Of a stretch of DNA of 64,000 bases, positions 1 through 64,000 are shown piece after piece; positions within the stretch are counted from its first letter, which is position 1, and each line of letters opens with the position of its first letter. Source of the stretch: Thalassotalea sediminis (GTDB lineage: Bacteria > Pseudomonadota > Gammaproteobacteria > Enterobacterales > Alteromonadaceae); the NCBI RefSeq assembly GCF_030295915.1, contig NZ_AP027361.1:1488001-1552000 (forward strand), read 5' to 3'. The position numbers were made by a program, and so were the translations under genes. Under the pieces are notes generated by a model that was not told the origin of the DNA, searched no databases, and saw nothing but the letters and a program-made list of their open reading frames with translations.

Positions 1-2
1 AT

Positions 3-1265
3 AATATTGAAATTTATATCGGTTTAAAGCCCGTTGCTCAGTGGACTACCGCTAAAAAACGTGAAGCACTTCAAGTAAAGATTGAGGAGTCGTTAGCGCA
101 ATTCCCTGGGTTGTTGTTCAACTTCTCACAACCGATTGCAACGAGAGTGGATGAATTGTTATCAGGCGTAAAAGCGCAGTTAGCAATAAAGCTATTTGGC
201 CCTGATTTAACAATATTAGCGCAAAAGGGAAGAGAGATTGAGTTTGCGATTAAACAAATAGCGGGTACAAGAGATGTTGCTATGGAACAAATAACAGGTG
301 AAGCTCAACTTGTTATTACACCTAACAGGCAAGCATTATCGCGATTTGGTTTGTCTGTAGCAAGTGTCATGGATGTTGTTAGTAAAGGGGTTGGAGGCAC
401 CCAAGCGGGACAAATTATCACAGGGAATGAACGTTATGATATTTATGTGCGACTTGATAAGCCTTATCGTAGCAATACAGAGGCCATTGCAGACATTCGT
501 ATTCAATCATCTAGTGGGGCATGGGTAAGGCTAGGGGACGTTGCTGTTATTAGCTATGAATCTGGTGTTCCTCAAATAAGACGAGACGACGTTCAACGCA
601 GGGTGGTTATTCAGACAAATGTTCAAGGGAGAGATATGGGCTCTGTGGTCAAGGAAATTAAACAAACTATTGACCAGAATATACAGTTGCCTGCGGGATA
701 TACTGTCAGTATGGGAGGGCAGTTTGAAAGCCAGCAACGTGCACAAAAAAGGCTATCACTTGTTATCCCATTATCATTAACACTCATCGCAATATTGTTG
801 TATTTTGCATTTGGCTCTATTGGACAAGCAATGTTGATATTACTTAATGTGCCATTAGCAGTGATAGGTGGCGTGTTTTCACTTTACTTGTCAGGCCAAT
901 ATTTATCAGTACCTAGTGCTGTCGGTTTTATTACCTTGTTTGGCGTTGCGGTGTTAAATGGTGTGGTAATGGTTGAAAGCATTAATCAACAGCTGACATC
1001 GACAAAAGATATAAGTAGCGCAGTTATTGATGGCGCCTCATCACGTTTTCGGCCTGTTATGATGACAGCAATCACTTCCGCACTAGGGTTGATCCCGATG
1101 TTAATGTCGACTGGCATTGGTGCTGAAATTCAACGGCCTTTGGCAAGTGTCGTTGTTGGAGGGTTATTAACATCGACGCTGTTAACCTTAGTTATACTGC
1201 CTGTATTGTATCGACGATTTTCAAGAGCAAAAATCGCAAAGTTGAAGGGTGAGTCAAACGCTTAA
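3..1265 (+). CDS. Heavy-metal RND efflux pump inner-membrane subunit (CusA/CzcA type), 3' part
   Basis: Partial: the frame is open from base 3 and enters from outside the window, leaving about 420 codons of a protein usually near 1040 residues. The product is the proton-driven inner-membrane pump of a tripartite Cus/Czc system exporting metal cations. Visible are the pore/docking region (FNFSQPIATRVDEL, QLAIKLFG), the conserved GGTQAGQI stretch, and C-terminal membrane helices with the family signature RFRPVMMTAITSALGLIPM followed by a last helix ending ILPVLYRRF. The membrane-fusion and outer-membrane partners would lie to the left. Metal specificity (Cu/Ag versus Co/Zn/Cd) cannot be told from this part. 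Confidence 0.92.
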   Translation, partial: NIEIYIGLKPVAQWTTAKKREALQVKIEESLAQFPGLLFNFSQPIATRVDELLSGVKAQLAIKLFGPDLTILAQKGREIEFAIKQIAGTRDVAMEQITGEAQLVITPNRQALSRFGLSVASVMDVVSKGVGGTQAGQIITGNERYDIYVRLDKPYRSNTEAIADIRIQSSSGAWVRLGDVAVISYESGVPQIRRDDVQRRVVIQTNVQGRDMGSVVKEIKQTIDQNIQLPAGYTVSMGGQFESQQRAQKRLSLVIPLSLTLIAILLYFAFGSIGQAMLILLNVPLAVIGGVFSLYLSGQYLSVPSAVGFITLFGVAVLNGVVMVESINQQLTSTKDISSAVIDGASSRFRPVMMTAITSALGLIPMLMSTGIGAEIQRPLASVVVGGLLTSTLLTLVILPVLYRRFSRAKIAKLKGESNA

Positions 1266-1281
1266 TACTAAAAATGATTAG

Positions 1282-1317
1282 ACAGCTTGTATGACAAAAA
1301 ATATACAAGCTGTTTTG
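1282..1317 (+). terminator. Rho-independent terminator after the RND gene
   Basis: Perfect 11-bp stem (ACAGCTTGTAT, 1282-1292, with ATACAAGCTGT, 1303-1313), 10-base loop, followed by TTTT. It sits 17 bases after the RND stop and just before the convergent kinase gene, so it may serve both strands. Confidence 0.75.
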
Positions 1318-1333
1318 TATTGGTAGCTTGCCA

Positions 1334-4300
1334 TTAGGTTTGGCAAAGTTGTCTAAACTGAATTAGTTGTCCTTTCATCGCTACGACATCAAAAATATCA
1401 ATTGTTTGTTTTAAATCAGTTGCGAAGTGGCGTAATGCATCACTGTTATTTTGTTTTGCTTCATGTAGCAAGGATTCAGCAAAACTCGCAATATCGTTAA
1501 GGTTGTTACTTTTTATTAGCTGTTCACATGTTGGTAAATATTTTTCATGTAAATGTTGCTTTAGTGAATTGCTAAGCGGTTTCTGTTCAACATCAGGTAC
1601 ATTTGATGATTGTTGTTGATAGGGTAAAAAGCGCTTTAATTCTGTGATGAGTTCTTGTTTTAATACTGGCTTTCTTAAGTAACCAGCAAAGTTTTCACGA
1701 CGTTGCCTTTCATAATCGTCACGCATAACTGACGCTGTAAGCGCGACAATGGGCACATTTGGCTGATCATGTTTGATAATATTGGCAGCTTCATAACCAT
1801 CCATTTCTGGCATTCTTATATCCATGATCACTAAGTCAAACGGTTGTTCTTTAATTGCAGCAACGGCCTCAAAACCATTGCTAGCCTGTTGCGTATTAAT
1901 ATTCAGTGTGCGACAAATTTCAACTAATAAGTCTCGATTATCTTGAATATCATCAACGATTAATATGTTAGCGTCAGAAAAGGTAAGTGACAGTTGTTCT
2001 GTTTCTTCTGATAGAGGCTGTGGCGCGTTTTCAATTGCGCAAATATCAATATTTTTTAAGTAAATAGAAAAACAAGAACCTTTATTTAATTCACTTGTGA
2101 CAGATAATTTACCATTCATCAATTCTGTTAGTCTTTTACTAATGGTGAGTCCTAAGCCTGTACCACCATACTTTCTTACGCTTTGACCTTCTTGTTGTTG
2201 AAAACTTTCAAAAATATCATTAATTTTATCTTCTGGAATGCCAATGCCTGTATCTTCTACATCAATCCTTAGGTCGAGCGTACTATGAATTTCATTCTCA
2301 TTAATTGCGACAGCTCGCAAGGTAATACAGCCCTCTTCAGTAAATTTAACGGCATTGCCGACTAAATTAAAAAGAATTTGGCGAATGCGCGTTGCGTCTA
2401 ATAATAGAGCGTTCGGTATTTTCTCATCGACGTTAAGTACAAAGTCTAAGCCTTTTTTACGTACATTCATGGTAAAAACATTACTGATGTCTTCGAAAAT
2501 GGTATGTGGATTACAAACTTCTTTATCGATAGTGAGTTTGCCGGCTTCTATTTTTGATAGATCTAAAATGTCATTTATTAGCAAGAGTAGCGAGTTACCT
2601 GCTGACTTTATTGTTTTTACGAAGCTCTTAAGTTTATTGTCTTGAATTTGCTCATAAAGTAATTCAGTGAACCCAATAATAGCATTCATCGGCGTGCGAA
2701 TTTCATGGCTCATATTCGCTAAAAATTCAGACTTCGCTTCGTTAGCGGCTTCAGCGGTTGCTTTCGCGTGTTGTAATTCTCGCTCCATTGAGACTCGGTC
2801 ATTCAAATTAACGATAATATACATTAGCGCTGTTTTATTTTGATAGCGAATGGGAATAATAGAGAGTAAACCTTCAATGGTGGTATTGTTTAACGTTTGA
2901 ATTTTTACTTGCTCATCATGAATATTCTCTACACAACCTTGATAGAATTGTGTACTAGAAGTTTGGTGCAACGTTGCTTCGTCGATATCAAGTTCTTCTA
3001 TTGCCCAGTTATTGGCCATTAACAACGTGTTATCTTCAATATTAGCAACAAAAACAATAACGGGAATGTTATCAATAACGACAGATAGGTTACGTTCGCT
3101 CTGTTTTAATGATTGTTGTACTTTCGTTCTAAGTAGTATTTCTCGTTGTAATTTTCTATTCCAAATAAAAATAATGGCAATAATTAAGCAAGCAACACTC
3201 AGGATAATAAAAATAAGCTGGTAGTCGGTTTTTACAATTGGATCTTTGCTCCCCCATCTATCAACTATTTGTTGCTTTTCGTTGGTACTTATATTGGCTA
3301 GTACTCTATTTATCATCGGAATGATAGGGGCAAACTCTTGTTGAAAAACAAAACGTAGCTCTAAGTCGTATTGGGTTTTTCCTACTACTCTGATGCCACT
3401 ATAGCCACGCTCTGCTATTAAATAATTTACTTGAGCTAATGGACTAATAAAAACATCTGTCTTTCCAGATGATAAATCTTCAAGGCCTTGTTCGGCTGTA
3501 TCAACGAGTAAAAATGACTGTTCTGGAAATCGTTTTATTAAGTCTTCGCTACTAAAATAATCTTTAATTAGCGTAATACGCTTGTTAAAAACACGCGTAA
3601 TGTCGTCAATGTACTTATCTTCATTTTGCATAACTATCACAAATGGACTGCTTGCAAAGGTGTCAGAAAATAACAGCGTCTTTAAGGGTTTATAAGAGTT
3701 TGCTGCTGAGCCCATATCTGCAGTTTTCGACAGTAAAGCGTCTTTACTTTGTTGCCAATCTTTGGTTGGTAATCGATTAAAGTTAATATTGAGTGCTTGT
3801 GAAATAAGTGTGAGATAATCAGGCACAATACCTATGTGTTTACCTTGCTTGTTAGTAGCTTCAAAAGGCATCCAATTTGGATCTGTAGCTAATGTGATCT
3901 TGTTATGGGTTAATAACCATTGCTTTTCTTGTTTTGATAACTGAATTCTAGGTTTAGGATCTAAATGTTTATTGATTAACCATTTATCGTACAAGGTATC
4001 TGTTGCGTTACCCTCTAAATGAACAATGGCTTTATTAATGATATCTATTAGCGTGGTGTAATCATTTCTCGCGGCAAAATGTAAACTGTTTTGTGATGCT
4101 TGAGGTAACGTTTTGAAGGGGAGAATATTCGTGACTGATTTTTGCTCGAGCAAATAATTAATAACAGCATGAGCATCATAGATAATGTCAGCTTTTTTTT
4201 CTATCACATAATCTATAGCTTGCGATGGGGATTCCACATAAACAAAGGTTAAATTATGGATATGCTCTTTGATATAAGATTCCATGGCACTATCTTTAAT

Positions 4301-5521
4301 TATCGCTAATCGATAACCTGATAACTCTTTAAGTGTGGTGACATTCAAATCATTACGAATGAAAAAATAGTTAAGGAGTTTTATATAAGGCAATGAAAAA
4401 GTTAAATATTGTTCACGTTCTTCCGTTTTAAATACTGATAATAGTAAGTCTTGTTGTTTTTCCTTCACACTTTTTAAAGAGTTTGACCAAACGTCGGGAA
4501 ATACCTTAAAAGTTAAATTAGTGAGTCGGGCTATTTCATTTAGTAGGTCGTAGCTTAAACCTTGTTGCTGATTGTTATTATCAATGAATTCAAAAGGCGC
4601 CCAAGCTTTATCTCCTGCAACATTAATAATCGGGTGTTCTGCAATCCATTGACGCTCTTTTTCATTTAAATGAAATGTAGAGGTTTGTGAGGCTGTTGTT
4701 TTTGATAAGTTACTACTAAAAGGGTTTTTTGGTGGTTTGAACCATTTTAATTGAATCTCACGAGCTTGCTCCGATGAAATAGCATTTAAGCCTTTTTGAA
4801 TAATGCTAGCCAGCTCTGGATGCTCTTTATTTGAAACAAAATGAATCGGGTTTTTACCTAAGTTCCGCGTAGATTTAAACGGTACAATTGTCGTGATCCC
4901 CTCTTGCTCAAGGGTATAAATAAGCGCTCCGTAAGTATCAAAAAGAATGTCTGCATTGTTTTCTAATACTGCGTCGATAGCATCAGTAAATGTTTCAACT
5001 TCAACGATAATAATGTCTGGAAAGTGCTGCTTAATGATGGTTTGGTGAGCGTAACCTTTCGGCAGTGCAACACGTTTACCGTTGAGATCAGCTAAGGTGT
5101 TTACCACAAGACCTTTGCGAACAAAAAAATAGTCTAGAGCGTAAAAATAAGGAGTAGAGAAATTAAGAAAACGTTCTCTTTCTGTTGTTTTATAAACCGA
5201 ACCTAATAGGTGAATTTCATTATTTTTGAGCCGTGAAAGGTTAGTATGCCATTGTGCTGGTTTTACTCGATATTTTAACCCAGTATAGCGAGCAATGAGT
5301 TTTAGATAGTCATTAGCAATCCCCTGGGGTCTGCCTTGAGAATCAACAAAATTAATCGGCGTCCAGTCTAAACTGCCGCCAACTATGATTTCAGGGTGAT
5401 TTTCTAACCATTGCTGCTCTGCCAGTGTTAGTGGCACTTTTACAGGCGTTTGACTAATATCTTGTGCAATTGAGAACCACGAGAGACTCAAAAGAAGCAC
5501 GAGACATAAACGATTTAGCAT
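1334..5521 (-). CDS. Hybrid sensor histidine kinase with three periplasmic SBP_bac_3 domains (BvgS/EvgS-like)
   Basis: A 1395-residue transmembrane sensor. Order: signal peptide (1-20); three bacterial solute-binding family 3 domains at about 35-262, 292-514 and 535-757, each opening with a W(L/I)xxHxxIxxxxDxxWxPxxF-type motif; membrane helix 767-787; PAS-like region 815-910; HisKA with phospho-acceptor His939 (SHEIRTPMNA); HATPase with N box LVGNAVKFTEEG, G1 DTGIGIPED and G2 GGTGLGLTISKR; receiver domain 1185-1300 with Asp1234 and Lys1284. The last ~85 residues occupy the place of an Hpt domain but show no HxxKG-type phospho-histidine motif. BvgS and EvgS have two binding domains, so the third is unusual. 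The gene follows the HD-GYP regulator by 4 bases, so the two are probably co-transcribed and functionally paired. Ligand unknown; amino-acid-like solutes are the family norm. Confidence 0.93.
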   Translation of the reverse strand: MLNRLCLVLLLSLSWFSIAQDISQTPVKVPLTLAEQQWLENHPEIIVGGSLDWTPINFVDSQGRPQGIANDYLKLIARYTGLKYRVKPAQWHTNLSRLKNNEIHLLGSVYKTTERERFLNFSTPYFYALDYFFVRKGLVVNTLADLNGKRVALPKGYAHQTIIKQHFPDIIIVEVETFTDAIDAVLENNADILFDTYGALIYTLEQEGITTIVPFKSTRNLGKNPIHFVSNKEHPELASIIQKGLNAISSEQAREIQLKWFKPPKNPFSSNLSKTTASQTSTFHLNEKERQWIAEHPIINVAGDKAWAPFEFIDNNNQQQGLSYDLLNEIARLTNLTFKVFPDVWSNSLKSVKEKQQDLLLSVFKTEEREQYLTFSLPYIKLLNYFFIRNDLNVTTLKELSGYRLAIIKDSAMESYIKEHIHNLTFVYVESPSQAIDYVIEKKADIIYDAHAVINYLLEQKSVTNILPFKTLPQASQNSLHFAARNDYTTLIDIINKAIVHLEGNATDTLYDKWLINKHLDPKPRIQLSKQEKQWLLTHNKITLATDPNWMPFEATNKQGKHIGIVPDYLTLISQALNINFNRLPTKDWQQSKDALLSKTADMGSAANSYKPLKTLLFSDTFASSPFVIVMQNEDKYIDDITRVFNKRITLIKDYFSSEDLIKRFPEQSFLLVDTAEQGLEDLSSGKTDVFISPLAQVNYLIAERGYSGIRVVGKTQYDLELRFVFQQEFAPIIPMINRVLANISTNEKQQIVDRWGSKDPIVKTDYQLIFIILSVACLIIAIIFIWNRKLQREILLRTKVQQSLKQSERNLSVVIDNIPVIVFVANIEDNTLLMANNWAIEELDIDEATLHQTSSTQFYQGCVENIHDEQVKIQTLNNTTIEGLLSIIPIRYQNKTALMYIIVNLNDRVSMERELQHAKATAEAANEAKSEFLANMSHEIRTPMNAIIGFTELLYEQIQDNKLKSFVKTIKSAGNSLLLLINDILDLSKIEAGKLTIDKEVCNPHTIFEDISNVFTMNVRKKGLDFVLNVDEKIPNALLLDATRIRQILFNLVGNAVKFTEEGCITLRAVAINENEIHSTLDLRIDVEDTGIGIPEDKINDIFESFQQQEGQSVRKYGGTGLGLTISKRLTELMNGKLSVTSELNKGSCFSIYLKNIDICAIENAPQPLSEETEQLSLTFSDANILIVDDIQDNRDLLVEICRTLNINTQQASNGFEAVAAIKEQPFDLVIMDIRMPEMDGYEAANIIKHDQPNVPIVALTASVMRDDYERQRRENFAGYLRKPVLKQELITELKRFLPYQQQSSNVPDVEQKPLSNSLKQHLHEKYLPTCEQLIKSNNLNDIASFAESLLHEAKQNNSDALRHFATDLKQTIDIFDVVAMKGQLIQFRQLCQT

Positions 5522-5525
5522 AGTG

Positions 5526-6575
5526 TTAATGCATTATTTCCATAAATTTTGGAAGATACTTAATTAGGATGTCAACGAGCATTGGATCGAAATGCTTACC
5601 GCTATTTTCTTTAATATAATTAACGGCATCTTCTACAGACCAAGCATCTTTATATTGACGTTTATGTGTTAACGCATCAAAAACATCGGCAAGTGCAACA
5701 ATTCGTCCGTAAATATGAATTTCTTCGCCTTTTAACCCTCTTGGGTAGCCAGTTCCATCCCACTTCTCGTGATGTTCATGAGCAATAATTGATGCTGCAG
5801 TAGTTAATCGACGTTTCGAATGACTTAAAAGTTCATAACCTTTTTCAGCATGCGTTTTCATGATGGTCATTTCATCATCGGTTAGTTTGCCTGGTTTATG
5901 TAAAATCTCTTTGGGTATCGCAATTTTACCAATATCATGCATAGGAGAAGCAAGGAATACAGTATTTACATCAGTATCACTGAGGTAATCGACATGTTGA
6001 GCAAGCAGTTTACATGTCTCTGCAACGCGGCGGATATGTTGTCCTGTTTCATCAGAGGTTGATTCCATGACTTCCATTAATATGTAAATCATTTCACATT
6101 GGTGCTCTTCTATTTCAAGCACTAACCGTTCAGCTTGTAATTTTGCTTTTTGCTCTATTTCTGCCGAGTGTTTTTGTATCGCTTTGCGGGTTGTTGAGAG
6201 CTCTACGTGAGTTTTGACGCGAGAAAGCAGTTCATTTGCATGAAAGGGTTTGGTAATGTAGTCGACGCCGCCGACTTCAAATCCTTGTGATATAGCATCG
6301 ATGTCAGCCTTAGCTGTTAGAAAAATTACTGGAATGTCTTTTTTTGCTTCAAGTGACTTAATTGTTTTGCAGACATCATAACCGTTAAGCTTAGGCATCA
6401 TGATATCAAGCAATATCAAGTCAAAGTCAGTGTTCTTAATTAAGTTAATTGCTTCTTCGCCATCCAATGCAAATGAGAATGTATAACTTTCTTCTTTCAA
6501 CACATTCATGGCAACTTGAATATTGTCTGAGACATCATCAACAATCAAGATATGTATATCACGTCCACTCTTCAC
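5526..6575 (-). CDS. Response regulator with HD-GYP c-di-GMP phosphodiesterase domain (RpfG-like)
   Basis: About 349 residues. An N-terminal receiver domain (DD pair near residues 13-14, phospho-acceptor Asp57 in LILLDIMMP, TAK and KPF switch residues) is joined by a helical linker to an HD-GYP domain. HDIGKIAIP carries the metal-binding HD (about 213-214) and HHEKWDGTGYPRGLKGE is the diagnostic signature. The domain should hydrolyse c-di-GMP to pGpG or GMP when phosphorylation permits. Start choice: an upstream TTG at 6608 is in frame, but the GTG at 6573-6575 has an AAGGAG ribosome site five bases before it and is preferred. First gene of the operon with the hybrid kinase, which is its likely phosphodonor. 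Confidence 0.92.
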   Translation of the reverse strand: MKSGRDIHILIVDDVSDNIQVAMNVLKEESYTFSFALDGEEAINLIKNTDFDLILLDIMMPKLNGYDVCKTIKSLEAKKDIPVIFLTAKADIDAISQGFEVGGVDYITKPFHANELLSRVKTHVELSTTRKAIQKHSAEIEQKAKLQAERLVLEIEEHQCEMIYILMEVMESTSDETGQHIRRVAETCKLLAQHVDYLSDTDVNTVFLASPMHDIGKIAIPKEILHKPGKLTDDEMTIMKTHAEKGYELLSHSKRRLTTAASIIAHEHHEKWDGTGYPRGLKGEEIHIYGRIVALADVFDALTHKRQYKDAWSVEDAVNYIKENSGKHFDPMLVDILIKYLPKFMEIMH

Positions 6576-6724
6576 TACAGCTCCTTTACTACTTTGTCTA
6601 ATTGACAATCGTCAATGTAGAAATAGCGATGAATAAGTTCATCTTATGTCTGTGATAATAATTACGACTTTTTACATAAATGTCTAGTGTTCATTTGTTG
6701 TACAAGAAATTTATATGTTCACAA

Positions 6725-6763
6725 AAGACGGTAAACTACTGCAGGTCTCAAAATTACCGTCTT
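6725..6763 (-). terminator. Hairpin, candidate terminator of maoP
   Basis: Perfect 10-bp inverted repeat (AAGACGGTAA 6725-6734, TTACCGTCTT 6754-6763) with a 19-base loop, starting 20 bases after the maoP stop. On the minus strand it ends in TTTTG, so the T tract is short. It could instead be an operator for the signalling operon. Confidence 0.45.
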
Positions 6764-6783
6764 ATTTCTACGTACTGTAAATA

Positions 6784-7119
6784 TTAAGCAAACTCTAAAT
6801 CGTTATTTTGACTAAATGACGACTTGGCGTTACTTTTTGCAAAGCCATGATGTATTTTACTTTTCTCTACTGCATGTAGGTATTTTTGCCATAACTTTGC
6901 AGGGTAATAAGTCGTTACCGTTGTTAACTGTTCAACAAAAAGTTGCTCATCTTCATTAATAGGCAACAAACTGCCATCAGCAAGGCCCGCGAATGTATAG
7001 CCATAGGTGAGCAATTCATCAGATTCTCGTTTGTTAAAATAACCACTGCGAGAAATGCCGTGTGTAAACACGTTATCGCCATAATATGGAGATTTACCTT
7101 TGCGTATGTTGGTAATCAT
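6784..7119 (-). CDS. maoP: MaoP / DUF413 (YifE) family protein
   Basis: A 111-residue DUF413 protein. The N-terminal block aligns with E. coli YifE/MaoP: YFNKRESDELLTYGYTFAGL matches the YF-(5)-H/GF-SR-G-F-xx-E-x-LxxYG pattern, followed by a conserved EDEQLFVEQL and a W-x-KY motif (LWQKYLHAVEK). In E. coli MaoP acts with the site maoS to constrain the Ori macrodomain; that role here is by homology. The divergent neighbour is an HdfR-like regulator, the same pairing as in E. coli, which strengthens both calls. The polar C-terminal tail (after about 95) is variable. Confidence 0.85.
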   Translation of the reverse strand: MITNIRKGKSPYYGDNVFTHGISRSGYFNKRESDELLTYGYTFAGLADGSLLPINEDEQLFVEQLTTVTTYYPAKLWQKYLHAVEKSKIHHGFAKSNAKSSFSQNNDLEFA

Positions 7120-7437
7120 AGTTTTCCCTCATTGTCTTGTCATAATTAACAGATACTCTTATTTGATTGATCTAAAGCGTAAGAGGTTGTTAAAAACTAA
7201 CGCTTCGAGTGATGAATAATGAAAAAATACTAGCCACGACACGAGAGTAAGCGTATAAGGCTTGATGTGCACATGAGATATCAATGGTTAAATTCATATT
7301 GCTTGTCATTCACGGTGCGCCTTGGCTAACTTTTTTGAAAATGTATGCAAAAAAGGGCTGATTGAAAAACAAAAAATATTTGTCGTTAAGACAATATTTT
7401 TTTACATTACAGTCGTATATTAACGTTGGATATTTTT
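7120..7437. promoter_or_regulatory. maoP-hdfR divergent intergenic region with a TTGTC-N5-GACAA palindrome
   Basis: About 318 bases between divergent genes, AT-rich. The clearest element is TTGTC-GTTAA-GACAA at 7380-7394, about 43 bases before the hdfR start, a plausible LysR-type autoregulatory site. In E. coli the maoS site lies near maoP; no maoS copy was identified by eye here. No other structure seen. Confidence 0.4.
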
Positions 7438-8268
7438 ATGGATATTCGTGTATTCAAAACCTTTATTGCTGTGGCAGAAAATAAGCATTTCGGCCGAGCA
7501 GCTGAAAATTTATACATTACTCAAGCTGCCGTGAGTGCCAGAATTAAGCAATTAGAAGAGTTTTACGGCACCCAGTTACTTATCAGAGATAAGAACAACT
7601 TAAGATTAACGCCTGCTGGTGAAGCGCTGTTATCGCATGCTCATATGCTTGTAAATCAAATGGAGCAGTCTAAAATTGCACTAACTATTGCCGATCAACA
7701 AAAGGCGACATTTAATATTGCAGCGACACCCAATGTTTGGGATGCGTTTTTTAGCTCGCGTATTCTTGATGCCTTAGCTGCATTTGAACACTTATCTCTG
7801 AGTTCAGAAATTTCGGTAAGAGAAGCCATTCAGCGCAAGCTTGATGAACGAACTGTAGATGTAGGTTTATTGACAGACCCAATAAAAGATGATGACTTTG
7901 TTAATGTATTAATTGGTTATTTCGAGTTATCTTTTGTTGGTAGTGAGCCAACATTTGATGCCACTTGTAATGACTATATTTACGTTGATTGGGGACTTAC
8001 TTTCAATAAAGAGCATGCTTTACATCATAAAGTGGTACCAAAATTTAAAACATCGACCGCAATGATGGCGCTTGAAGTCATGTTATCGCAAGGTGGTTTT
8101 GGTTATTTGCCTAATGAATTGGTACAGGAGTTCGTTAAAAATGGTAGCTTGTTTACGATTGACTCGCCTTTACAAATAAAACGTCCTATCTATATGGTTT
8201 ATAAGAAAAATCACCATCACCAAACATTAATCGAAGAGTGTAAACAACTGTTTAGTCGCGCGCGATAA
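7438..8268 (+). CDS. hdfR: LysR-family transcriptional regulator, HdfR-like
   Basis: About 276 residues. Typical LysR winged helix at the N terminus (MDIRVFKTFIAVAENKHFGRAAE, then TQAAVSARIKQLE), followed by an effector-binding domain. The pattern MDxxxxKTFxxVxxxxHFGRAAExLYxTQxAVSxRIxQLE, the FxIxAxxxxWxxF stretch and the DxLLT equivalent match E. coli HdfR along most of the length, and the divergent maoP is the same neighbour as in E. coli. HdfR there represses flhDC; whether this one does is not visible. Start: an in-frame TTG lies 12 bases upstream, but the ATG at 7438 aligns with the family N terminus. Confidence 0.85.
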   Translation: MDIRVFKTFIAVAENKHFGRAAENLYITQAAVSARIKQLEEFYGTQLLIRDKNNLRLTPAGEALLSHAHMLVNQMEQSKIALTIADQQKATFNIAATPNVWDAFFSSRILDALAAFEHLSLSSEISVREAIQRKLDERTVDVGLLTDPIKDDDFVNVLIGYFELSFVGSEPTFDATCNDYIYVDWGLTFNKEHALHHKVVPKFKTSTAMMALEVMLSQGGFGYLPNELVQEFVKNGSLFTIDSPLQIKRPIYMVYKKNHHHQTLIEECKQLFSRAR

Positions 8269-8297
8269 CGCGATAAATAGATAATTGATAAATTATT

Positions 8298-9260
8298 ATG
8301 TCACTTGAATTAATATTAAGAACATTGCTTGATGATCCTTCTATCACCATTGAAGGACAACTGCAGTCATTATGGAGTGGCTATGGTCAAATTGTGCGTT
8401 GTTATAGTAATGCCAAAGCCCGCTACTACATAATAAAAGTTGTTAAACCCGGTAACAGTGACGAACACCCGCGCGGTTGGGGAGGAGATGTAAGTCATCA
8501 ACGTAAAATGCGTTCATATCAGGTAGAGGCTACATTTTATCAACAATATGCTTCGTTAACTGATCATCTTTGTAAAGTACCGGACCTTATCGCCATCCAA
8601 ACCTTGGGTGATAAAACCATTCTTGTAATGGAAGATCTCTATTACAACGGTTATAACCGAACGCATAATGAAGGAACACGTGAAAACTTAGCAATTGCTA
8701 TAAAGTGGTTAGCTTATTTCCATGCTAAATTTTGGCAAAATAGGGGGAGTGGTTTGTGGCCAGTAGGAACATACTGGCATTTAGGTACTCGTAAAAAAGA
8801 ATGGCAAGCGATGCCAGACTCCCTGTACAAAAGAAAAGCTAGTGCGATCACCGATAAACTAAATTCAGCACGCTTTACCACTTTGCTTCACGGTGATGTT
8901 AAATTTGCTAACTTATGTTTTCATCAAGATGAGCGCTCTGTCGCTGCCGTTGATTTTCAATATATTGGGCGTGGTGCTGGTGTTGTTGATTTAGCGTATT
9001 TACTCGGCAGCTGTTGTGATGAAGATAGCCTATTTAAATTAGTTGACTACGCATTAGAGACTTACCAGCAACACTTAATTGATGCGTTAAATTGGTATCA
9101 AATCTCTGTAGACAGTAAAGCATTAACGAATGAAATTACTGAATTATACCCTTTCGCTTGGGCTGATTTTTACCGTTTTTTATTGGGCTGGAATCCTGAT
9201 AGCTGGAAGGTTAACACCTATATAAAACAGCTATCAGAGCAAGCACTAAAGTCAATCTAA
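8298..9260 (+). CDS. Phosphotransferase of the EcKinase/choline-kinase-like (APH fold) superfamily
   Basis: A 320-residue single-domain kinase-like protein. The catalytic loop is LLHGDVKFANLCF (about 199-211; HGD-x-x-x-x-N) and the metal-binding aspartate is in AAVDFQYIGRG (DFG-like position), followed by DLAYLLGSC, as in ecdysteroid-kinase-like and aminoglycoside/choline phosphotransferases. It likely phosphorylates a hydroxyl of an unknown small molecule in the cytoplasm. It starts 29 bases after hdfR on the same strand and may be co-transcribed. Substrate unknown. Confidence 0.75.
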   Translation: MSLELILRTLLDDPSITIEGQLQSLWSGYGQIVRCYSNAKARYYIIKVVKPGNSDEHPRGWGGDVSHQRKMRSYQVEATFYQQYASLTDHLCKVPDLIAIQTLGDKTILVMEDLYYNGYNRTHNEGTRENLAIAIKWLAYFHAKFWQNRGSGLWPVGTYWHLGTRKKEWQAMPDSLYKRKASAITDKLNSARFTTLLHGDVKFANLCFHQDERSVAAVDFQYIGRGAGVVDLAYLLGSCCDEDSLFKLVDYALETYQQHLIDALNWYQISVDSKALTNEITELYPFAWADFYRFLLGWNPDSWKVNTYIKQLSEQALKSI

Positions 9261-9303
9261 CCTGATACGTATAAACACAATGTTGCACATTAAAGTTGAC
9301 CTT

Positions 9304-10182
9304 TTATGGTAAGTGAGGTTTCAATACCTCTGTTATGGCTTGCTTAAAATTACGTGTATGGTTGATGCCTAATTGCTTTAAGCGCGTGTCTGATAAAGCA
9401 CAATCATAAGGTCTATTTGCCGTTTGAGTTGGCGTCGGTAGCGCAACGAGTTGCTTACCTTCCAAGTTAACTGCTGATGCGAGCAATTGCGCTATTTGGT
9501 ATTTAGTCATGCGCTGTTTATCAGATACGTGATAAATACCGTGGCATTGATTTAAGGGAAGGTTAATTAAGTCTGCTATAGACAATGCAATATCTTCGAC
9601 ATGTGTTGGATATCGAATTGCCCAATCGTCATGCTTACTCTCTTGCTCAGCCTTTATTTGCTCTGCTATAACGGTAACCGCAGATTCTGCTAAATATTCA
9701 ACATCGCCATACAAAACGGGTACACGAATAATAGTGTGTTGATTGCTGATCGCTAAAACAGCTTGCTCTGCTTGAGATTTGCTTTGCCCATAAAAATTTA
9801 ATGGTGACGTTTGGGCGTTTTCTTCATATGGTGCGTTATTACCATCAAAAACATAATCAGTACTAATGAAGAATAATTGAATATTTTGTTGTTGGCAGCA
9901 CTGAGCTAAGTGTTTTGAAACGTTAACATTTAAATTTATCGTAGCTTGGTGATCTGTTTCACAAATATCGGGTTTACGTTCTGCAGCCGCATGAATAATA
10001 ACGTCAGGTTGATGCAGTTCAATAAACGTACTAACGGCCTCTTCATTTTGTAAATCGAGTGGTAGAATAGGTGGTTTGGCACGGGTAAAGCCAGTACCAA
10101 TCACTTGAAAAGATTGAGAGAGTGTTTTAACAAGCGCTCGGCCAAGCAGACCTGTAGCACCGGTGATCATGACGCGTTTCAT
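9304..10182 (-). CDS. SDR-family NAD(P)-dependent reductase, RmlD-like
   Basis: About 292 residues. Rossmann motif GATGLLG at the N terminus (residues 8-14), an HAAAER stretch in the place of the NNAG-type motif, STDYVFDG, and the catalytic Tyr-x-x-x-Lys (YGQSK). The STDYVFDG-x-x-x-PY-E and P-x-x-YG-x-SK arrangement is that of dTDP-4-dehydrorhamnose reductase and its MAT2B-type relatives. It is not beside rml sugar genes, so rhamnose synthesis is not supported; 'sugar nucleotide reductase-like' is the safe call. The ATG at 10182 is preferred over a TTG six bases upstream because MKRVMITG is the family N terminus. Confidence 0.82.
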   Translation of the reverse strand: MKRVMITGATGLLGRALVKTLSQSFQVIGTGFTRAKPPILPLDLQNEEAVSTFIELHQPDVIIHAAAERKPDICETDHQATINLNVNVSKHLAQCCQQQNIQLFFISTDYVFDGNNAPYEENAQTSPLNFYGQSKSQAEQAVLAISNQHTIIRVPVLYGDVEYLAESAVTVIAEQIKAEQESKHDDWAIRYPTHVEDIALSIADLINLPLNQCHGIYHVSDKQRMTKYQIAQLLASAVNLEGKQLVALPTPTQTANRPYDCALSDTRLKQLGINHTRNFKQAITEVLKPHLP

Positions 10183-10248
10183 AAACAAGCATTCCTTTGT
10201 AAGAAAAAAGGAATTATATCAGTCAATTATGGTGTGTGTTAAGATTAG

Positions 10249-11046
10249 TTAGCCAAATACCGCGACGACTTGTTTTGAAATTGCGAGTAGTTGTCCATTT
10301 TCATGCCAAAATTTTGCCTGCTCATGTCCATAGCCGTGTTTAATGTGATGTGCTTCTGTTTCACTGGCAACCCATTGCCCGCTGTCGAATGCTAATTCAG
10401 GGTTAATAAATTCAATATCCCAGCTCATTGTGCTAGCAGGAACAGGTAAACGAAGCATTTGAAACATTGTTGGCGGCCAAGCATCCATGAGTGCAATGAG
10501 ATATGCCATTTTCATTTGCTTAACTGGCTTAGAAATTTTCGACCAGCCATGAATAATAGGGTCCTGATTTTTCGTCACTGACAAACTGCCTTTATTAAAC
10601 GCATAGTCAAAATGTTGCACAAATTTAGGTACAACTTTCGGGATCATAGGAATAAATTTGGGCTTGTTAGGAAAAGGCATGGTATGAGTATCAGTTGCAA
10701 CTTGGTGTAATACTGAATCACGGCTAACACCAAAACATACTTGTACCATTACGCCAATAGTACCATTTTGCGACACTTGCGCGACAATTTGACTGACATT
10801 CTTACCGGTGCGTAATAATGTCGCCGTAATTGTTACAGGTACTTCAGGACTTAACGGGCCGATAAAGTTGCAGTGAAAAGCTCTGACTTTTCTGTCGTCT
10901 TCTATTAAATTCTCAGCAGCTTGATAAGCTAAAGCTGCTGATAAACCACCATATATTGTCCGACCTTGGCTCCAATTTTTCGGTATGGTCAGTTCGTATG
11001 CTGATTGTTTAGTTTCAAATACATGAAAGAGATGTTCTATCGACAT
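10249..11046 (-). CDS. Acyl-CoA thioesterase-like protein (double hot-dog, 4HBT_3/TesB-like)
   Basis: About 265 residues. IYGGLSAALAYQAA near residues 31-44 and the conserved FHCNFIGPLSPEVPVTITATLLRTGKNVS block are typical of the N-terminal hot-dog repeat. The second half carries the motif around SWDIEFINPE with QWVASETEAHHIKHGYGHEQAKFWHENGQLLAIS. The family hydrolyses acyl-CoA thioesters in the cytoplasm. The chosen ATG (MSIEHLFHVF) replaces a TTG nine bases upstream. Single gene on this strand, close to the SDR gene; no pathway context visible. Confidence 0.78.
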   Translation of the reverse strand: MSIEHLFHVFETKQSAYELTIPKNWSQGRTIYGGLSAALAYQAAENLIEDDRKVRAFHCNFIGPLSPEVPVTITATLLRTGKNVSQIVAQVSQNGTIGVMVQVCFGVSRDSVLHQVATDTHTMPFPNKPKFIPMIPKVVPKFVQHFDYAFNKGSLSVTKNQDPIIHGWSKISKPVKQMKMAYLIALMDAWPPTMFQMLRLPVPASTMSWDIEFINPELAFDSGQWVASETEAHHIKHGYGHEQAKFWHENGQLLAISKQVVAVFG

Positions 11047-11122
11047 AGTGCTCAAAATCTACTGGTCTGATGAGTTGAGTGTAAATCAAATCATCTCTTT
11101 TTTAAAGTTGATTTATCAGCTG

Positions 11123-12316
11123 TTAATCGCGTGCCGCTAATTTTGGTGCGAGTTGGTCATACACCAATGTCCAAAACTCGGTCGATAGTTTGTTAATACT
11201 GTTACTTTCGGCATTCATTAGCATGGCAAACCCAATATCTAATTCAGGGGCATATGCAATATCGGCTCTAAAACCTGATACCCAGCCAGAATGATAGATG
11301 AGTTTTACGGTACCAAATTGATAAATACGCCAACCGTAGCCATAGTGGGCGTCTTCAAGATGCTCTCGCCAGTATAGTCGACGCATATCCTTTTTGGTTT
11401 TTATACGCGGCGTCGTCAATTGAGCAAGCAAATTTTTAGGTAATGTTTCTGGTGCATAGCCTAAGTTTGCGATCAGCCATTTAGACATGTCAGCAATACT
11501 TGCATTTACACCCGCTGCGGTGGGGACTTTATAAAAGTCTGGAGTAACATTAACGGTGCGCCAAATATTACGTTTTATTACCTTGCCGTTGCGATCGTAT
11601 TTGTTTGTGCGAACACGCTTTCTTAACACATGGGGTTTGGCGGCATTTATTTCATTACGGTAAACGCCAATTCCAACAGATGCATCTTTCATGTCTAGAG
11701 GCGCAAAAATACGTTGCTTTAATAGTGATGAATAAGACTGTTTCGTCGTACTTTCTATGGCAGGTTGTAACATGCCATAGGCAATATTTTGATAACCATA
11801 ACATTTTTCAGGTTCGCATATGGGGCTTACTCGATCAAAGCGACCGATAATTTTATCAATACTCCAGTTTTCATGTAATAAATTGTCATAGGCGTTTGGC
11901 ATGAGCCCTGTTGAGTGACTTAATATATGGTGCAATGTTATTTTTTGTGCCGCTTTAGGTTGTGCAAGATTAAAGTGCGGAACGTATTTCGTAACTGGGT
12001 CCGTTAATTTAAGTTTATGTTCATTAGCGAGCATGGTTACAAGGGTAGAGGCGAAAGGTTTCGATACAGACGCTAAACGAAAGACTGTATTTGGCGTAAT
12101 TTTATGGGTTTTTTTCTTATCTACATAACCAAAGGTTTCTGACGCAACAACGCGGTCACCTTTAACGACCGTATAGGCGACGCCTGGAATGCTTTGTTGC
12201 TTTATTTCTGATTTAACTAGCGCATGAAAATGTTGATTAATAGTTTCTATCTCGTTAGCCGCTAGATAAAACGCACTCAGATTAAAAGCAAGTAAACAGA
12301 ATATTTTAAACCGCAT
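11123..12316 (-). CDS. Serine hydrolase of the beta-lactamase class C/penicillin-binding-protein fold
   Basis: 397 residues with a signal peptide (1-20), so periplasmic or exported. Catalytic motifs: SVSKPFAS (SxxK, about residue 83), YQNIAYG (YxN) and, near the C terminus, YHSGWVSGF in the position of the KTG box (HSG). This set characterises the 'beta-lactamase family' hydrolases that include esterases and D-aminopeptidases rather than true AmpC enzymes. No membrane anchor at the C terminus. Antibiotic hydrolysis cannot be inferred. Confidence 0.85.
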   Translation of the reverse strand: MRFKIFCLLAFNLSAFYLAANEIETINQHFHALVKSEIKQQSIPGVAYTVVKGDRVVASETFGYVDKKKTHKITPNTVFRLASVSKPFASTLVTMLANEHKLKLTDPVTKYVPHFNLAQPKAAQKITLHHILSHSTGLMPNAYDNLLHENWSIDKIIGRFDRVSPICEPEKCYGYQNIAYGMLQPAIESTTKQSYSSLLKQRIFAPLDMKDASVGIGVYRNEINAAKPHVLRKRVRTNKYDRNGKVIKRNIWRTVNVTPDFYKVPTAAGVNASIADMSKWLIANLGYAPETLPKNLLAQLTTPRIKTKKDMRRLYWREHLEDAHYGYGWRIYQFGTVKLIYHSGWVSGFRADIAYAPELDIGFAMLMNAESNSINKLSTEFWTLVYDQLAPKLAARD

Positions 12317-12452
12317 ATTATTATTATAGTGTTGATTTGAAAGCGCATCATAATACCGAATGCATACTCAAATAAAAAGGAAATCAGTCAGGATAGATGT
12401 TGCAATATTTTACCAAACTAAAAAATTACATTGTTGTTAAAAGGACTTGTTT

Positions 12453-12481
12453 AAAAAAGGTGCAAATGGTGCACCTTTTTT
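12453..12481 (-). terminator. Rho-independent terminator of ppc
   Basis: Perfect 12-bp stem (AAAAAAGGTGCA 12453-12464 and TGCACCTTTTTT 12470-12481) with a 5-base loop, immediately after the ppc stop on the minus strand. The stem itself provides the T tract. Confidence 0.88.
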
Positions 12482-12494
12482 AAACGCAGGCGAG

Positions 12495-15056
12495 TTAGCC
12501 AGTATTTCTTAATCCCGTAGCAATACCTGCCATAGTAACGGTTAGTACCTGCTCATTTGCTAATGTATCCGGAGATTGACGCAGGCGTGATAACACTTCA
12601 ATTTGCATTAAATGTAGTGGTAGTAAGTAGGGCTGGCGTAACTTAAATGAATTTAAGTTCCAAGGATCTGATTCCATGATTTCTTGTTGCCCTAAGAGAG
12701 ACAATACCGTTTGTTTGTCTTTTGCTAGCTGGGTTCTTAGTCCTTCACCGATACTTTTTAGATCCGGTTCGACAAGTGCTTGATCATATAATGCTGAAAT
12801 CTGAGGCTCTGATTTTAAATACACCATTTCAATCAGTGATAATCGCGCTCTGAAGTAACGCCAGTTTTCTAGCATAGTCTGAATTGTTTTCGCATCTTGT
12901 TCTGATACGTTAGACAACGCTTGTCCTAGGCCTAGCCAACTCGGTAATACCAACCTATTTTGACTCCACGCGAAAATCCATGGAATTGCTCTTAGTGATT
13001 CAATTCCGCCATCGACCTTTCTTTTGCTTGGGCGAGAGCCGAGTGGCAATGACGCAAGTTCTTGTTCAGGTGTTGCTTGACGGAAGTAGCGGACAAATGC
13101 AGGTTCTTTTTGTACATAATGGCGATATATATCGCAGCTTTCTTCAGCAAGTTTGTCCATGAGTTTACGCCAATCGTCACTGGGTGTTTTTGGCGGGGTA
13201 ATGAGGCTATCGAGTATTGCACTTGCGTATAAGTGCAAACTTCTAACGGCTAAACTCGGTAAGCCAAATTTATAACGAATTGTTTCGCCTTGCTCTGTTA
13301 CTCTTAGACCGCCGTCTAGCGTGCCTGGGGGTTGAGACGCAATTGCGGCATGTGCTGGTCCACCACCACGACCTATCGTGCCACCTCGACCATGAAATAA
13401 TTTTAAAACCGTATCGTGGTTTTTAAACACGTTAACGAGCGCTTCTTGTGAATGATATTGCCCCCAAGCAGCAGCTAACACGCCGGCATCTTTGGCAGAG
13501 TCACTATAACCTATCATGACATAATGTTTGTTATCACATCGCTGTTTATAGGCGTCAATTGCAAGTAATTGATCCATCACTTTTGCGGCATTATTGAGAT
13601 CGTCTAACGTTTCAAAGAGTGGTGCAATTGGCATCTGCCAGCTTACGTTTGCAGTCTTTAGAAACAGGTTAACGATAAGTACGTCACTGACATTACTTGC
13701 CATCGAAATAATATAAATGCCCATCACTTCTCTGGGTTGTTGTGCAATGAAAGCAAACGTGTCTAGTACTTCTTGTGTTTCTTGACTCCAAGCTCTATTT
13801 GGAACAAGCGGTCTAGGATTATTAATTTCTTTTAACAAGAACGCGATTTTTTCTTTTTCTGTCCATTGTAAATAATCGCCTAGTTCTAGTGCGTTTAGTA
13901 TTTCAGCTAGTGCGCTATCATGTCGCTCACTATGCTGCCTTACGTCAAGCTTCACTAATGAAATGCCAAAACATTGTACTTTGCGCATTAAGTCAATGAT
14001 ATGAGAGTCAGCTATGCGCGTTAAACCGACCTCAAGTAAACTGTCTCGGCATTGTTTTAATGGTAAGTAAAGCTCATTTGCACTTGCGATTGTGCCATTT
14101 GTTTCGTTATTTTCTAATAAGCTAATTGTTTGCTTTAACTTTTCAATAACCGGTTTTAATACTTGTCGGTATGGGCCAATTTCATTCACATCATTTGCTG
14201 CTAAGTCGGCTGTCGCTTTACCCATTGATAGCTCTAAATAGAGTGTTTCAAAATCTTGTAAATACAGTTGCGCTGCCATTAAACGAGCTTGCATAATGGC
14301 TTGCTGGCTTAGGTTTGCAGTAACGAAAGGATTGCCGTCACGATCACCTGCCATCCAACTTGCCATCGTTAAGGGAACACAAGACTCAGGTAATGGTTTA
14401 CCTATTATCTCTTGGCTAAAGGTGTCTAATTCGCGCACAAAGTCTGGTACAGCATGCCATAAGCTATCACTGATGGTGTTTAATCCCCAACGAGATTCAT
14501 CAAGTGGAGAAGGGCGGTTATTACGAATTTCTTGCGTGTGCCAAGCTTGTTCAATCAGTTCATTGATACGGTCACCTAATTCATTATCATTACTGTCTAG
14601 CGCTTGTGCGATTTCATGATACTTATGAATGAAAGTACGTCGATTGACCTCAGTAGGGTGGGCGGTTAACACGAGTTCTATTTCTAATTGTGATATTGCT
14701 CGCTCAATTGCTTCTGCCGATTTGCCATCGAGCTTGTTTTTCAAATCATCTAATGGATGCGGTAAGTCTAGTTCAGCGAGACCTTTATCACTGGCAGTAT
14801 ATTGTTGTTCAGCAATATTCGCTAAATTTAGGAATTGGCTAAAAGCTCTAGCATGGACGGTTAGTTCATCGGCATCCAGATCTCTAAATTTCTTTTGAAG
14901 TGCCACTAATGCTTGGCTATCACCGTTGGTTGCCTCTTTAGAGAGGTGACGAATCGCTTCTATTTCGTCAACCCATTTAGCACCTTTATCATTAGCAATG
15001 GTTTGGCCTAACGCTTCACCTAGTTTTCTTACATTATTGGAAATAGTTTCTAGCAT
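12495..15056 (-). CDS. ppc: Phosphoenolpyruvate carboxylase
   Basis: 853 residues, slightly shorter than the ~880 of E. coli. Converts PEP and bicarbonate to oxaloacetate, the main anaplerotic step. Both catalytic signatures are present: VLTAHPTEVNRRT (active-site His) and GYSDSAKDAG followed by FHGRGGTIGRGGGPAH (the glycine-rich loop carrying essential His and Arg). The C terminus ends TVTMAGIATGLRNTG, the conserved PEPC tail next to the aspartate effector site. Monocistronic: own terminator downstream and a ~365-base gap upstream. Confidence 0.98.
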   Translation of the reverse strand: MLETISNNVRKLGEALGQTIANDKGAKWVDEIEAIRHLSKEATNGDSQALVALQKKFRDLDADELTVHARAFSQFLNLANIAEQQYTASDKGLAELDLPHPLDDLKNKLDGKSAEAIERAISQLEIELVLTAHPTEVNRRTFIHKYHEIAQALDSNDNELGDRINELIEQAWHTQEIRNNRPSPLDESRWGLNTISDSLWHAVPDFVRELDTFSQEIIGKPLPESCVPLTMASWMAGDRDGNPFVTANLSQQAIMQARLMAAQLYLQDFETLYLELSMGKATADLAANDVNEIGPYRQVLKPVIEKLKQTISLLENNETNGTIASANELYLPLKQCRDSLLEVGLTRIADSHIIDLMRKVQCFGISLVKLDVRQHSERHDSALAEILNALELGDYLQWTEKEKIAFLLKEINNPRPLVPNRAWSQETQEVLDTFAFIAQQPREVMGIYIISMASNVSDVLIVNLFLKTANVSWQMPIAPLFETLDDLNNAAKVMDQLLAIDAYKQRCDNKHYVMIGYSDSAKDAGVLAAAWGQYHSQEALVNVFKNHDTVLKLFHGRGGTIGRGGGPAHAAIASQPPGTLDGGLRVTEQGETIRYKFGLPSLAVRSLHLYASAILDSLITPPKTPSDDWRKLMDKLAEESCDIYRHYVQKEPAFVRYFRQATPEQELASLPLGSRPSKRKVDGGIESLRAIPWIFAWSQNRLVLPSWLGLGQALSNVSEQDAKTIQTMLENWRYFRARLSLIEMVYLKSEPQISALYDQALVEPDLKSIGEGLRTQLAKDKQTVLSLLGQQEIMESDPWNLNSFKLRQPYLLPLHLMQIEVLSRLRQSPDTLANEQVLTVTMAGIATGLRNTG

Positions 15057-15421
15057 AAATGTACCTATATGTAATTTTATTACAACAAATGGTGTTTACT
15101 TACTCTACGAGAAAATGGGGTTAAATCCAATTAATATTTGGCTTTAATCATTTTTTTCTGAAATTCAATATAATTTAGTTGTACTAAAATGGTGTTAAAT
15201 TACGTAAATTAAAGCGGTAGGGCTTTTAAGTAGCAATTTATTTGAGCTTTTGCATTTTATTGTAGTGCAGTAATGCGGTTTTTGAATACTTGTCGTGAGG
15301 TAATGTGTGTTTCATGTTTGTACTAAGTTGATATTAGAGATTAAAGCGTGTTAATAAAACAACACAAGCGTTGCGTAATTAACGCATTATTACTGGGAAC
15401 ATCGCACTTACAACATCAGTG
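15057..15421. other. Intergenic region upstream of ppc
   Basis: 365 bases of AT-rich sequence between the 3' end of a small unknown gene and the start of ppc on the same strand. It should hold the ppc promoter. A weak hairpin (GCGTT...AACGC near 15370) is visible. No convincing gene or RNA seen. Confidence 0.4.
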
Positions 15422-15754
15422 CTACTGCATAAAGTTTAATAGATGAGGGCACGGCACGGTGGGCAACTCAAATGTAACGCTTGCTCCTTGTAGTTGCTCA
15501 AGAATAACATTATCAAAACTGAGTATTTCAATGTTATTGAGAAATGAGAAACTTTGATGGTCAACAGCATTGGCGATAAAGGCGACTTCTGTTACTAAAA
15601 ACTCACTACTTTGTTGTGAGGGTATTGTTGCTTTATCTGCGAATAAGTCGGTGTAACCCTCTATGTAGAGTCTTTCTTGTTGGCTGTCGTCTGCAAAGAA
15701 ATAGTTCCCAACCCCATCGTCAAAACCATTGCTAAAGTGCCATTGACTCAACAT
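15422..15754 (-). CDS. Hypothetical protein, possible fragment
   Basis: 110 codons starting at an ATG with an in-frame TGA twelve bases upstream and no good ribosome site. The composition is acidic (FDDGVGNYFFADDSQ) with beta-rich character like the body of an exported surface protein, but there is no signal peptide. The tail ends FELPTVPCPHLLNFMQ, vaguely like a degraded C-terminal sorting signal. It faces away from the PEP-CTERM gene to its right. It may be the remnant of a longer exported protein. No family recognised. Confidence 0.35.
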   Translation of the reverse strand: MLSQWHFSNGFDDGVGNYFFADDSQQERLYIEGYTDLFADKATIPSQQSSEFLVTEVAFIANAVDHQSFSFLNNIEILSFDNVILEQLQGASVTFELPTVPCPHLLNFMQ

Positions 15755-15889
15755 TAATGATTGTCATCAAACATAATTGCAGCTGCAAAACCACTGAAAG
15801 TGAAGGGGAAGTATTTTATAGACGGGTAGATACGCTTAAGTTATATAAAGTTTTGACTTATATGCGCTTTTAGTTTTATTATGGCTGTT

Positions 15890-15975
15890 AACAGTTTGTA
15901 AAAGGCAAGTATGGTGAAATCCATATACGCAAAGTTTCCGACCTAAGGTATATACTATGGTAGCGGGACTGCAGA
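15890..15975 (+). promoter_or_regulatory. c-di-GMP-I (GEMM) riboswitch aptamer
   Basis: The conserved core of the class I c-di-GMP aptamer reads in order: AAGGCAA (15902-15908), a hairpin with stem TATGG/CCATA and a GAAA-containing loop, ACGCAAAG (15927-15934), CCGACCTAAGG, a second helix, and GGTAGCGGGACTGC (15959-15972). CAGT (15892-15895) can pair with ACTG (15968-15971) as P1. This matches the Vibrio Vc2 pattern GGCAA...GAAA...ACGCAAAG...CCGGCCTAA...GGTAGCGGG. It lies on the + strand about 90 bases before the PEP-CTERM gene, which is its evident target. Confidence 0.88.
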
Positions 15976-15991
15976 GAATTGAACCTTCCCA

Positions 15992-16056
15992 ATCCTTGTC
16001 TTTTTGTGAAAGTGACGCGTCTAGCGATAGCGATAATTTAAAAAGATCACAAGGAT
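15992..16056 (+). promoter_or_regulatory. Possible riboswitch expression platform: anti-SD/SD helix
   Basis: ATCCTTGT (15992-15999), just 3' of the aptamer, is the exact complement of ACAAGGAT (16049-16056). The latter contains the AAGGA ribosome-binding site seven bases before the ATG at 16063. Pairing would hide the site, suggesting translational control by c-di-GMP. No T tract is present, so transcription termination is less likely. The direction (on or off) cannot be told by eye. Confidence 0.6.
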
Positions 16057-16062
16057 AAAGCC

Positions 16063-17115
16063 ATGAGTAATTACTTCTATAAAGTAAGTAAACGCATAAG
16101 TTTTGCCATTATGCTCACTAGTAGCAGTATGGCGTTTGCTAATATTTATGACCTTCAAAACAATTTAGCGTCGTTTAGTCCTGACAATGCCCATTTTTCT
16201 CTACTAGGCTTTTCAAATAATAATGTTTTAGCGCACGAAAACTCAATGATTTCATTTCCTGTTGGTGAGCTTAATCAACGCGGTATGCAATTAGAAGTTA
16301 TTAGTGACAATAACGCTGTTTCAGGTGTTCTGAGTCAAAACGAACTACTTGTGTATATAAATGAGGTTGATGAGGATATTGCGGTTACTGTTCGTGTAGT
16401 AAATGTGGCGAATGTAATGGAAACCTCCTTATCATTTACCATCAATGTTGTTAATAAACCAACATTGGCTATTGATAATTTTGGTACCACGCAGTTTGCA
16501 TCGAATAACATTGCAGATGTTATTGTTGGTGATACTCAACGATTTCTCTCTGGGTTTTCAGGAGGAAGTTTTACGGGTAATTTTGGCCATAGTTTGGTTA
16601 AAGTTAGCAATGCACCGCTTGTTGATATGGGCGCATTTAAAAATAGTGCCCCAAATGTACACCAAACGAGTTTCGGTGTGCCAATTGGACAGTCAACCCC
16701 TATGTTTTATCAGACATCAAAAATTGCACCATCGTTTGCTTCAGTTAAAGCAATATCTACATCGTTTACTCAAACTCAAAATACATCTTTTGTGCCATCA
16801 GCGTTGATAGCACTTGGGCAAGAAAAAGCGAAAGAAATTGCTAAAAGATCAGCGGAACTTATTGTTAACAATAATGCTTCTAGTCCTCAACAAACGGAAG
16901 AAAGCCCTAGTATAGATCAACCAACAAAAAATGAGGTTGAGGTTGGTAACGACGAAAAGTCTCCTCAACAGGCGCAAGATGATCTGTTGGTGTTCAACCC
17001 TGTGAATAATGAGCAACCGGCGGCGGTAAAAATACCAGAGCCAAATTCGTTTGTTTTAATGTTACTTGCATTGATAACAGGTGTTTCTGTGTGGCGATTT
17101 AAAAAGCGCTCATAA
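16063..17115 (+). CDS. PEP-CTERM sorting-domain protein, c-di-GMP riboswitch controlled
   Basis: 350 residues: signal peptide (cleavage near SSMAFA-N, about residue 27), a beta-rich region up to about 130 resembling an Ig/cadherin-like repeat, a Ser/Asn/Gln-rich middle, a charged low-complexity linker (270-320), and a C-terminal sorting signal. The signal is PEP at residues 325-327, a hydrophobic helix and a basic tail (RFKKRS). PEP-CTERM proteins are processed by exosortase/archaeosortase-type enzymes and usually accompany extracellular polysaccharide; no exosortase is in this window. The upstream c-di-GMP-I riboswitch suggests a biofilm or matrix role. Binding partner unknown. Confidence 0.85.
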   Translation: MSNYFYKVSKRISFAIMLTSSSMAFANIYDLQNNLASFSPDNAHFSLLGFSNNNVLAHENSMISFPVGELNQRGMQLEVISDNNAVSGVLSQNELLVYINEVDEDIAVTVRVVNVANVMETSLSFTINVVNKPTLAIDNFGTTQFASNNIADVIVGDTQRFLSGFSGGSFTGNFGHSLVKVSNAPLVDMGAFKNSAPNVHQTSFGVPIGQSTPMFYQTSKIAPSFASVKAISTSFTQTQNTSFVPSALIALGQEKAKEIAKRSAELIVNNNASSPQQTEESPSIDQPTKNEVEVGNDEKSPQQAQDDLLVFNPVNNEQPAAVKIPEPNSFVLMLLALITGVSVWRFKKRS

Positions 17116-17121
17116 AGATAA

Positions 17122-17158
17122 CGCCTCAATCGATTAAGGTAAGTCGATTGAGGTGTTT
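17122..17158 (+). terminator. Hairpin terminator after the PEP-CTERM gene
   Basis: Perfect 10-bp stem CCTCAATCGA (17124-17133) with TCGATTGAGG (17144-17153), extended by two further pairs, loop of 10 bases, then a short TTT. Seven bases after the stop and before a convergent gene. Confidence 0.6.
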
Positions 17159-17194
17159 GCTTTAAATTTGTAATACGTCCAACTTATCGCTTGC

Positions 17195-18247
17195 TTAAAA
17201 AGGAGAAGGGTGAGCTTTTAACCATGCGTTTATACGCAGTAACGTTTCTTCTGTTAAGGTAATGTTAAACGCGTCTATGTTTTCTTTTAATTGCGACATG
17301 CTCGTTGCACCTATGATGGTAGACGTTACCCCGTTTACTTGATCAATCCATGCTAATGCAAGTTGAGCCGGTGTTAATTGAATCGAGTTTGCTAAGTCAC
17401 AAAATGCCGAAATAGCAGTTTCAACATTTTGGGTATCGCGGAAAAGCCCATGTCTTTGCATTAACGTCCAGCGGCTTCCTTCTGGTCTTTTACCGTTTAA
17501 ATACTTACCTGTTAGTGCACCGGTTGCTAAAGGTGACCAAGGTAAATAAGCGATATCCTCATGGACACAGTTCTCAATTAAATATGGCCAATCTTTAGTG
17601 TGCAGTAAACTAAATTCATTTTGGATAGAAACCATACGCGGTAAGTTATGTTGTTCACTTAGTTTTAAATATTGATTAATGCCCCAGGGGGTGTCATCTG
17701 ATAATCCGCAATAACGAATTTTTCCTGCGGTTACACATTCCGCCAGTCCCAATAGAATATCATGCATTTTCTCTATTTCTTCTTGGGCGTTCATATTCGT
17801 GTAGTTGAGCATGTTAGGCCAATGCTTGGCAAAATGTGGTGAACTATAGTTTGGCCAGTGCAATTGATAGAGGTCGATGTGATCAGTATTGAGCCTGCGT
17901 AACGAGTCATTAACTGCTTGAATAACCGTCTCTTTAGATATATCACTGCCACCTCTAATATAAGAAAGACCAGGACCTGCTATTTTGGTAGCAATAACTA
18001 AGTTGTTACGTCTCGTTGGGTTTGCTTTTAAATAATGACCAATGATTGCTTCCGTTTTACCATATGTTTCGGCGTTAGGGGGGATAGCATACATTTCGGC
18101 TGTATCGATAAAATTAATACCTTGGTACTGGGCATAATCAAGTTGATCGTTTGCCTCTTGTTGATCGTTTTGTTTCCCCCAGGTCATCGTACCTAAACAA
18201 ACACGAGACACTTCTAGTGTGCTACTACCTAAACGTACATATTTCAT
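17195..18247 (-). CDS. tas: Aldo/keto reductase, Tas-like
   Basis: 350 residues, a TIM-barrel NADP(H)-dependent oxidoreductase. Matches E. coli Tas throughout: LGTMTWGKQND, INFIDTAEMYAIPPN (catalytic Asp and Tyr region), LDLYQLHWP-type strand (IDLYQLHWPNY), IRYCGLSDDTPWGI, LAYLPWSPLATGALTGKYLNG equivalent and the C-terminal cofactor site IIGATSMSQLKENI. Physiological substrate unknown. The upstream cytochrome-rhodanese gene ends nine bases before its start, so they probably form a two-gene operon. Confidence 0.88.
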   Translation of the reverse strand: MKYVRLGSSTLEVSRVCLGTMTWGKQNDQQEANDQLDYAQYQGINFIDTAEMYAIPPNAETYGKTEAIIGHYLKANPTRRNNLVIATKIAGPGLSYIRGGSDISKETVIQAVNDSLRRLNTDHIDLYQLHWPNYSSPHFAKHWPNMLNYTNMNAQEEIEKMHDILLGLAECVTAGKIRYCGLSDDTPWGINQYLKLSEQHNLPRMVSIQNEFSLLHTKDWPYLIENCVHEDIAYLPWSPLATGALTGKYLNGKRPEGSRWTLMQRHGLFRDTQNVETAISAFCDLANSIQLTPAQLALAWIDQVNGVTSTIIGATSMSQLKENIDAFNITLTEETLLRINAWLKAHPSPF

Positions 18248-18256
18248 GAAAACTCC

Positions 18257-19348
18257 TCAATCGGTAAGGTTATTAATATCACCGCGCGTTACTGGGTACC
18301 CTAGATGCATCCAACCGAAAATGCCTTCCCATAAAACGGCTGTTCGGGTATATCCTCTGTTTTTTAATTTATTAATGACATGATCGGCTGCAGCGCGAGG
18401 GCAGGAACAATACGCCACTATTTGTACATCTGTTGGTATATCTTCAACCATGATATCAAGATCCGCATAGTAAGGAAGCGGCACCGAACCTTTAATATGC
18501 GCCGTTTGCCAAACAGAAGTTACGCGAGTATCAAATAGTACCATGCGTTGTTTTTTTTCTAGCGCCTCATTAAGATCTTCTGCCATCACGTATTGGTTAT
18601 CTTTTAATGAAAAGCTAGGATCAGCTCCTTTAGGGTTGATGACATAATTCTCTGGTGTTGGCAGTGATTTTAAAATGGGCTTGGTATCTTGCCAGCCACT
18701 TGCTTTACTGCGCAAAAAAGCAGTGATATTGTCGATTTCTTGGTCTGTTAAAACGCCTTGATATGCTTTCATCGGCGTATTTTGTCTGCCGTGCCTAATG
18801 GCATATCGAATGAATTCATCCGTGTTATGTGCCAATGCTGAAGGGTTACCGAGTGCAGGGGCGGTAATACCTTCGCCGTTTTTACCATGGCAGGTAGCAC
18901 ATTCTTTTTGATAACTTTGAGCGCCTTTTTGAATATCTCCATGTACGGGGTTGGTCGAAAGCTTTATACGATCTACACCAGCTTGTTCGAAGAGCCAATA
19001 GGTTAAATTCCAAGTTTCCGCCAACGTCATTGGACCGCCAACCTCGTCTAGGTAGCCGCCCATCGGGGTACCTGTTCTACCATAAGACATAGGCCTTAAA
19101 ATCGCATGTGGTACACCTGATTGAAACAAACTTGCACTTTTTAATGATGGGGCGTGGTCGTTTACATGCCCTTGTCTTTCTTTTCCATGACAAAGCGAAC
19201 AGTACTTTTGATAGTTTTGCTCAGCAACTTTCGCTTGTTCTGGTGTAAGCTTTCGTGGTGGAGGCATGGTTTCATAATCTTGCGCAATAACAGTAAGGGA
19301 TCCCAAAATTACAGATAAGCTTATAAGTGTCGTGAGTAATTTAATCAT
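18257..19348 (-). CDS. Di-haem cytochrome c fused to a rhodanese domain
   Basis: 363 residues, periplasmic (signal peptide 1-22). Two class I cytochrome c domains: CSLCH at 50-54 with a candidate axial Met in GTPMGGY (about 96), and CATCH at 150-154 with NTPMKAY. The C-terminal rhodanese domain (about 245-355) shows FDTRVTSVWQTAHIKGSVPLPY and a candidate active-site loop AYCSCPRAAAD, then the conserved GW/YPV ending. Cytochromes carry electrons; rhodaneses handle persulfide sulfur, so the fusion suggests periplasmic sulfur oxidation chemistry, which is inference. Co-transcribed with the aldo/keto reductase. Confidence 0.88.
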   Translation of the reverse strand: MIKLLTTLISLSVILGSLTVIAQDYETMPPPRKLTPEQAKVAEQNYQKYCSLCHGKERQGHVNDHAPSLKSASLFQSGVPHAILRPMSYGRTGTPMGGYLDEVGGPMTLAETWNLTYWLFEQAGVDRIKLSTNPVHGDIQKGAQSYQKECATCHGKNGEGITAPALGNPSALAHNTDEFIRYAIRHGRQNTPMKAYQGVLTDQEIDNITAFLRSKASGWQDTKPILKSLPTPENYVINPKGADPSFSLKDNQYVMAEDLNEALEKKQRMVLFDTRVTSVWQTAHIKGSVPLPYYADLDIMVEDIPTDVQIVAYCSCPRAAADHVINKLKNRGYTRTAVLWEGIFGWMHLGYPVTRGDINNLTD

Positions 19349-19712
19349 AAGAAAGAATTCCTTTTGTTCTGTTATTTTGTGTGCTGTTCATTCAAGCAAA
19401 ATATAAGGTGCGTTGATCATATAGTACAGTCAATTAGGCGCAAATAAATGTAACAAAGTTATCATGACTAAGATTAAGGATGTGTTTAAGCATTGAATGA
19501 ATTAGTCAGAAATATTGTTTTTTACAGTGCTAATATGCACTTATCAAACATAACTGTTTGTGATGTTATCGTTTATTTAAATATGAAGTCATTACAATAA
19601 CAAGCCTCGAAGGAAAATTTCTACTCATTTGCTGTTTGAGTCGCTTATGGAGGGTGATAATTGTCATGCTTTCGGTATAATCGCGTCAACGCAGTAAAAA
19701 GTTGAATATATT
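19349..19712. other. Divergent intergenic region
   Basis: 364 bases between the leftward cytochrome-rhodanese gene and the rightward peptidase gene. A TATAAT at about 19675-19680, 30-odd bases before the peptidase ATG, is a good -10 candidate; no matching -35 at 17 bases was convincing. No gene or structured RNA recognised. Confidence 0.4.
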
Positions 19713-20630
19713 ATGCAAAACGAAAAGGCTTACGCTATAGGCACACCCGGTAAAAAATGGGGTGAAGAAGAAAAACTACAATGGCAAAAATTACAAACAA
19801 TAAAGCGTAGTTATCAGCAAGAAGTTGTCAGTAAAATTGAACAATTAGGTGAAAAATTCAACATTACGCAATATGGGGCGTTGTCATTTGATGAACAGAG
19901 ATATCCTTTATTTGCGCTAACCTCGCAACACTTTGATGATTGTAAACCAACGGTACTCGTAACAGGTGGTGTGCATGGCTATGAAACTAGCGGTGTGCAT
20001 GGTGCATTATTATTTGCACAGCAATTTGCAGATAAATATCAAGATAAAGTTAATTTTGTTATTGCTCCTTGCCTCAGCCCTTGGGGCTATGAAACGATTA
20101 ATCGGTGGAACCCATTAGCAATCGATCCTAATCGCTCATTTTATGCTAACAGTCCTGCTCAAGAGTCAGCAAAATTAATGATGTTTGTTGAAAGTTTGGG
20201 TACGCGTTTACTGGCGCATTTTGATTTGCATGAAACAACAGACTCCGATAATACTGAATTTAGGCCTGCACTAGCAGCGAGAGATGCTGAAACGCACGAT
20301 AACTGGAATATTCCCGATGGTTTTTATTTAGTAGCAAACTCCGCAAAGGCTGAACCAGACTTTCAAAAGGCTATTATCGAAGCAGTATCTAAAGTAACGC
20401 ATATTGCCCCTGCAGATGATAATAACCAATTAATAGGTGTACCTTTATCACAAAAAGGTGTAATAAATTATGATGCGACGCCGTTAGGGCTATGTATGGG
20501 GTTTAGTGATGCAACGTATGTAACGACCACAGAAGTTTACCCTGACAGCCCTAAAGTAGATGCTGATAATTGCAATTTGGCCCAAGCAACGGTTATTACA
20601 GCTGGGTTAGATTACATACTAATGCAATAG
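19713..20630 (+). CDS. M14-family zinc metallocarboxypeptidase-like protein
   Basis: 305 residues with no signal peptide. Zinc ligands of the M14 fold: His88 and Glu91 in GGVHGYETSG, and His173 in HFDLHET. DPNRSFY (138-144) supplies the substrate-binding Asn-Arg pair, and a Glu in TTTEVYPDS (about 271) sits at the general-base position. Such short cytoplasmic members relate to both carboxypeptidases and succinylglutamate desuccinylase/aspartoacylase-like enzymes; the substrate cannot be named. It precedes efpL by 65 bases on the same strand. Confidence 0.8.
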   Translation: MQNEKAYAIGTPGKKWGEEEKLQWQKLQTIKRSYQQEVVSKIEQLGEKFNITQYGALSFDEQRYPLFALTSQHFDDCKPTVLVTGGVHGYETSGVHGALLFAQQFADKYQDKVNFVIAPCLSPWGYETINRWNPLAIDPNRSFYANSPAQESAKLMMFVESLGTRLLAHFDLHETTDSDNTEFRPALAARDAETHDNWNIPDGFYLVANSAKAEPDFQKAIIEAVSKVTHIAPADDNNQLIGVPLSQKGVINYDATPLGLCMGFSDATYVTTTEVYPDSPKVDADNCNLAQATVITAGLDYILMQ

Positions 20631-20695
20631 TATTCATGGTGAAAAGAAGCGTTGTTTTTCAATCTTCTTTCTAAGTAAATTTAAGGAACAATAGC

Positions 20696-21268
20696 ATGCC
20701 AAAGGCAAGTGAAGTAAAGAAAAACCAAGCCATAGAACACAATGGCGGTGTTTACATTATTAAAGATATCGAACGTTCAGTTCCGCAGGGAAGAGCTGGT
20801 GGTAGTTTATACCGTATGCGTATGTATGACGTCGTTACTGGCGGCAAAGTAGATGAAACATTTAAAGATGTTGATATGCTTAACTACGCTGATTTGATCC
20901 GTAGGCCGGTAATGTTTTCATACATCGATGGCGAAGAATATGTTTTTATGGATAATGAAGACTATACGCCATACAACCTCAACAAAGATAACATTGCCGA
21001 TGAGGTGTTATTTATTAACGAAGCAACACCAGGTATTCAAGTGATACTAGTCGATGGTGCGCCAGTAGGTTTGGATTTACCTACAAGTGTTGAGCTAGAA
21101 GTAGTAGAAACGGATCCTTCCATTAAAGGAGCGTCGGCAACGTCGAGAAACAAACCTGCCACATTATCAACAGGGCTTATTATTCAAGTACCTGAACACA
21201 TATCTACAGGTGATGTAGTTAAAATAAATACCGAAGAAAAGAAATTTATGGGGCGTGGTGATAAATAA
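20696..21268 (+). CDS. efpL: Elongation factor P-like protein EfpL (YeiP)
   Basis: 190 residues, three OB/KOW-like domains. Nearly co-linear with E. coli Yei[11 protein letters not shown] start, [30 protein letters not shown], and the C-terminal [18 protein letters not shown] signature followed by VPEHISTGD and FMGRGD. The tip loop (VPQGRAGGS) carries Arg33 where canonical EF-P carries the modified lysine, as in EfpL. It relieves ribosome stalling at polyproline-type motifs. Good ribosome site (AAGGA) before the ATG. Confidence 0.95.
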
Positions 21269-21477
21269 CTCTGGTTTACACTAAACGTTTAGAGCAATGT
21301 TACCTCGATTAACTGTTCTTAACGTGTGAAGTTATATCGCACGTACATTGTGTTGTCGGTTTTGGTAATATTGGACCTATGTTTGTCATCATCTAAGTCT
21401 GTATCGCAAGCCTTAAACTATTACCACGCAGTTTATGTTGTAGCTCATTTAGTGATATGTATTATGTCTATTAGTAC

Positions 21478-21507
21478 AAAGCGCCTTGTAAAAACAAAGC
21501 GCTTTTT
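21478..21507 (+). terminator. Rho-independent terminator downstream of efpL
   Basis: AAAGCGC (21478-21484) pairs with GCGCTTT (21499-21505), extended inward by TTGT/ACAA across one mismatch, AAAA loop, then T5. It lies 210 bases after the efpL stop and 23 bases before the convergent cohesin-like gene. Confidence 0.75.
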
Positions 21508-21529
21508 ACTAGTTTTTACACGCTGAACG

Positions 21530-22066
21530 TTAGCATGCTTTATTTTGATGTATCAGACGTCTATATAGTGTTATATAGCAACACATTGCTAATAATAACC
21601 ATGTTGCAGGTTCATGTACTGAGGTGACTAGTTCGGTATCGTTGATATCAAATTGCCTTACTGCACTAATATCAAAAGTAGCACTAAAATCGCTAAGTGC
21701 GGTGAAGTCGGCAATACCTAGTTTAAATGCGGGTAATGGAACTTCAGAAGCGTCAAACCACCAAATTGCAATGGATAATACATTGTCATGTTTTACTGCT
21801 ATGTCGGTAAATAGCGCACCGAATGCGGGAAATGGTGGAGCAATAACAGCTGCATCAAAAGTAAAGTCGTTAAATGACAGCAACGTGTTATCAAATATAA
21901 TATCTACTTCTAATGTTGCGGTATCCTCATGCAAACTTTCTGCAGTTAACGATAAATACACGTTGTCATTTTCGTTATATTGCGTGTTTTCTGTGTCTAG
22001 TGTAATAAATCCTGCGTGAGCTTTGATTGATAGCAATAAGCAAAGTGCAATTAAAATATTTTTCAT
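21530..22066 (-). CDS. Small cohesin-like protein with PEP-CTERM-like anchor
   Basis: 178 residues: signal peptide (1-18, ending AHA), a ~125-residue beta-sandwich with the cohesin-type pattern (N-terminal strand, DNVYLSLTAESL, LEVDIIFDNTLLSFNDF, then LSIAIWWF and a final strand), and a C-terminal sorting-like tail: VHEPATWLLL at 150-159, hydrophobic helix, then basic YRRLIHQNK. It begins 17 bases after the nuclease gene, whose product ends in a dockerin. A cohesin here would make the pair a secreted enzyme and its surface receptor. The cohesin assignment is by pattern and context and needs a profile search. Confidence 0.65.
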   Translation of the reverse strand: MKNILIALCLLLSIKAHAGFITLDTENTQYNENDNVYLSLTAESLHEDTATLEVDIIFDNTLLSFNDFTFDAAVIAPPFPAFGALFTDIAVKHDNVLSIAIWWFDASEVPLPAFKLGIADFTALSDFSATFDISAVRQFDINDTELVTSVHEPATWLLLAMCCYITLYRRLIHQNKAC

Positions 22067-22083
22067 GTTTGTGTCCTTTATTG

Positions 22084-24615
22084 TTATTCAGTTGCGCATC
22101 GAGTGCGGGTACAAAGTTTCATGTAGCCGCGAATATCGCGACGTGATAGTTGCTTATCACCATTAAAGTCATAGGCAAGGTCGGTTAGTTCACCAGAGGA
22201 AATAAGCGTTAAGAAGAGGTTTAGATCTAAATTGTCTATATCGCCGTCTTGGTCTAAGTCTCCAAATAGTGTTGAAAGCGACATTTCTATCACTATTGGG
22301 TCATGATCTGATGAGCGATATACATCAGGTGCATAATATTTTGTATGATGCACAGGTGTTTGATGCGCCATACTGTAATCAAGTACTCGAGGTTCGTCTG
22401 CATTTATTGGCCAAGCGACAATATCAACGACTTGTTTTGTTAACGTAGCGTTGGCTAGCGCATGATCTAACTGTCCAAGTTGACCATTAAATATGTAACT
22501 GTAGTTATTTGATTTACCTAGGGACGTGAATAAATCATTAAAACCATTTTGGGAAAAAGTTGTAATGGGATCTTCTTTTAAATAGGCATTTAAATCACCT
22601 ATGACTAATATTGCTTTATCCGTATATTCTTGATTTAAAAATTGTGACACAGCACTTGCGGCACGTGTTCTCGTTAGGTTGCAATTACCTTGACCATCAT
22701 TTTTGTCAAAGTCGCCTAAGCTATCACAGTTACTGCCTTTGGATTTTAGGTGGTTAACGGCAACGACAATTTCGCTATTTGATGACTTATGTGAGAACAA
22801 TTGCGTTAGCATCGGTCTGTTTTTAGTGTCGAGAAATAGCACGTTTCCTTGTTTATCAAGCGCAGAGTTTGCGCTGTTGAGTACTTTTGCTGGTGCTGAC
22901 GGTGAAACCGTAGCGACTTTGTAAAGTATACCTACAGCTATCGCATCATTTCCCATTTCACTGCGTTTTGGGATAATAAACTGATATTCTGGGTTGTTAA
23001 GATAATCATTTAACCCTTGGGTTAGATCAGCAATGGCAGCTTTCTCGTTATAGCCATCATTTTCAATTTCCATCAAGCCTACAATATCTGCATCTAACGC
23101 CGCAATTGCCGCAATAACTTTCTGGCGTTGTCGCTCAAATTCCAGCTCATTTTTAGCACCTCGGGCAGTTGGAAAACCTCCGCCTTCACCGTCACCATTA
23201 AAGTAGTTAAGGACATTAAAACTAGCTACTCTCAGGTTTCCAAGCGTTTCTATATTTGGCATCGCTTGACGGGCATTAGTTGGCTGGGTGTTTAATGGTA
23301 CTGTCGACAATATTTGATAATCACCAAAATGATAAGACAATATTCCATCAATTAATGTTACCGTATCGCCGCTGCGCAATGAGTTTATAGTGGTTAATTC
23401 AGGTGCGGGTGCTGGTAAGTATTCAGGGTTTTGAACAGTCTCACCATCATCGATAACGATAGACATATTCGCATTTTGGTTTGCTAACTGATTTGCAGCC
23501 TCACCAGGGGATGCAATCTGTGTAGGTGTAAATAAACGTTCAGGGGCTACTTCAAATTGTCCATATCTACCGTAATTGTATGTATCTGTAACAATAGCTT
23601 GTGATAATGAAACGCGCATACCTTCTAGAGATTCTCGTTGCGCGGTTGTTAATGGTAAGGTAATCGTTTGAGCAACAGGTAAATTGACATTCGATTGGCA
23701 TATCGTAAGAGCATCTATATTTGAAAGTTGTGTTAAGTTATTGTACTCACTAACTTTTGCCTTAATTCGGATGCGATCGCCAGGATTAACTTGTGTCGAT
23801 TGATGATAAACGAATACACCTTCTGAAGTCGCATCATTATTGTCTATTTCGTTGTCGGCACTTTGGAGAAAAAAGCCTTTGTAACCTGTTTGTTGTAATG
23901 TGTGAGTAACAACGCCCTCAGTCCAGACTACTTGCCCTGCAAGTGGCGTATTGTTGCTGTTTCCTTGTATACTTGCGATGCTTGTGAATGTATCGTTACA
24001 ACGCGTGTTGTCTTGGTTATCACCTCCACCGTCAGTATTTCCGCCATCATCACCGCCATTAGTTGAACCGTTAAATGTATGTTCGCCTAGGTTTTCCAAT
24101 GTATTGTTGTCATACCCTTGCCATTGATCGGCGGGGTTAAAGTCGTCAAAGGGATTGATGTCGCCAGTGGAGATTGTTGCATTTCGTATTAGCGTATTAT
24201 CTTTCGTACTGGTTAACGATGTTCCCCATTGGCTACCAGGATCTTGTCCAACTTTACCAATAGAATCAATGATAATACCATTTTTCTTTAGCACGATAGC
24301 ATCATCACCATTAAACAGTAAATTTCCCGTTTTTAAATCGGTTGTTGCGCTAAGATCTATATCTGTATGAGCGACGACAAAAGTGTTTTTTGCGGCAACC
24401 GATCCTGAAAGATCTATTGTCCTACCAACGACAGATTTACCGTTAAAATAGATTTCAATCTGATAGTTTGTTAAATCTACATTACTCTCGCTGGTATTAA
24501 ACAACTCTATTGCTTTGTTGTAACTACTTCCTTCTATGTACTCTGAAATAAGAATATCTGCCGATGCTGTGGTAGAAAGCAGGGTAGATAAGGCTATTAG
24601 GTTTATTTTATTCAT
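22084..24615 (-). CDS. Secreted ExeM/NucH-type nuclease with lamin-tail domain and C-terminal dockerin
   Basis: 843 residues, exported (signal peptide 1-19). Order: lamin-tail (LTD) domain about 20-165 (ILISEYIEGSSYNKAIELFN); Gly/Asp-rich linker; OB-fold-like middle (about 200-440); endonuclease/exonuclease/phosphatase domain about 455-775 with SFNVLNYFNG, LMEIENDGY, VNHLKSKGSNC, IGDLNAYLKEDP and SDHDPIVIE; then a 60-residue dockerin (784-843) with two EF-hand-type loops, DLDQDGDIDNLD and DFNGDKQLSRRD. The family degrades extracellular DNA. Usual relatives end in a membrane-sorting tail; here a dockerin takes that place and a cohesin-like gene follows. Confidence 0.9.
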   Translation of the reverse strand: MNKINLIALSTLLSTTASADILISEYIEGSSYNKAIELFNTSESNVDLTNYQIEIYFNGKSVVGRTIDLSGSVAAKNTFVVAHTDIDLSATTDLKTGNLLFNGDDAIVLKKNGIIIDSIGKVGQDPGSQWGTSLTSTKDNTLIRNATISTGDINPFDDFNPADQWQGYDNNTLENLGEHTFNGSTNGGDDGGNTDGGGDNQDNTRCNDTFTSIASIQGNSNNTPLAGQVVWTEGVVTHTLQQTGYKGFFLQSADNEIDNNDATSEGVFVYHQSTQVNPGDRIRIKAKVSEYNNLTQLSNIDALTICQSNVNLPVAQTITLPLTTAQRESLEGMRVSLSQAIVTDTYNYGRYGQFEVAPERLFTPTQIASPGEAANQLANQNANMSIVIDDGETVQNPEYLPAPAPELTTINSLRSGDTVTLIDGILSYHFGDYQILSTVPLNTQPTNARQAMPNIETLGNLRVASFNVLNYFNGDGEGGGFPTARGAKNELEFERQRQKVIAAIAALDADIVGLMEIENDGYNEKAAIADLTQGLNDYLNNPEYQFIIPKRSEMGNDAIAVGILYKVATVSPSAPAKVLNSANSALDKQGNVLFLDTKNRPMLTQLFSHKSSNSEIVVAVNHLKSKGSNCDSLGDFDKNDGQGNCNLTRTRAASAVSQFLNQEYTDKAILVIGDLNAYLKEDPITTFSQNGFNDLFTSLGKSNNYSYIFNGQLGQLDHALANATLTKQVVDIVAWPINADEPRVLDYSMAHQTPVHHTKYYAPDVYRSSDHDPIVIEMSLSTLFGDLDQDGDIDNLDLNLFLTLISSGELTDLAYDFNGDKQLSRRDIRGYMKLCTRTRCATE

Positions 24616-24793
24616 GTGATTTCGCCATTATCAATTGGATTTAGGTTTATAAGCTTTTAAAAAAGCTGACCAAATGGTAAGTCTTTATCGTTAAGGAATT
24701 GTTAATGGTCTATGTCTTCTTTATTAAATATCTATGTCAGATTTATGAAAGGTAATTACTAACAAGGTTTCAAACATTTTTTATATATTGAAT
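24616..24793. other. Promoter region of the nuclease/cohesin operon
   Basis: About 180 bases of AT-rich sequence upstream of the nuclease gene, bounded on the right by a MITE-like element. No specific site recognised. Confidence 0.3.
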
Positions 24794-25062
24794 TAGAGCG
24801 TGTTAACCTTTGCTGTTTGAGTTTTGTTCAAATTAAACACCTTCTGATCGCGGCACTTGGTTTATTGCATAATCATTCTATGGTTAGTTTTAAGTAACAA
24901 AGAGCAGGAGGCGTATAGTTGAATCCTTCGCTCTGTACCTGCTTGGCATTTCTACTGCGTTACGCTTTACTGGAGTAGAATAACAACACGGCGTAAGCGC
25001 TGCCTTATATAAATACCAAATAAATTGCAGCAAAAGTAAACATGAAAGATCAACACGCTCTA
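24794..25062. mobile_element. MITE-like element, 269 bp, with ~41-bp imperfect terminal inverted repeats
   Basis: The left end (TAGAGCGTGTTAACCTTTGC, from 24794) and the reverse complement of the right end (TAGAGCGTGTTGATCTTTCA, from 25062 leftwards) agree in the first 11 bases and in about 30 of 41. Both ends abut TA, consistent with a TA target duplication. No plausible transposase is inside; the short open frame across it is not gene-like. It looks like a non-autonomous or internally deleted transposon. No second copy was noticed in the window. Confidence 0.65.
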
Positions 25063-25145
25063 GTAGGTTATTCATCATTAGTCACTGTTTTTAAATTCTA
25101 CAATCGTGCTAAAGTGAAGAGAGACTATTTTGTTGAGGATTTAAT

Positions 25146-26087
25146 GTGCCAGCGGTTAACTTACTAGCATTAATAGATGATATTGCCACGGTTTTAGATG
25201 ATGTTGCTGTTTTATCTAAAGTAGCAGCCAAAAAAACGGCAGGTGTGCTAGGTGACGATTTAGCCTTAAACGCGCAACAAGTATCAGGTGTTAAAGCGCA
25301 AAGAGAATTACCCGTAGTGTGGGCGGTTACTAAAGGCTCTTTTCTTAATAAATTGATACTTGTGCCATTAGCGCTCTTGATTAGTGCAATATACCCTCCT
25401 TTGATTACAGTACTAATGGTTATTGGTGGTCTTTATCTGTGTTATGAAGGTGCGGAAAAAATCGTCCATAAACTCCGACAAACGCAGGAGGAAAAGTTAA
25501 CGCATCATCGGCAAGTTATCGAGCATTTAACAAGCGAAAGTGTCGATTTAGTAACACTTGAAAAAGATAAAATTAAAGGCGCAATTCGTACCGACTTTAT
25601 ATTATCAGCAGAGATCGTTGTGATAGTGCTTGGCTCTGTCAAAGAAGCAACATTTGAAACTCAGGTTGCGGTACTCAGTGGCTTAGCTGTGGCCTTTACT
25701 GTTGGTGTATACGGCCTAGTTGCTGCTATTGTTAAACTTGATGACCTAGGCTTATATTTACTGAGAAAGTCAAAATCAGGCGGTTTTAACCAATTACAAA
25801 GAAGTGTCGGACGATCGATATTAATTTTTGCGCCTATGCTTATGAAATCATTGGCAGTCATTGGTACATTAGCCATGTTTTTAGTAGGGGGGGGCATCCT
25901 CGTCCACAGTTTTTCTTTTTTACATCATTTTTCACAACATGTTGCCGAAATGGTTATCAATTATATTGGTAGCGGTGGAACAGCGGTTATAGGGGTTGTA
26001 CATGACGGGGTAGTAGGATTAATTGCTGGACTCCTAGTACTGGCGGTAATGGAGATATCTGCCAAAATTAAGCGCAAGGAAAATTAA
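25146..26087 (+). CDS. yedI: DUF808 inner-membrane protein (YedI family)
   Basis: 313 residues starting at a GTG with GAGG eight bases upstream. The family signature LLALIDDIATVLDDVAVLSK, AAKKTAGVLGDDLALNAQQV and ELPVVWAVTKGS is at the N terminus, exactly where E. coli YedI begins. About five hydrophobic segments follow (around 70-105, 150-170, 178-200, 230-265 and 275-305). Function unknown for the family. The next gene (HDOD) follows 37 bases later on the same strand. Confidence 0.9.
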   Translation: MPAVNLLALIDDIATVLDDVAVLSKVAAKKTAGVLGDDLALNAQQVSGVKAQRELPVVWAVTKGSFLNKLILVPLALLISAIYPPLITVLMVIGGLYLCYEGAEKIVHKLRQTQEEKLTHHRQVIEHLTSESVDLVTLEKDKIKGAIRTDFILSAEIVVIVLGSVKEATFETQVAVLSGLAVAFTVGVYGLVAAIVKLDDLGLYLLRKSKSGGFNQLQRSVGRSILIFAPMLMKSLAVIGTLAMFLVGGGILVHSFSFLHHFSQHVAEMVINYIGSGGTAVIGVVHDGVVGLIAGLLVLAVMEISAKIKRKEN

Positions 26088-26124
26088 TATTAGCGTATAA
26101 TTTAGTGTTATTTAAGGGGACAAA

Positions 26125-26961
26125 ATGAGACAAACCGTAGAGCAGTATATAGCGGATTCACAAGAGCTTTGTGTGTTGCCAGATATCTACTTAAAATTAA
26201 AAAAACTAATCGCTGATGAAAATGCAACCTTAGCAGATATTGCAGAGGTTTTATCGCTTGAGCCGGCTATTGCTTCAAAATTACTAAAAATCGCGAATAG
26301 TTCTATTTTTGGTTTTCCACGAGAAGTTGTTTCTATCGATCGCGCTTTGATGATATTAGGTACTAAAGAAGTGGAAAATCTCATTGAAGCTTATGGCATC
26401 ACCGCAGCGTTCTCAGGTATAGATCCAAATATTGCTGATATGGATAGGTTTTGGGAAATTAGTGTTGATTGCGCGCTATTGACGAAGTTTTTTGCTCAGA
26501 AACTCAACCTACCAAATGCTGAAAGCCTTTTTCTATCGGGGTTATTTCACAATATAGGCGCACTAATTCTTGTACATTTGGCGCCGAAACAGGTGAAATA
26601 TAGCGAAGGGTATAATAAGTCTGAGACACCTTGGGAGCGTCAAAAAGATGTGTTAGGTTTTACGTATTCAGATTTAAGTGCTGCATTGTTAACATCTTGG
26701 CAGCTACCAACGTTAATTGTTGAGCCAATTGCACAATATCAAGATGCCTATCAAAATGAATTGTCAGACAGTGCTAGTCTACTTTTTGTTACCACTCGAT
26801 TGGCCCTTATTAATTCACATCCTGGGATGTATGCTAAAAAAACATTTTTAGGTACCCATTTACTCGAAAAACTAGGGTTATCGTCAGATGATATTGAAGA
26901 AGGCTTACGTTACTGTAATCAGCAAGGTGTAGAAATATTAGCGGTACTTGAATTAATTTAA
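26125..26961 (+). CDS. HDOD-domain signalling protein
   Basis: 278 residues, almost entirely an HDOD domain (about 15-210): LPDIYLKLKKLI, the LSLEPAIASKLLKIANSSIFGFPREVVSIDRALMILG block with its RA-(I/L)-xxLG signature, and LFLSGLFHNIGALIL, where the HD metal-site Asp is replaced by Asn (HN). HDOD proteins lack phosphodiesterase activity and act as scaffolds in signalling, often linked to c-di-GMP or stress. Good GGGGA ribosome site. Partner unknown. Confidence 0.88.
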   Translation: MRQTVEQYIADSQELCVLPDIYLKLKKLIADENATLADIAEVLSLEPAIASKLLKIANSSIFGFPREVVSIDRALMILGTKEVENLIEAYGITAAFSGIDPNIADMDRFWEISVDCALLTKFFAQKLNLPNAESLFLSGLFHNIGALILVHLAPKQVKYSEGYNKSETPWERQKDVLGFTYSDLSAALLTSWQLPTLIVEPIAQYQDAYQNELSDSASLLFVTTRLALINSHPGMYAKKTFLGTHLLEKLGLSSDDIEEGLRYCNQQGVEILAVLELI

Positions 26962-27058
26962 GCGTTTAACGCTGTCATTTAACTGTCATGTTTTTTTCAA
27001 AAAATGGTCATATATACTGTCTACATTGAAGCCATCATGAATAATGTGGAAGTAGATG

Positions 27059-27232
27059 ATGGATTCGATAGACTTAAAAGACATTGAAAATTTTGACTTT
27101 GATGAATTAGAAATTCGTGAAGCGAAAGTGAAGCTTAAAACGCGAAAGCGTAAATGGCGCGAAATTGAAAATATAAAGGAAGTTAGGCGTTTACGAAAAG
27201 AGTTAGCACAGTATGAGAGTTACGAAATATAA
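27059..27232 (+). CDS. DUF3545 family small protein
   Basis: 57 residues, too short for most ORF cut-offs. Acidic N-terminal half (DLKDIENFDFDELEI) followed by a strongly basic helical half with RKWREIENIKEVRRLRKEL, the KRxWREIExxKxxxRLxKEL signature of DUF3545 in gammaproteobacteria. A GGAAG ribosome site lies six bases before the ATG at 27059; an ATG three bases upstream is also in frame. Function unknown; the charged helix suggests nucleic-acid or protein binding. Confidence 0.78.
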   Translation: MDSIDLKDIENFDFDELEIREAKVKLKTRKRKWREIENIKEVRRLRKELAQYESYEI

Positions 27233-27369
27233 GTCAAAGTACTTTTACTAGCGTGTTGATGTCAGCAAAAAACTGCCAAAGTAAGAATGCATTGATACTG
27301 ATACATTTAAGTGAAAATATTTTTATTTTTACTATTGTTTTTTATTTTATTGCCCAGAAGTAAGTAAGT

Positions 27370-27397
27370 AGAGATGTTTATCTCTGTTTCTTTTTTT
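27370..27397 (+). terminator. Hairpin with T tract just upstream of hpf
   Basis: AGAGAT (27370-27375) GTTT ATCTCT (27380-27385) followed by GTTTCTTTTTTT. It resembles a weak intrinsic terminator and ends 19 bases before the hpf start, so it either ends transcription from the DUF3545 gene or attenuates hpf. Confidence 0.45.
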
Positions 27398-27415
27398 CAA
27401 TGAAGAGGGTGTAAA

Positions 27416-27751
27416 ATGAAAATAACAGTTTCAGGTCATCATGTAAAAATTACCCAAGCAATAAAACAAGCAATTGAGAATAAACTAGCAAAAGTCGCAA
27501 AACATTTTCCAGATATAATGACGGTTGAATCGGTTGTTAAGGTTGAACCAAACCAACAACAGATTGAAGTTATTACGCAATATGAAGGACAAAAAATTAC
27601 TGTTCGTGCAGCAAGTAAAGAACTTTATAAAGCGATAGCAGCGGCTGCGAAAAAATTAGAAGCAGCATTAAAGCATCGAAAAGGGTTGTTACAAAAGAAA
27701 CAACATCAAAAATATAGAGTGCCACAATCAGATATGTTTCAAACCAGTTAA
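27416..27751 (+). CDS. hpf: Ribosome hibernation promoting factor, short form (HPF/YfiA)
   Basis: 111 residues. HPF fold with MKITVSGHHVKITQAIKQAIENKL, the HFPDI turn, V..QY-x-G-Q-x-I beta strand, and LYKAIAAAAKKLEAALKHRKG, whose basic surface contacts the 30S decoding site. The short length places it with HPF/YfiA-type factors, not the long dimerising form. In E. coli hpf follows rpoN; here it stands alone with its own ribosome site (GAGGG) and terminator. Stationary-phase ribosome inactivation is the family role. Confidence 0.93.
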   Translation: MKITVSGHHVKITQAIKQAIENKLAKVAKHFPDIMTVESVVKVEPNQQQIEVITQYEGQKITVRAASKELYKAIAAAAKKLEAALKHRKGLLQKKQHQKYRVPQSDMFQTS

Positions 27752-27754
27752 CAT

Positions 27755-27786
27755 AAAAATGCCGCATTAATATGCGGCATTTTTTT
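27755..27786 (+). terminator. Rho-independent terminator of hpf
   Basis: Perfect 13-bp stem (AAAAATGCCGCAT 27755-27767 and ATGCGGCATTTTT 27772-27784), four-base loop, T tract. Three bases after the hpf stop. Confidence 0.9.
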
Positions 27787-27972
27787 ATTGTTAGTTTAAA
27801 ACCATTTCCTCTGTCGTGCTGTCGGCACCCCGACAATATAACGAGAGAGATAAACAATAGTTGAAAGTATTTTACGATGAAACACAGTAAAAGCTGAGAG
27901 AAATAAGCGCCCTTACAGGGAGCCTGGTCGAAGCCACCTATTATGCAGGTGGATTACTTACTGAATGACGGG
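27787..27972. other. Convergent intergenic region with several hairpins, unclassified
   Basis: About 185 bases between hpf and the leftward deacetylase gene, less AT-rich than other spacers. Small perfect hairpins are visible: GTCGG/CCGAC (around 27822), CCCT/AGGG (around 27911) and CCACCT/AGGTGG (around 27936). It could be a structured RNA on either strand. It does not match 6S, 4.5S or tmRNA as far as can be judged. Confidence 0.3.
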
Positions 27973-28896
27973 TTAATTACCAATTAACCCATTTATATGA
28001 GCAACAGCGCAGCGACCGAGAGCACTTAAAGCATAACCACCTTCTAGTGTTGATACTATTCGGCCATTTGCATAAGTATCAGCAATTGATTTAATTTGTT
28101 CTGTTACCCAGCGGTAGTCGTCTTCAGTTAAACTTACTTGTGACATTTCGTCTTCTATATGGGCATCAAAACCTGCTGAAATAAAGATAAACTCGGGTTT
28201 AAAAGCATGCAATTGAGGTAACCATTTTTCGGTAATTATTTTTCTAAACTCGGGGCCTTTTGTGGTTGCCGCAAGTGGTGTATTGATAATGGGTGGCGTG
28301 TCGCTTTCTTGCATTTCAAAAGGGTAAAAAGGATATTGGTAACTTGAGCAAAACAATACTCCTTGTTTATCTTTAATAATGTTTTCCGTACCATTGCCAT
28401 GGTGTACATCGAAATCGACAATTGCGACACGCGATAGACCAAACTGTTGTTTTACGTATTCAGCGCCAATAGCAATATTATTAAAAATACAGAAGCCCAT
28501 ACCTTTATCGCGCTCTGCATGGTGCCCTGGTGGGCGAGTAATGCAAAATGCTGAGGTTAACGTTTCATCCATGACACGATCAATTGCATCTTTAACTGCG
28601 CCCGCGGAATAACGTGCAGCCTCTAATGTTTTTGGGTTCATGGCTGTGTCATCATCTAACCTGAAAACGCCTTCTTTAGGCGCATTTTCAAAAATATAGT
28701 CGACATAATGTTTATCATGGGCTAACAAAAGTAAGTCTTTATCGATAGGTGTAGCGTCAAATTGCTTGATCACATATTCCAGACCACTTCGAATTAATTG
28801 ATCTTGAATAGCATCGATACGCGCCGGAGACTCAGGGTGATATTCACCGACAATATGACCACTACAACGATGATGGCCAAAGATACCTACAGTCAT
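27973..28896 (-). CDS. Histone-deacetylase-family (class II-like) deacetylase
   Basis: 307 residues. Zinc-deacetylase motifs: CSGHIVGEYHPESPARIDAI near the N terminus, RPPGHHAERDKGMGFC (tandem His), VAIVDFDVHHGNGTENI (Asp and His zinc ligands), ISAGFDAHIEDEM (third zinc Asp) and LEGGYALSALG near the end. The family removes acyl groups from lysine or from polyamines and similar amines. Its ATG overlaps the last four bases of the upstream CoA-transferase/GNAT gene, so translation is probably coupled; the operon thus holds an acyltransferase domain and a deacylase. Confidence 0.92.
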   Translation of the reverse strand: MTVGIFGHHRCSGHIVGEYHPESPARIDAIQDQLIRSGLEYVIKQFDATPIDKDLLLLAHDKHYVDYIFENAPKEGVFRLDDDTAMNPKTLEAARYSAGAVKDAIDRVMDETLTSAFCITRPPGHHAERDKGMGFCIFNNIAIGAEYVKQQFGLSRVAIVDFDVHHGNGTENIIKDKQGVLFCSSYQYPFYPFEMQESDTPPIINTPLAATTKGPEFRKIITEKWLPQLHAFKPEFIFISAGFDAHIEDEMSQVSLTEDDYRWVTEQIKSIADTYANGRIVSTLEGGYALSALGRCAVAHINGLIGN

Positions 28897-30761
28897 GTAA
28901 TTTCCTTTAGAGCTGATTGTTGCTCATCGAGCGTTAGGTTCAATGATATCTCATCGAAATCTTCAGAATAACCTCGAATAAAACCTGCATTTTCAAATAC
29001 TTTCAACATTGGGGCATTATCTCTTCTTACACAAGCGACAAGTTTAGATAGTTTACGTTTTTTGGCAATTTTGATCATTTGTAATAACAATGTTGTTGCC
29101 ATGCCTTTACTTCGCTGGGTTTCCCGAATAACAAAGGCAACTTCTGCAGCATTTGCGGCTTCAATATAATAATAACGACCTACAGCCTGAATAACTTCGC
29201 CTAAATGATCGCGCTGCGTAAAACACAATGCAAGATCTTTATGTTGGTCAACACTTACAAGTTGGCAAGAGTTCTCTCGTGTCATTTGAGTTAAGTGATG
29301 GTTGTAGCGCATCATTAAGGTTTCTTTGGTGTGAGAATAAAAGAATTCTTGGAGTCGGCGCTCGTCAGATGGACTCAACGGGCGTAGAATGAAACGTTCA
29401 CCACCTAGGGTGAATTTTTTAAGTTCTATTTCCCCTAATTCAGGGACAGATGTCGGGGTATTGTCTTGGTATGCAGGCACCCAATAATGTTCACGCACTT
29501 GTTGTAGTAAAGCTTCTCTGAATTTTGGGTGAGCAATGCGTATTAGTTCTAATGCACGCTCTCTTATACTTTTACCAATTAAGTTAGCGATGCCAAATTC
29601 TGTAACGACGTAGCCAACATGCCCGCGAGAGGTAACTACTCCACCACCTTCTGTAATATGAGGGACGATCCGTGAAATAGTGCCGTCTTTTGTTGTAGAG
29701 GGCAGTACGATTACCGGCTTTCCACCTTTACTTAACCAAGCGCCTCTAACAAAATCAACTTGTCCACCTATACCGCTATAAAACTGATGACCAATAGAGT
29801 CTGAAACGACTTGACCTGTAAGGTCAACCTCGATGGCGCTGTTGATAGAGACCATATTTTCGTTTTTTGCGATGTTTACCGGAGAGTTTACATGTTCAGA
29901 TGGGTAAAACTCTACATGCTGATTTTGGTCTACAAAGTCATATAGTCGTTGTGTGCCTATGCAAAATGTAGTGACCGTTTTACCTTTGTGAAAGGTTTTT
30001 CGGCGGTTATTTATTACACCGCTTTTCATCAGGTCAATAATACCATCAGATATCATTTCGCTATGGACACCTAGGTCTTTATGATTAATAAGGTATTTAA
30101 GTACTGCTGAGGGGATTTTGCCGATGCCTACCTGAATTGTGGCACCGTTTTCTACTAACATTGCAGCATATTGACCAATACGTTCGCTTACTTGATCGAT
30201 TTGTTGATCAGGGATTTCAGGCAATGGCTGTTCTGCTTCAAGCCAGGCGTGTATTTGATTGACGTGAATAAAACTATGGCCATTTGTGCGTGGCATTTTC
30301 GAGTTAACTTGCGCAATGACAAACTTAGCAGACTTTACCGCAGAGGCGACAACGTCAACGCTAACGCCAAGAGAACAATAACCATATTCATCAGGAGGGC
30401 TTACCATCACCAAGGCTGCATCAAGCGGCAATATATTTTGTTTGAATAGCGTTGGAATTTCGGAAATAAAGCAAGGAGTATAATCAGCACGTCCTTCTGC
30501 TACAGCCTCTCTGACATTTTGGCCGCCAATAAATAGCGTATTTACTTTAAAAAGGTCTTTATGCTCAGGTTTAGCCCAAACATTTTCGGAAAAAGTGAGA
30601 ATGTGAACGGTTTCGATATCGTGCAACTGCGCACTATTATCAATTAAATTATCAATTAATGCATTGGGAACTGCGGCATTTGAACCGATAAAAATACGGT
30701 TACCTGACTTAATATAATCTTCCCAATGGACGGGGCTTCCTGCTTTGTTGGTTAATTGCAT
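28893..30761 (-). CDS. Acetyl-CoA hydrolase/CoA-transferase fused to a GNAT acetyltransferase
   Basis: 622 residues. Residues 1-440 are an acetyl-CoA hydrolase/transferase of the 4-hydroxybutyrate CoA-transferase type: NALIDNL, ALVMVSPPDEYGYCSLGVSVD, IGKIPSAVL, the Glu in NSAIEVDLTGQVVSDS (covalent CoA ester position) and GGQVDFVRGA. The remainder (455-610) is a GNAT domain with LRPLSPSDERRLQEFFYS, EVAFVIRETQRSKGMATTLL (acetyl-CoA loop) and FENAGF. The combination is a known fused family. It could move acyl groups to CoA and then to protein lysine. Upstream of, and overlapping, the deacetylase gene. Confidence 0.9.
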   Translation of the reverse strand: MQLTNKAGSPVHWEDYIKSGNRIFIGSNAAVPNALIDNLIDNSAQLHDIETVHILTFSENVWAKPEHKDLFKVNTLFIGGQNVREAVAEGRADYTPCFISEIPTLFKQNILPLDAALVMVSPPDEYGYCSLGVSVDVVASAVKSAKFVIAQVNSKMPRTNGHSFIHVNQIHAWLEAEQPLPEIPDQQIDQVSERIGQYAAMLVENGATIQVGIGKIPSAVLKYLINHKDLGVHSEMISDGIIDLMKSGVINNRRKTFHKGKTVTTFCIGTQRLYDFVDQNQHVEFYPSEHVNSPVNIAKNENMVSINSAIEVDLTGQVVSDSIGHQFYSGIGGQVDFVRGAWLSKGGKPVIVLPSTTKDGTISRIVPHITEGGGVVTSRGHVGYVVTEFGIANLIGKSIRERALELIRIAHPKFREALLQQVREHYWVPAYQDNTPTSVPELGEIELKKFTLGGERFILRPLSPSDERRLQEFFYSHTKETLMMRYNHHLTQMTRENSCQLVSVDQHKDLALCFTQRDHLGEVIQAVGRYYYIEAANAAEVAFVIRETQRSKGMATTLLLQMIKIAKKRKLSKLVACVRRDNAPMLKVFENAGFIRGYSEDFDEISLNLTLDEQQSALKEIT

Positions 30762-30801
30762 TTTATGGCGTTCTTCTTATGAATGATAAATGAACTGTCA
30801 G

Positions 30802-30838
30802 TCAAAACATTAGCGTATTGGTTAAGCTAATGTTTTGA
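30802..30838 (-). terminator. Hairpin after the dodecin gene
   Basis: Perfect 13-bp stem (TCAAAACATTAGC 30802-30814, GCTAATGTTTTGA 30826-30838), 11-base loop, 24 bases after the dodecin stop on the minus strand. The T run is inside the stem (TTTTG). Probably an intrinsic terminator. Confidence 0.6.
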
Positions 30839-30861
30839 TATAACGCAAAAAATATGAGTAA

Positions 30862-31077
30862 TCAACTGTTTTTAATTCGAAAACCAATTTTCAACGTTAC
30901 TTGAAAGTGTCCTACTTTACCATCTACTATGTGTCCACGTGTTTCAACCACTTCAAACCAATCCATATGGTCGACAGACTTGCTGCATTCTGCCAATGCA
31001 TTGTTGATGGCATCTTCTATACTGGTCGTTGAAGAACCAACAAGTTCAACTTTCTTGTAGGTGTGATGATTCGTCAT
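30862..31077 (-). CDS. Dodecin family flavin-binding protein
   Basis: 71 residues, full length for dodecins. KKVELVGSSTTSIEDAINNALAECS, then WFEVVETRGHIVDGKVGHFQVTLKIGFRI. The Trp in the DWFEV motif stacks on the flavin and GHFQVTLK is the conserved strand. Forms hollow dodecamers that store or buffer FMN/riboflavin. Own ribosome site (GGAAG) and own terminator, so probably monocistronic. Confidence 0.92.
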   Translation of the reverse strand: MTNHHTYKKVELVGSSTTSIEDAINNALAECSKSVDHMDWFEVVETRGHIVDGKVGHFQVTLKIGFRIKNS

Positions 31078-31239
31078 ATTGCTTCCTTATTTTGCTGTAG
31101 CTAAGGTAAATATAGTCTAAAAAAGGTCCACTTTTTGATTAGGTCACAATTTATCGTAGACTTGCAGTGCGTGTGGTTATAGGATCATTACAATAACTGG
31201 TATGAACAGTTAACCAAATTCAAATGTATTAGATGATTT

Positions 31240-32307
31240 ATGACGTATGCTGCAATAAAAGGCTGGGGCAAGTGCCTACCACCTGCAAAACTAACTAATG
31301 ATGACTTGGCGACCTTTTTAGATACGAGTGATGAATGGATTACATCACGAACGGGAATGAAAGAACGAAGAATTTCTCATGTACCTGTAAGTGAATTGGC
31401 GTATGTTGCATGTGAACGGGCATTAGCGGCTGCAGGAAAAACGGCCCAAGATGTCGATTTAATTGTTTTTGGTAGCACCACATTTGATGAACTTTGTCCA
31501 AATGCTGCTTCAAATGTTCAACGTATGTTAGGTGCTGAACGCGCAGCTTGTATGGATGTTAACACCGCTTGTACAAGTGGCATGTATAGTTTAACGACAG
31601 CAACCGCAATGATTAAAAGTGGCGTTGTACGTTCAGCCTTAGTTATAGGTGCAGAAGTTATCTCTCCGATTATGGATTGGAAAAATCGTGATGTAGCGGT
31701 TTTATTTGGTGATGGTGCAGCAGCACTTTACTTAGAAGCATCTGAGCAGAAAGCTGGGGTGTTGGCTGAGTCACTTGGTTGTTTTGGTGAGTCACGCGAT
31801 ATACTTGCTGTAGAAGGTTGGGGAATGAAGTATGCGAATAAAGGGCGTGTACTTGGCGATGCGCATTGGAACTTCATTGGTCAAGAAATCTTTAAAAAAG
31901 CAGTTGCAGGTATGGCACATGGCTGTGAATCAACACTTGCTAAGCTTAATTTAACTGCTGAAGATATATCACTCGTTGTGCCGCACCAAGCGAACTTACG
32001 TATTATTGATTCGCTGGCAAAAAAGCTATCTTTGCCAAGCGAGAAAGTTTTTGTAAATATTGAGAAGTACGGAAATATGTCTGCAGCCACGGCATTGGTT
32101 GCATTTGTTGAAGCAATAGAGCAAGGGGACGTTGAAGCTCATTCGCATATACTTATACCTGCTTTTGGTGGCGGATTAACGTGGAGTGCTCATGTGGTTT
32201 ATTTTGATCTGAAACCAAGGGCAGAAAGTACCTCTAATGTACAACTACCAGCAACAAATAAGAGCGCGTTAACATTAGTGGAAGAAATTATACAAGCAAC
32301 ATCGTAA
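31240..32307 (+). CDS. 3-oxoacyl-ACP synthase III-like condensing enzyme (KAS III/FabH type)
   Basis: 355 residues. Thiolase fold with active-site Cys in DVNTACTSGMYSL, His in VVPHQANLRI and Asn in IEKYGNMSAAT, plus DEWITSRTGMKERR and AFGGGLTWSA. FabH is about 317 residues; this one has an extra C-terminal tail of about 25 residues. It is not in a fab cluster, so it may be an accessory KAS III. It is followed 60 bases later by a GNAT gene. Acyl-CoA preference not deducible. Confidence 0.88.
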   Translation: MTYAAIKGWGKCLPPAKLTNDDLATFLDTSDEWITSRTGMKERRISHVPVSELAYVACERALAAAGKTAQDVDLIVFGSTTFDELCPNAASNVQRMLGAERAACMDVNTACTSGMYSLTTATAMIKSGVVRSALVIGAEVISPIMDWKNRDVAVLFGDGAAALYLEASEQKAGVLAESLGCFGESRDILAVEGWGMKYANKGRVLGDAHWNFIGQEIFKKAVAGMAHGCESTLAKLNLTAEDISLVVPHQANLRIIDSLAKKLSLPSEKVFVNIEKYGNMSAATALVAFVEAIEQGDVEAHSHILIPAFGGGLTWSAHVVYFDLKPRAESTSNVQLPATNKSALTLVEEIIQATS

Positions 32308-32367
32308 TTTGATTTCTAATTTAATTTACTGCTATTGTTTAGAAAAACAACAATAAGAGGATAGTAA

Positions 32368-33012
32368 ATGTCTCAAGCAATCACTAATGCCACAAAAGAT
32401 GATATCAAAGCGGCGTATTTGACAGCTGAAGAGTTGAAGTTAGCCGTATCTTTGTTATATCAGGCTTACCATGATGACCCTGTTTTTCTAGAGATATTCA
32501 ATGGAGAGAAAAGTGATTATGAACAACGCCTACGGTCCTCTATTAGAGAAGAGCTAAATGCCTTTTGGCAAGCACAACAGCCTATTGTTGGTCTTTATTT
32601 AGGTGAGACCATGGTAGGCGTTGCTTGTTTAAATAATTGTAATGATGGCGTAACGGCTGAACGTTTTTGGCATTGGCGGCTAAAAATGCTTCTGGGAGCA
32701 GGGTATTTTAGTACTAAGCAAATGATCGAAAAGGAAGAGACAGTCATGTCTGCTGTACCAATGACAAATTTTCATATTTTGTCATTTATAGCGATACATC
32801 CTTTGCATCAACATCATGGCTTCGGTCATTACTTAATGGCTGCAGTAAATACACTACTTGATGATTACCCTGAGAGTGAAGGGGTCGCCGTTTATGCTAC
32901 TAACGAAAAATACAAAGTGTTCTTTAAAGATGTGGATTATGAGTTTATTAAAGAAGTAACTGTAGGTAATGTGAGTGGTTCTTTAATGGTACATTATCGA
33001 CAAAAAGCGTAA
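32368..33012 (+). CDS. GNAT-family N-acetyltransferase
   Basis: 214 residues. Acetyl-CoA binding core in the second half: LSFIAIHPLHQHHGFGHYLMAAVN (V/I-x-P-x-x-x-x-x-G-x-G/A pattern) and VAVYATNEKYKVFFKDVDYEF near the C terminus. The N-terminal half is poorly conserved. A GAGG ribosome site is present. Substrate unknown. Confidence 0.75.
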   Translation: MSQAITNATKDDIKAAYLTAEELKLAVSLLYQAYHDDPVFLEIFNGEKSDYEQRLRSSIREELNAFWQAQQPIVGLYLGETMVGVACLNNCNDGVTAERFWHWRLKMLLGAGYFSTKQMIEKEETVMSAVPMTNFHILSFIAIHPLHQHHGFGHYLMAAVNTLLDDYPESEGVAVYATNEKYKVFFKDVDYEFIKEVTVGNVSGSLMVHYRQKA

Positions 33013-33213
33013 AGCCCTGTAGTAATTGAGCCGAAAGGCAAAATATTAACTCATTTGTGTTTGCTTTAACTCTTAAATTTAAATAGGCACACGATTATCA
33101 TATTGCGTCGTATTTACGGCGCAATTCTTATGAAAACACCTTCGCGTTTAAAAACTACTAAATTATCATGATTTGTGATGTATCTTGCTAGTGCAGATAT
33201 AGGAGAGTAACTG

Positions 33214-33231
33214 CGTAAGACATGTCTTACA
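33214..33231. promoter_or_regulatory. GacA/UvrY-type box upstream of the first Csr RNA
   Basis: CGTAAGACATGTCTTACA, of which 16 bases form a perfect palindrome (33215-33230). It differs from the TGTAAGA-N-AT-N-TCTTACA consensus only at the first base. The box starts 187 bases before the conserved TGTCAGGACG at 33401. Confidence 0.8.
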
Positions 33232-33401
33232 TTGGCGTGAGATATAAAGTCATTTCATCCAGATTTTTGGAAGGGACTTTATGATTACTATTTGATTTTT
33301 AAGGTAATATCTTTATTTCTTGTCTTTACAAAAAATTTACAAGCAATTAAACATTATTATTAGGCCTGCTAAAAAATAGCATTCAGCGTAATATTAATCA
33401 T

Positions 33402-33699
33402 GTCAGGACGACATTGACTAGGACGGTCAAGAGCACCTGAATGCTCGCAAAGGAATAATCTCGGGAAGAGATTGAATGTTAGCTACATGGATAGCTTCAC
33501 GGAAGATTGTTAGTAACATGGATGGTTTAGGGAAACTGATACGGCTGAGGACGGCTGTTTAGATGGATCTTTAAGGATGTTGATGGAATTAACAAAGGAA
33601 AGGCTAGGGACAGCTGTTTAGGGATGAAGCGGGAAATTGATATGCAGGATGCATACAGCTAGTTAGAGAAATGCGGCTCATTATGGGCCGCATTTTTTC
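33402..33699 (+). ncRNA. csrB: CsrB-type regulatory RNA, copy 1
   Basis: About 298 nt. It has 17 GGA motifs, many shown in hairpin loops: TTGAC-TAGGACG-GTCAA, AATCTC-GGGAA-GAGATT, GCTA-CATGGA-TAGC and ATGCA-GGA-TGCAT. Such RNAs bind many CsrA/RsmA dimers and so release CsrA-repressed mRNAs. The 5' end is set by a TAATAT -10 (33389-33394) and by the ATTAATCATGTCAGGACGACAT stretch shared with copy 2. The 3' end is an intrinsic terminator. No open frame fits. Activation by a GacA/UvrY regulator is implied by the upstream box. Confidence 0.88.
33671..33699 (+). terminator. Intrinsic terminator of the first Csr RNA
   Basis: ATGCGGC (33671-33677) with GCCGCAT (33687-33693), extended inward across a small loop, then T6. 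It forms the 3' end of the RNA, 56 bases before the convergent membrane-protein stop. Confidence 0.88.
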
Positions 33700-33754
33700 T
33701 TTTGCTAGGTTGTTATTCGGGAAGAACAGCTACATATCTAATCAGCGTTACTAT

Positions 33755-34894
33755 TTAACTTGAAGGCAGAAGTTTCGCATAGTGTTTATTTTTGCCTATA
33801 AGTGCTTGTGTTCCTTTCAATGAAAAATCATAACCGCAGAGCTTAAAACTGCCACGATACACGATATTATTTAATATCTCAGCACTATCTAGCGGTGTAA
33901 AGGCAGCGATATACGTATCTTGATTTTCTACATTTACCTGCATGACTCTATAAGATTTATCATTATTGAATACTAATAACTCACAGCTTTTGTCACCTTG
34001 AACGGTCGTGATATCCCATACTTTGTTCTCGTTAGTGATGTCAGCCTGCCAACTAATAAAAATACCATCATAGATGCTTAAACTTAATGTAAAATCGTCA
34101 GGCATTGTTAATGGATGTAACCGTTCTAAATTCGGTTTATTGAGGGCTTTTGCGTGATCATTTTCATTAGACTGTGTGATATCAATTGGCTTATCAGTGG
34201 TCAGTAGGCTTGTTATTACAATACCAGTAATAACAATTGCGATGACGGCAGCCAAAGTATACTTGCTGTTATGTCCTAATAGCTTTGCTCTAATATGTTC
34301 ACCAAGATCGCTTGTTGAGGAAGTACTACTATATTGATGGGCAAACTGTTGTTGTTGATGATGATTAGTTAACAATTCATCGTCACTTAACAAGGGTTGT
34401 TCAGACGGACCAAGGTTTGGCTCTACACGCGTTTTTGTTTGGTGTATTTCTTTATTTACAAATTGAGATAAGTCAATTGGGCCTGAATAGCCCAAAATAT
34501 ATTGATGGCGTCGCTTATTGCCTTTACTAGGGTAGGTTAATAGTAAAGACGCTAGAAACAAGGGTAGTAAAATTAGCCAATATAGGGCAATAACATCAAC
34601 AAAAACCATGAGTAAAGCAGATAGTAAAAAGCTTAATGCGGGTACATAAAGCCAAGGACCATGCAACTGAGCATCAGCTAACCTTCTTTTACTTGCAAAG
34701 AAAATAACCACAGTAACAAATAATGCGATAAGCAATTTAATGCTCATAAATTGATGAAACATTGCAGAGAATAATAAATAAAATAGGTGGCTTACCAATA
34801 TAATTACGCTGTAGCGTAATCTATTGTCGATACCCTGCTGACAGAAAAGAGATAAAAATAAAGGCACAAACACTCCGCGTGAAAAGATAGTCAT
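33755..34894 (-). CDS. DUF805-like membrane protein of unknown function
   Basis: 379 residues. N-terminal block of about five hydrophobic helices (residues 5-125) with SKRRLADAQLHGPWLYVPAL, resembling the RRLxD...W motif of DUF805. Then a cytoplasmic linker rich in Gln/His/Ser (150-200), a single membrane helix (about 213-232), and a C-terminal soluble domain of about 145 residues with two cysteines (SCELLV and KLCGYDF), probably periplasmic and possibly disulfide-linked. It lies convergent to the first Csr RNA and divergent from the second. Function unknown; being sandwiched between the two RNAs is its most notable trait. Confidence 0.7.
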   Translation of the reverse strand: MTIFSRGVFVPLFLSLFCQQGIDNRLRYSVIILVSHLFYLLFSAMFHQFMSIKLLIALFVTVVIFFASKRRLADAQLHGPWLYVPALSFLLSALLMVFVDVIALYWLILLPLFLASLLLTYPSKGNKRRHQYILGYSGPIDLSQFVNKEIHQTKTRVEPNLGPSEQPLLSDDELLTNHHQQQQFAHQYSSTSSTSDLGEHIRAKLLGHNSKYTLAAVIAIVITGIVITSLLTTDKPIDITQSNENDHAKALNKPNLERLHPLTMPDDFTLSLSIYDGIFISWQADITNENKVWDITTVQGDKSCELLVFNNDKSYRVMQVNVENQDTYIAAFTPLDSAEILNNIVYRGSFKLCGYDFSLKGTQALIGKNKHYAKLLPSS

Positions 34895-35045
34895 TGAAAA
34901 TCTACCGCAAGGGTAATCATTTTTAAATCGATTGTCAGTGAAATTCTTATGGTTCGTACGAGAAATGACATACTTTGGTTGTTATGTGAACAACTCGGTT
35001 TTAAATGTACGTTTTGTTTAACGTTACATATTTTAGCCTTTATTA

Positions 35046-35063
35046 TGTAAGACATTTCTTACA
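35046..35063. promoter_or_regulatory. GacA/UvrY-type box upstream of the second Csr RNA
   Basis: TGTAAGACATTTCTTACA fits the TGTAAGA-N-AT-N-TCTTACA consensus at every fixed position. It starts 187 bases before TGTCAGGACG at 35233, the same distance as for copy 1. It also sits in the divergent region upstream of the DUF805-like gene. Confidence 0.85.
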
Positions 35064-35233
35064 GGTACGTCAGATTTCTTGGTAAAAGTTGTAAGTGTTA
35101 TATTTAGATTTTCTTATAAGTATATGAATTAAAATGTAAATTATGTCTTTTCAGTTGTGTTGGAATTAAGTGCTGTTGAATTATTTTATAAATGACGCTT
35201 TTACAAGGAGTCGGCTTTGCTAGAATTAATCAT

Positions 35234-35556
35234 GTCAGGACGACATAGCGAAAGGGAACTTCTTGTTAAGGATGATGTAAAACTAATCGATTAAGGATAG
35301 ATCGACGTTGATGTAACTCAGATTGGCAAGGATAGCAAACGGATGATAAACATAGGATGTTTAACCAAATAATAGTAGCAGGATGCTAGTAGGGATATTA
35401 ATTCAACAGGACGTTGATGAATGGAAACGATATTATTTGTACGAGGGAACGTTTGTAAAAGGGAATGGAGGCCCTGTCAGGATGACACTGAGTAAAGATT
35501 TAGATATTGGACGTATCTGATCTTAGGAAAAGCGACGAAAGTCGCTTTTCCTTTTT
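35234..35556 (+). ncRNA. CsrB-type regulatory RNA, copy 2
   Basis: About 323 nt with 17 GGA motifs. Hairpins present GGA in the loop: TAGCA-GGA-TGCTA, TGTCA-GGA-TGACA, CAAC-AGGAC-GTTG and AAACAT-AGG-ATGTTT. The 5' end shares 22 bases with copy 1 (ATTAATCATGTCAGGACGACAT), preceded by a TAGAAT -10 (35221-35226) and a weak TTTACA -35 at 35200. The bodies of the two RNAs otherwise differ, so they are ancient paralogues and not a recent repeat. Predicted role: sequestration of CsrA. Confidence 0.88.
35525..35556 (+). terminator. Intrinsic terminator of the second Csr RNA
   Basis: Perfect 12-bp stem (AGGAAAAGCGAC 35525-35536, GTCGCTTTTCCT 35541-35552) with a GAAA tetraloop, then T5. Confidence 0.92.
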
Positions 35557-35661
35557 CTAGTTTTTAAGAAACCCTAAGGTGTATTGTAGTAGTTTATATA
35601 CTGATAAAAGTATGTCTAATGCATCTTAATATTCGTTATAAATATCATAAATAAGTGGCTG

Positions 35662-36642
35662 TTAGTTTAAGTCTACAACTACGCGTCCTCTGATATTTCC
35701 AGCGATCAAATCTTCTGCCGCTGTTACGACTTCTGACAAGTCTATTGTACGAGAAACTTCATCTATTACTTGAGTGTCTATAACTTCTGCTAGTCTTTTC
35801 CAAGCTTCAACTCTATCTTCTAGGGGTCTCATAACACTATCAATACCTACTAATGTAACACCGCGAAGAATAAACGGGGCGACGGTACCAGGTAAATCCA
35901 TGCCTTGCGCCAAACCACATGCTGCAACAATGCCGCCATATTTAGTACTTGCGCAGGCATTAACTAATGTGTGGCTTCCTATGGAATCTATTACACCAGC
36001 CCATCGTTCTTTTGCTAATGGTTTACCAGGTTTTGATAAAGTATTACGATCAATAATGTCTTTTGCTCCGAGGCTTTTTAAGTATTCTGCCTGCTCCACT
36101 CGTCCTGTTGAAGCGACAACTGTATAACCAAGTTTAGACAAAATCGCGATAGAAAAGCTACCAACTCCGCCGTTTGCGCCAGTAACGAGCACCTCACCAC
36201 TATTTGGCGTAACACCATGTTTTTCTAATGCTATAACACATAACATAGCTGTGTAGCCTGCGGTGCCTATAGCCATTGCTTGTGGTGGTGTAAAAGCACT
36301 TGGCAGCTCAATTAACCAATCGCTATTAAGTCTTGCTTTTTGTGCTAGACCACCAGTGTGCATTTCGCCAACACCATAGCCATTGAGTAGAACTTTGTCT
36401 CCAACAGAAAATTTGCTAGAACTGCTCGTTTCTATCGTACCTACTAAGTCTATCCCAGGGATCATGGGAAATGATCTTACAACTGGCGCTTTACCGGTTA
36501 TTGCTAGCGCATCCTTATAATTAATTGTGCTGTGAGATACTTTTACCGTCACATCGCCATCAGACAGTAGGCTGTCGTCTAGTTGCTTAATACTTGACCT
36601 ATAACCTTGATCATCTTTTTCAATTAAAATACCTTGAAACAT
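35662..36642 (-). CDS. acuI: Acrylyl-CoA reductase (NADPH), AcuI/YhdH family
   Basis: 326 residues, medium-chain dehydrogenase/reductase without zinc. Typical features: STINYKDALAITGK, the FPMIPGIDLVGTI strand, GTAGYTAMLCV, the nucleotide-binding GANGGVGSFSIAIL and YGGIVAACGLAQGMDLPGTVAPFILRGVTLVGIDSV. The enzyme reduces toxic acryloyl-CoA to propionyl-CoA, as in DMSP/acrylate metabolism. The AcuR-like regulator lies just upstream in the same orientation with an operator in the 48-base gap, supporting the acrylate role. No DMSP lyase is in the window. Confidence 0.92.
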   Translation of the reverse strand: MFQGILIEKDDQGYRSSIKQLDDSLLSDGDVTVKVSHSTINYKDALAITGKAPVVRSFPMIPGIDLVGTIETSSSSKFSVGDKVLLNGYGVGEMHTGGLAQKARLNSDWLIELPSAFTPPQAMAIGTAGYTAMLCVIALEKHGVTPNSGEVLVTGANGGVGSFSIAILSKLGYTVVASTGRVEQAEYLKSLGAKDIIDRNTLSKPGKPLAKERWAGVIDSIGSHTLVNACASTKYGGIVAACGLAQGMDLPGTVAPFILRGVTLVGIDSVMRPLEDRVEAWKRLAEVIDTQVIDEVSRTIDLSEVVTAAEDLIAGNIRGRVVVDLN

Positions 36643-36656
36643 AACATACCTCCAAA

Positions 36657-36675
36657 TATAGACTGGTCGTCTATT
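36657..36675. promoter_or_regulatory. AcuR operator in front of acuI
   Basis: TATAGAC-TGGTC-GTCTATT: arms of seven bases with one mismatch and a five-base centre, in the gap between acuR and acuI. The same architecture occurs upstream of acuR. Confidence 0.75.
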
Positions 36676-36690
36676 AATAAGTAAATTTTT

Positions 36691-37323
36691 TTAACGTGGT
36701 AAACCCGAGATAAAATTATCTAGGTAAACATCTAATGGTCTTGTAGATTGCTCTAGCTTTGCTCTACTAACTGCACCTTCCCAACCCGTCCAAAAGTATT
36801 CAGCTAAATTTTGACAATTAACAGTAGTAGCTATTTCTCCACTTTCTTGTGCTTGTTTAAGGCACGTTGCCATCCTTTTCTGCCAATCTATAAATATTTC
36901 AATTAACCGTTGTCTATAGCTCGTGGGTAAAAGATCGACTTCTTGTCCTAAGTTGCCAACTAAGCATCCTCTTTTGAATTGGTGTTTTGTCATGCCGTGT
37001 TTTGCATCTTCAACAAAATTATTGATTCTATGTAGTGGCGAATAATCTGTATCTAGAAGGTAACGCTCAAGCTTTGTTTCAAAATAGCGTGCGTAACTGT
37101 CGATAACAGCGTGACCAAATGCTTCTTTGCTCGAGAAATAAAAGTAAAATGAGCCTTTAGGTACACCTACTTTTTTCAATATTTTATCTATACCCGATGA
37201 TGCAAAACCGCTTTCTGTTAATTGTTCTAGACCGCTACGAATTAAATCTGCTTTAGTATCCCTGTTTTCTCGGGAAGCTTTTGGTGGTCTACCTCTTCGA
37301 GGTTTATTATTTACTAGTGTCAT
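36691..37323 (-). CDS. acuR: TetR-family repressor, AcuR-like
   Basis: 210 residues. N-terminal helix-turn-helix (GIDKILKKVGVPKGSFYFYFSSKEAFG) and a C-terminal effector domain whose FKRGCLVGNLGQE and FWTGWEGAVSRAKLE match Rhodobacter AcuR closely. AcuR represses acuR-acuI-dddL and is relieved by acrylate. The Cys in RGCLVGN is conserved. It is the first gene of the acuR-acuI pair; two near-identical palindromes flank it, one before each gene. Confidence 0.88.
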   Translation of the reverse strand: MTLVNNKPRRGRPPKASRENRDTKADLIRSGLEQLTESGFASSGIDKILKKVGVPKGSFYFYFSSKEAFGHAVIDSYARYFETKLERYLLDTDYSPLHRINNFVEDAKHGMTKHQFKRGCLVGNLGQEVDLLPTSYRQRLIEIFIDWQKRMATCLKQAQESGEIATTVNCQNLAEYFWTGWEGAVSRAKLEQSTRPLDVYLDNFISGLPR

Positions 37324-37331
37324 AAAACAAA

Positions 37332-37350
37332 TATAGACCGATCGTCTATA
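37332..37350. promoter_or_regulatory. AcuR operator in front of acuR
   Basis: TATAGAC-CGATC-GTCTATA, a perfect seven-base inverted repeat with five-base centre, nine bases upstream of the acuR ATG. Matches the site before acuI and implies autorepression. Confidence 0.82.
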
Positions 37351-37623
37351 AAGTGCAAGAGGCGTCGATAAAAAGATATAAATTTAAATATATTTTAATG
37401 AAATACTCCACATCCTTAGGTACTAAAAGGATGTGAAACGCATGTGTAGTAGGCGTCTTCGGTATCATCAAGCTTGTGATAACTTTTGCCTTAGCTTTTT
37501 TGTTTATAGTTTTTGAGGTAAGTAGGTAGTATTTCGACCTATTATAAGGACTTTTAACCCTCGATAAGATGTTACTTACACGTATGCATTAGAGAGGTAT
37601 AACAAACTTCCATGTATCTGATT
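37351..37623. other. Intergenic region with one hairpin
   Basis: About 270 bases between the acuR promoter and the DUF3301 stop. A 9-bp hairpin (CACATCCTT 37409-37417, AAGGATGTG 37427-37435) is visible without a T tract on either side. No gene recognised. Confidence 0.35.
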
Positions 37624-37923
37624 TTAAATACGGTAGGCTGGGGTGTGTATCTGTTCCAGTTTTAAGTTCGCCATTGTTAATGCGCCAGAATAAGCTGATT
37701 CTCCATCACCGCTGAATTCAAAATCGAAGACACATTGCCAATGTGGGCCATACCTTTTAGAAAATGCTAATTTAGTAGATCGTCTTGCAATTGAAATTAA
37801 TTGTAGTCCTTCTTGCTTACAGTGGCGATCAACATGTTTTTTAGCTGTTTCAGCAACTTTTCGTTGAAAAATAAAAAACCAAAAAACTAGAAAAATCAAC
37901 AGTATAATATAAAAGTCACCCAT
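37624..37923 (-). CDS. DUF3301 membrane-anchored small protein
   Basis: 99 residues: one N-terminal membrane helix (4-20), then a basic amphipathic region (RKVAETAKKHVDRHCKQEGLQLISIARRS) and a C-terminal beta-rich part with FDFEFSGDGESAYSGALTMANLKL. This is the DUF3301 pattern of gammaproteobacteria, typically next to DUF3549 and truC as here. Function unknown. It starts eight bases after the DUF3549 stop, so the two are co-transcribed. Confidence 0.85.
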   Translation of the reverse strand: MGDFYIILLIFLVFWFFIFQRKVAETAKKHVDRHCKQEGLQLISIARRSTKLAFSKRYGPHWQCVFDFEFSGDGESAYSGALTMANLKLEQIHTPAYRI

Positions 37924-37931
37924 AATAATCC

Positions 37932-38942
37932 TTAGTTAAATAGCGTACCAATTGCTTGCGCTAAATTGTTACTGCGGTCTGAATCTCGCATACACTGGAA
38001 TAGATGAGGGCGAATTGTTGGGATCGCAACTAAATCTTTAAATATTGCCGCAAAGAGTTGTGCATCTACTGCAACTAAGGTCTCTAAGAACGTTAAGCAG
38101 AGCTCTTTATTTGCAAGGACCTGCCAACACCTGCCTGCGATGATAATCAGTAATTCACTATTTGTTGATTGTTTGGAAATCATTTTCTCGATTACTGATA
38201 GCGCATAAGGGTGTTCTGCGTTTGACGCGAGAGCTCTGAGAAGGATTTGTTTTTCGCTATTTTCTTCGGCATTGTTTAAACGGTTAACTATCGTTTGAAT
38301 TACCTCTGCCGATAGGGCAATATTTTCTAACGCACTGCATAGAGGCTGTAATACTTCAATGGGTAATTCAGGTATAGCTTCTATTAATAATGATTGGTGA
38401 CCATCGTTCTCGTGTCGAACGGCGAAATCGCTAATACCTTGGGCACCTAACGTATGCCATTGCGACCACTGTTGTTTGGTAAAATAAGTGACAACACTCT
38501 GATAGTACTTACTTGCTGGTTGTTTTAACTCTAAAGTAAGCAAACTGTTTAACATAGCTAGCTTATATTGACTAGGTGTAAAAATATATGGATTATTCTT
38601 GAGCAACTCTTCTTGTTTCTCTGTTGGGTTAACAGATAAATCGGTACCTAATGCTTCAACAATTATTGCAATAAAGTGATTTCGAGCACCTTGATTCAGT
38701 AGACCCCGTTCATCGAGTGGTATTTTAATAAACCACAAATAAGGCGTAGTCGACTGTTTTTGCCAAAAACATACGGCAAAGTGTGCATGTCCTTGAATTG
38801 GGGTAGGGTGCGGCAACTGATTATGTTCGAGTTTTTCAAAGGTTTCTTTACTAAGTTTCTCAACACGTCGGCCTAAGTCGTAAATACGGTATTGGCAATT
38901 AGATAATGCCAGCAGTTCAGTAATAGTAGCTATGGTATTCAT
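37932..38942 (-). CDS. DUF3549 family protein
   Basis: 336 residues, soluble, helical. The start ITELLALSNCQYRIYDLGRRVEKL and the following HFAVCFWQ, PYLWFIKIPLDERGLLNQGARNHFI are the family signature. The C-terminal two thirds is helical and repeat-like (HEAT-like appearance), for example LQPLCSALENI and ALASNAEHPYALSVIEKMI. Function unknown. Divergent from truC with a 60-base gap, the conserved neighbourhood in related genomes. Confidence 0.88.
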   Translation of the reverse strand: MNTIATITELLALSNCQYRIYDLGRRVEKLSKETFEKLEHNQLPHPTPIQGHAHFAVCFWQKQSTTPYLWFIKIPLDERGLLNQGARNHFIAIIVEALGTDLSVNPTEKQEELLKNNPYIFTPSQYKLAMLNSLLTLELKQPASKYYQSVVTYFTKQQWSQWHTLGAQGISDFAVRHENDGHQSLLIEAIPELPIEVLQPLCSALENIALSAEVIQTIVNRLNNAEENSEKQILLRALASNAEHPYALSVIEKMISKQSTNSELLIIIAGRCWQVLANKELCLTFLETLVAVDAQLFAAIFKDLVAIPTIRPHLFQCMRDSDRSNNLAQAIGTLFN

Positions 38943-39002
38943 ATGAAAATTAATTCTCGAAACATGCGCGCATTATAGAGATAATATGGCATAAACTAAA
39001 CC

Positions 39003-39767
39003 ATGGGGTGGATATTTTTGTCAGCTATTATTACTGAAAAGCCAGAGTTAAACATTTTATATCATGATCAATACTTTGTTGCGATTGATAAACCCTCGGG
39101 CTTATTTGTTCATCGTAGTTTTCTAGATAAAGATGAAAAATATTTTGCACTGCAGTTGATACGGGATCAAATAGGCCAATATGTGTATCCAGTTCATCGT
39201 TTAGATAAACCAACTTCTGGTGTATTACTGTTTGCGCTTAACGAAAATATTGCTAGAGCAATGAATCAAGTCTTTAAAGACAAAAAAATTCAAAAAACTT
39301 ATTTTGCGATAAGCAGAGGACATCTCTTAGGAGAAGGTTGTATTGATTATCCGATTAAAATAAAGCTTGATAAAATTGGTGATAAATATGCTAGTAAAGA
39401 ACAAGAAGCAAAGGAGGCTATTACTGCGTATAAGTCAATTGCTACCGCAACGTTACCTTTCGCAGTTGGTAAGTATCCTACGGTGCGTTATTCATTGTTA
39501 AAGCTACTACCTGAAACAGGAAGAAGGCATCAAATTAGACGACATCTTGCTCATTTACGACATCCCATTATTGGCGACGTAAATTATGGAGACAATAAAC
39601 AAAACCCTTTTTTCTTTCAGCATTTTGCTTTGAAACGCTTAATGCTTCACGCTTATTCCTTGTCTTTTCAACACCCAGTAACAGAAGAGCAGATCACTAT
39701 AGAAGCTAAGTTTGATCAACAATGGTTAGCGATATTTAATCAGTTAGGTTGGTCTGATTTCCTGTGA
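39003..39767 (+). CDS. truC: tRNA pseudouridine(65) synthase TruC
   Basis: 254 residues, RsuA/RluA fold. Catalytic Asp in HRLDKPTSGVLLFAL; YHDQYFVAIDKPSGLFVHRS at the N terminus and ETGRRHQIRRHLAHLRHPIIGDVNYGD further on match E. coli TruC. It makes pseudouridine 65 in tRNAIle and tRNAAsp. The first 15 residues exceed the E. coli start; an in-frame TTG at 39018 would shorten it, but the ATG is kept. Confidence 0.92.
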   Translation: MGWIFLSAIITEKPELNILYHDQYFVAIDKPSGLFVHRSFLDKDEKYFALQLIRDQIGQYVYPVHRLDKPTSGVLLFALNENIARAMNQVFKDKKIQKTYFAISRGHLLGEGCIDYPIKIKLDKIGDKYASKEQEAKEAITAYKSIATATLPFAVGKYPTVRYSLLKLLPETGRRHQIRRHLAHLRHPIIGDVNYGDNKQNPFFFQHFALKRLMLHAYSLSFQHPVTEEQITIEAKFDQQWLAIFNQLGWSDFL

Positions 39768-39777
39768 TTCGATTTAC

Positions 39778-40119
39778 TTATTCAGGTCCACTTATACGAG
39801 CTGCATTGATATCTTTGGCGATCAACGTTTGGTAATAATTTGGCATTAACGACTGACTGCTTTCTGCTGAGTTTCCGATCACAGAAATAGGTCTAACAAA
39901 GGCTGGTGTTTTTAACGTGTGTTGCATTTGTTCTTGATAATTAGCAAACGCTAACATAATTTTTTGATCTTCAGTAACGGGACGATCCAGTAATGACATC
40001 ATTAGCATATGATCTGACACAATCGCTCGCTTTTCGGTATAACTGACCTGTTTACTCGTGCTACTGCAAGCACTACATAAAGTCATTAATATAAGTGAAA
40101 CCCATTTAAACACAGTCAT
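39778..40119 (-). CDS. Putative small lipoprotein
   Basis: 113 residues. N-terminal hydrophobic segment ending LMTLCSACSST, with a weak lipobox around Cys18 (S-A-C preceded by a second Cys). The mature part is helical and polar, without a recognised domain. Convergent with truC, 10 bases apart, and about 260 bases from the dapD stop. Function unknown; possibly lineage-specific. Confidence 0.6.
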   Translation of the reverse strand: MTVFKWVSLILMTLCSACSSTSKQVSYTEKRAIVSDHMLMMSLLDRPVTEDQKIMLAFANYQEQMQHTLKTPAFVRPISVIGNSAESSQSLMPNYYQTLIAKDINAARISGPE

Positions 40120-40310
40120 AATTTTTGCCTTCTTTGAAACTCTTTAGGCATATCGCAAGGGGTGTGCCAATAGTCAATGAATGCATTAGTATGTGATTTT
40201 TTTGTTCGCAACTAATTAAAAAATATAGAAATTAAAACACTTACTTTTTTGTGTGCTGTGATTTTTTAGCGCTATTTTTTTAAAGGATGTGAGTTGATTT
40301 TATGAGTGTC

Positions 40311-40357
40311 AAAAAAATAACGCCTATGTCCATGGAGGACGATAGGCGCTCTTTTTT
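40311..40357 (-). terminator. Terminator of the map-glnD-dapD operon
   Basis: CGCCTAT-GTCC (40321-40331) pairs with GGAC-G-ATAGGCG (40337-40348) across a five-base loop and one bulge. Flanking A7 (40311-40317) gives the T tract on the minus strand. It lies about 20 bases after the dapD stop. Confidence 0.8.
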
Positions 40358-40375
40358 ATCATGATAGTGAATTAA

Positions 40376-41206
40376 TTATTCATCGCTAACCGAACGAAGT
40401 AATGCATTAATGCCAACTTTAGCGCGTGTTTTAGCATCAACTTTTTTCACAATAATTGCAGCATATAAACTATAAGTTCCACACTTAGAAGGTAAGTTGC
40501 CTGGAACAACAACAGAACCTGCTGGTACTCGTCCATAATGAACTTCACCTGTTTCACGGTCATAAATACGCGTACTTTGTCCAATATAAACGCCCATAGA
40601 AATTACAGCGCCTTCTTCAACAACGACACCTTCAACTATTTCTGAGCGTGCGCCAATAAAACAGTTATCTTCGATAATTGTCGGTCCGGCTTGTAATGGC
40701 TCTAATACCCCGCCAATACCAACACCGCCAGATAAATGTACATTCTTGCCAATTTGTGCACATGAGCCGACAGTCGCCCAGGTATCTACCATTGTACCTT
40801 CATCAACAAATGCACCAATATTGATATAGCTCGGCATTACAACAACGTTTTTACCAACATAACTACCGGTTCTTACTGTTGCAGGTGGCACAATGCGTAC
40901 GCCTTCTTTAGCAAATTTTTCTTCAGTGTAGTCAGTATATTTTAATGGCACTTTATCAAAAAACTTACTTTCTGCACCATCTATGATTTCGTTATCCCAT
41001 ATGCGAAATGATAACAGTACGGCTTTTTTCAGCCATTGGTGTACCACCCATTCACCTGCAACTTTCTCTGCTACGCGAGCAGAACCATTGTTCAATGACT
41101 CTAAGGTATCTAATACGGCATTTTTTATTTCAGTAGAAACATTTGACGGTGTAATATCCATCCTATTATCAAATGCTTGTTCGATAATTGTTTGTAATTC
41201 TGACAT
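40376..41206 (-). CDS. dapD: Tetrahydrodipicolinate N-succinyltransferase
   Basis: 276 residues. Left-handed beta-helix acyltransferase: [66 protein letters not shown] shows the hexapeptide repeats and the conserved [13 protein letters not shown] core, cited here as landmarks (about 95-170). Succinylates tetrahydrodipicolinate in lysine/meso-DAP synthesis. It follows glnD by 24 bases, the same map-glnD-dapD order as E. coli. Confidence 0.97.
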
Positions 41207-41230
41207 GATTTTTCCTAATTTCGTGTAAAT

Positions 41231-43855
41231 CTAACTATCTAATTCTTCTTTAAGTTTGGCGGTTAACTGCGTCTTATCTGCCTCAGTTAATGCTTTATTT
41301 TCAGCATTTGATACAATAAATACATCTTCTGCTTTTTCACCAAAAGTGGTGATTTTTGCTGAGTGAATATTCAATTTACATAACTGAAATACGTTAGCAA
41401 AGTCCGCCAATAACCCGGGTTTATCGAGCGCGACAATTTCTAATAATGTACTTCTTTGGGTCGGTGTTTCTACAAAACTAACTTGCGTTGGTACTCTAAA
41501 CTGTTCTAATCGCTTCGTACGAGGTTTTGGAGTAAATTCAAAGCTACCCTGACTTAATACTTCTGTCAGTGATTGACCTAATTCTATGGCACGATAGCTG
41601 TCATCTATGGCATTACCTTGATGGTCAAGAATTACAAATGTGTTTGCTGTATAGCCACCCTTAGTTGTGATTATTTTTGCATCATGAATAGAAAAACCTT
41701 TGACGCTTAGTAATGCGACGATAGTGGCAAAGATATTGGCCTTATCTTTCGCATAAACGAATACTTCTGTGCCACCGCGATAAGGTGTCGGACTAATTAA
41801 TACCAAGGGTTTTTCTTGGTCATGTTTTAGAATATGCGCGCAATGCCAAGATATTTGAGCAGGTGCATATCGTAAAAAATAATCGGCTTTAAACTGACGC
41901 CAAAGGCTTTTTATTTCTTGTTCACTAAATTGTTGTGCAAGCAATAATTGCGTCGCGCCTTGTTGGTTTTCTCTTATCTTTTCTCGTAAATCTACTGGTT
42001 TTTCTAGACCACGTCTAAAGGCTCTTTTTGTCGAGTTATAAAGTTCTTTAAGTAAGTTCTCTTTCCAACTATTCCATAAACTTTCATTGGTCGCTCGCAT
42101 ATCTGCGACAGTTAAACAATAAAGATAATCTAAGTGTGCTTCGTCACGAACGATACTTGCAAAGTTTTTTATAACTTCAGGATCTGAAATATCACGTCTC
42201 TGTGCCGTTACAGACATCAATAAATGTTGTTTTACTAACCATGCAATCATTCGCCCATCATGTTTGTTTAATTGATGGTCATGACTAAACTGTAGTGCGT
42301 CAACAGCCCCTAATTCAGCGTGATCACCACCTCTTCCTTTGGCAATGTCGTGAAAAATACCCGCTAAAAATAACACTTCTGGTTTTCTAATACGTTGCAC
42401 TATTTGACTGCATAAAGGGAACTCTTGCGAATACTCTTTTTGCGTGAAACGGTACAAATTTTTAAGTAAACGATAACTATGTTCGTCGACAGAATATGCA
42501 TGAAATAAATCGAATTGCATTTGTCCGGCAATATTACGCCAGGCGGGTAAATAGGCACTTAAAATGGAATGACGGTGCATTAAAGAAAAAGGCAATCCAA
42601 GCCCACGTGGGTGCCTAATAATTTCGAGAAAAATTTCTCGACACCGCGCATAATCCATAAGTCCTGAAACCAAACGGCGACGAGCGTTACGCATTAACCG
42701 TAAAGTTTCTGAGTGTAGGTCAACTATTTCGTCGTGCTTGGCGATCAGTAAAAACATTTCCATGATATTGACTGAACGCATGAAAATTTGTTTATTGGTT
42801 GCTTTAATGTAACCGTCTAGAATGACGAAATCATCATTAAGTATTATTTCTTTATTATGTTTCTTGTCGCGTAAAATGGAATAGTCAAAATGCTGAAGTA
42901 ACATTTTGTTGAGTTCTGAAACGCGTCCTATGATTCGGTAGAAACGCTTCATCATGCGTTCAACAGCAACTTTACCTTGATCACCAAACCCCATTAATTT
43001 GGCTACGTCAGCCTGATGATCAAATAACAGTCGATTTTCGCTTCTATTGGCAATAAAGTGTAATGCACAACGCATACGCCAAAGGTAAATTTGGCATTCT
43101 AATAACTCGTTATATTCATTATGAGTCAAGTATTCATGCTCAACCAGTTCAGCCAAAGAGTCGGCATTAAAGTGTCGTTTAGCAACCCAACCAATAGTTT
43201 GAATGTCTCTTAAGCCACCTGGGTTTGCTTTTAGGTTTGGCTCTAAGTTATAAGAAGCACCATTATATTGTTTGTGTCTTGCTAACTGTTCTTCCCGCTT
43301 GGCCACAAAAAACTTTTTAGCAGTCCAAAACACATCTTCATTTAGCAGCGGCTGCAAGTGTTCTGTAAGGGCCGTATTGCCGCACACTTGTCTCATTTCC
43401 ATTAAGTTTGTTGCAACGGTTACATCGTTAACTGCTTGCTTTAAACATTCTTTAATACTGCGAACACTGTGACCTATATCGAGTTTAATATCCCATAGTT
43501 GTGTGATGAAGGCGGATATTTTGTTCTCTACATCTTGTTCTATATTCTCTTGCGTAAGCAATAAAATATCTACATCAGAAAAAGGGTGTAATTCACCTCT
43601 ACCGTAGCCACCTACGGCTAGTAGACTAATTTGATATTCGTCAAGTTGATGTTGCGACCATAGTTTAGTGAGGATCTTATCGACAAAATGAGCGCGTGCA
43701 TTTAGAACTTTGCTGACATCATCACTGACAAACTGTTCTTTTTGCCAAACGCAAAATTTTTCATTTAGTTGACAAATCTCTTTAGTTTCAATGTTTGGTG
43801 CGCTAATACAAAGCTGATCAGTAAAACATTGAGGAACTATATTATCGTGAAGCAA
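41231..43855 (-). CDS. glnD: Bifunctional uridylyltransferase/uridylyl-removing enzyme
   Basis: 874 residues (E. coli 890). Nucleotidyltransferase site [21 protein letters not shown] uridylyl-removing domain [21 protein letters not shown], and two ACT domains near the C terminus ([20 protein letters not shown] and [20 protein letters not shown]). Senses glutamine and modifies PII (GlnB/GlnK). The start is TTG at 43855 (LHDNIVPQ), since no ATG with family-like alignment lies near; an AGAGAG sequence is ~8 bases upstream. Map precedes by 32 bases. Confidence 0.96.
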
Positions 43856-43887
43856 AATCGCGCTCTCTTATAAGTGTTAGAAAAAGA

Positions 43888-44676
43888 CTAGTTGTGTAAT
43901 ATTCTTGGTAAGTTTTCTTCCGCTCTTAATGTCAGAATTTCACAGCCAGTTTTAGTTACAACTATTGTATGTTCCCATTGAGCAGATTTTTTGCCATCAA
44001 TGGTATAAACAGTCCAATTGTCTTCTTTATCTAAAACAGTGTTCGCGCGGCCAAGGTTTATCATCGGCTCGATGGTAAAGCACATACCTTCTTGCATCTT
44101 CGTTTTATCATTATTTTTATAATGAACGATCTGAGGCTCTTCATGAAACTCCTTACCAATGCCATGACCACAATACTCTTTCACAATTGAATAGCGACCT
44201 GATTTCTTAATGAATTTTTGAATCGCTGCGCCAATTTCACCGAATGTATTGCCTGGTTTTACTTTCTTTAAACCAACATATAAAGCTTCTTGGGTAATGC
44301 GGCAGAGGCGGTTGTCTTCTGGCGTCACATCACCAACTAAGAACATTTTACTGGTATCGCCATGGTAACCATCTTTAATAACGGTGATATCAATATTAAT
44401 TATATCGCCATTTAATAAAGGTTCATCATTAGGGATCCCGTGACAAACCACGTGATTTACTGATGTACAAATAGATTTTGGAAAACCGTGATAATTAAGA
44501 GGAGCAGAAATTGCTTCTTGCACTTTTTCTGTGTACTCAGCACATAAATTATTCAGCTCGTTGGTTGTAACCCCCGCTTTAACGTGAGGCTCAATCATTT
44601 CTAATACATCTGATGCAAGCTTTCCAGCAATGCGCATCTTTTCTATTTCTTCCTGACTTTTAATATTTATGGTCAT
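43888..44676 (-). CDS. map: Methionine aminopeptidase type I
   Basis: 262 residues. Di-metal ligands: Asp pair in NGDIINIDITVIKDGYHGDTSKMF, His in EYCGHGIGKEFHEEP, Glu in FTIEPMINLG and Glu in SAQWEHTIVVT. Removes N-terminal Met from nascent chains. First gene of map-glnD-dapD. In E. coli the divergent neighbour is rpsB-tsf; here the divergent neighbour is a diguanylate cyclase gene, so the locus has been rearranged. Confidence 0.97.
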   Translation of the reverse strand: MTINIKSQEEIEKMRIAGKLASDVLEMIEPHVKAGVTTNELNNLCAEYTEKVQEAISAPLNYHGFPKSICTSVNHVVCHGIPNDEPLLNGDIINIDITVIKDGYHGDTSKMFLVGDVTPEDNRLCRITQEALYVGLKKVKPGNTFGEIGAAIQKFIKKSGRYSIVKEYCGHGIGKEFHEEPQIVHYKNNDKTKMQEGMCFTIEPMINLGRANTVLDKEDNWTVYTIDGKKSAQWEHTIVVTKTGCEILTLRAEENLPRILHN

Positions 44677-44871
44677 TAAAATCTCAATATCGGCAAAATT
44701 AAAGTTTTCACATAATAACCTTTAAGATTTTACATGGAATTTTTTCACATTCCTATGTCGAGTAACTCGATATCAACTTTTTTTTTTAAATTTTGGAGCG
44801 CTAACAGCAATTCTACATTTTTATGTCTATTATTATTCTGTGTGATGTTGAGGAAATGTAACAATAAATCA

Positions 44872-45909
44872 ATGAATAACGAAATATTAGACTCTATTGT
44901 TGAATTGACGAATAGTACTGACTCTGATCAATTTAGTTACAGTATTCTAGCTACTTTAGCGCAACTTGTGCCAAACGCTTCAATTGCTCTATTTCAATAT
45001 TCGACCACACTTTATGAACATGAAAAGCAAGTTATTACGTTGAAAACAAATGTATTGAATGATGGCAAAACAGATTTTACCTGGGGGGAAAACGTTGATA
45101 AAGCAACGTTAACATGTGTTAGAGAGCATGCAAGTATGCAAAAAGAGCCTATACAGTACCGGTGCAAACATAATCGGCATCATTTATTTGTGCCAATATT
45201 TATTAATCAAAAACTTGCTTATGTCATCGATGTTTCGATATTAAGTAACATTGCATTATATAGAGATACGATAGTTGCGATATCCAAAGTCTGTCAGAAT
45301 TTTTATGCTATTTTAGCCTGCAGTGAAACGGATACACTCACAGGTTTAAACAACCGTAGAACATATGATAATCGATTAAGTTTGATGCTTGAGGAACAGC
45401 ATAAATCCCATAAAAACAACATGCAAAATAATAGAGGGGTGCGTCAGATAAACGAGCATCAGCAAAGTTGGTTAGCTGTAGTTGATATAGACTTTTTCAA
45501 ACGTGTAAATGATAAGTATGGCCATATTTATGGCGATGAAGTGTTACTGGTTTTAGCACAATTAATGAATGAATGTTTTCGTGGTAATGATCTGCTATTT
45601 CGATTTGGCGGCGAAGAGTTTGTTATTATCTTTGAACCTATTTCAAAACAAGGTGCTGAAAGTATTTTGGAAAAATTTCGATTGAACGTTGCTAGTCATG
45701 AGTTCCCGATGGTTGGTAGTATTTCGATAAGTTGTGGTTATGCGCAAATATCAAAGCATGATCATCCTAAATCTGTTTTCGATCGTGCTGATAAAGCGCT
45801 TTATTACGCGAAAGAGCATGGGCGTAATCAAATACAAAATTATGAGCATTTGGTTGAAATAGGTGAAATTAGCAATTTTGTTGAAGAAGGGGACATCGAC
45901 TTATTTTAA
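44872..45909 (+). CDS. GGDEF diguanylate cyclase with GAF-like sensor domain
   Basis: About 345 residues from the ATG at 44872. Residues 1-150 form a GAF-like domain (SILATLAQLVPNASIALFQYS, HLFVPIFINQKLAYVIDVS); then TLTGLNNRRTYDNRL opens the GGDEF domain with VVDIDFFKRVNDKYGHIYGDEVL and active site RFGGEEFVI. RGND lies five residues before GGEEF, an intact inhibitory I-site (RxxD). It should make c-di-GMP from two GTP. An in-frame ATG at 44734 adds 46 residues of Phe/Ser-rich sequence that looks non-coding and overlaps the map promoter region; neither start has a strong ribosome site. Confidence 0.9.
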   Translation: MNNEILDSIVELTNSTDSDQFSYSILATLAQLVPNASIALFQYSTTLYEHEKQVITLKTNVLNDGKTDFTWGENVDKATLTCVREHASMQKEPIQYRCKHNRHHLFVPIFINQKLAYVIDVSILSNIALYRDTIVAISKVCQNFYAILACSETDTLTGLNNRRTYDNRLSLMLEEQHKSHKNNMQNNRGVRQINEHQQSWLAVVDIDFFKRVNDKYGHIYGDEVLLVLAQLMNECFRGNDLLFRFGGEEFVIIFEPISKQGAESILEKFRLNVASHEFPMVGSISISCGYAQISKHDHPKSVFDRADKALYYAKEHGRNQIQNYEHLVEIGEISNFVEEGDIDLF

Positions 45910-46086
45910 CGTTTCGTTAAACGTGAACGTTGGTTAATTAAACGATAAATTTGTCTATTAGACAAAATAACGTCAATTTAACGATACATTTTAAACGTTA
46001 ATTTGTTAACTGTATGTTTTATAAATGAATGTTTTTTGGTGTATATTTTGCTTTAATTAAGAAAAATAAAGAAATAGGAAGTTCAT
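45910..46086. promoter_or_regulatory. Spacer with TTTGTC-N5-GACAAA palindrome and repeated TTAACG/CGTTAA
   Basis: 177 bases ahead of the DUF1707 gene. TTTGTC-TATTA-GACAAA (45950-45966) is a perfect palindrome. Around it the words CGTTAA, TTAAACG and TTAACGA recur at least five times. Likely a regulator-binding region; regulator unknown. Confidence 0.4.
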
Positions 46087-46728
46087 ATGCCCGTTAAAAT
46101 AGAAGACAGACCCATTGATGCCGTTCGTGATGAAGTTATTGACCAACTAATTATGAACTATAGCCATGGAAAACTCTCCTTTGAGGCGTTTGAAAGAAGG
46201 CTAGATACGGCTATGAATAGCCAGGATAATACTGAAATAGCAGCACTAGCTGATGATTTGGATCTTGAAGTTGATAAAGATTATGTAAGCAATAAACAAC
46301 GTGACTTCGTTCCACAATTTGCACCACATGAAGGTGACGATACCGATTATATGGTGAACATCTTTGGTGGTAGTGATAGAAGCGGACGTTGGTCGGTTGC
46401 AAAAGAAATACGTACGGTTAGTGTGTTTGGTGGTAGTAATATTGATTTTAGTGATGCTGTGTTTTCTCAACAGCGTACGACCTTGAAAGTTTTTTGTTTA
46501 TTTGGTGGTGAAAATATTTACGTGCCTGAAAATGTAAATGTTGTTTCTAAAGCGTTCTGCATCTTTGGTGGGGTTTCAAATAAAGCACCATCACTTGCTC
46601 ACATTAATTCTCCAACCATTGTTATTGAAGGTCTCGTTGTTTTCGGTGGCGTTGACATTAAGCTTAAAAGAACAATAAAGGAAAAGTTTGTTGCATTTGC
46701 TGATAGCATGAAGAATATGTTCAATTAA
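46087..46728 (+). CDS. DUF1707 and LiaF-like C-terminal domain protein
   Basis: 213 residues, no membrane helix. N-terminal DUF1707/SHOCT-like helical motif (PIDAVRDEVIDQLIMNYSHGKLSFEAFERRLD), a polar linker, then a C-terminal domain of repeated beta turns with FGGSNIDF, LFGGENIYVP, IFGGVSNKAP and VFGGVDIKLK, the right-handed helix pattern seen in LiaF/VraT-type envelope stress proteins (DUF2154/2807). In Gram-positives such domains regulate LiaRS. Function in this group unknown. Ends in a strong terminator. Confidence 0.82.
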   Translation: MPVKIEDRPIDAVRDEVIDQLIMNYSHGKLSFEAFERRLDTAMNSQDNTEIAALADDLDLEVDKDYVSNKQRDFVPQFAPHEGDDTDYMVNIFGGSDRSGRWSVAKEIRTVSVFGGSNIDFSDAVFSQQRTTLKVFCLFGGENIYVPENVNVVSKAFCIFGGVSNKAPSLAHINSPTIVIEGLVVFGGVDIKLKRTIKEKFVAFADSMKNMFN

Positions 46729-46761
46729 AAAAGAGGCCATATATTTATATGGCCTCTTTTT
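46728..46761. terminator. Bidirectional terminator between the DUF1707 gene and dsbB
   Basis: Long stem: AAAAAGAGGCCATA (from 46728) pairs with TATGGCCTCTTTTT (to 46761) around a few-base loop, with A and T tracts on opposite sides. It overlaps the stop of one gene and ends two bases before the stop of the convergent dsbB. Confidence 0.92.
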
Positions 46762-46763
46762 AT

Positions 46764-47282
46764 TTAAAACATTTTAGTTTGTTTTAATCGGCTTAATAAA
46801 ATAGCGGCAAAAGCTGCGGTGTATATGCTGAAAATTACTACCATCCATTGAGGCATGCTATGTCCTAGAAATTGCCAGTCAATATCATTACAACTACCAT
46901 CGGCTTTAAATAGCGTTGGTATCCATTCGTGCAGTGGTGCCCAGGTTGGAAAATTAGGTACAAATTCGCAACCAAATAAAAACGACATAGTAGCATTTTG
47001 CATTTCTACGTGTTCCATTGCGATTAATAAGCCCCAAATGGCGCCTGTGGCCCATAGCCCATAGGCGATTATTCGGCCAAATACAGAAGAGCATCCGAAG
47101 TACCCGATTACGCCTGCTAATACTATTGACCACATAGCTGTGCGTTGGTAAATACACATGACACAAGGCTTTAAACCCATCATATATTGAAAATACAAAG
47201 CAGAAAACTCTAGTGCTAGTGCCGTTATAAATAGCAATAGCCAAGCGTTTTTATTCGTAGTTAAATGACTCAAAAAATTCAC
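46764..47282 (-). CDS. dsbB: Disulfide bond formation protein B
   Basis: 172 residues, four membrane helices. First periplasmic cysteine pair in PCVMCIYQRTAMW (Cys40, Cys43, CxxC), second pair in FGCEFVPNFPTW and DGSCNDIDWQFLG. Re-oxidises DsbA and passes electrons to quinone. GTG start at 47282. Downstream of nhaB as in E. coli (nhaB-dsbB), but with a terminator between, so probably separate transcription units. Confidence 0.96.
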   Translation of the reverse strand: MNFLSHLTTNKNAWLLLFITALALEFSALYFQYMMGLKPCVMCIYQRTAMWSIVLAGVIGYFGCSSVFGRIIAYGLWATGAIWGLLIAMEHVEMQNATMSFLFGCEFVPNFPTWAPLHEWIPTLFKADGSCNDIDWQFLGHSMPQWMVVIFSIYTAAFAAILLSRLKQTKMF

Positions 47283-47365
47283 AAAAATTCCTTATTCTTT
47301 TTTACGTTAGATTACCTAGAACGATGGTTGATGTCATCAGCCAAAGAGTAAAAAAATATTAAAAA

Positions 47366-47387
47366 AAAAGCGCCAACTGGCGCTTTT
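47366..47387 (-). terminator. Terminator of nhaB
   Basis: AAAAGCGCC-AACT-GGCGCTTTT immediately after the nhaB stop, with an A-rich left flank that gives the T tract on the minus strand. Confidence 0.82.
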
Positions 47388-47388
47388 A

Positions 47389-48978
47389 TTAATGAGCGTT
47401 AGTAATCGGTTGCTTCGTTTCAACCTTATGATGGGAAATAATACCTGCGTCGTAAAACGCTTGCGTTTTATGCTCGAGTAATCCTGATGATATTGTCAGT
47501 AACCCTACAATTGTTAGTACAATTGTGTAGGGGAGAGCCATAAGCACCATTCTTCCGTATGATAGTCTTATTAGAGGTGCTATTGCAGAGGTCAACAAAA
47601 ATAAGAAAGCAGCTTGACCATTAGGCGTTGCTACACTTGGTAAATTTGTACCTGTATTAATGGCAACGGCAAGTAAATCAAACTGATCGCGCGTAATAAT
47701 ACCAGCTTGTAACGCTTTTTGTACTTCTGAAATATAAACTGTACCAACAAATACGTTGTCACTTACCATTGATAAGAAACCATTTGCTAAATAAAATGCG
47801 ACTAATTGCATATTACCTTCGAAAGTTAATACCCAAGTGATAACAGGTGTAAATAGTTGCTGGTCAATAATTACTGCAACTACAGCAAAAAACACTGCAA
47901 GTAATGCGGTAAATGGCAATGCTTCTTCAAAAGCATGACCGATTTGATGTTCCTCTGTAATTCCAGTGAATGATGTGGCAAAAATAATCACGGTTAGACC
48001 GATTAATCCTACCGCGGCAAGGTGCAGTGCTAAACCAATGATTAACCAAACACCAACAATCCCCTGCATAACCAATTTCATTTTATCTTTTTTAGTGCGT
48101 TTTTTAGATTGCTCTTTTTCGTAATCAATGAGAATTTGGCGCACACTGTCGGGTAATGATGAGCCGTAACCAAACCATTTAAGCTTTTCAAGTAAAATAC
48201 AAGTAATGATCCCCGAAATAAAAACAGGAATGGTAACAGGCGACATGCGAATGAAAAACTCAATAAAATCCCAGCCAGCTTGTTGACCAATAATTAAATT
48301 TTGTGGCTCACCAACAATTGTGCAAACGCCACCAAGGGCAGTACCTACACCCGCGTGCATCATTAGGTTTCGTAAATAGGCGCGAAAGTTATCTAGGTCG
48401 GTACGTGAAAGCTCTTGTACACTTTGATCACAGGTGTGGTCATGGTCGTGATGGTGGTTTTCTTTACCTGAAGCTACCTTGTGGTAAACCGCGTAAAAGC
48501 CAACAGCTACAGCGATGATCACAGCAATGACTGTCAGAGCATCTAAGAATGCTGATAAAAAGGCACTACTGACACAAAAGAGTAAGGAAACGGTTGTTTT
48601 AGAACGAATTTTAGTAACAATTTTAGCAAAAAGAAATAATAAGAGGTTTTTCATAAAGTAAATTCCAGCGACCATAAAGATAAGCAGGAGTAATACTTCT
48701 ATATTGACTTGAATTTCATGCATCACCTGTTCTGGACTGGTCATGCCTATGATTACGGCTTCAATAGCGAGTAATCCACCCGGTTGTAATGGGTAACATT
48801 TAAGTGCCATTGCAAGAGTAAAAATGAATTCAAGTACTAATGCCCAGCCTGCAAGATAAGGACTGATTTGGAATAATATTGGGTTAATAATAAGGCAAGC
48901 AATGATGGCTTGCTTATACCATCTAGGAGAGTTTCCTAAAAAGTTTTGGTAAAACGCACTTAGTGCAGATTGATTCAT
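47389..48978 (-). CDS. nhaB: Na+/H+ antiporter NhaB
   Basis: 529 residues, about 12 membrane helices. Family landmarks: [14 protein letters not shown] at the N terminus, [54 protein letters not shown] and [32 protein letters not shown] His-rich cytoplasmic loop ([13 protein letters not shown]) sits near residue 175. Electrogenic sodium extrusion. Its E. coli neighbours fadR and ycgB are also in this window but about 11 kb away, separated by the Mrp cluster. Confidence 0.96.
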
Positions 48979-49128
48979 TTCGTGAAAGCCTTATTTCTAG
49001 TTTAGCTAAAAAATCGGCAGTTTTATAACAGGAGAATATATTTGATGCAAAGATTATTTTCTTCTAATTTAATGTTTCTTTGAGGGAAATGTCATTGTAG
49101 CCGCTCTTGCTTAAAATCGAGTTAAACA

Positions 49129-49155
49129 AAAAAGCTCCCTCATGGGGAGCTTTTT
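49129..49155 (-). terminator. Terminator of the Mrp operon
   Basis: AAAAAGCTCCC (49129-49139) with GGGAGCTTTTT (49145-49155), five-base loop; T tract on the minus strand is provided by the stem. It begins 17 bases after the last Mrp gene. Confidence 0.88.
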
Positions 49156-49171
49156 ATTAGGTGCGCTGAAC

Positions 49172-50893
49172 TTAGATATAGTAAAGGACTAAATAGGCTG
49201 CAAGTAGAATAGCTACCCATACAACCATAGTTTCAATCGGCCAAAGCCTTGCAAAATAACCTTTAGGTTGTTCTGTTTCAGCATCATATGAACGTTGTAT
49301 TAAATGTTTAATAGAGGTAATAACCGCAATTTCCATACGTTGATAAATGTCGTTTACTGTACAAGCAACGCGTTTGATTACATTTGGCGCTAGTTTTCGA
49401 TAAAACCAATCTGCATCCAAGTTAGTCGAAGGTAGTTCTGGTGGATACATATTGCGCTTGTTAAGCCATACGAAGGCAAGTGCAGAGAAAAACAGCAATT
49501 GTAATTGTGTGAGCACGTGCGTTAAATCATAAGGCTGATAGCTTGCTTCCCACGGCAGTAATGCATAAACCGTTTGTGCAGGAAAACTACCAATGACAAC
49601 ACATGCGACCGCCGCTATTGTCATGGCAATTAACATGTTACGAGGTGGTTCGGTTGTTCGAATGCCTGAATCATGGGCAAAGAAAGCGAAATAAGGGATT
49701 TTAATACCAGCATGATGAAATACACCTGCAGCAGCGAAAAGTAATAATAACCATACAACATCATAGCCTTCAGCAACTGCTGCGCTCATGATCATAGATT
49801 TAGACACAAAACCGCTAAATAGAGGGAACGCTGAAATAGATGCTGCACCTACAATACAGAGAATGGTTGTTTTGGGCATACTTTTATAAAGCCCACCTAA
49901 CTCTGAGCCATTTATTCGACCTGTCATATGCAGAACAGCACCCATCGTCATCATTAACAGACCTTTAAATATGACATCATTAAAGGCATGAGCAACAGCA
50001 CCATTTAGTGCGACAGCAGTACCAATACCAACACCTACAATCATAAAGCCGATTTGGTTAATCAAGCTGTAAGCAAGTACTCGTCTAAGGTCATTTTCTA
50101 TTACTGCAAAGAAAATAGGGAAACATGCCATGGTTACACCTATCCATACTAACAACTCTGTACCTGGATAGCCTCGAGCGAACGCGTAAACGGCTACTTT
50201 AGTGGTAAAAGAAGCTAAAAAAATCGTTCCGGTTGGCGTTGATTCTGGGTATGCATCTGTTAACCAGTTATGGAAAAAAGGAAAGGCACATTTTATGCCG
50301 AAAGCTAAAAATATTAGCCAAGCACCAATTTGCGCAACCCCTTGATGTTCTAGCCCAATTTCAGTAAACAACAGGCTGTCATTTACTTGCGCAAAGATAA
50401 GTAAGCCCGCGAGTAGCATTACTCCTGACAATACTTGAATGATCAAATAGCGTAGGCCAGAAGAGTAGGCTTTATCCGTTCTTCTTGCCCAAATGAGAAA
50501 TACAGAGGTAAGTGCAAGTAACTCCCAAAAAATAAATAACGTTAGTAGGTCACCGGCGAACACTGCACCAACAGCACTGGCAGCATAGGCTAAACCTGCA
50601 ACATGTTGAATGGTATCTTTAATATGAATAGCATAAACAATAGCGATAAAAGACGCGATATGAAAAAGGTAACCAAACATTAAGCTAAGTTTATCTATTT
50701 TAACGGGTTCTAAGGCATACCCCATAAACTCTAATGACCAAAAGACACCGATATCAAGCCCATATAAATTTAATGCACCTATGGCAGGAGCAATTAACAT
50801 AATGGTGTTGCGTAGCCAGCCACGCAAAAATATTGCGGCAATTGCCCCGATTAATAAGGGTAGAAAAGGTGGAAGCATAATTAGGTTATTCAT
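49172..50893 (-). CDS. Mrp-type antiporter proton-channel subunit (NuoL/MrpD-like), third copy
   Basis: 573 residues, about 14 membrane helices plus a C-terminal extension with an extra terminal helix. Proton-conducting core: GDLLTLFIFWELLALTSVFLIW (Glu in helix 5), IKCAFPFFHNWLTDAYPESTPTGTIFLASFTTKVAVYAFARGYPG (Lys in helix 7 and quinone-type loop) and RRVLAYSLINQIGFM. The last gene of the operon. It is a homologue of MrpA/MrpD and of NuoL/M/N. It overlaps the preceding small gene by eight bases. Confidence 0.9.
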   Translation of the reverse strand: MNNLIMLPPFLPLLIGAIAAIFLRGWLRNTIMLIAPAIGALNLYGLDIGVFWSLEFMGYALEPVKIDKLSLMFGYLFHIASFIAIVYAIHIKDTIQHVAGLAYAASAVGAVFAGDLLTLFIFWELLALTSVFLIWARRTDKAYSSGLRYLIIQVLSGVMLLAGLLIFAQVNDSLLFTEIGLEHQGVAQIGAWLIFLAFGIKCAFPFFHNWLTDAYPESTPTGTIFLASFTTKVAVYAFARGYPGTELLVWIGVTMACFPIFFAVIENDLRRVLAYSLINQIGFMIVGVGIGTAVALNGAVAHAFNDVIFKGLLMMTMGAVLHMTGRINGSELGGLYKSMPKTTILCIVGAASISAFPLFSGFVSKSMIMSAAVAEGYDVVWLLLLFAAAGVFHHAGIKIPYFAFFAHDSGIRTTEPPRNMLIAMTIAAVACVVIGSFPAQTVYALLPWEASYQPYDLTHVLTQLQLLFFSALAFVWLNKRNMYPPELPSTNLDADWFYRKLAPNVIKRVACTVNDIYQRMEIAVITSIKHLIQRSYDAETEQPKGYFARLWPIETMVVWVAILLAAYLVLYYI

Positions 50894-51143
50894 CGTAATA
50901 ATCTTCCTTACGCATGATTAGTTTTCTCATTTCCTTGGCAATTAACACCAAAACCACACAGCCAATAAAGCCATAAATGGCGTAAAAAGCAGGAATGTTT
51001 TCCCAATCGTGGTAAATGTGACGGTGTACGATAAAGTCGACTATCACCAGTAAGGCGCAGATAACGTAAAATACTTTTAGCATTTTATCGATGTTTTTAG
51101 GCTTGTCGAAGAAGCCGTCTTGTTCATGCTTTTGCTCAGCCAT
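50886..51143 (-). CDS. Small two-helix membrane protein of the Mrp operon
   Basis: About 85 residues from MAEQKHEQDGFF. Two hydrophobic helices (about 22-40 and 52-72) with an intervening HRHIYHDWENIPAFYAIYGF segment and charged ends. The start is fixed by GGAGAAGG, which lies inside the end of the upstream gene; the ATG follows that gene's stop by one base. It is translationally nested between two antiporter subunits, so it is probably an accessory subunit. No named family recognised. Confidence 0.8.
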   Translation of the reverse strand: MAEQKHEQDGFFDKPKNIDKMLKVFYVICALLVIVDFIVHRHIYHDWENIPAFYAIYGFIGCVVLVLIAKEMRKLIMRKEDYYDE

Positions 51144-51144
51144 T

Positions 51145-52653
51145 TTAACCTTCTCCATTAGTAGCAACGCCCGGAATAAGATTGATTAAGTCAATCAAGG
51201 GCTGAGGATAGAAAAATAGTATGATACAGCCTAATGACGTTATCCCTAACGCAATTAACATTGGCAATGGTGCTTCTTGTGTTTGTTGCCAACTCCAAGG
51301 CTGATCATCTGCACTTTGTTTATTGAAGAATGCTTTGATCGGAATCGGTAAAAGGTAAGCTATATTAAGTAAAGAACTTATCATTAAAGTGGCAACAATA
51401 AAGAGTTTGTCTGCTTCTAACGCTCCTACCGTTAAATACCATTTACTCCAAGTTCCGGCCATTGGTGGTAGCCCTATTATACTGATGGCGCCAATAGTAA
51501 ATGCAGCCATGGTTATTGGCATTTTTTTACCTAACCCAACCATATCGGATATGTTCTTTTTATGGCAAGCAACCATAATTGCACCTGCACAAAAGAAGAG
51601 TGTGATTTTACCTACTGCATGCGTCGCAATATGCAACGCAGCACCAGCGCTAGCGATAGAGGATGCTAGTAGGGCGCCAACAACAATGTAACTTAATTGG
51701 CTCACCGTTGAATATGCTAGTCGTGCTTTTAAGTTATCTTTGGTCATTGCGATACATGATGAAAGTAAAATAGTCGCAGCGCCGATGTAAAGCATAATGT
51801 CTGTAGTGGCTAACTCTTTGAGGTTGTCTAAACCAAAAATATAAATAACGATTTTTAGAATACTAAAGACACCAGCTTTAACCACTGCAACCGCATGTAA
51901 CAAGGCACTAACGGGGGTTGGCGCAACCATAGCAGCAGGTAACCAGCGGTGGAAGGGCATAATCGCTGCCTTACCTATACCGTAGCAAAATAATACTAAC
52001 AATGTAGCCATGGCCACTTTATTGTGAGAGTCATTAAAAACACCACCCGCCTGGAACGTCAGATTTTCTGTTAGTGCATAGGTACCAAGTACAGCAAAAA
52101 GTAGAAATGCGATTGATGTGCCTAATAAAATACCCAAATAAACACGACCACCACGTTTAGCTGCATCAGTACCTGCGTGCGTCACTAGTGGGTAGGTTGA
52201 TAATGTTAATACTTCATAGAAAATAAAGAGGGTCAGTAAATTTCCGGAGAAGCAAATAGCCATTACAGAACTAATTGCCAGTGCAAAACAACAAAAGAAC
52301 CGCGTTTGGTTGCTTTCGTTATGTCCTCGCATATAACCAATTGCATAAATGCTCGTGACGATCCATAGAAAACTTGCAACTAAGGCAAATAGCACGCCAA
52401 GCGGTTCGACAGAAAAGCCTATCGCCAAACCTGGAAATAGATCAATTGCATTTTGTTCTAGGGTAATACCTTGAAAAGTATAATCAGTTATCGCTAATAC
52501 TACGGTAAAAAGAATGGTAGCTGTTATTAAGGTTATTGTTTCTCTTACGTTAGGATACTTACCAGCTGCAACAACAAGTAATGCTCCGATAAAAGGTATC
52601 AATATTGATAAACCGATAAGCTGAGATGGTTCTAAATTTTGCCAGAGGTTCAT
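51145..52653 (-). CDS. Mrp-type antiporter proton-channel subunit (MrpD-like), second copy
   Basis: 502 residues, ~14 helices. GNLLTLFIFYEVLTLSTYPLVTHAGTD, GIGKAAIMPFHRWLPAAMVAPTPVSALLHAVAVVKAGVFSILKI and KARLAYSTVSQLSYI carry the Glu and Lys residues of the proton path and the canonical antiporter loop. The start overlaps the upstream copy by four bases (ATGA-type). Together with the other two copies it supplies three proton channels. Confidence 0.92.
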   Translation of the reverse strand: MNLWQNLEPSQLIGLSILIPFIGALLVVAAGKYPNVRETITLITATILFTVVLAITDYTFQGITLEQNAIDLFPGLAIGFSVEPLGVLFALVASFLWIVTSIYAIGYMRGHNESNQTRFFCCFALAISSVMAICFSGNLLTLFIFYEVLTLSTYPLVTHAGTDAAKRGGRVYLGILLGTSIAFLLFAVLGTYALTENLTFQAGGVFNDSHNKVAMATLLVLFCYGIGKAAIMPFHRWLPAAMVAPTPVSALLHAVAVVKAGVFSILKIVIYIFGLDNLKELATTDIMLYIGAATILLSSCIAMTKDNLKARLAYSTVSQLSYIVVGALLASSIASAGAALHIATHAVGKITLFFCAGAIMVACHKKNISDMVGLGKKMPITMAAFTIGAISIIGLPPMAGTWSKWYLTVGALEADKLFIVATLMISSLLNIAYLLPIPIKAFFNKQSADDQPWSWQQTQEAPLPMLIALGITSLGCIILFFYPQPLIDLINLIPGVATNGEG

Positions 52654-54155
52654 AATGCGCCCTCCGTTGGGTTATATCCTTGGAATAACGATTTTGCAGC
52701 GCTTTCTGCAGCTTCAACAGTCAAACTGGTATCTATACCAAAATATATATTGGCAAGTACAAGTATCCACATTGGCACTAGCATAAGTAATGGTACTTCT
52801 TTAATTTTGCTTGCACCTTGAGATTCTGGTAGCGGTTGAAAATAAGCGGCTTCAATGACGCGACCAATATAGACAACTGCCAATAAAGAGCCTAATAGTA
52901 CTAGTGCTGCTACAATCCATAATCCTTGTTCTAACGCTGCGGTGACTAAATACCATTTGCTCACGAACCCCACGGTTAATGGCACACCAATAATACTTAA
53001 TCCGGCTAACGTAAACGCTGCCATGGTGAGTGGCATTTGCTTTCCTAAGCCTTTAAATGCCTCTATTTTCACTGAACCCATGCGATAAAATACTGCACCT
53101 ACAGCCATGAATAATGCACCTTTCATTAGTGCGTGGTTGAAAATATGGATAAGCCCCGACATTAGTCCTGTCACACTCACTAAGCTAATGCCAAGTATCA
53201 TGTAACCAATTTGGGCAACACTACTATAAGCAAGTAAGGTTTTTACATTGCTTTGTACTGTTGCCATGTAAGAGCATTTAAAAATAGCGACGATTGCTAA
53301 AATCATCAAAATTGTGTTCATACCCATATCGTCGAACACATGGGCGGCACCAAAAACAGTAAAGATAAACCGTATCATCACATAGACGGCTACCTTAGTT
53401 GCAGTACTCGCTAGAAATGCGGTTACCGATGATGGCGCATGTGTGTATGCGGCAGGTAACCACATATGTAATGGAAATAATGCTAGCTTTAAGCTAACAC
53501 CAACCATGATAAAGGCAAGGCCAGTATTCAAGGTACGATTGCTATCATAGGCTGCTATTTTTACAGCAAGGTCAGCCATATTAAGTGTGCCCGTTTTCAT
53601 ATACAGCATGCCAACGCCAATTAAAATAAAGGTTGCACCGATGGTGCCCATGACAAGGTATCTAAAGGTAGCGGTTAAACAGCGTCGATCAGAAGCTAAA
53701 CTCACCAGTGTATAGGTAGCTAAAGACGATATTTCTAGGAAGACAAACAGGTTAAAAGCGTCACCTGTAATCAAAATACCTGATAACCCCGTTAAACATA
53801 ATAAATGAGCCGTATAGTAAAGCGGGTGTTTGTTGATGGTAATTTCTTTTGCAACGCTGTCTTTGGAATAGATAAGTACGAGGGTTGACATTGCGCTGAC
53901 CGCTAGTAACACAAATGCGTTTGCGACATCTACTTTAAGCTCTATCCCCCAAGGTGGTGGCCATCCACCTAATGCATAACTTAATGAGCCAACAGAAAGA
54001 GTCGTTGTTAATAATTGCCATGATGCGATACAAGATAATGCACTTACAAGTGTTGCAAATGCCCACGTGATCAATGAACGCCCAAGTAATAGCGCAATAG
54101 GCGCAGCGATTAGAGGCAGTATTATAGGTAAAGCTGCTAAGTGTTGTTCAATCAT
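52650..54155 (-). CDS. mrpD: Mrp-type antiporter proton-channel subunit (MrpD-like), first copy
   Basis: 501 residues, ~14 helices. GDAFNLFVFLEISSLATYTLVSL, SLKLALFPLHMWLPAAYTHAPSSVTAFLASTATKVAVYVMIR and KTLLAYSSVAQIGYM are the family signatures. It directly follows MrpC, the position of MrpD in standard operons, so it is the best orthologue of MrpD among the three copies. Confidence 0.93.
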   Translation of the reverse strand: MIEQHLAALPIILPLIAAPIALLLGRSLITWAFATLVSALSCIASWQLLTTTLSVGSLSYALGGWPPPWGIELKVDVANAFVLLAVSAMSTLVLIYSKDSVAKEITINKHPLYYTAHLLCLTGLSGILITGDAFNLFVFLEISSLATYTLVSLASDRRCLTATFRYLVMGTIGATFILIGVGMLYMKTGTLNMADLAVKIAAYDSNRTLNTGLAFIMVGVSLKLALFPLHMWLPAAYTHAPSSVTAFLASTATKVAVYVMIRFIFTVFGAAHVFDDMGMNTILMILAIVAIFKCSYMATVQSNVKTLLAYSSVAQIGYMILGISLVSVTGLMSGLIHIFNHALMKGALFMAVGAVFYRMGSVKIEAFKGLGKQMPLTMAAFTLAGLSIIGVPLTVGFVSKWYLVTAALEQGLWIVAALVLLGSLLAVVYIGRVIEAAYFQPLPESQGASKIKEVPLLMLVPMWILVLANIYFGIDTSLTVEAAESAAKSLFQGYNPTEGAL

Positions 54156-54511
54156 CAGATAGCATCATCCTTGTTTTCAAATTCATTTTCTTCCACTGTT
54201 CCGTATTCGTCTTTAATACGAACAATAAGTGATAATGCCACTGCCGTCGTTGCAACACCTACGACAATTGCCGTTAAAATCAGTACATGAGGTAAAGGGT
54301 TTGAATATTGTGTCGCACCTTCTACAACTATGGGGGCAGTACCTCCACTTACTTTACCCATAGAAATATAAAGCATGAAAACCGACGTTTGAAATATGTT
54401 TAGACCAACGACTTTTTTGACTAGGTTGTTTGCTGAAATAACAATATAAAACCCTGTCATCATCAAGAAAACGACGATCCAGTAATTGTAGTAGTCTGAA
54501 ATAAAACTCAT
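54155..54511 (-). CDS. mrpC: Mrp antiporter subunit C (NuoK-like)
   Basis: 118 residues, three membrane helices, with GFYIVISANNLVKKVVGLNIFQTSVFMLYISMG and PLPHVLILTAIVVGVATTAVALSLIVRI, the NuoK/MnhC signature including the conserved Glu-free DPLPHxLxLTAIVVG motif of Mrp. The last codon overlaps the first of mrpD by one base. Acidic C-terminal tail. Confidence 0.94.
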   Translation of the reverse strand: MSFISDYYNYWIVVFLMMTGFYIVISANNLVKKVVGLNIFQTSVFMLYISMGKVSGGTAPIVVEGATQYSNPLPHVLILTAIVVGVATTAVALSLIVRIKDEYGTVEENEFENKDDAI

Positions 54512-55488
54512 TGAATATTAGCCCTCTCTGCTTGGCTACCAAAGGCGTAAAAAATACTGAGCATTACAGCAAACACTGTAATACCAACACCAAGCTCTAT
54601 GATAATAATGCCGTAATGTTGACCGTGTAATGGATTTTCAGCTAAGTAGTTGTAATCGAGAAAGTTACCACCCATTGCCATACTATATACGCCGACACTG
54701 GCATATAGTAGTACGCCCAGTGCTGCCATGAAGCGCAAAAACTTTGGTTCTACGACTTTAAAGGCGCTGGGTAACCCAAAGACTAATGCATATAAAATAA
54801 AGGCCGCAGCGGCAATAACACCAGCTTGGAAACCACCTCCAGGTCCAAAGTCGCCATGAAACTGAACGTAAAGCGCGAATAAAATAATCATTGGAATGAT
54901 TATTTTCGCGACAACTTGTAACACAAGGTGAGCTCTTAACCCTGATTCAGGGTTTTGATCAGCCTCTCGTCTTCTCACTCTTAATAACGTTAAAACACCA
55001 ATAGCAGCAGAAAATACAACCACCGTTTCTCCTAGCGTATCAAAGCCACGATAACTTGCTAACACCGAAGTCACCATATTTGGCAGGCCAACTTCTTTCG
55101 GCGACTCTTCAATATATCTCGGTGCTACGTGTTCATGAATAGGGTTATCTGGGTGCCCAAATGGAGGCATATCGAGCGTACCGTAAATTAATGCGGCTCC
55201 GGTCACTAGCACAACAAGTAATGGTAAGACTTTGGAATGCGGGTTCTTTTTCTCAGTTCGCCCCGTTAAGGCTAGTGTTCCTAACATTAAAACAGTTGAA
55301 ATTCCGGCGCCTACTGCTGCTTCTGTGAAGGCTACATCTACAGCATCTAAACTCACGAATATCAACGCAGATAAAAAACTGTATATACTAAACAACATAA
55401 CAACAGCGAATAAATCTTTAAGAAAAATAACGCGTAATGCTGTTAATGCTAGCATTGCAAGTAAGACTAAATCGATTAATAGTTCCAT
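54508..55488 (-). CDS. Fused Mrp subunit: DUF4040 (MbhD) + MbhE + MnhB
   Basis: 326 residues. Residues 1-80: DUF4040 with DAVDVAFTEAAVGAGISTVLMLG; 85-175: MbhE-type with YRGFDTLGETVVVFSAAIGVL; 190-320: MnhB with LYVQFHGDFGPGGGFQAGVIAAAAFIL. In standard Mrp the first two parts form the C terminus of MrpA. Here the MrpA channel domain is missing from this protein and the DUF4040/MbhE block is fused to MnhB, resembling the modular arrangement of archaeal Mbh/Mrp complexes. Overlaps mrpC by four bases. Confidence 0.9.
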   Translation of the reverse strand: MELLIDLVLLAMLALTALRVIFLKDLFAVVMLFSIYSFLSALIFVSLDAVDVAFTEAAVGAGISTVLMLGTLALTGRTEKKNPHSKVLPLLVVLVTGAALIYGTLDMPPFGHPDNPIHEHVAPRYIEESPKEVGLPNMVTSVLASYRGFDTLGETVVVFSAAIGVLTLLRVRRREADQNPESGLRAHLVLQVVAKIIIPMIILFALYVQFHGDFGPGGGFQAGVIAAAAFILYALVFGLPSAFKVVEPKFLRFMAALGVLLYASVGVYSMAMGGNFLDYNYLAENPLHGQHYGIIIIELGVGITVFAVMLSIFYAFGSQAERANIQ

Positions 55489-55820
55489 TAACCTTTATTC
55501 TCCTTATTTTTTTGCTGTGCTTTTTCAGCCATAGAGAGCAACCCACCGTGCCTTGCAGATTTTGCAAGTACATGTGAAGCGGTAGGACTTGTGATTAACA
55601 AAAATATTAAGATAAAAGTTAATTTAGCCGTATTAAGGTCTAAATCAGTTTGTAGTATTAGACCACTAAGTACGAGAATTGCTGAAATGGAATCAGTAAC
55701 ACTAGCAGCATGTACACGGGTAAAGAAGTCAGGAAACTTAAATAAGCCGTATGCACCGCTTAACCCGAAAAAGGCACCAGAGATAAGCAAAGCACCACTA
55801 ATAATATCTAGTAAAAGCAT
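55488..55820 (-). CDS. mrpG: Mrp antiporter subunit G
   Basis: 110 residues, three helices: MLLLDIISGALLISGAFFGLSGAYGLFKFPDFFTRVHAASVTDS and LILLITSPTASHVLAKSA-type ending (FLLITSPTASHVLAKSA). Start at the ATG at 55820, which has AGGG seven bases upstream; a longer frame reaching 55919 would run into mrpF. Ends with one base of overlap with the DUF4040-MnhB gene. Confidence 0.93.
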   Translation of the reverse strand: MLLLDIISGALLISGAFFGLSGAYGLFKFPDFFTRVHAASVTDSISAILVLSGLILQTDLDLNTAKLTFILIFLLITSPTASHVLAKSARHGGLLSMAEKAQQKNKENKG

Positions 55821-55842
55821 AATTAACCCTTGTAGGTGATTA

Positions 55843-56109
55843 TTAATCGATAGTTTCTGTGTATTCGAAAAAACGAAGTACAGCCACCATGCCAATAAAA
55901 TTAATGAGTGCGTAAACAATAGCGATATCTAAAAAATCTGGTCGCCCCATTAGATAGCCAACTACTGCAATAAATAATACCGTCTTGGTGCCAAACATAT
56001 TTACACCAAGAATACGGTCATAAACGGTATCCGCTTTAAATGCGCGAGCTAATGCCATTGCCATTACAACTAACATTGCAATACAAACAGCAACGAGAAC
56101 AGGTGTCAT
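55843..56109 (-). CDS. mrpF: Mrp antiporter subunit F
   Basis: About 88 residues, three helices: MTPVLVAVCIAMLVVMAMALARAFKADTVYDRILGVNMFGTKTV, with the family RAxxADTVxDRILGxN motif. The ATG at 56109 has GGGGAG upstream and overlaps the mrpE stop by four bases (ATGA); a TTG fifteen bases further upstream is less likely. Confidence 0.93.
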   Translation of the reverse strand: MTPVLVAVCIAMLVVMAMALARAFKADTVYDRILGVNMFGTKTVLFIAVVGYLMGRPDFLDIAIVYALINFIGMVAVLRFFEYTETID

Positions 56110-56582
56110 TCGTTTTCTCCCCAAATGATTTTTAGTTTGTTTTCCATATCACCTTTTCTTAATCTATCAATTGATCTTTTTTGAAGGGCATGAACGGTTA
56201 ATTCGTCTCCTTCTAAATCAACGCTGAGTGTTCCTGGTGTTAAAGTAATAGAATTAGCATATAAGACACGAGTGTTGTGAGGGATTTTCTCGACACTTAT
56301 TTTCGATAAGGATGGCGATATATTTTTGCTAGAGCCCCAAATAAGCTTAGTAACGTGGTAACTAGAGCGTATAATTTCGCTAATTAACCATAAAAAATAG
56401 CGTAATATTCGTTGGCCAGTACTGACTTGCTTGGGTTGCTGATCGACATTATCCATACGCTTTATAACGATGAGTACAACGGCAACAGATATTGCGCCAA
56501 AAGAAAGCAATAAAGGTTGAAAGTAACCTGATAACATTAACCAGAATCCAAAAAGTAATATTGCCCATTTTAACAGATGCAT
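56106..56582 (-). CDS. mrpE: Mrp antiporter subunit E
   Basis: 158 residues. Two N-terminal helices (5-40), LWLISEIIRSSYHVTKLIWG (the conserved amphipathic segment) and VLYANSITLTPGTLSVDLEGDELTVHAL, the diagnostic MnhE motif. First gene of the nine-gene operon. Order E-F-G-[DUF4040/MbhE/MnhB]-C-D-D-small-D differs from the classical ABCDEFG order of Bacillus. Confidence 0.94.
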   Translation of the reverse strand: MHLLKWAILLFGFWLMLSGYFQPLLLSFGAISVAVVLIVIKRMDNVDQQPKQVSTGQRILRYFLWLISEIIRSSYHVTKLIWGSSKNISPSLSKISVEKIPHNTRVLYANSITLTPGTLSVDLEGDELTVHALQKRSIDRLRKGDMENKLKIIWGENE

Positions 56583-57442
56583 ATTTGAAACCTTTATTTT
56601 ACCTATAAAACCGAACTGCTGTTTTAAAATGTATTCTTATTATATCGGGTACGAGCGCTTATCTTGTCAGCATCTAAACTCTTAAAGAGATGCTATCGCT
56701 CTACATTTTATTTATGAATACGTTAAATACTAAAACTTCATAATCTTTAACTTTCAACATCTTAACTTAAGTAAAATGGAAATACACATTTTTCAAATTA
56801 AGTGATGTAATGTTGATAGATAAATGGGTAAGGGCATACAAAGCTTGTAAACTTATACCCGTACAATCGTTGTTACTCTTTAACTGTAGTCGTAACGTTC
56901 ATGTTTTGTCGTCGAAGGTTTATCGTCATAATATTTATATTAGTTATTGTAAATTATACGAGTTTTCAGTTTATGTCTAAATTTGCTGTTTGTAAAATGG
57001 AACTGACAATAATCCCCTAACGCACGATACATTTTACTTAATCGTTTTGTGACTACTTTTCATTTATTACCGCATGTGACGTACGTAGCGCTGCCTATAT
57101 AAACGTTTTAAAAGTTGATGTGAATTTACCTGCGTTATGTGAATGCGTTGTATATATAATTTGACGCAGTGGGCTAATGACAGCAATTTGATGAATATTA
57201 TTTTTGGCTCAATTTTATATCTTGGCAATCTAAGTGCTAGATATTTCAACACCTTCTAACGTAAATTTTTGAGTGTAGAGAAACGCTCAAGCTTTTATTC
57301 GACCCAGTAACGCCCTTAGATTTCTCAAACGATATCGATAATTTATATCAATTAGGTAATGTGGAATACTTAGTTCTTGACCTAAAGTTAACTTTAAGTT
57401 GTAGAGTGTTGCTGTTTAAACCCAAATATGAGGAAATATTTA
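56583..57442. other. 860-base intergenic region
   Basis: Lies between the leftward Mrp operon and the rightward cupin-like gene. AT-rich with many short A/T runs; no gene with a plausible ribosome site. GGGTA...TACCC (around 56827-56862) could form a weak hairpin. The last 70 bases hold the MerR-type promoter described separately. It may also contain the Mrp promoter. Confidence 0.35.
57377..57407 (+). promoter_or_regulatory. MerR-type promoter/operator before the cupin-like gene
   Basis: TTGACC (57377-57382), a 19-base spacer centred on AAAGTTAACTTT, and TAGAGT (57402-57407). The over-long 19-base spacer with a central palindrome is the hallmark of MerR-activated promoters. The same arrangement occurs before the MFS gene. 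Confidence 0.78.
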
Positions 57443-57958
57443 ATGAGCAATAACTTAGAAAAAGTGACTAGTGAGATTAGTGCTTGTTGGGCAGGGTTGA
57501 ACTCTGAGACAACTACTGCTGTTCGTGACTTATTAATAGCGCTGACAAAAACATCTGAAAACGAAGCGTGGCTTGATGAAATAATAAAAGAGCAGCCTGC
57601 AGCAAAACTACTTTACAGCGATCCTAAATATGGCTTTTTGCTTTTGGCACATTCAGAAAAAAAGGATACCTATCGCGTACCACATGATCATGGTATGGGC
57701 TGGGTATTTTATGCTGTTCAGTCAGGGCAGATGGAAATGGCTACTTATAAACAAATAACGGCTTCAAACGGTAAGACGGATCTAGTGTCGCGAGGCAAAG
57801 AGATCATGAATGCTGGACACTGCAAAGTGTTTTTACCCGGTGACATTCATGACACCTTGTGTCTTTCAGATAACTTTATTCAATATCGGTTAACGAGCAG
57901 TGACTTTAAGGAAGAAATTGCATCAGGACGAATGACTCGCTTTTTAAATAAAAGATAA
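57443..57958 (+). CDS. Cupin-fold protein of unknown function
   Basis: About 171 residues. Cupin metal motif 1 is PHDHGMGWVFYAVQSGQMEM (two His and a following Gly/Glu) and motif 2 is FLPGDIHDTLCLSD (G-D-I-H). The N-terminal 65 residues are helical. It resembles small cysteine-dioxygenase-like or sensor cupins, with no certain substrate. The start at 57443 has GAGGAA seven bases before it; an ATG 15 bases upstream is also in frame. Preceded by a MerR-type promoter, so it is probably part of the regulon of the MerR protein next door. Confidence 0.7.
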   Translation: MSNNLEKVTSEISACWAGLNSETTTAVRDLLIALTKTSENEAWLDEIIKEQPAAKLLYSDPKYGFLLLAHSEKKDTYRVPHDHGMGWVFYAVQSGQMEMATYKQITASNGKTDLVSRGKEIMNAGHCKVFLPGDIHDTLCLSDNFIQYRLTSSDFKEEIASGRMTRFLNKR

Positions 57959-57984
57959 CTGTACTTTGCTTAAAACATGGCTCA

Positions 57985-58413
57985 TCAATTAATTTGATGG
58001 GTCTTTTTCTTGTGTCTCGCCTGATCTTTTCCCGCTAATCGCATCAGTTTTTGAAATTTTGGGCATTCAGAATGTTTGTTTGCAGAACATTGAGCGGCAT
58101 GCTCCAAACAACGCTGAATAGCAGTAAGTTGCTTGACGTGCTGTTTAATTTCTTGTGCCTTTTCGAGCAATTGCTCTCGATTAATTTCAAACTGCCCCTT
58201 TTTCGTGAGCATTAACTGAATATCTTCTAAGGTAAAGCCCGCGCGCTGTCCAAGCGCTATAAAGTCAAGTTGTTCAAACACGTATTCATCGAATAAACGT
58301 TTTAGCCCATTTCTTCCAATAGATTTAATTAAGTTCTTTTCTTCATAATATCGAAGTGTAGATGCTGGAAGGCCAGATTTTTTTGCAAGCAGTGCTATAT
58401 CGATAACGCTCAT
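57985..58413 (-). CDS. MerR-family transcriptional regulator
   Basis: About 142 residues from MSVIDIALLAKKSG. Winged-helix DNA-binding domain with SGLPASTLRYYEEKNLI and GLKRLFDEYVFEQLDFIALGQRAGFTLEDIQLML, a coiled-coil, and a C-terminal Cys cluster: CLEHAAQCSANKHSECPKF (Cys spacing x6 and x7). That could bind a metal or sense redox, but is not the CxxCxC...C cluster of SoxR. Start: the longer in-frame extension to 58482 would translate the operator and is rejected. The operator between it and the MFS gene serves both. Confidence 0.85.
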   Translation of the reverse strand: MSVIDIALLAKKSGLPASTLRYYEEKNLIKSIGRNGLKRLFDEYVFEQLDFIALGQRAGFTLEDIQLMLTKKGQFEINREQLLEKAQEIKQHVKQLTAIQRCLEHAAQCSANKHSECPKFQKLMRLAGKDQARHKKKTHQIN

Positions 58414-58421
58414 TTTTACAC

Positions 58422-58452
58422 TTGACCTCAAGTTAACTTTAAGTGATAGCCT
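58422..58452 (+). promoter_or_regulatory. MerR-type operator before the MFS gene
   Basis: TTGACC (58422-58427), 19-base spacer TCAAGTTAACTTTAAGTGA, TAGCCT (58447-58452). The palindromic core AAGTTAACTT is the same as before the cupin gene. It lies in the divergent gap between the merR start and the MFS start, the usual layout. Confidence 0.82.
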
Positions 58453-58505
58453 GAGGCTACCTGTTGATATTAACGAAGTCAACTTTTTACATGTATAGAG
58501 AGAAT

Positions 58506-59927
58506 ATGAAGATAAATCGCGATAGCGGAAAAGCCGCTAGTGCAAGAGATGTTAATGCTCAATGTGGAATTATGCTGTGTTTAGCCATTACTCTTTTCAT
58601 ACCCACATTGGCGATGAGTATTATAAATGTAGCGTTACCAACATTGGCTATTGAGTTTGATGTCCCTATTCAACGATTAAACTGGATGGTTACTGCTTAC
58701 CTGTTATCTATTGCTATTTTAGTTGTAAGCGCTGGCGCAATGGGTGATCAATTCGGAAAGAAAAGGGTACTACGTTACGGATTGGGATTGTTTTTAAGTG
58801 CTTCCGTACTAGGTGCATTTAGCACTCAACTATGGATGCTAATTGCTGCGAGGTTACTACAAGGTATCGGAGCAGCATTGGTACTAGCGCAACTTTTTGC
58901 ACTGGCAGGGGAGATCTTTCCTAGCAAAAAAACGGGTAGCGTGATGGGACTAATGGGCGCTATAGCTGCTTTAGGTACTGCACTAGGCCCTGTTTTAGGG
59001 GGATTAGCGATTAAGTACGCTAATTGGCCATCTATTTTTTGGCTTATGCTTCCATTGGGCGCTAAAGCATTGCTTTTGTGTGAACGTTTTATACCAAAAG
59101 ATAAGCTTGTTAAAACTGATATCACTGCCTTTGATTTTCATGGTTCTTTACTGCTAGGGCTTGCGTTAACATGTTATGCGTTATCTATGTCACTGCTAGG
59201 TTTGTACACAATAAAGTTCGTTGTTTTATTTTTACTGATAGCGTTTGTTTTTCTCTTCTTATTTTTACGCAGTCAGAGAAATAATCATTCAGCACTTATT
59301 CGGCTTTCTCTTTTTAATAATCGTTTGCGAAACTTAACACTTATCGCAAGTTTTGTGGTTGATGCAATTGCAATGTCTACCCTGATAGTGGGACCTTTTT
59401 ATCTTACTTATGTACTTGGTTTACCTGTGGCTAAGATTGGTATGCTTATGTCTTTGGGTCCATTGATGGGGGCGATATCTGGTTACCCTGCGGGGTGGTT
59501 TGTCGATCGCTACGGTACTAAAATAACGATAAAACTAAGCTTATTATTGATATCTGTAGGAACACTAAGTTTTGCTTACTTTCCTCTTTACTATGACGTT
59601 TATGGCTATATTGCCGCATTAGTTATATTAACACCTAGTAGGCAGTTGTTTCATGCAGCGAACAATACATTTGTTATTGGCAGCGTATCGTTAGTAGAGA
59701 AAGGGCGAGCTTCCGGTTTGATCAATTTAGTTAGAAATTTAGGCTTGATGACCGGAGCATCGGTAATTGGTGGTATTTTTAGTTTACTCCTTAACGTAGA
59801 GGTGATTTCTAAAGCGTCTATAGAACAATTAAAATACGCTTATTCCTTAACGTTTAGCTTGGTATTCTTTATTGCAATAACGGTATTTTTCAGTGTCCTT
59901 TTCGTTAATGTTAAACCGTCGCAATAA
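58506..59927 (+). CDS. MFS transporter of the DHA2 (QacA/EmrB/SmvA) type
   Basis: About 473 residues with some 14 helices. Motif SIINVALPTLAIEFDVPIQRLNWMVTAYLLSIAILVVSAGAMGDQFGKKRV is the DHA2 helix 1-2 signature with motif A (GDQFGKKR), and ARLLQGIGAALVLAQ plus MGLMGAIAALGTALGPVLGG are helix 4-5 motifs (motif C GPVLGG). Proton-driven export of cationic or amphipathic drugs, or osmolytes, is typical. The start at 58506 has AGAGAGAA just before it; longer frames begin at 58491 (ATG) or 58464 (TTG). Divergent from merR, so probably induced by its ligand. Confidence 0.88.
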   Translation: MKINRDSGKAASARDVNAQCGIMLCLAITLFIPTLAMSIINVALPTLAIEFDVPIQRLNWMVTAYLLSIAILVVSAGAMGDQFGKKRVLRYGLGLFLSASVLGAFSTQLWMLIAARLLQGIGAALVLAQLFALAGEIFPSKKTGSVMGLMGAIAALGTALGPVLGGLAIKYANWPSIFWLMLPLGAKALLLCERFIPKDKLVKTDITAFDFHGSLLLGLALTCYALSMSLLGLYTIKFVVLFLLIAFVFLFLFLRSQRNNHSALIRLSLFNNRLRNLTLIASFVVDAIAMSTLIVGPFYLTYVLGLPVAKIGMLMSLGPLMGAISGYPAGWFVDRYGTKITIKLSLLLISVGTLSFAYFPLYYDVYGYIAALVILTPSRQLFHAANNTFVIGSVSLVEKGRASGLINLVRNLGLMTGASVIGGIFSLLLNVEVISKASIEQLKYAYSLTFSLVFFIAITVFFSVLFVNVKPSQ

Positions 59928-60023
59928 TGTGTGATTGTTAGCAGAAAACTAGCATATTGTTCCTGATAAACATATCGTTTGAGTGTTGCGCTCCTTTTGA
60001 AGTGTTAAACCTTAATTATCTAG

Positions 60024-60056
60024 TTGTACCAAAATATTCTTCTGGTACAATCAGTT
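60024..60056. promoter_or_regulatory. FadR-like operator and inverted repeat upstream of fadR
   Basis: TTCTGGTACAATCAGTT (60040-60056) matches the E. coli fadBA operator ATCTGGTACGACCAGAT at 13 of 17 positions (recalled). In addition TTGTACCA (60024-60031) and TGGTACAA (60043-60050) form an 8-base inverted repeat. Both lie 33-65 bases before the fadR start, consistent with autoregulation. Confidence 0.6.
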
Positions 60057-60088
60057 CACTTTTAATTATCGGTGTTGCGTGGAGCCTT

Positions 60089-60799
60089 ATGGTTATTAAA
60101 GCACATAGTCCAGCAGGGTTTGCTGAGCAGTATATTGTCGAATCCATCTGGAATGGGGGCTTCCCTCCAGGTTCAATTTTACCAGCAGAACGCGAGCTTT
60201 CTGAATTGATAGGTGTGACTAGAACAACACTTAGAGAAGTACTTCAACGATTAGCGCGGGATGGTTGGTTAACGATAAAGCATGGTAAACCGACTAAAGT
60301 TAATAATTTTTGGGATACCTCTAGCTTAAATGTGCTCGAGACGCTTGCACAATTGGATCAAGATGGCATTCCTGATCTTGTTGATAATTTAATGTCAGCG
60401 CGTACCAACATCAGCGCAATTTATGTCCGCGGTGCAATTCGTAATAACCCTGAAAAAACAATAGAGTTGCTTGAAGCTTATAAAGAGATTGAAGATACCG
60501 GTGATGCCTATGCCGAGTTTGATTATCAGCTTAATAAAGAACTTGTAGTCGCATCGGGTAATCCGATTTACTTATTGATATTGAATGGTTTTAAAGGGCT
60601 ATATTCTCGTATTGGTAGTTTGTATTTTTCGCATCCTACGGGTAGAGAAATATCACGTGCATATTACGATAAACTAATCGAATTGGCGAAAGCAGGTAAG
60701 TTTGATGATTCGGTGTTAACAGTACGTAAGTATGGTGTAGAGTCAGGAAAACTTTGGCTAGATCTTAAAGAAGATGTATTGAAAGAGCTTTCTGCCTAA
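60089..60799 (+). CDS. fadR: Fatty-acid metabolism regulator FadR
   Basis: 236 residues, GntR family. The winged helix is nearly identical to E. coli Fad[60 protein letters not shown] and [11 protein letters not shown]. The C-terminal acyl-CoA domain has [13 protein letters not shown] and [22 protein letters not shown]. Represses fad genes and activates fab genes; released by long-chain acyl-CoA. The ATG at 60089, with GGAG five bases upstream, is the E. coli start; a longer frame to 59957 is rejected. Confidence 0.97.
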
Positions 60800-60836
60800 T
60801 TCAATGTACTTCATATAACTTTCAAAAAAGCGAGCA

Positions 60837-62348
60837 TTAGCTCGCTTTTTCGTTTTCTACATCGGGGCATTGCGCAATTATTTGCTCCTTTCCTTGTTTT
60901 TCTGAGACTAATTTTACATCAAATTGCCATAGGTAATGTAGATGTTTAACGACTTCATGACAGGAATCTGCTAAGGGTATATCGTTGTGTGGTGTATACT
61001 TAAGTGTTAAAGAACGATCGCCACTGATATCAGCATTGGTAATTTGAATATTTGGTTCAAGATTACTTAAATTATATTGATTAGATAGTGTGGTTCTTAA
61101 CGTTTGGTAACCAGGATCATTATGAATGGCTGCAATTTCAACATAGCTTTCTTTTTCATCATCATGTACAAAGAAAAGTTTAAAATCGCGCATTAACTTA
61201 GGTGATAAAAATTGGCTAATAAAGCTTTCGTCTTTAAAGTTTTCCATAGCAAAATGCACAGTCTCTAACCAGTCACTACCAGCAATATCCGGAAACCATT
61301 CCTTATCTTCTTCAGTTGGTTCTTGGCATATCCGCTTAATATCCATAAACATATTAAAGCCCAGTGCATACGGATTAATCCCAGAATAATAAGGGCTATT
61401 ATAGTCTGGTTGGGCAACAACATTGGTATGGTTATGTAGAAACTCAATCATGAATTGATCACTGACTAATCCTTCGTCATATAAATGATTCAAGATAGTA
61501 TAATGCCAAAAGCAAGCCCAGCCTTCGTTCATTACTTGTGTTTGTTTCTGTGGATAAAAGTATTGAGATATTTTACGAACTATTCTAACAATTTCGCGTT
61601 GCCACGGTTTTAATAATGGCGCGTTCTTTTCGATAAAATATAAAATATTTTCTTGAGGCTCTTTAGGAAAGCTTTCTCTATTTTTACTCACTTTTTGCTT
61701 ATCAGTGGGCAGCGTGCGCCACAATGTATTTACTTGAGACTGCAAATATTCTTCGCGTGCAGTTTGGCGTTTTAGTTCTTCTTCTAAAGAAATCTTTTGT
61801 GGTCGCTTGTAACGATCTACCCCGTGGTTCATTAATGCGTGACAAGCATCTAAACAGGATTCAACGTCATCGATACCGTATTTATGCTCACACTTGGCAA
61901 TGTAATTCTTAGCAAACAGTAAATAATCTATGATGGAACTTGCATCGGTCCAAGATTTAAAAAGATAATTCCCTTTGAAGAAACTATTGTGACCATAACA
62001 TGCATGAGCCATGACGAGCGCTTGCATTGTAATGGAGTTCTCTTCCATTAAATAGGAAATACAAGGATCAGAATTAATGACGATTTCATAGGCTAAGCCC
62101 ATTTGTCCACGTTTATAAGTTTGCTCTGTTTGTATGAACTTTTTCCCATAAGTCCAGTGGTTATATCCGATAGGCATGCCAACACTTGCATAGGCATCCA
62201 TCATTTGTTCAGCGGTAATAACTTCTATTTGGTTTTTATAGGTGTCTAACTTGTAATGTTCAGCAACACGCGCAATCTCAGTTTGATACTGTTCAAGCAA
62301 CTCAAAAGTCCAATCAGGACCATCGGGTAACATTTTCTTTTTAGCCAT
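60837..62348 (-). CDS. ycgB: SpoVR family protein YcgB
   Basis: 503 residues, soluble. Typical SpoVR blocks: PDWTFELLEQYQTEIARVA at the N terminus, MPIGYNHWTYGKKF, LVMAHACYGHNSFFKGNYLF, MNEGWACFWHYTILNHLYDEG and NPYALGFNMFMDIKRICQEPT. Function unknown; in E. coli ycgB is RpoS-dependent. The start at 62348 has GGAGG eight bases upstream. Third gene of the yeaG-yeaH-ycgB operon (gap of 27 bases). It is beside fadR as in E. coli. Confidence 0.95.
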   Translation of the reverse strand: MAKKKMLPDGPDWTFELLEQYQTEIARVAEHYKLDTYKNQIEVITAEQMMDAYASVGMPIGYNHWTYGKKFIQTEQTYKRGQMGLAYEIVINSDPCISYLMEENSITMQALVMAHACYGHNSFFKGNYLFKSWTDASSIIDYLLFAKNYIAKCEHKYGIDDVESCLDACHALMNHGVDRYKRPQKISLEEELKRQTAREEYLQSQVNTLWRTLPTDKQKVSKNRESFPKEPQENILYFIEKNAPLLKPWQREIVRIVRKISQYFYPQKQTQVMNEGWACFWHYTILNHLYDEGLVSDQFMIEFLHNHTNVVAQPDYNSPYYSGINPYALGFNMFMDIKRICQEPTEEDKEWFPDIAGSDWLETVHFAMENFKDESFISQFLSPKLMRDFKLFFVHDDEKESYVEIAAIHNDPGYQTLRTTLSNQYNLSNLEPNIQITNADISGDRSLTLKYTPHNDIPLADSCHEVVKHLHYLWQFDVKLVSEKQGKEQIIAQCPDVENEKAS

Positions 62349-62375
62349 TATATCGTCCTCCACTTGCGCGTTGTG

Positions 62376-63653
62376 TTAGGCAACTTGCTGTGTATTTTTC
62401 TTAAATAGCTCTCTAAATATAGGGTAGATATCTTCCGCTGATTTTATATGTTGCATGGCAAAGTGTGCATTAGCTTTTGCTACTTTTTCATATTGGTGCC
62501 ATAGTGTTTGGTGAGCACGTTGAGTAATTTCAATATAAGAAAAGTAGCGGCAAACAGGCATAATTTTCTCCATGAGCAATTGGTAACAATGAGGAGAGTC
62601 ATCGGCCCAATTATCTCCATCAGATGCTTGTGCGCCATAGATATTCCATTCTCTAGGGTTATATCTGTCGTTGATAACATCCATCATCAGTTCTAAGGCA
62701 CTTGAAGCTATAGTGCCTCCAGTTTCTTGCGAATAAAAAAACTCTTGCTCGTCTACTTCTTTCGCTTGCGTATGATGACGGATATAAACCACATCAATTG
62801 TTTTATATGTTCGAGTTAAAAATAAATAAAGCAGTATATAAAAACGTTTAGCGATATCTTTGGTTGCTTGATCCATTGAGCCTGATACATCCATCAAGCA
62901 AAACATGACAGCTTTCGAAGTAGGCACAGGTTGACGAGCATAGTTTCTAAAGCGTAAGTCAAAGGTGTCGATAAAAGGTACACTTGCAATTTTGTTTTCA
63001 AGCGCCGCGATCTCTTTTTTCAACGCTTTTACTTTAGTAACATGGTCTAGCTTATCAGCAAGAAGTTCCTCAAGCTGCTGTTTAAGTGCCTTTAATTGTT
63101 TGCGCTTTGAAGAGGTCATGGCAATGCGTCGTGCAACTGAGCCTTGTAATGATTTGACGATATCAATATTTGCGGGAACACCTTCTGCACAATATCCAGA
63201 ACGCACCGTTTTATAGTCGATCAATTTATCCAGTTGATTTTTTTCTAAGTTTGGCAGCTCGAGATCTTCAAAGAGTAAGTTCAAATACTCGTCTTTAGAA
63301 ATTGAAAACACAAAGTCATCTTCACCTTCGCCACTATTGCTTGCTTCACCCTGTCCTGTGCCTTGACCGCTTTGTTGTGGTGGACGTTTAATACGATCAC
63401 CTGTCGAATATTGATCATTACCCGGGTGAACACGATCTTTTACGCCACCTTTTCCTTGATGAAATATTGGTTCCGATAAATCTTTTTTGGGAATAATAAT
63501 ACTCTCGCCACTGTCAGTATCGGTGACGCCGCGTTTGTTGATTGCCTGTTCAACTGATTTTTTAATTTGCGATTTATATCGACGTATAAATCGCTGACGG
63601 TTAACAGAACTTTTGTTTTTTCCATTTAACCGACGATCAATAAAGTTTGCCAT
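62376..63653 (-). CDS. yeaH: YeaH/YhbH family (DUF444) protein
   Basis: 425 residues. Aligns with E. coli YeaH from the start: [38 protein letters not shown], then [18 protein letters not shown] and a Gly/Gln-rich linker, [23 protein letters not shown], and a von Willebrand-type domain [27 protein letters not shown] (MIDAS DxSxS) with [13 protein letters not shown]. Acts with the YeaG kinase in stress signalling. A longer frame to 63710 is rejected because AGGAG precedes the ATG at 63653. Confidence 0.95.
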
Positions 63654-63679
63654 GGTTACAACTCCTGCCAAACAAACAT

Positions 63680-64000
63680 TTACGACGCTTTTCTTACACG
63701 TAAATACCACTCAGATAACAATCGTACCTGTTTTTTGGTATAACCTTTGGTCATCATACGTTTCACAAAGTCGTCATGTTTTTGTTGATCATCTGTTGAT
63801 GTTTTTGCATTGAAAGATATCACTGGCAATAAATCTTCAGTATTAGAAAACATTTTCTTTTCGATGACCGTACGTAGTTTCTCATAACTCGTCCAGTTAG
63901 GGTTTTTACCTTTATTATTTGCTCGTGCTCGTAAAACAAAATTTACGATTTCATTACGAAAATCTTTTGGATTGCTGATACCTGCTGGTTTTTCAATTTT
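63680..64000 (-). CDS. yeaG: PrkA-type serine protein kinase YeaG, C-terminal part
   Basis: Last 106 codons of a ~640-residue protein, cut by the window edge (5' end missing). The tail [40 protein letters not shown] and [11 protein letters not shown], then [21 protein letters not shown], matches E. coli YeaG closely. The kinase and AAA-type domains lie outside. First gene of the yeaG-yeaH-ycgB operon, 26 bases before yeaH. Confidence 0.94.

Follow-up and report, generated by a model that had tools for sequence, protein, structure and literature searches.

Spacing of UvrY/GacA boxes and IHF-like sites at two neighbouring csr-type RNA promoters of Thalassotalea sediminis and at related promoters of the Gammaproteobacteria

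Described csr and rsm promoters and the T. sediminis locus

In many bacteria, the Gac/Csr switch governs metabolism, motility and virulence. For Escherichia coli csrB, UvrY binding at a far-upstream site was shown, an extra sequence 5 bp downstream of the repeat was described, and the RNA was reported to drop about tenfold without IHF, with DNA bending as the proposed explanation (PMC4682653). The architecture of a far UvrY box combined with IHF bending is therefore already known. The same authors reported csrC to be IHF-independent and likened csrB to E. coli narG, where NarL is at -190 and IHF at -125 (PMC4682653). IHF dependence or binding has also been reported for csrB of Salmonella and Erwinia, the latter requiring IHF (PMC5109040), and for rsmZ of a fluorescent Pseudomonas, in the form of IHF binding (PMC4950607). 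The GacA site of Pseudomonas aeruginosa rsmY is given at -75 (PMC4950607). In Vibrio cholerae, dependence on the VarA site was shown, and in the csrB and csrD constructs, which extend to -197, the box begins 20 nt inside that end, at about -177 (PMC6550530). Shewanella oneidensis has two neighbouring csrB genes, csrB1 and csrB2, each with a box and both reported to be UvrY-dependent (PMC3171408).

The stretch of T. sediminis DNA analysed here, 64,000 nucleotides of contig NZ_AP027361.1 and referred to as the window, contains two predicted csr-type RNA genes (Table 1). Both RNAs begin with TGTCAGGACGACAT, are about 300 nt long and GGA-rich, and end in a terminator-like hairpin. Each contains 17 GGA motifs, compared with 8.2 (SD 2.4) in shuffled versions of RNA 1 and 7.6 (SD 2.2) in those of RNA 2, and both fold more stably than shuffled sequences (z -4.5 for RNA 1 and -3.2 for RNA 2). 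Only two terminator-like sites were found in the region, one at each RNA end, with 1.1 expected from shuffles of the region. At gathering score, Rfam called neither RNA. RNA 1 reached 40.2 bits with CsrB (E 5.8e-9; gathering score 71) and RNA 2 reached 25.8 bits with CsrC over 35373-35563 (E 3.6e-5; gathering score 61), and they are classed here as putative csr-type RNAs by their other features and not as Rfam members. As in S. oneidensis, two neighbouring csr-type genes each have a box. The S. oneidensis pair is separated by a transposase gene, whereas an ORF of 379 aa on the opposite strand, for which no Pfam match was found, lies between the two genes in the window. The genome encodes CsrA, an orthologue of UvrY (NF007018, 400 bits against a curated cut-off of 280) and three HU/IHF-family proteins, among which HU and IHF were not distinguished.

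Upstream of each gene, about 180-190 bp from the sRNA start, is the 18-bp inverted repeat that characterizes UvrY/GacA-activated promoters. A pattern search allowing up to two mismatches found only these two boxes in the window (0.42 expected; two or more in 7 of 100 shuffles), and they are the sole boxes with up to one mismatch in the whole 3.9-Mb genome, where a reversed-pattern control found none. The two genes are new examples of the established csr-type sRNA promoter class. They resemble csrB of E. coli and Salmonella in the far-upstream 18-bp inverted repeat, the extra sequence 5 bp downstream, a candidate IHF site in between and the CsrB-type RNA (PMC4682653), and they have the same box as the VarA-dependent csrB, csrC and csrD of Vibrio and the same upstream activating sequence (UAS) as the GacA-dependent rsmX, rsmY and rsmZ of Pseudomonas. 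With narG they would have in common a FixJ-family regulator repositioned by IHF, though the regulator and the gene differ. Judged from sequence comparison, it is likely that both are UvrY-activated csr sRNA promoters in which UvrY, IHF and RNA polymerase would be brought together in a fold with two rotational phases.

Table 1. Features of the two csr-type genes (window coordinates; distances are from the first base of the box)
Feature	Sequence	Position	Strand	Remarks
UvrY/GacA box 1	CGTAAGACATGTCTTACA	33214-33231	+	18-bp inverted repeat, one mismatch to pattern
Helper half-site, promoter 1	CGTGAGATAT	33236-33245	+	22 bp after box start
IHF-like 13-mer, promoter 1	TTACTATTTGATT	33285-33297	-	Inferred bend centre at box +83.5; top-scoring site of the linker
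-10 element, promoter 1 (predicted)	TAATAT	33389-33394	+	175 bp after box start; comparative models
CsrB-type RNA 1 (predicted)		33401-33698	+	Terminator-like stem 33666-33698
UvrY/GacA box 2	TGTAAGACATTTCTTACA	35046-35063	+	18-bp inverted repeat, perfect match to pattern
Helper half-site, promoter 2	CGTCAGATTT	35068-35077	+	22 bp after box start
IHF-like 13-mer, promoter 2	TAAGTATATGAAT	35117-35129	-	Inferred bend centre at box +83.5; top-scoring site of the linker
-10 element, promoter 2 (predicted)	TAGAAT	35221-35226	+	175 bp after box start; posterior 0.76 local, 0.98 in the 150-200 range
CsrB/CsrC-type RNA 2 (predicted)		35233-35552	+	Terminator-like stem 35525-35552

Distance from the box to the -10 element and the RNA start

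In the window, TGTCAGGACG is found only at 33401 and 35233, and the distance to it from the start of the box is exactly 187 bp in both cases, as the first-pass annotation of this DNA had stated. That annotation also described the intervening sequences as unrelated. This holds for a gapped alignment, in which the identity of the two linkers (0.63) is at the level of shuffled sequences (0.617, SD 0.021), but is not strictly true, because identity in register is 0.44 against 0.31 (SD 0.03) by chance. In 10-bp bins, the in-register likeness comes in part from the helper half-site adjacent to the box and from an AT-rich region at about +60 to +110.

Two coordinates are in use for this distance, namely from the box start to TGTCAGG (187 here) or to the G of GTC (188 here). 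Measured to TGTCAGG, both copies are at 187 in this genome and also in G003, a member of the same genus, so equal spacing of paralogues is not unique to the window. The copies are at 185 and 184 in each of G004 and G002, and the one box of G001 is at 185, no second box with up to four mismatches being found in the 5.4 kb examined. Counted to the G, the range for the genus is 185-188. The genus spread of the distance to TGTCAGG is only 3 bp, despite linker similarity at the shuffled level in gapped alignment and a variable distance between the two boxes (1832 bp here, 1800 bp in G003, 3536 bp in G004 and 3742 bp in G002). Among 51 promoters from the family, TGTCAGG is at 184-188 in 28 (4, 13, 3, 5 and 3, respectively), at 197-208 in six, and absent in 17. 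Further afield, 13 of the 14 cluster representatives of Vibrio type have a distance to the G of 176-180, a mode that includes the -177 of the published V. cholerae constructs, and 191 bp separate the box start from the RNA start, also counted to the G, in E. coli csrB.

The spacing thus varies in close relatives, an outcome that the first-pass annotation, which had claimed a fixed distance, itself named as refuting it. The 187 bp found for both copies here and both copies in G003 would fit an exact ruler, with selection for a box-to-start distance of 187 bp and no other, but the values of 184 and 185 within the genus, the scatter and frequent absence of TGTCAGG among the 51 family promoters, and the Vibrio-type and E. 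coli distances make such a ruler extremely improbable. Under the two-phase fold preferred here, 187 bp would be one realization of a rule that permits others.

Boxes were gathered more widely in overlapping draws of genomes, with 246 from the family, 397 and 298 from the order and 235 from the class. A filter for a GGA-rich downstream sequence (at least 11 GGA between +185 and +485) yielded 156 promoter candidates, reduced to 150 by dropping six overlapping secondary boxes and then to 110 clusters at 75 % identity. Because of the filter, promoters with very different spacing and short rsm-type RNAs are excluded from this survey. The helper half-site pattern was present at +22/+23 in 84 of the 110 cluster representatives and in 4 of 110 in a control region.

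A general sigma-70 scan listed neither csr promoter of the window, and the -10 elements in Table 1 rest on comparative models. They were located with a two-block model without a position prior. A 9-mer hexamer model used alone was dropped because of much noise in the AT-rich linkers. Across the 110 clusters, most -10 elements were 164-166 or 172-178 bp from the start of the box and a few were at 185-187, while 168-171 and 182-184 were sparsely occupied. When the search was limited to 150-200, 81 clusters had a confident -10 element, the 29 assignments below 0.8 confidence being excluded, and none of the 81 was at 168-171 or 182-186. Among the confident positions, three at 181 fit poorly, as do three at 150-157, where AT-rich sequence probably misled the model. 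The periodicity of the total length alone is suggestive only (R about 0.4, broad best period near 12.5, p 0.002 against a Gaussian), with p-values collapsed by genus and not corrected for the tree.

Position and orientation of the IHF-like site

Between box and promoter, the strict IHF consensus WATCARNNNNTTR is matched with one mismatch at promoter 1 and with more than one at promoter 2. In the canonical window, the score of the promoter 1 site was equalled by 0.3 % of 2000 shuffled linkers and that of the promoter 2 site by none of 2000. A learned IHF matrix, the training set of which included these promoters, scores both sites as strong at the canonical place. The bend centre was placed at the A-tract edge of the consensus, at what we take to be the exact position of that edge.

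Exact matches to the consensus between the box and the -10 element were found in 32 of the 110 cluster representatives (2.75 expected, SD 1.8), almost all of them between +70 and +89. A different set of representatives gave 30 of 110, with 14 minus hits at +70-72 and 15 plus hits at +83-86. Two further exact hits in plus orientation were at +40 and +44. As the consensus is one half of a 35-bp site (PMC8421141, PMC9519438), the minus and plus arrangements have one bend centre if this is at the A-tract edge.

A motif search seeded with the IHF consensus, using both orientations and no position information, converged on the IHF consensus and concentrated a posterior mass of 86.4 (of 110) within a single 3-bp window, compared with 6.7-9.0 in five block-shuffled sets. 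At a posterior threshold of 0.8, a confident site was found in 91 of the 110 clusters, with the bend centre at +82.5 to +84.5 in 77. Wider bins place 81 of these 91 centres at +81.5 to 85.5 (50 minus, 31 plus), three at 72.5-73.5, six at 93.5-95.5 and one (L011) at 117.5. The centre is conserved irrespective of the orientation of the site, and departures from it are mostly in phase. In 13 of the 19 clusters without a confident site, the best site is nevertheless at 82.5-85.5. No in-phase IHF-like site was found for L045, the second copy of L046, L027 or L093.

Scoring a single orientation left enteric and many Shewanella-type promoters unexplained and gave 57 of 110 confident sites (threshold 0.9), compared with 91 for both orientations (threshold 0.8). 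For some f6 and f15 promoters, minus sites one turn farther from the box were considered and then given up for plus-orientation sites that have the standard centre.

In control comparisons, a score of at least 6 at the canonical centre was reached on the csr side by 72 of 110, compared with none of 110 at an out-of-phase position, none of 108 on the far side of the same boxes and one of 80 boxes without a csr gene. That one (L330) is a csr-like hit in the scan of named genomes described below, the 80-box set having been assembled with L241-L320 but not L321-L331 excluded.

The IHF-like centre of the Vibrio-type family f21, at +83.5 to 84.5, is like that of the window promoters. E. coli csrB differs from them in total distance (191, compared with 187/188 here) and in having a plus consensus centred at +85.5, where the window sites are minus and centred at +83.5. 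Its exact consensus is present in both orientations, as overlapping matches at +86 (plus, centre 85.5, in phase) and +89 (minus, centre 101.5, out of phase). A consensus IHF site is also found at the in-phase position +74 of E. coli csrC.

The phasing could be real and the bender a different one, the AT-rich element being intrinsically curved or bound by HU or some other nucleoid protein. The HU and IHF genes of this genome were not told apart, and the strict 13-bp consensus is matched imperfectly in the window, with one deviating base at promoter 1 and more than one at promoter 2, which would suit such a bender. The learned motif, though IHF-seeded, stays the IHF consensus in both orientations with the same centre, and with the reports of IHF dependence or binding for csrB of three genera and for rsmZ this makes a bender other than IHF unlikely. 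We infer that IHF occupies the sites in the window.

The distance from the bend centre to the -10 element (n=66) is 78-83 in 18 promoters and 89-95 in 42, with none between and six elsewhere (56.5, 72.5, 75.5, 96.5 twice and 98.5). This segment is bimodal, with modes about one helical turn apart, but is less clean than that from box to bend, as phase spreads by about 3 bp either way and the best period is 11.6. The shorter group consists of the Vibrio-type f21, both f14, one f15 copy, and f1 g6 and g19; unlike the window promoters, Vibrio csr promoters mostly have a bend-to-promoter segment one turn shorter. Splitting the total length at the IHF centre sharpened the periodicity. Both window promoters have segments of 83.5 (box start to bend) and 91.5 (bend to -10), and the equal 187 bp of the two copies results from the equality of both.

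Equal spacing might instead be left over from duplication, or be due to chance, without any selection on distance. The copies have their first RNA bases in common, their linkers are more alike in register than by chance, and G003 also has equally spaced paralogues, all of which would fit. However, the linkers are at the shuffled level in gapped alignment, and inheritance alone predicts neither that IHF-like sites of opposite orientation keep one centre nor that departures are mostly of one turn, and we regard ancestry or chance as very unlikely. The first-pass annotation was therefore right that the distance appears selected, since spacing is constrained though linker sequence is not, and the IHF-like site is at one fixed place. 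Its suggestion of helical phasing with IHF bending is probably also right, given the in-phase steps and the fixed centre, though not at a fixed 187 bp. Its interpretation is thus partly supported, in that the observation was real and the likely mechanism was guessed, but the wrong invariant was named.

Named genomes and the proposed two-phase fold

Named genomes were scanned with an allowed gap range of 38-68, and gaps of 52-54 and 63-65 were predicted before the output was seen. Names are given for 80 of the 91 hits. The 65 strictly csr-like hits are at gaps 42-43 (2), 51-54 (35) and 63-65 (28), so all are within three in-phase windows and 61 are at the predicted gaps. The prediction did not include the two at 42-43, which are shorter by one turn. 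Named hits at gaps 63-65 are mostly from Pseudomonas, Alcanivorax, Halomonas/Vreelandella and the like, which are outside the surveyed order, and in most promoters of these types, unlike those of the window, an additional turn separates the IHF-like site from the box. Half of the 26 hits that are not strictly csr-like (13) are at gaps 41-42, which coincides with the shorter in-phase window, and 12 of these carry one identical box sequence (11 from Pelagibacteraceae, the other L326) and seem to represent one orthologous locus. Relaxing the GGA threshold gave 72 csr-like hits, of which two, at gaps 38 and 66, were in none of the three windows. At least five genomes (L243, L251, L259, L278 and L301) are common to the scan and the discovery set. 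A plus-orientation pattern search of 375 genomes gave six hits, all at gaps 67-69, of which five were in genomes of the discovery set.

In the fold proposed for the window promoters, phosphorylated UvrY would bind the palindrome and the helper half-site, and IHF would bind the AT-rich site, its bend centre 75 bp (about 7 turns) from the box centre. The sharp bend would then return the upstream DNA to RNA polymerase, positioned at the -10 element about 91 bp past the bend. What selection would maintain are two rotational phases, that of the box relative to the bend and that of the bend relative to the promoter, rather than the sequence or one total length. We infer from the spacing patterns both that such a fold exists and that phase is the selected quantity.

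Several observations count against the two-phase model. On the side of the IHF-like site, these are the 19 clusters without a confident site, L011 and the cases lacking an in-phase site. Among described systems they are the IHF-independent E. coli csrC, the out-of-phase match at csrB and rsmY with its site at -75. On the promoter side they are the limited number of confident -10 elements (81 of 110), the broad total-length periodicity, the loose second segment and the absence of a call in the sigma-70 scan.

For csr/rsm promoters of the Gammaproteobacteria in general, we lean towards the view that box to bend and bend to -10 each vary by whole turns and hardly otherwise, that the orientation of IHF is free at a fixed centre, and that selection sees only rotational geometry, such that genomes could be read for geometry to find or correct csr-type genes. 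No statement of turn-wise spacing or of an orientation-free bend centre was found among the matches listed by a literature search that lay largely outside subscription papers. The two-segment phase rule, if borne out, would be the result of interest beyond the known architecture.

The in-phase spacing steps suggest a requirement for DNA folding that brings proteins bound far apart together on the same face of the helix. Until now, the only explanation for a far-upstream activator was the one proposed from E. coli csrB. A set of promoters in which lengths change mainly by whole turns, and in which the IHF-like site occurs in either orientation around one constant centre, resembles an insertion experiment done by evolution, and this natural series makes the looping model directly testable. 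The geometric signature could also find csr-type genes that score below the Rfam gathering threshold, as both genes in the window do.

Helper half-sites and other features of the window

At both csr-type promoters of the window, a helper half-site lies 22 bp, or about two turns, downstream of the start of the UvrY box, and of the 110 clusters in the survey of csr-type promoters, 84 have the half-site pattern at +22/+23. The 379-aa ORF had no match in Pfam, and the c-di-GMP-I riboswitch was the sole Rfam match above the gathering score within the window.

Features located in the window
Feature	Position	Strand	Remarks
Helper half-site, promoter 1	33236-33245		Resembles half of UvrY box
Helper half-site, promoter 2	35068-35077		Resembles half of UvrY box
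ORF, 379 aa	33755-34894	-	Between both sRNA genes
c-di-GMP-I riboswitch	15894-15976		Rfam, 66.9 bits, above gathering score

Palindrome in Pelagibacteraceae

In 12 genomes (L242, L247, L256, L264, L265, L270, L271, L292, L313, L318, L319 and L326), the named-genome scan recovered one and the same palindrome, TGTGAGTAATGTCTTACA, separated by a gap of 41-42 bp from an IHF-like motif. The 11 genomes whose title was listed (all except L326) are titled Pelagibacteraceae. No GGA-rich RNA was found downstream of it in these 12 genomes.

Promoters in E. coli and L054

In E. coli K-12, the IHF consensus of csrB is at box +86 and that of csrC, exact and in plus orientation, is about one turn nearer, at +74. 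Despite this exact site, csrC is described as IHF-independent in PMC4682653. One further genome, L054, carries two nearly identical csr-type promoters (at 4222 and 4881, 659 bp apart), apparently a recent tandem duplication.
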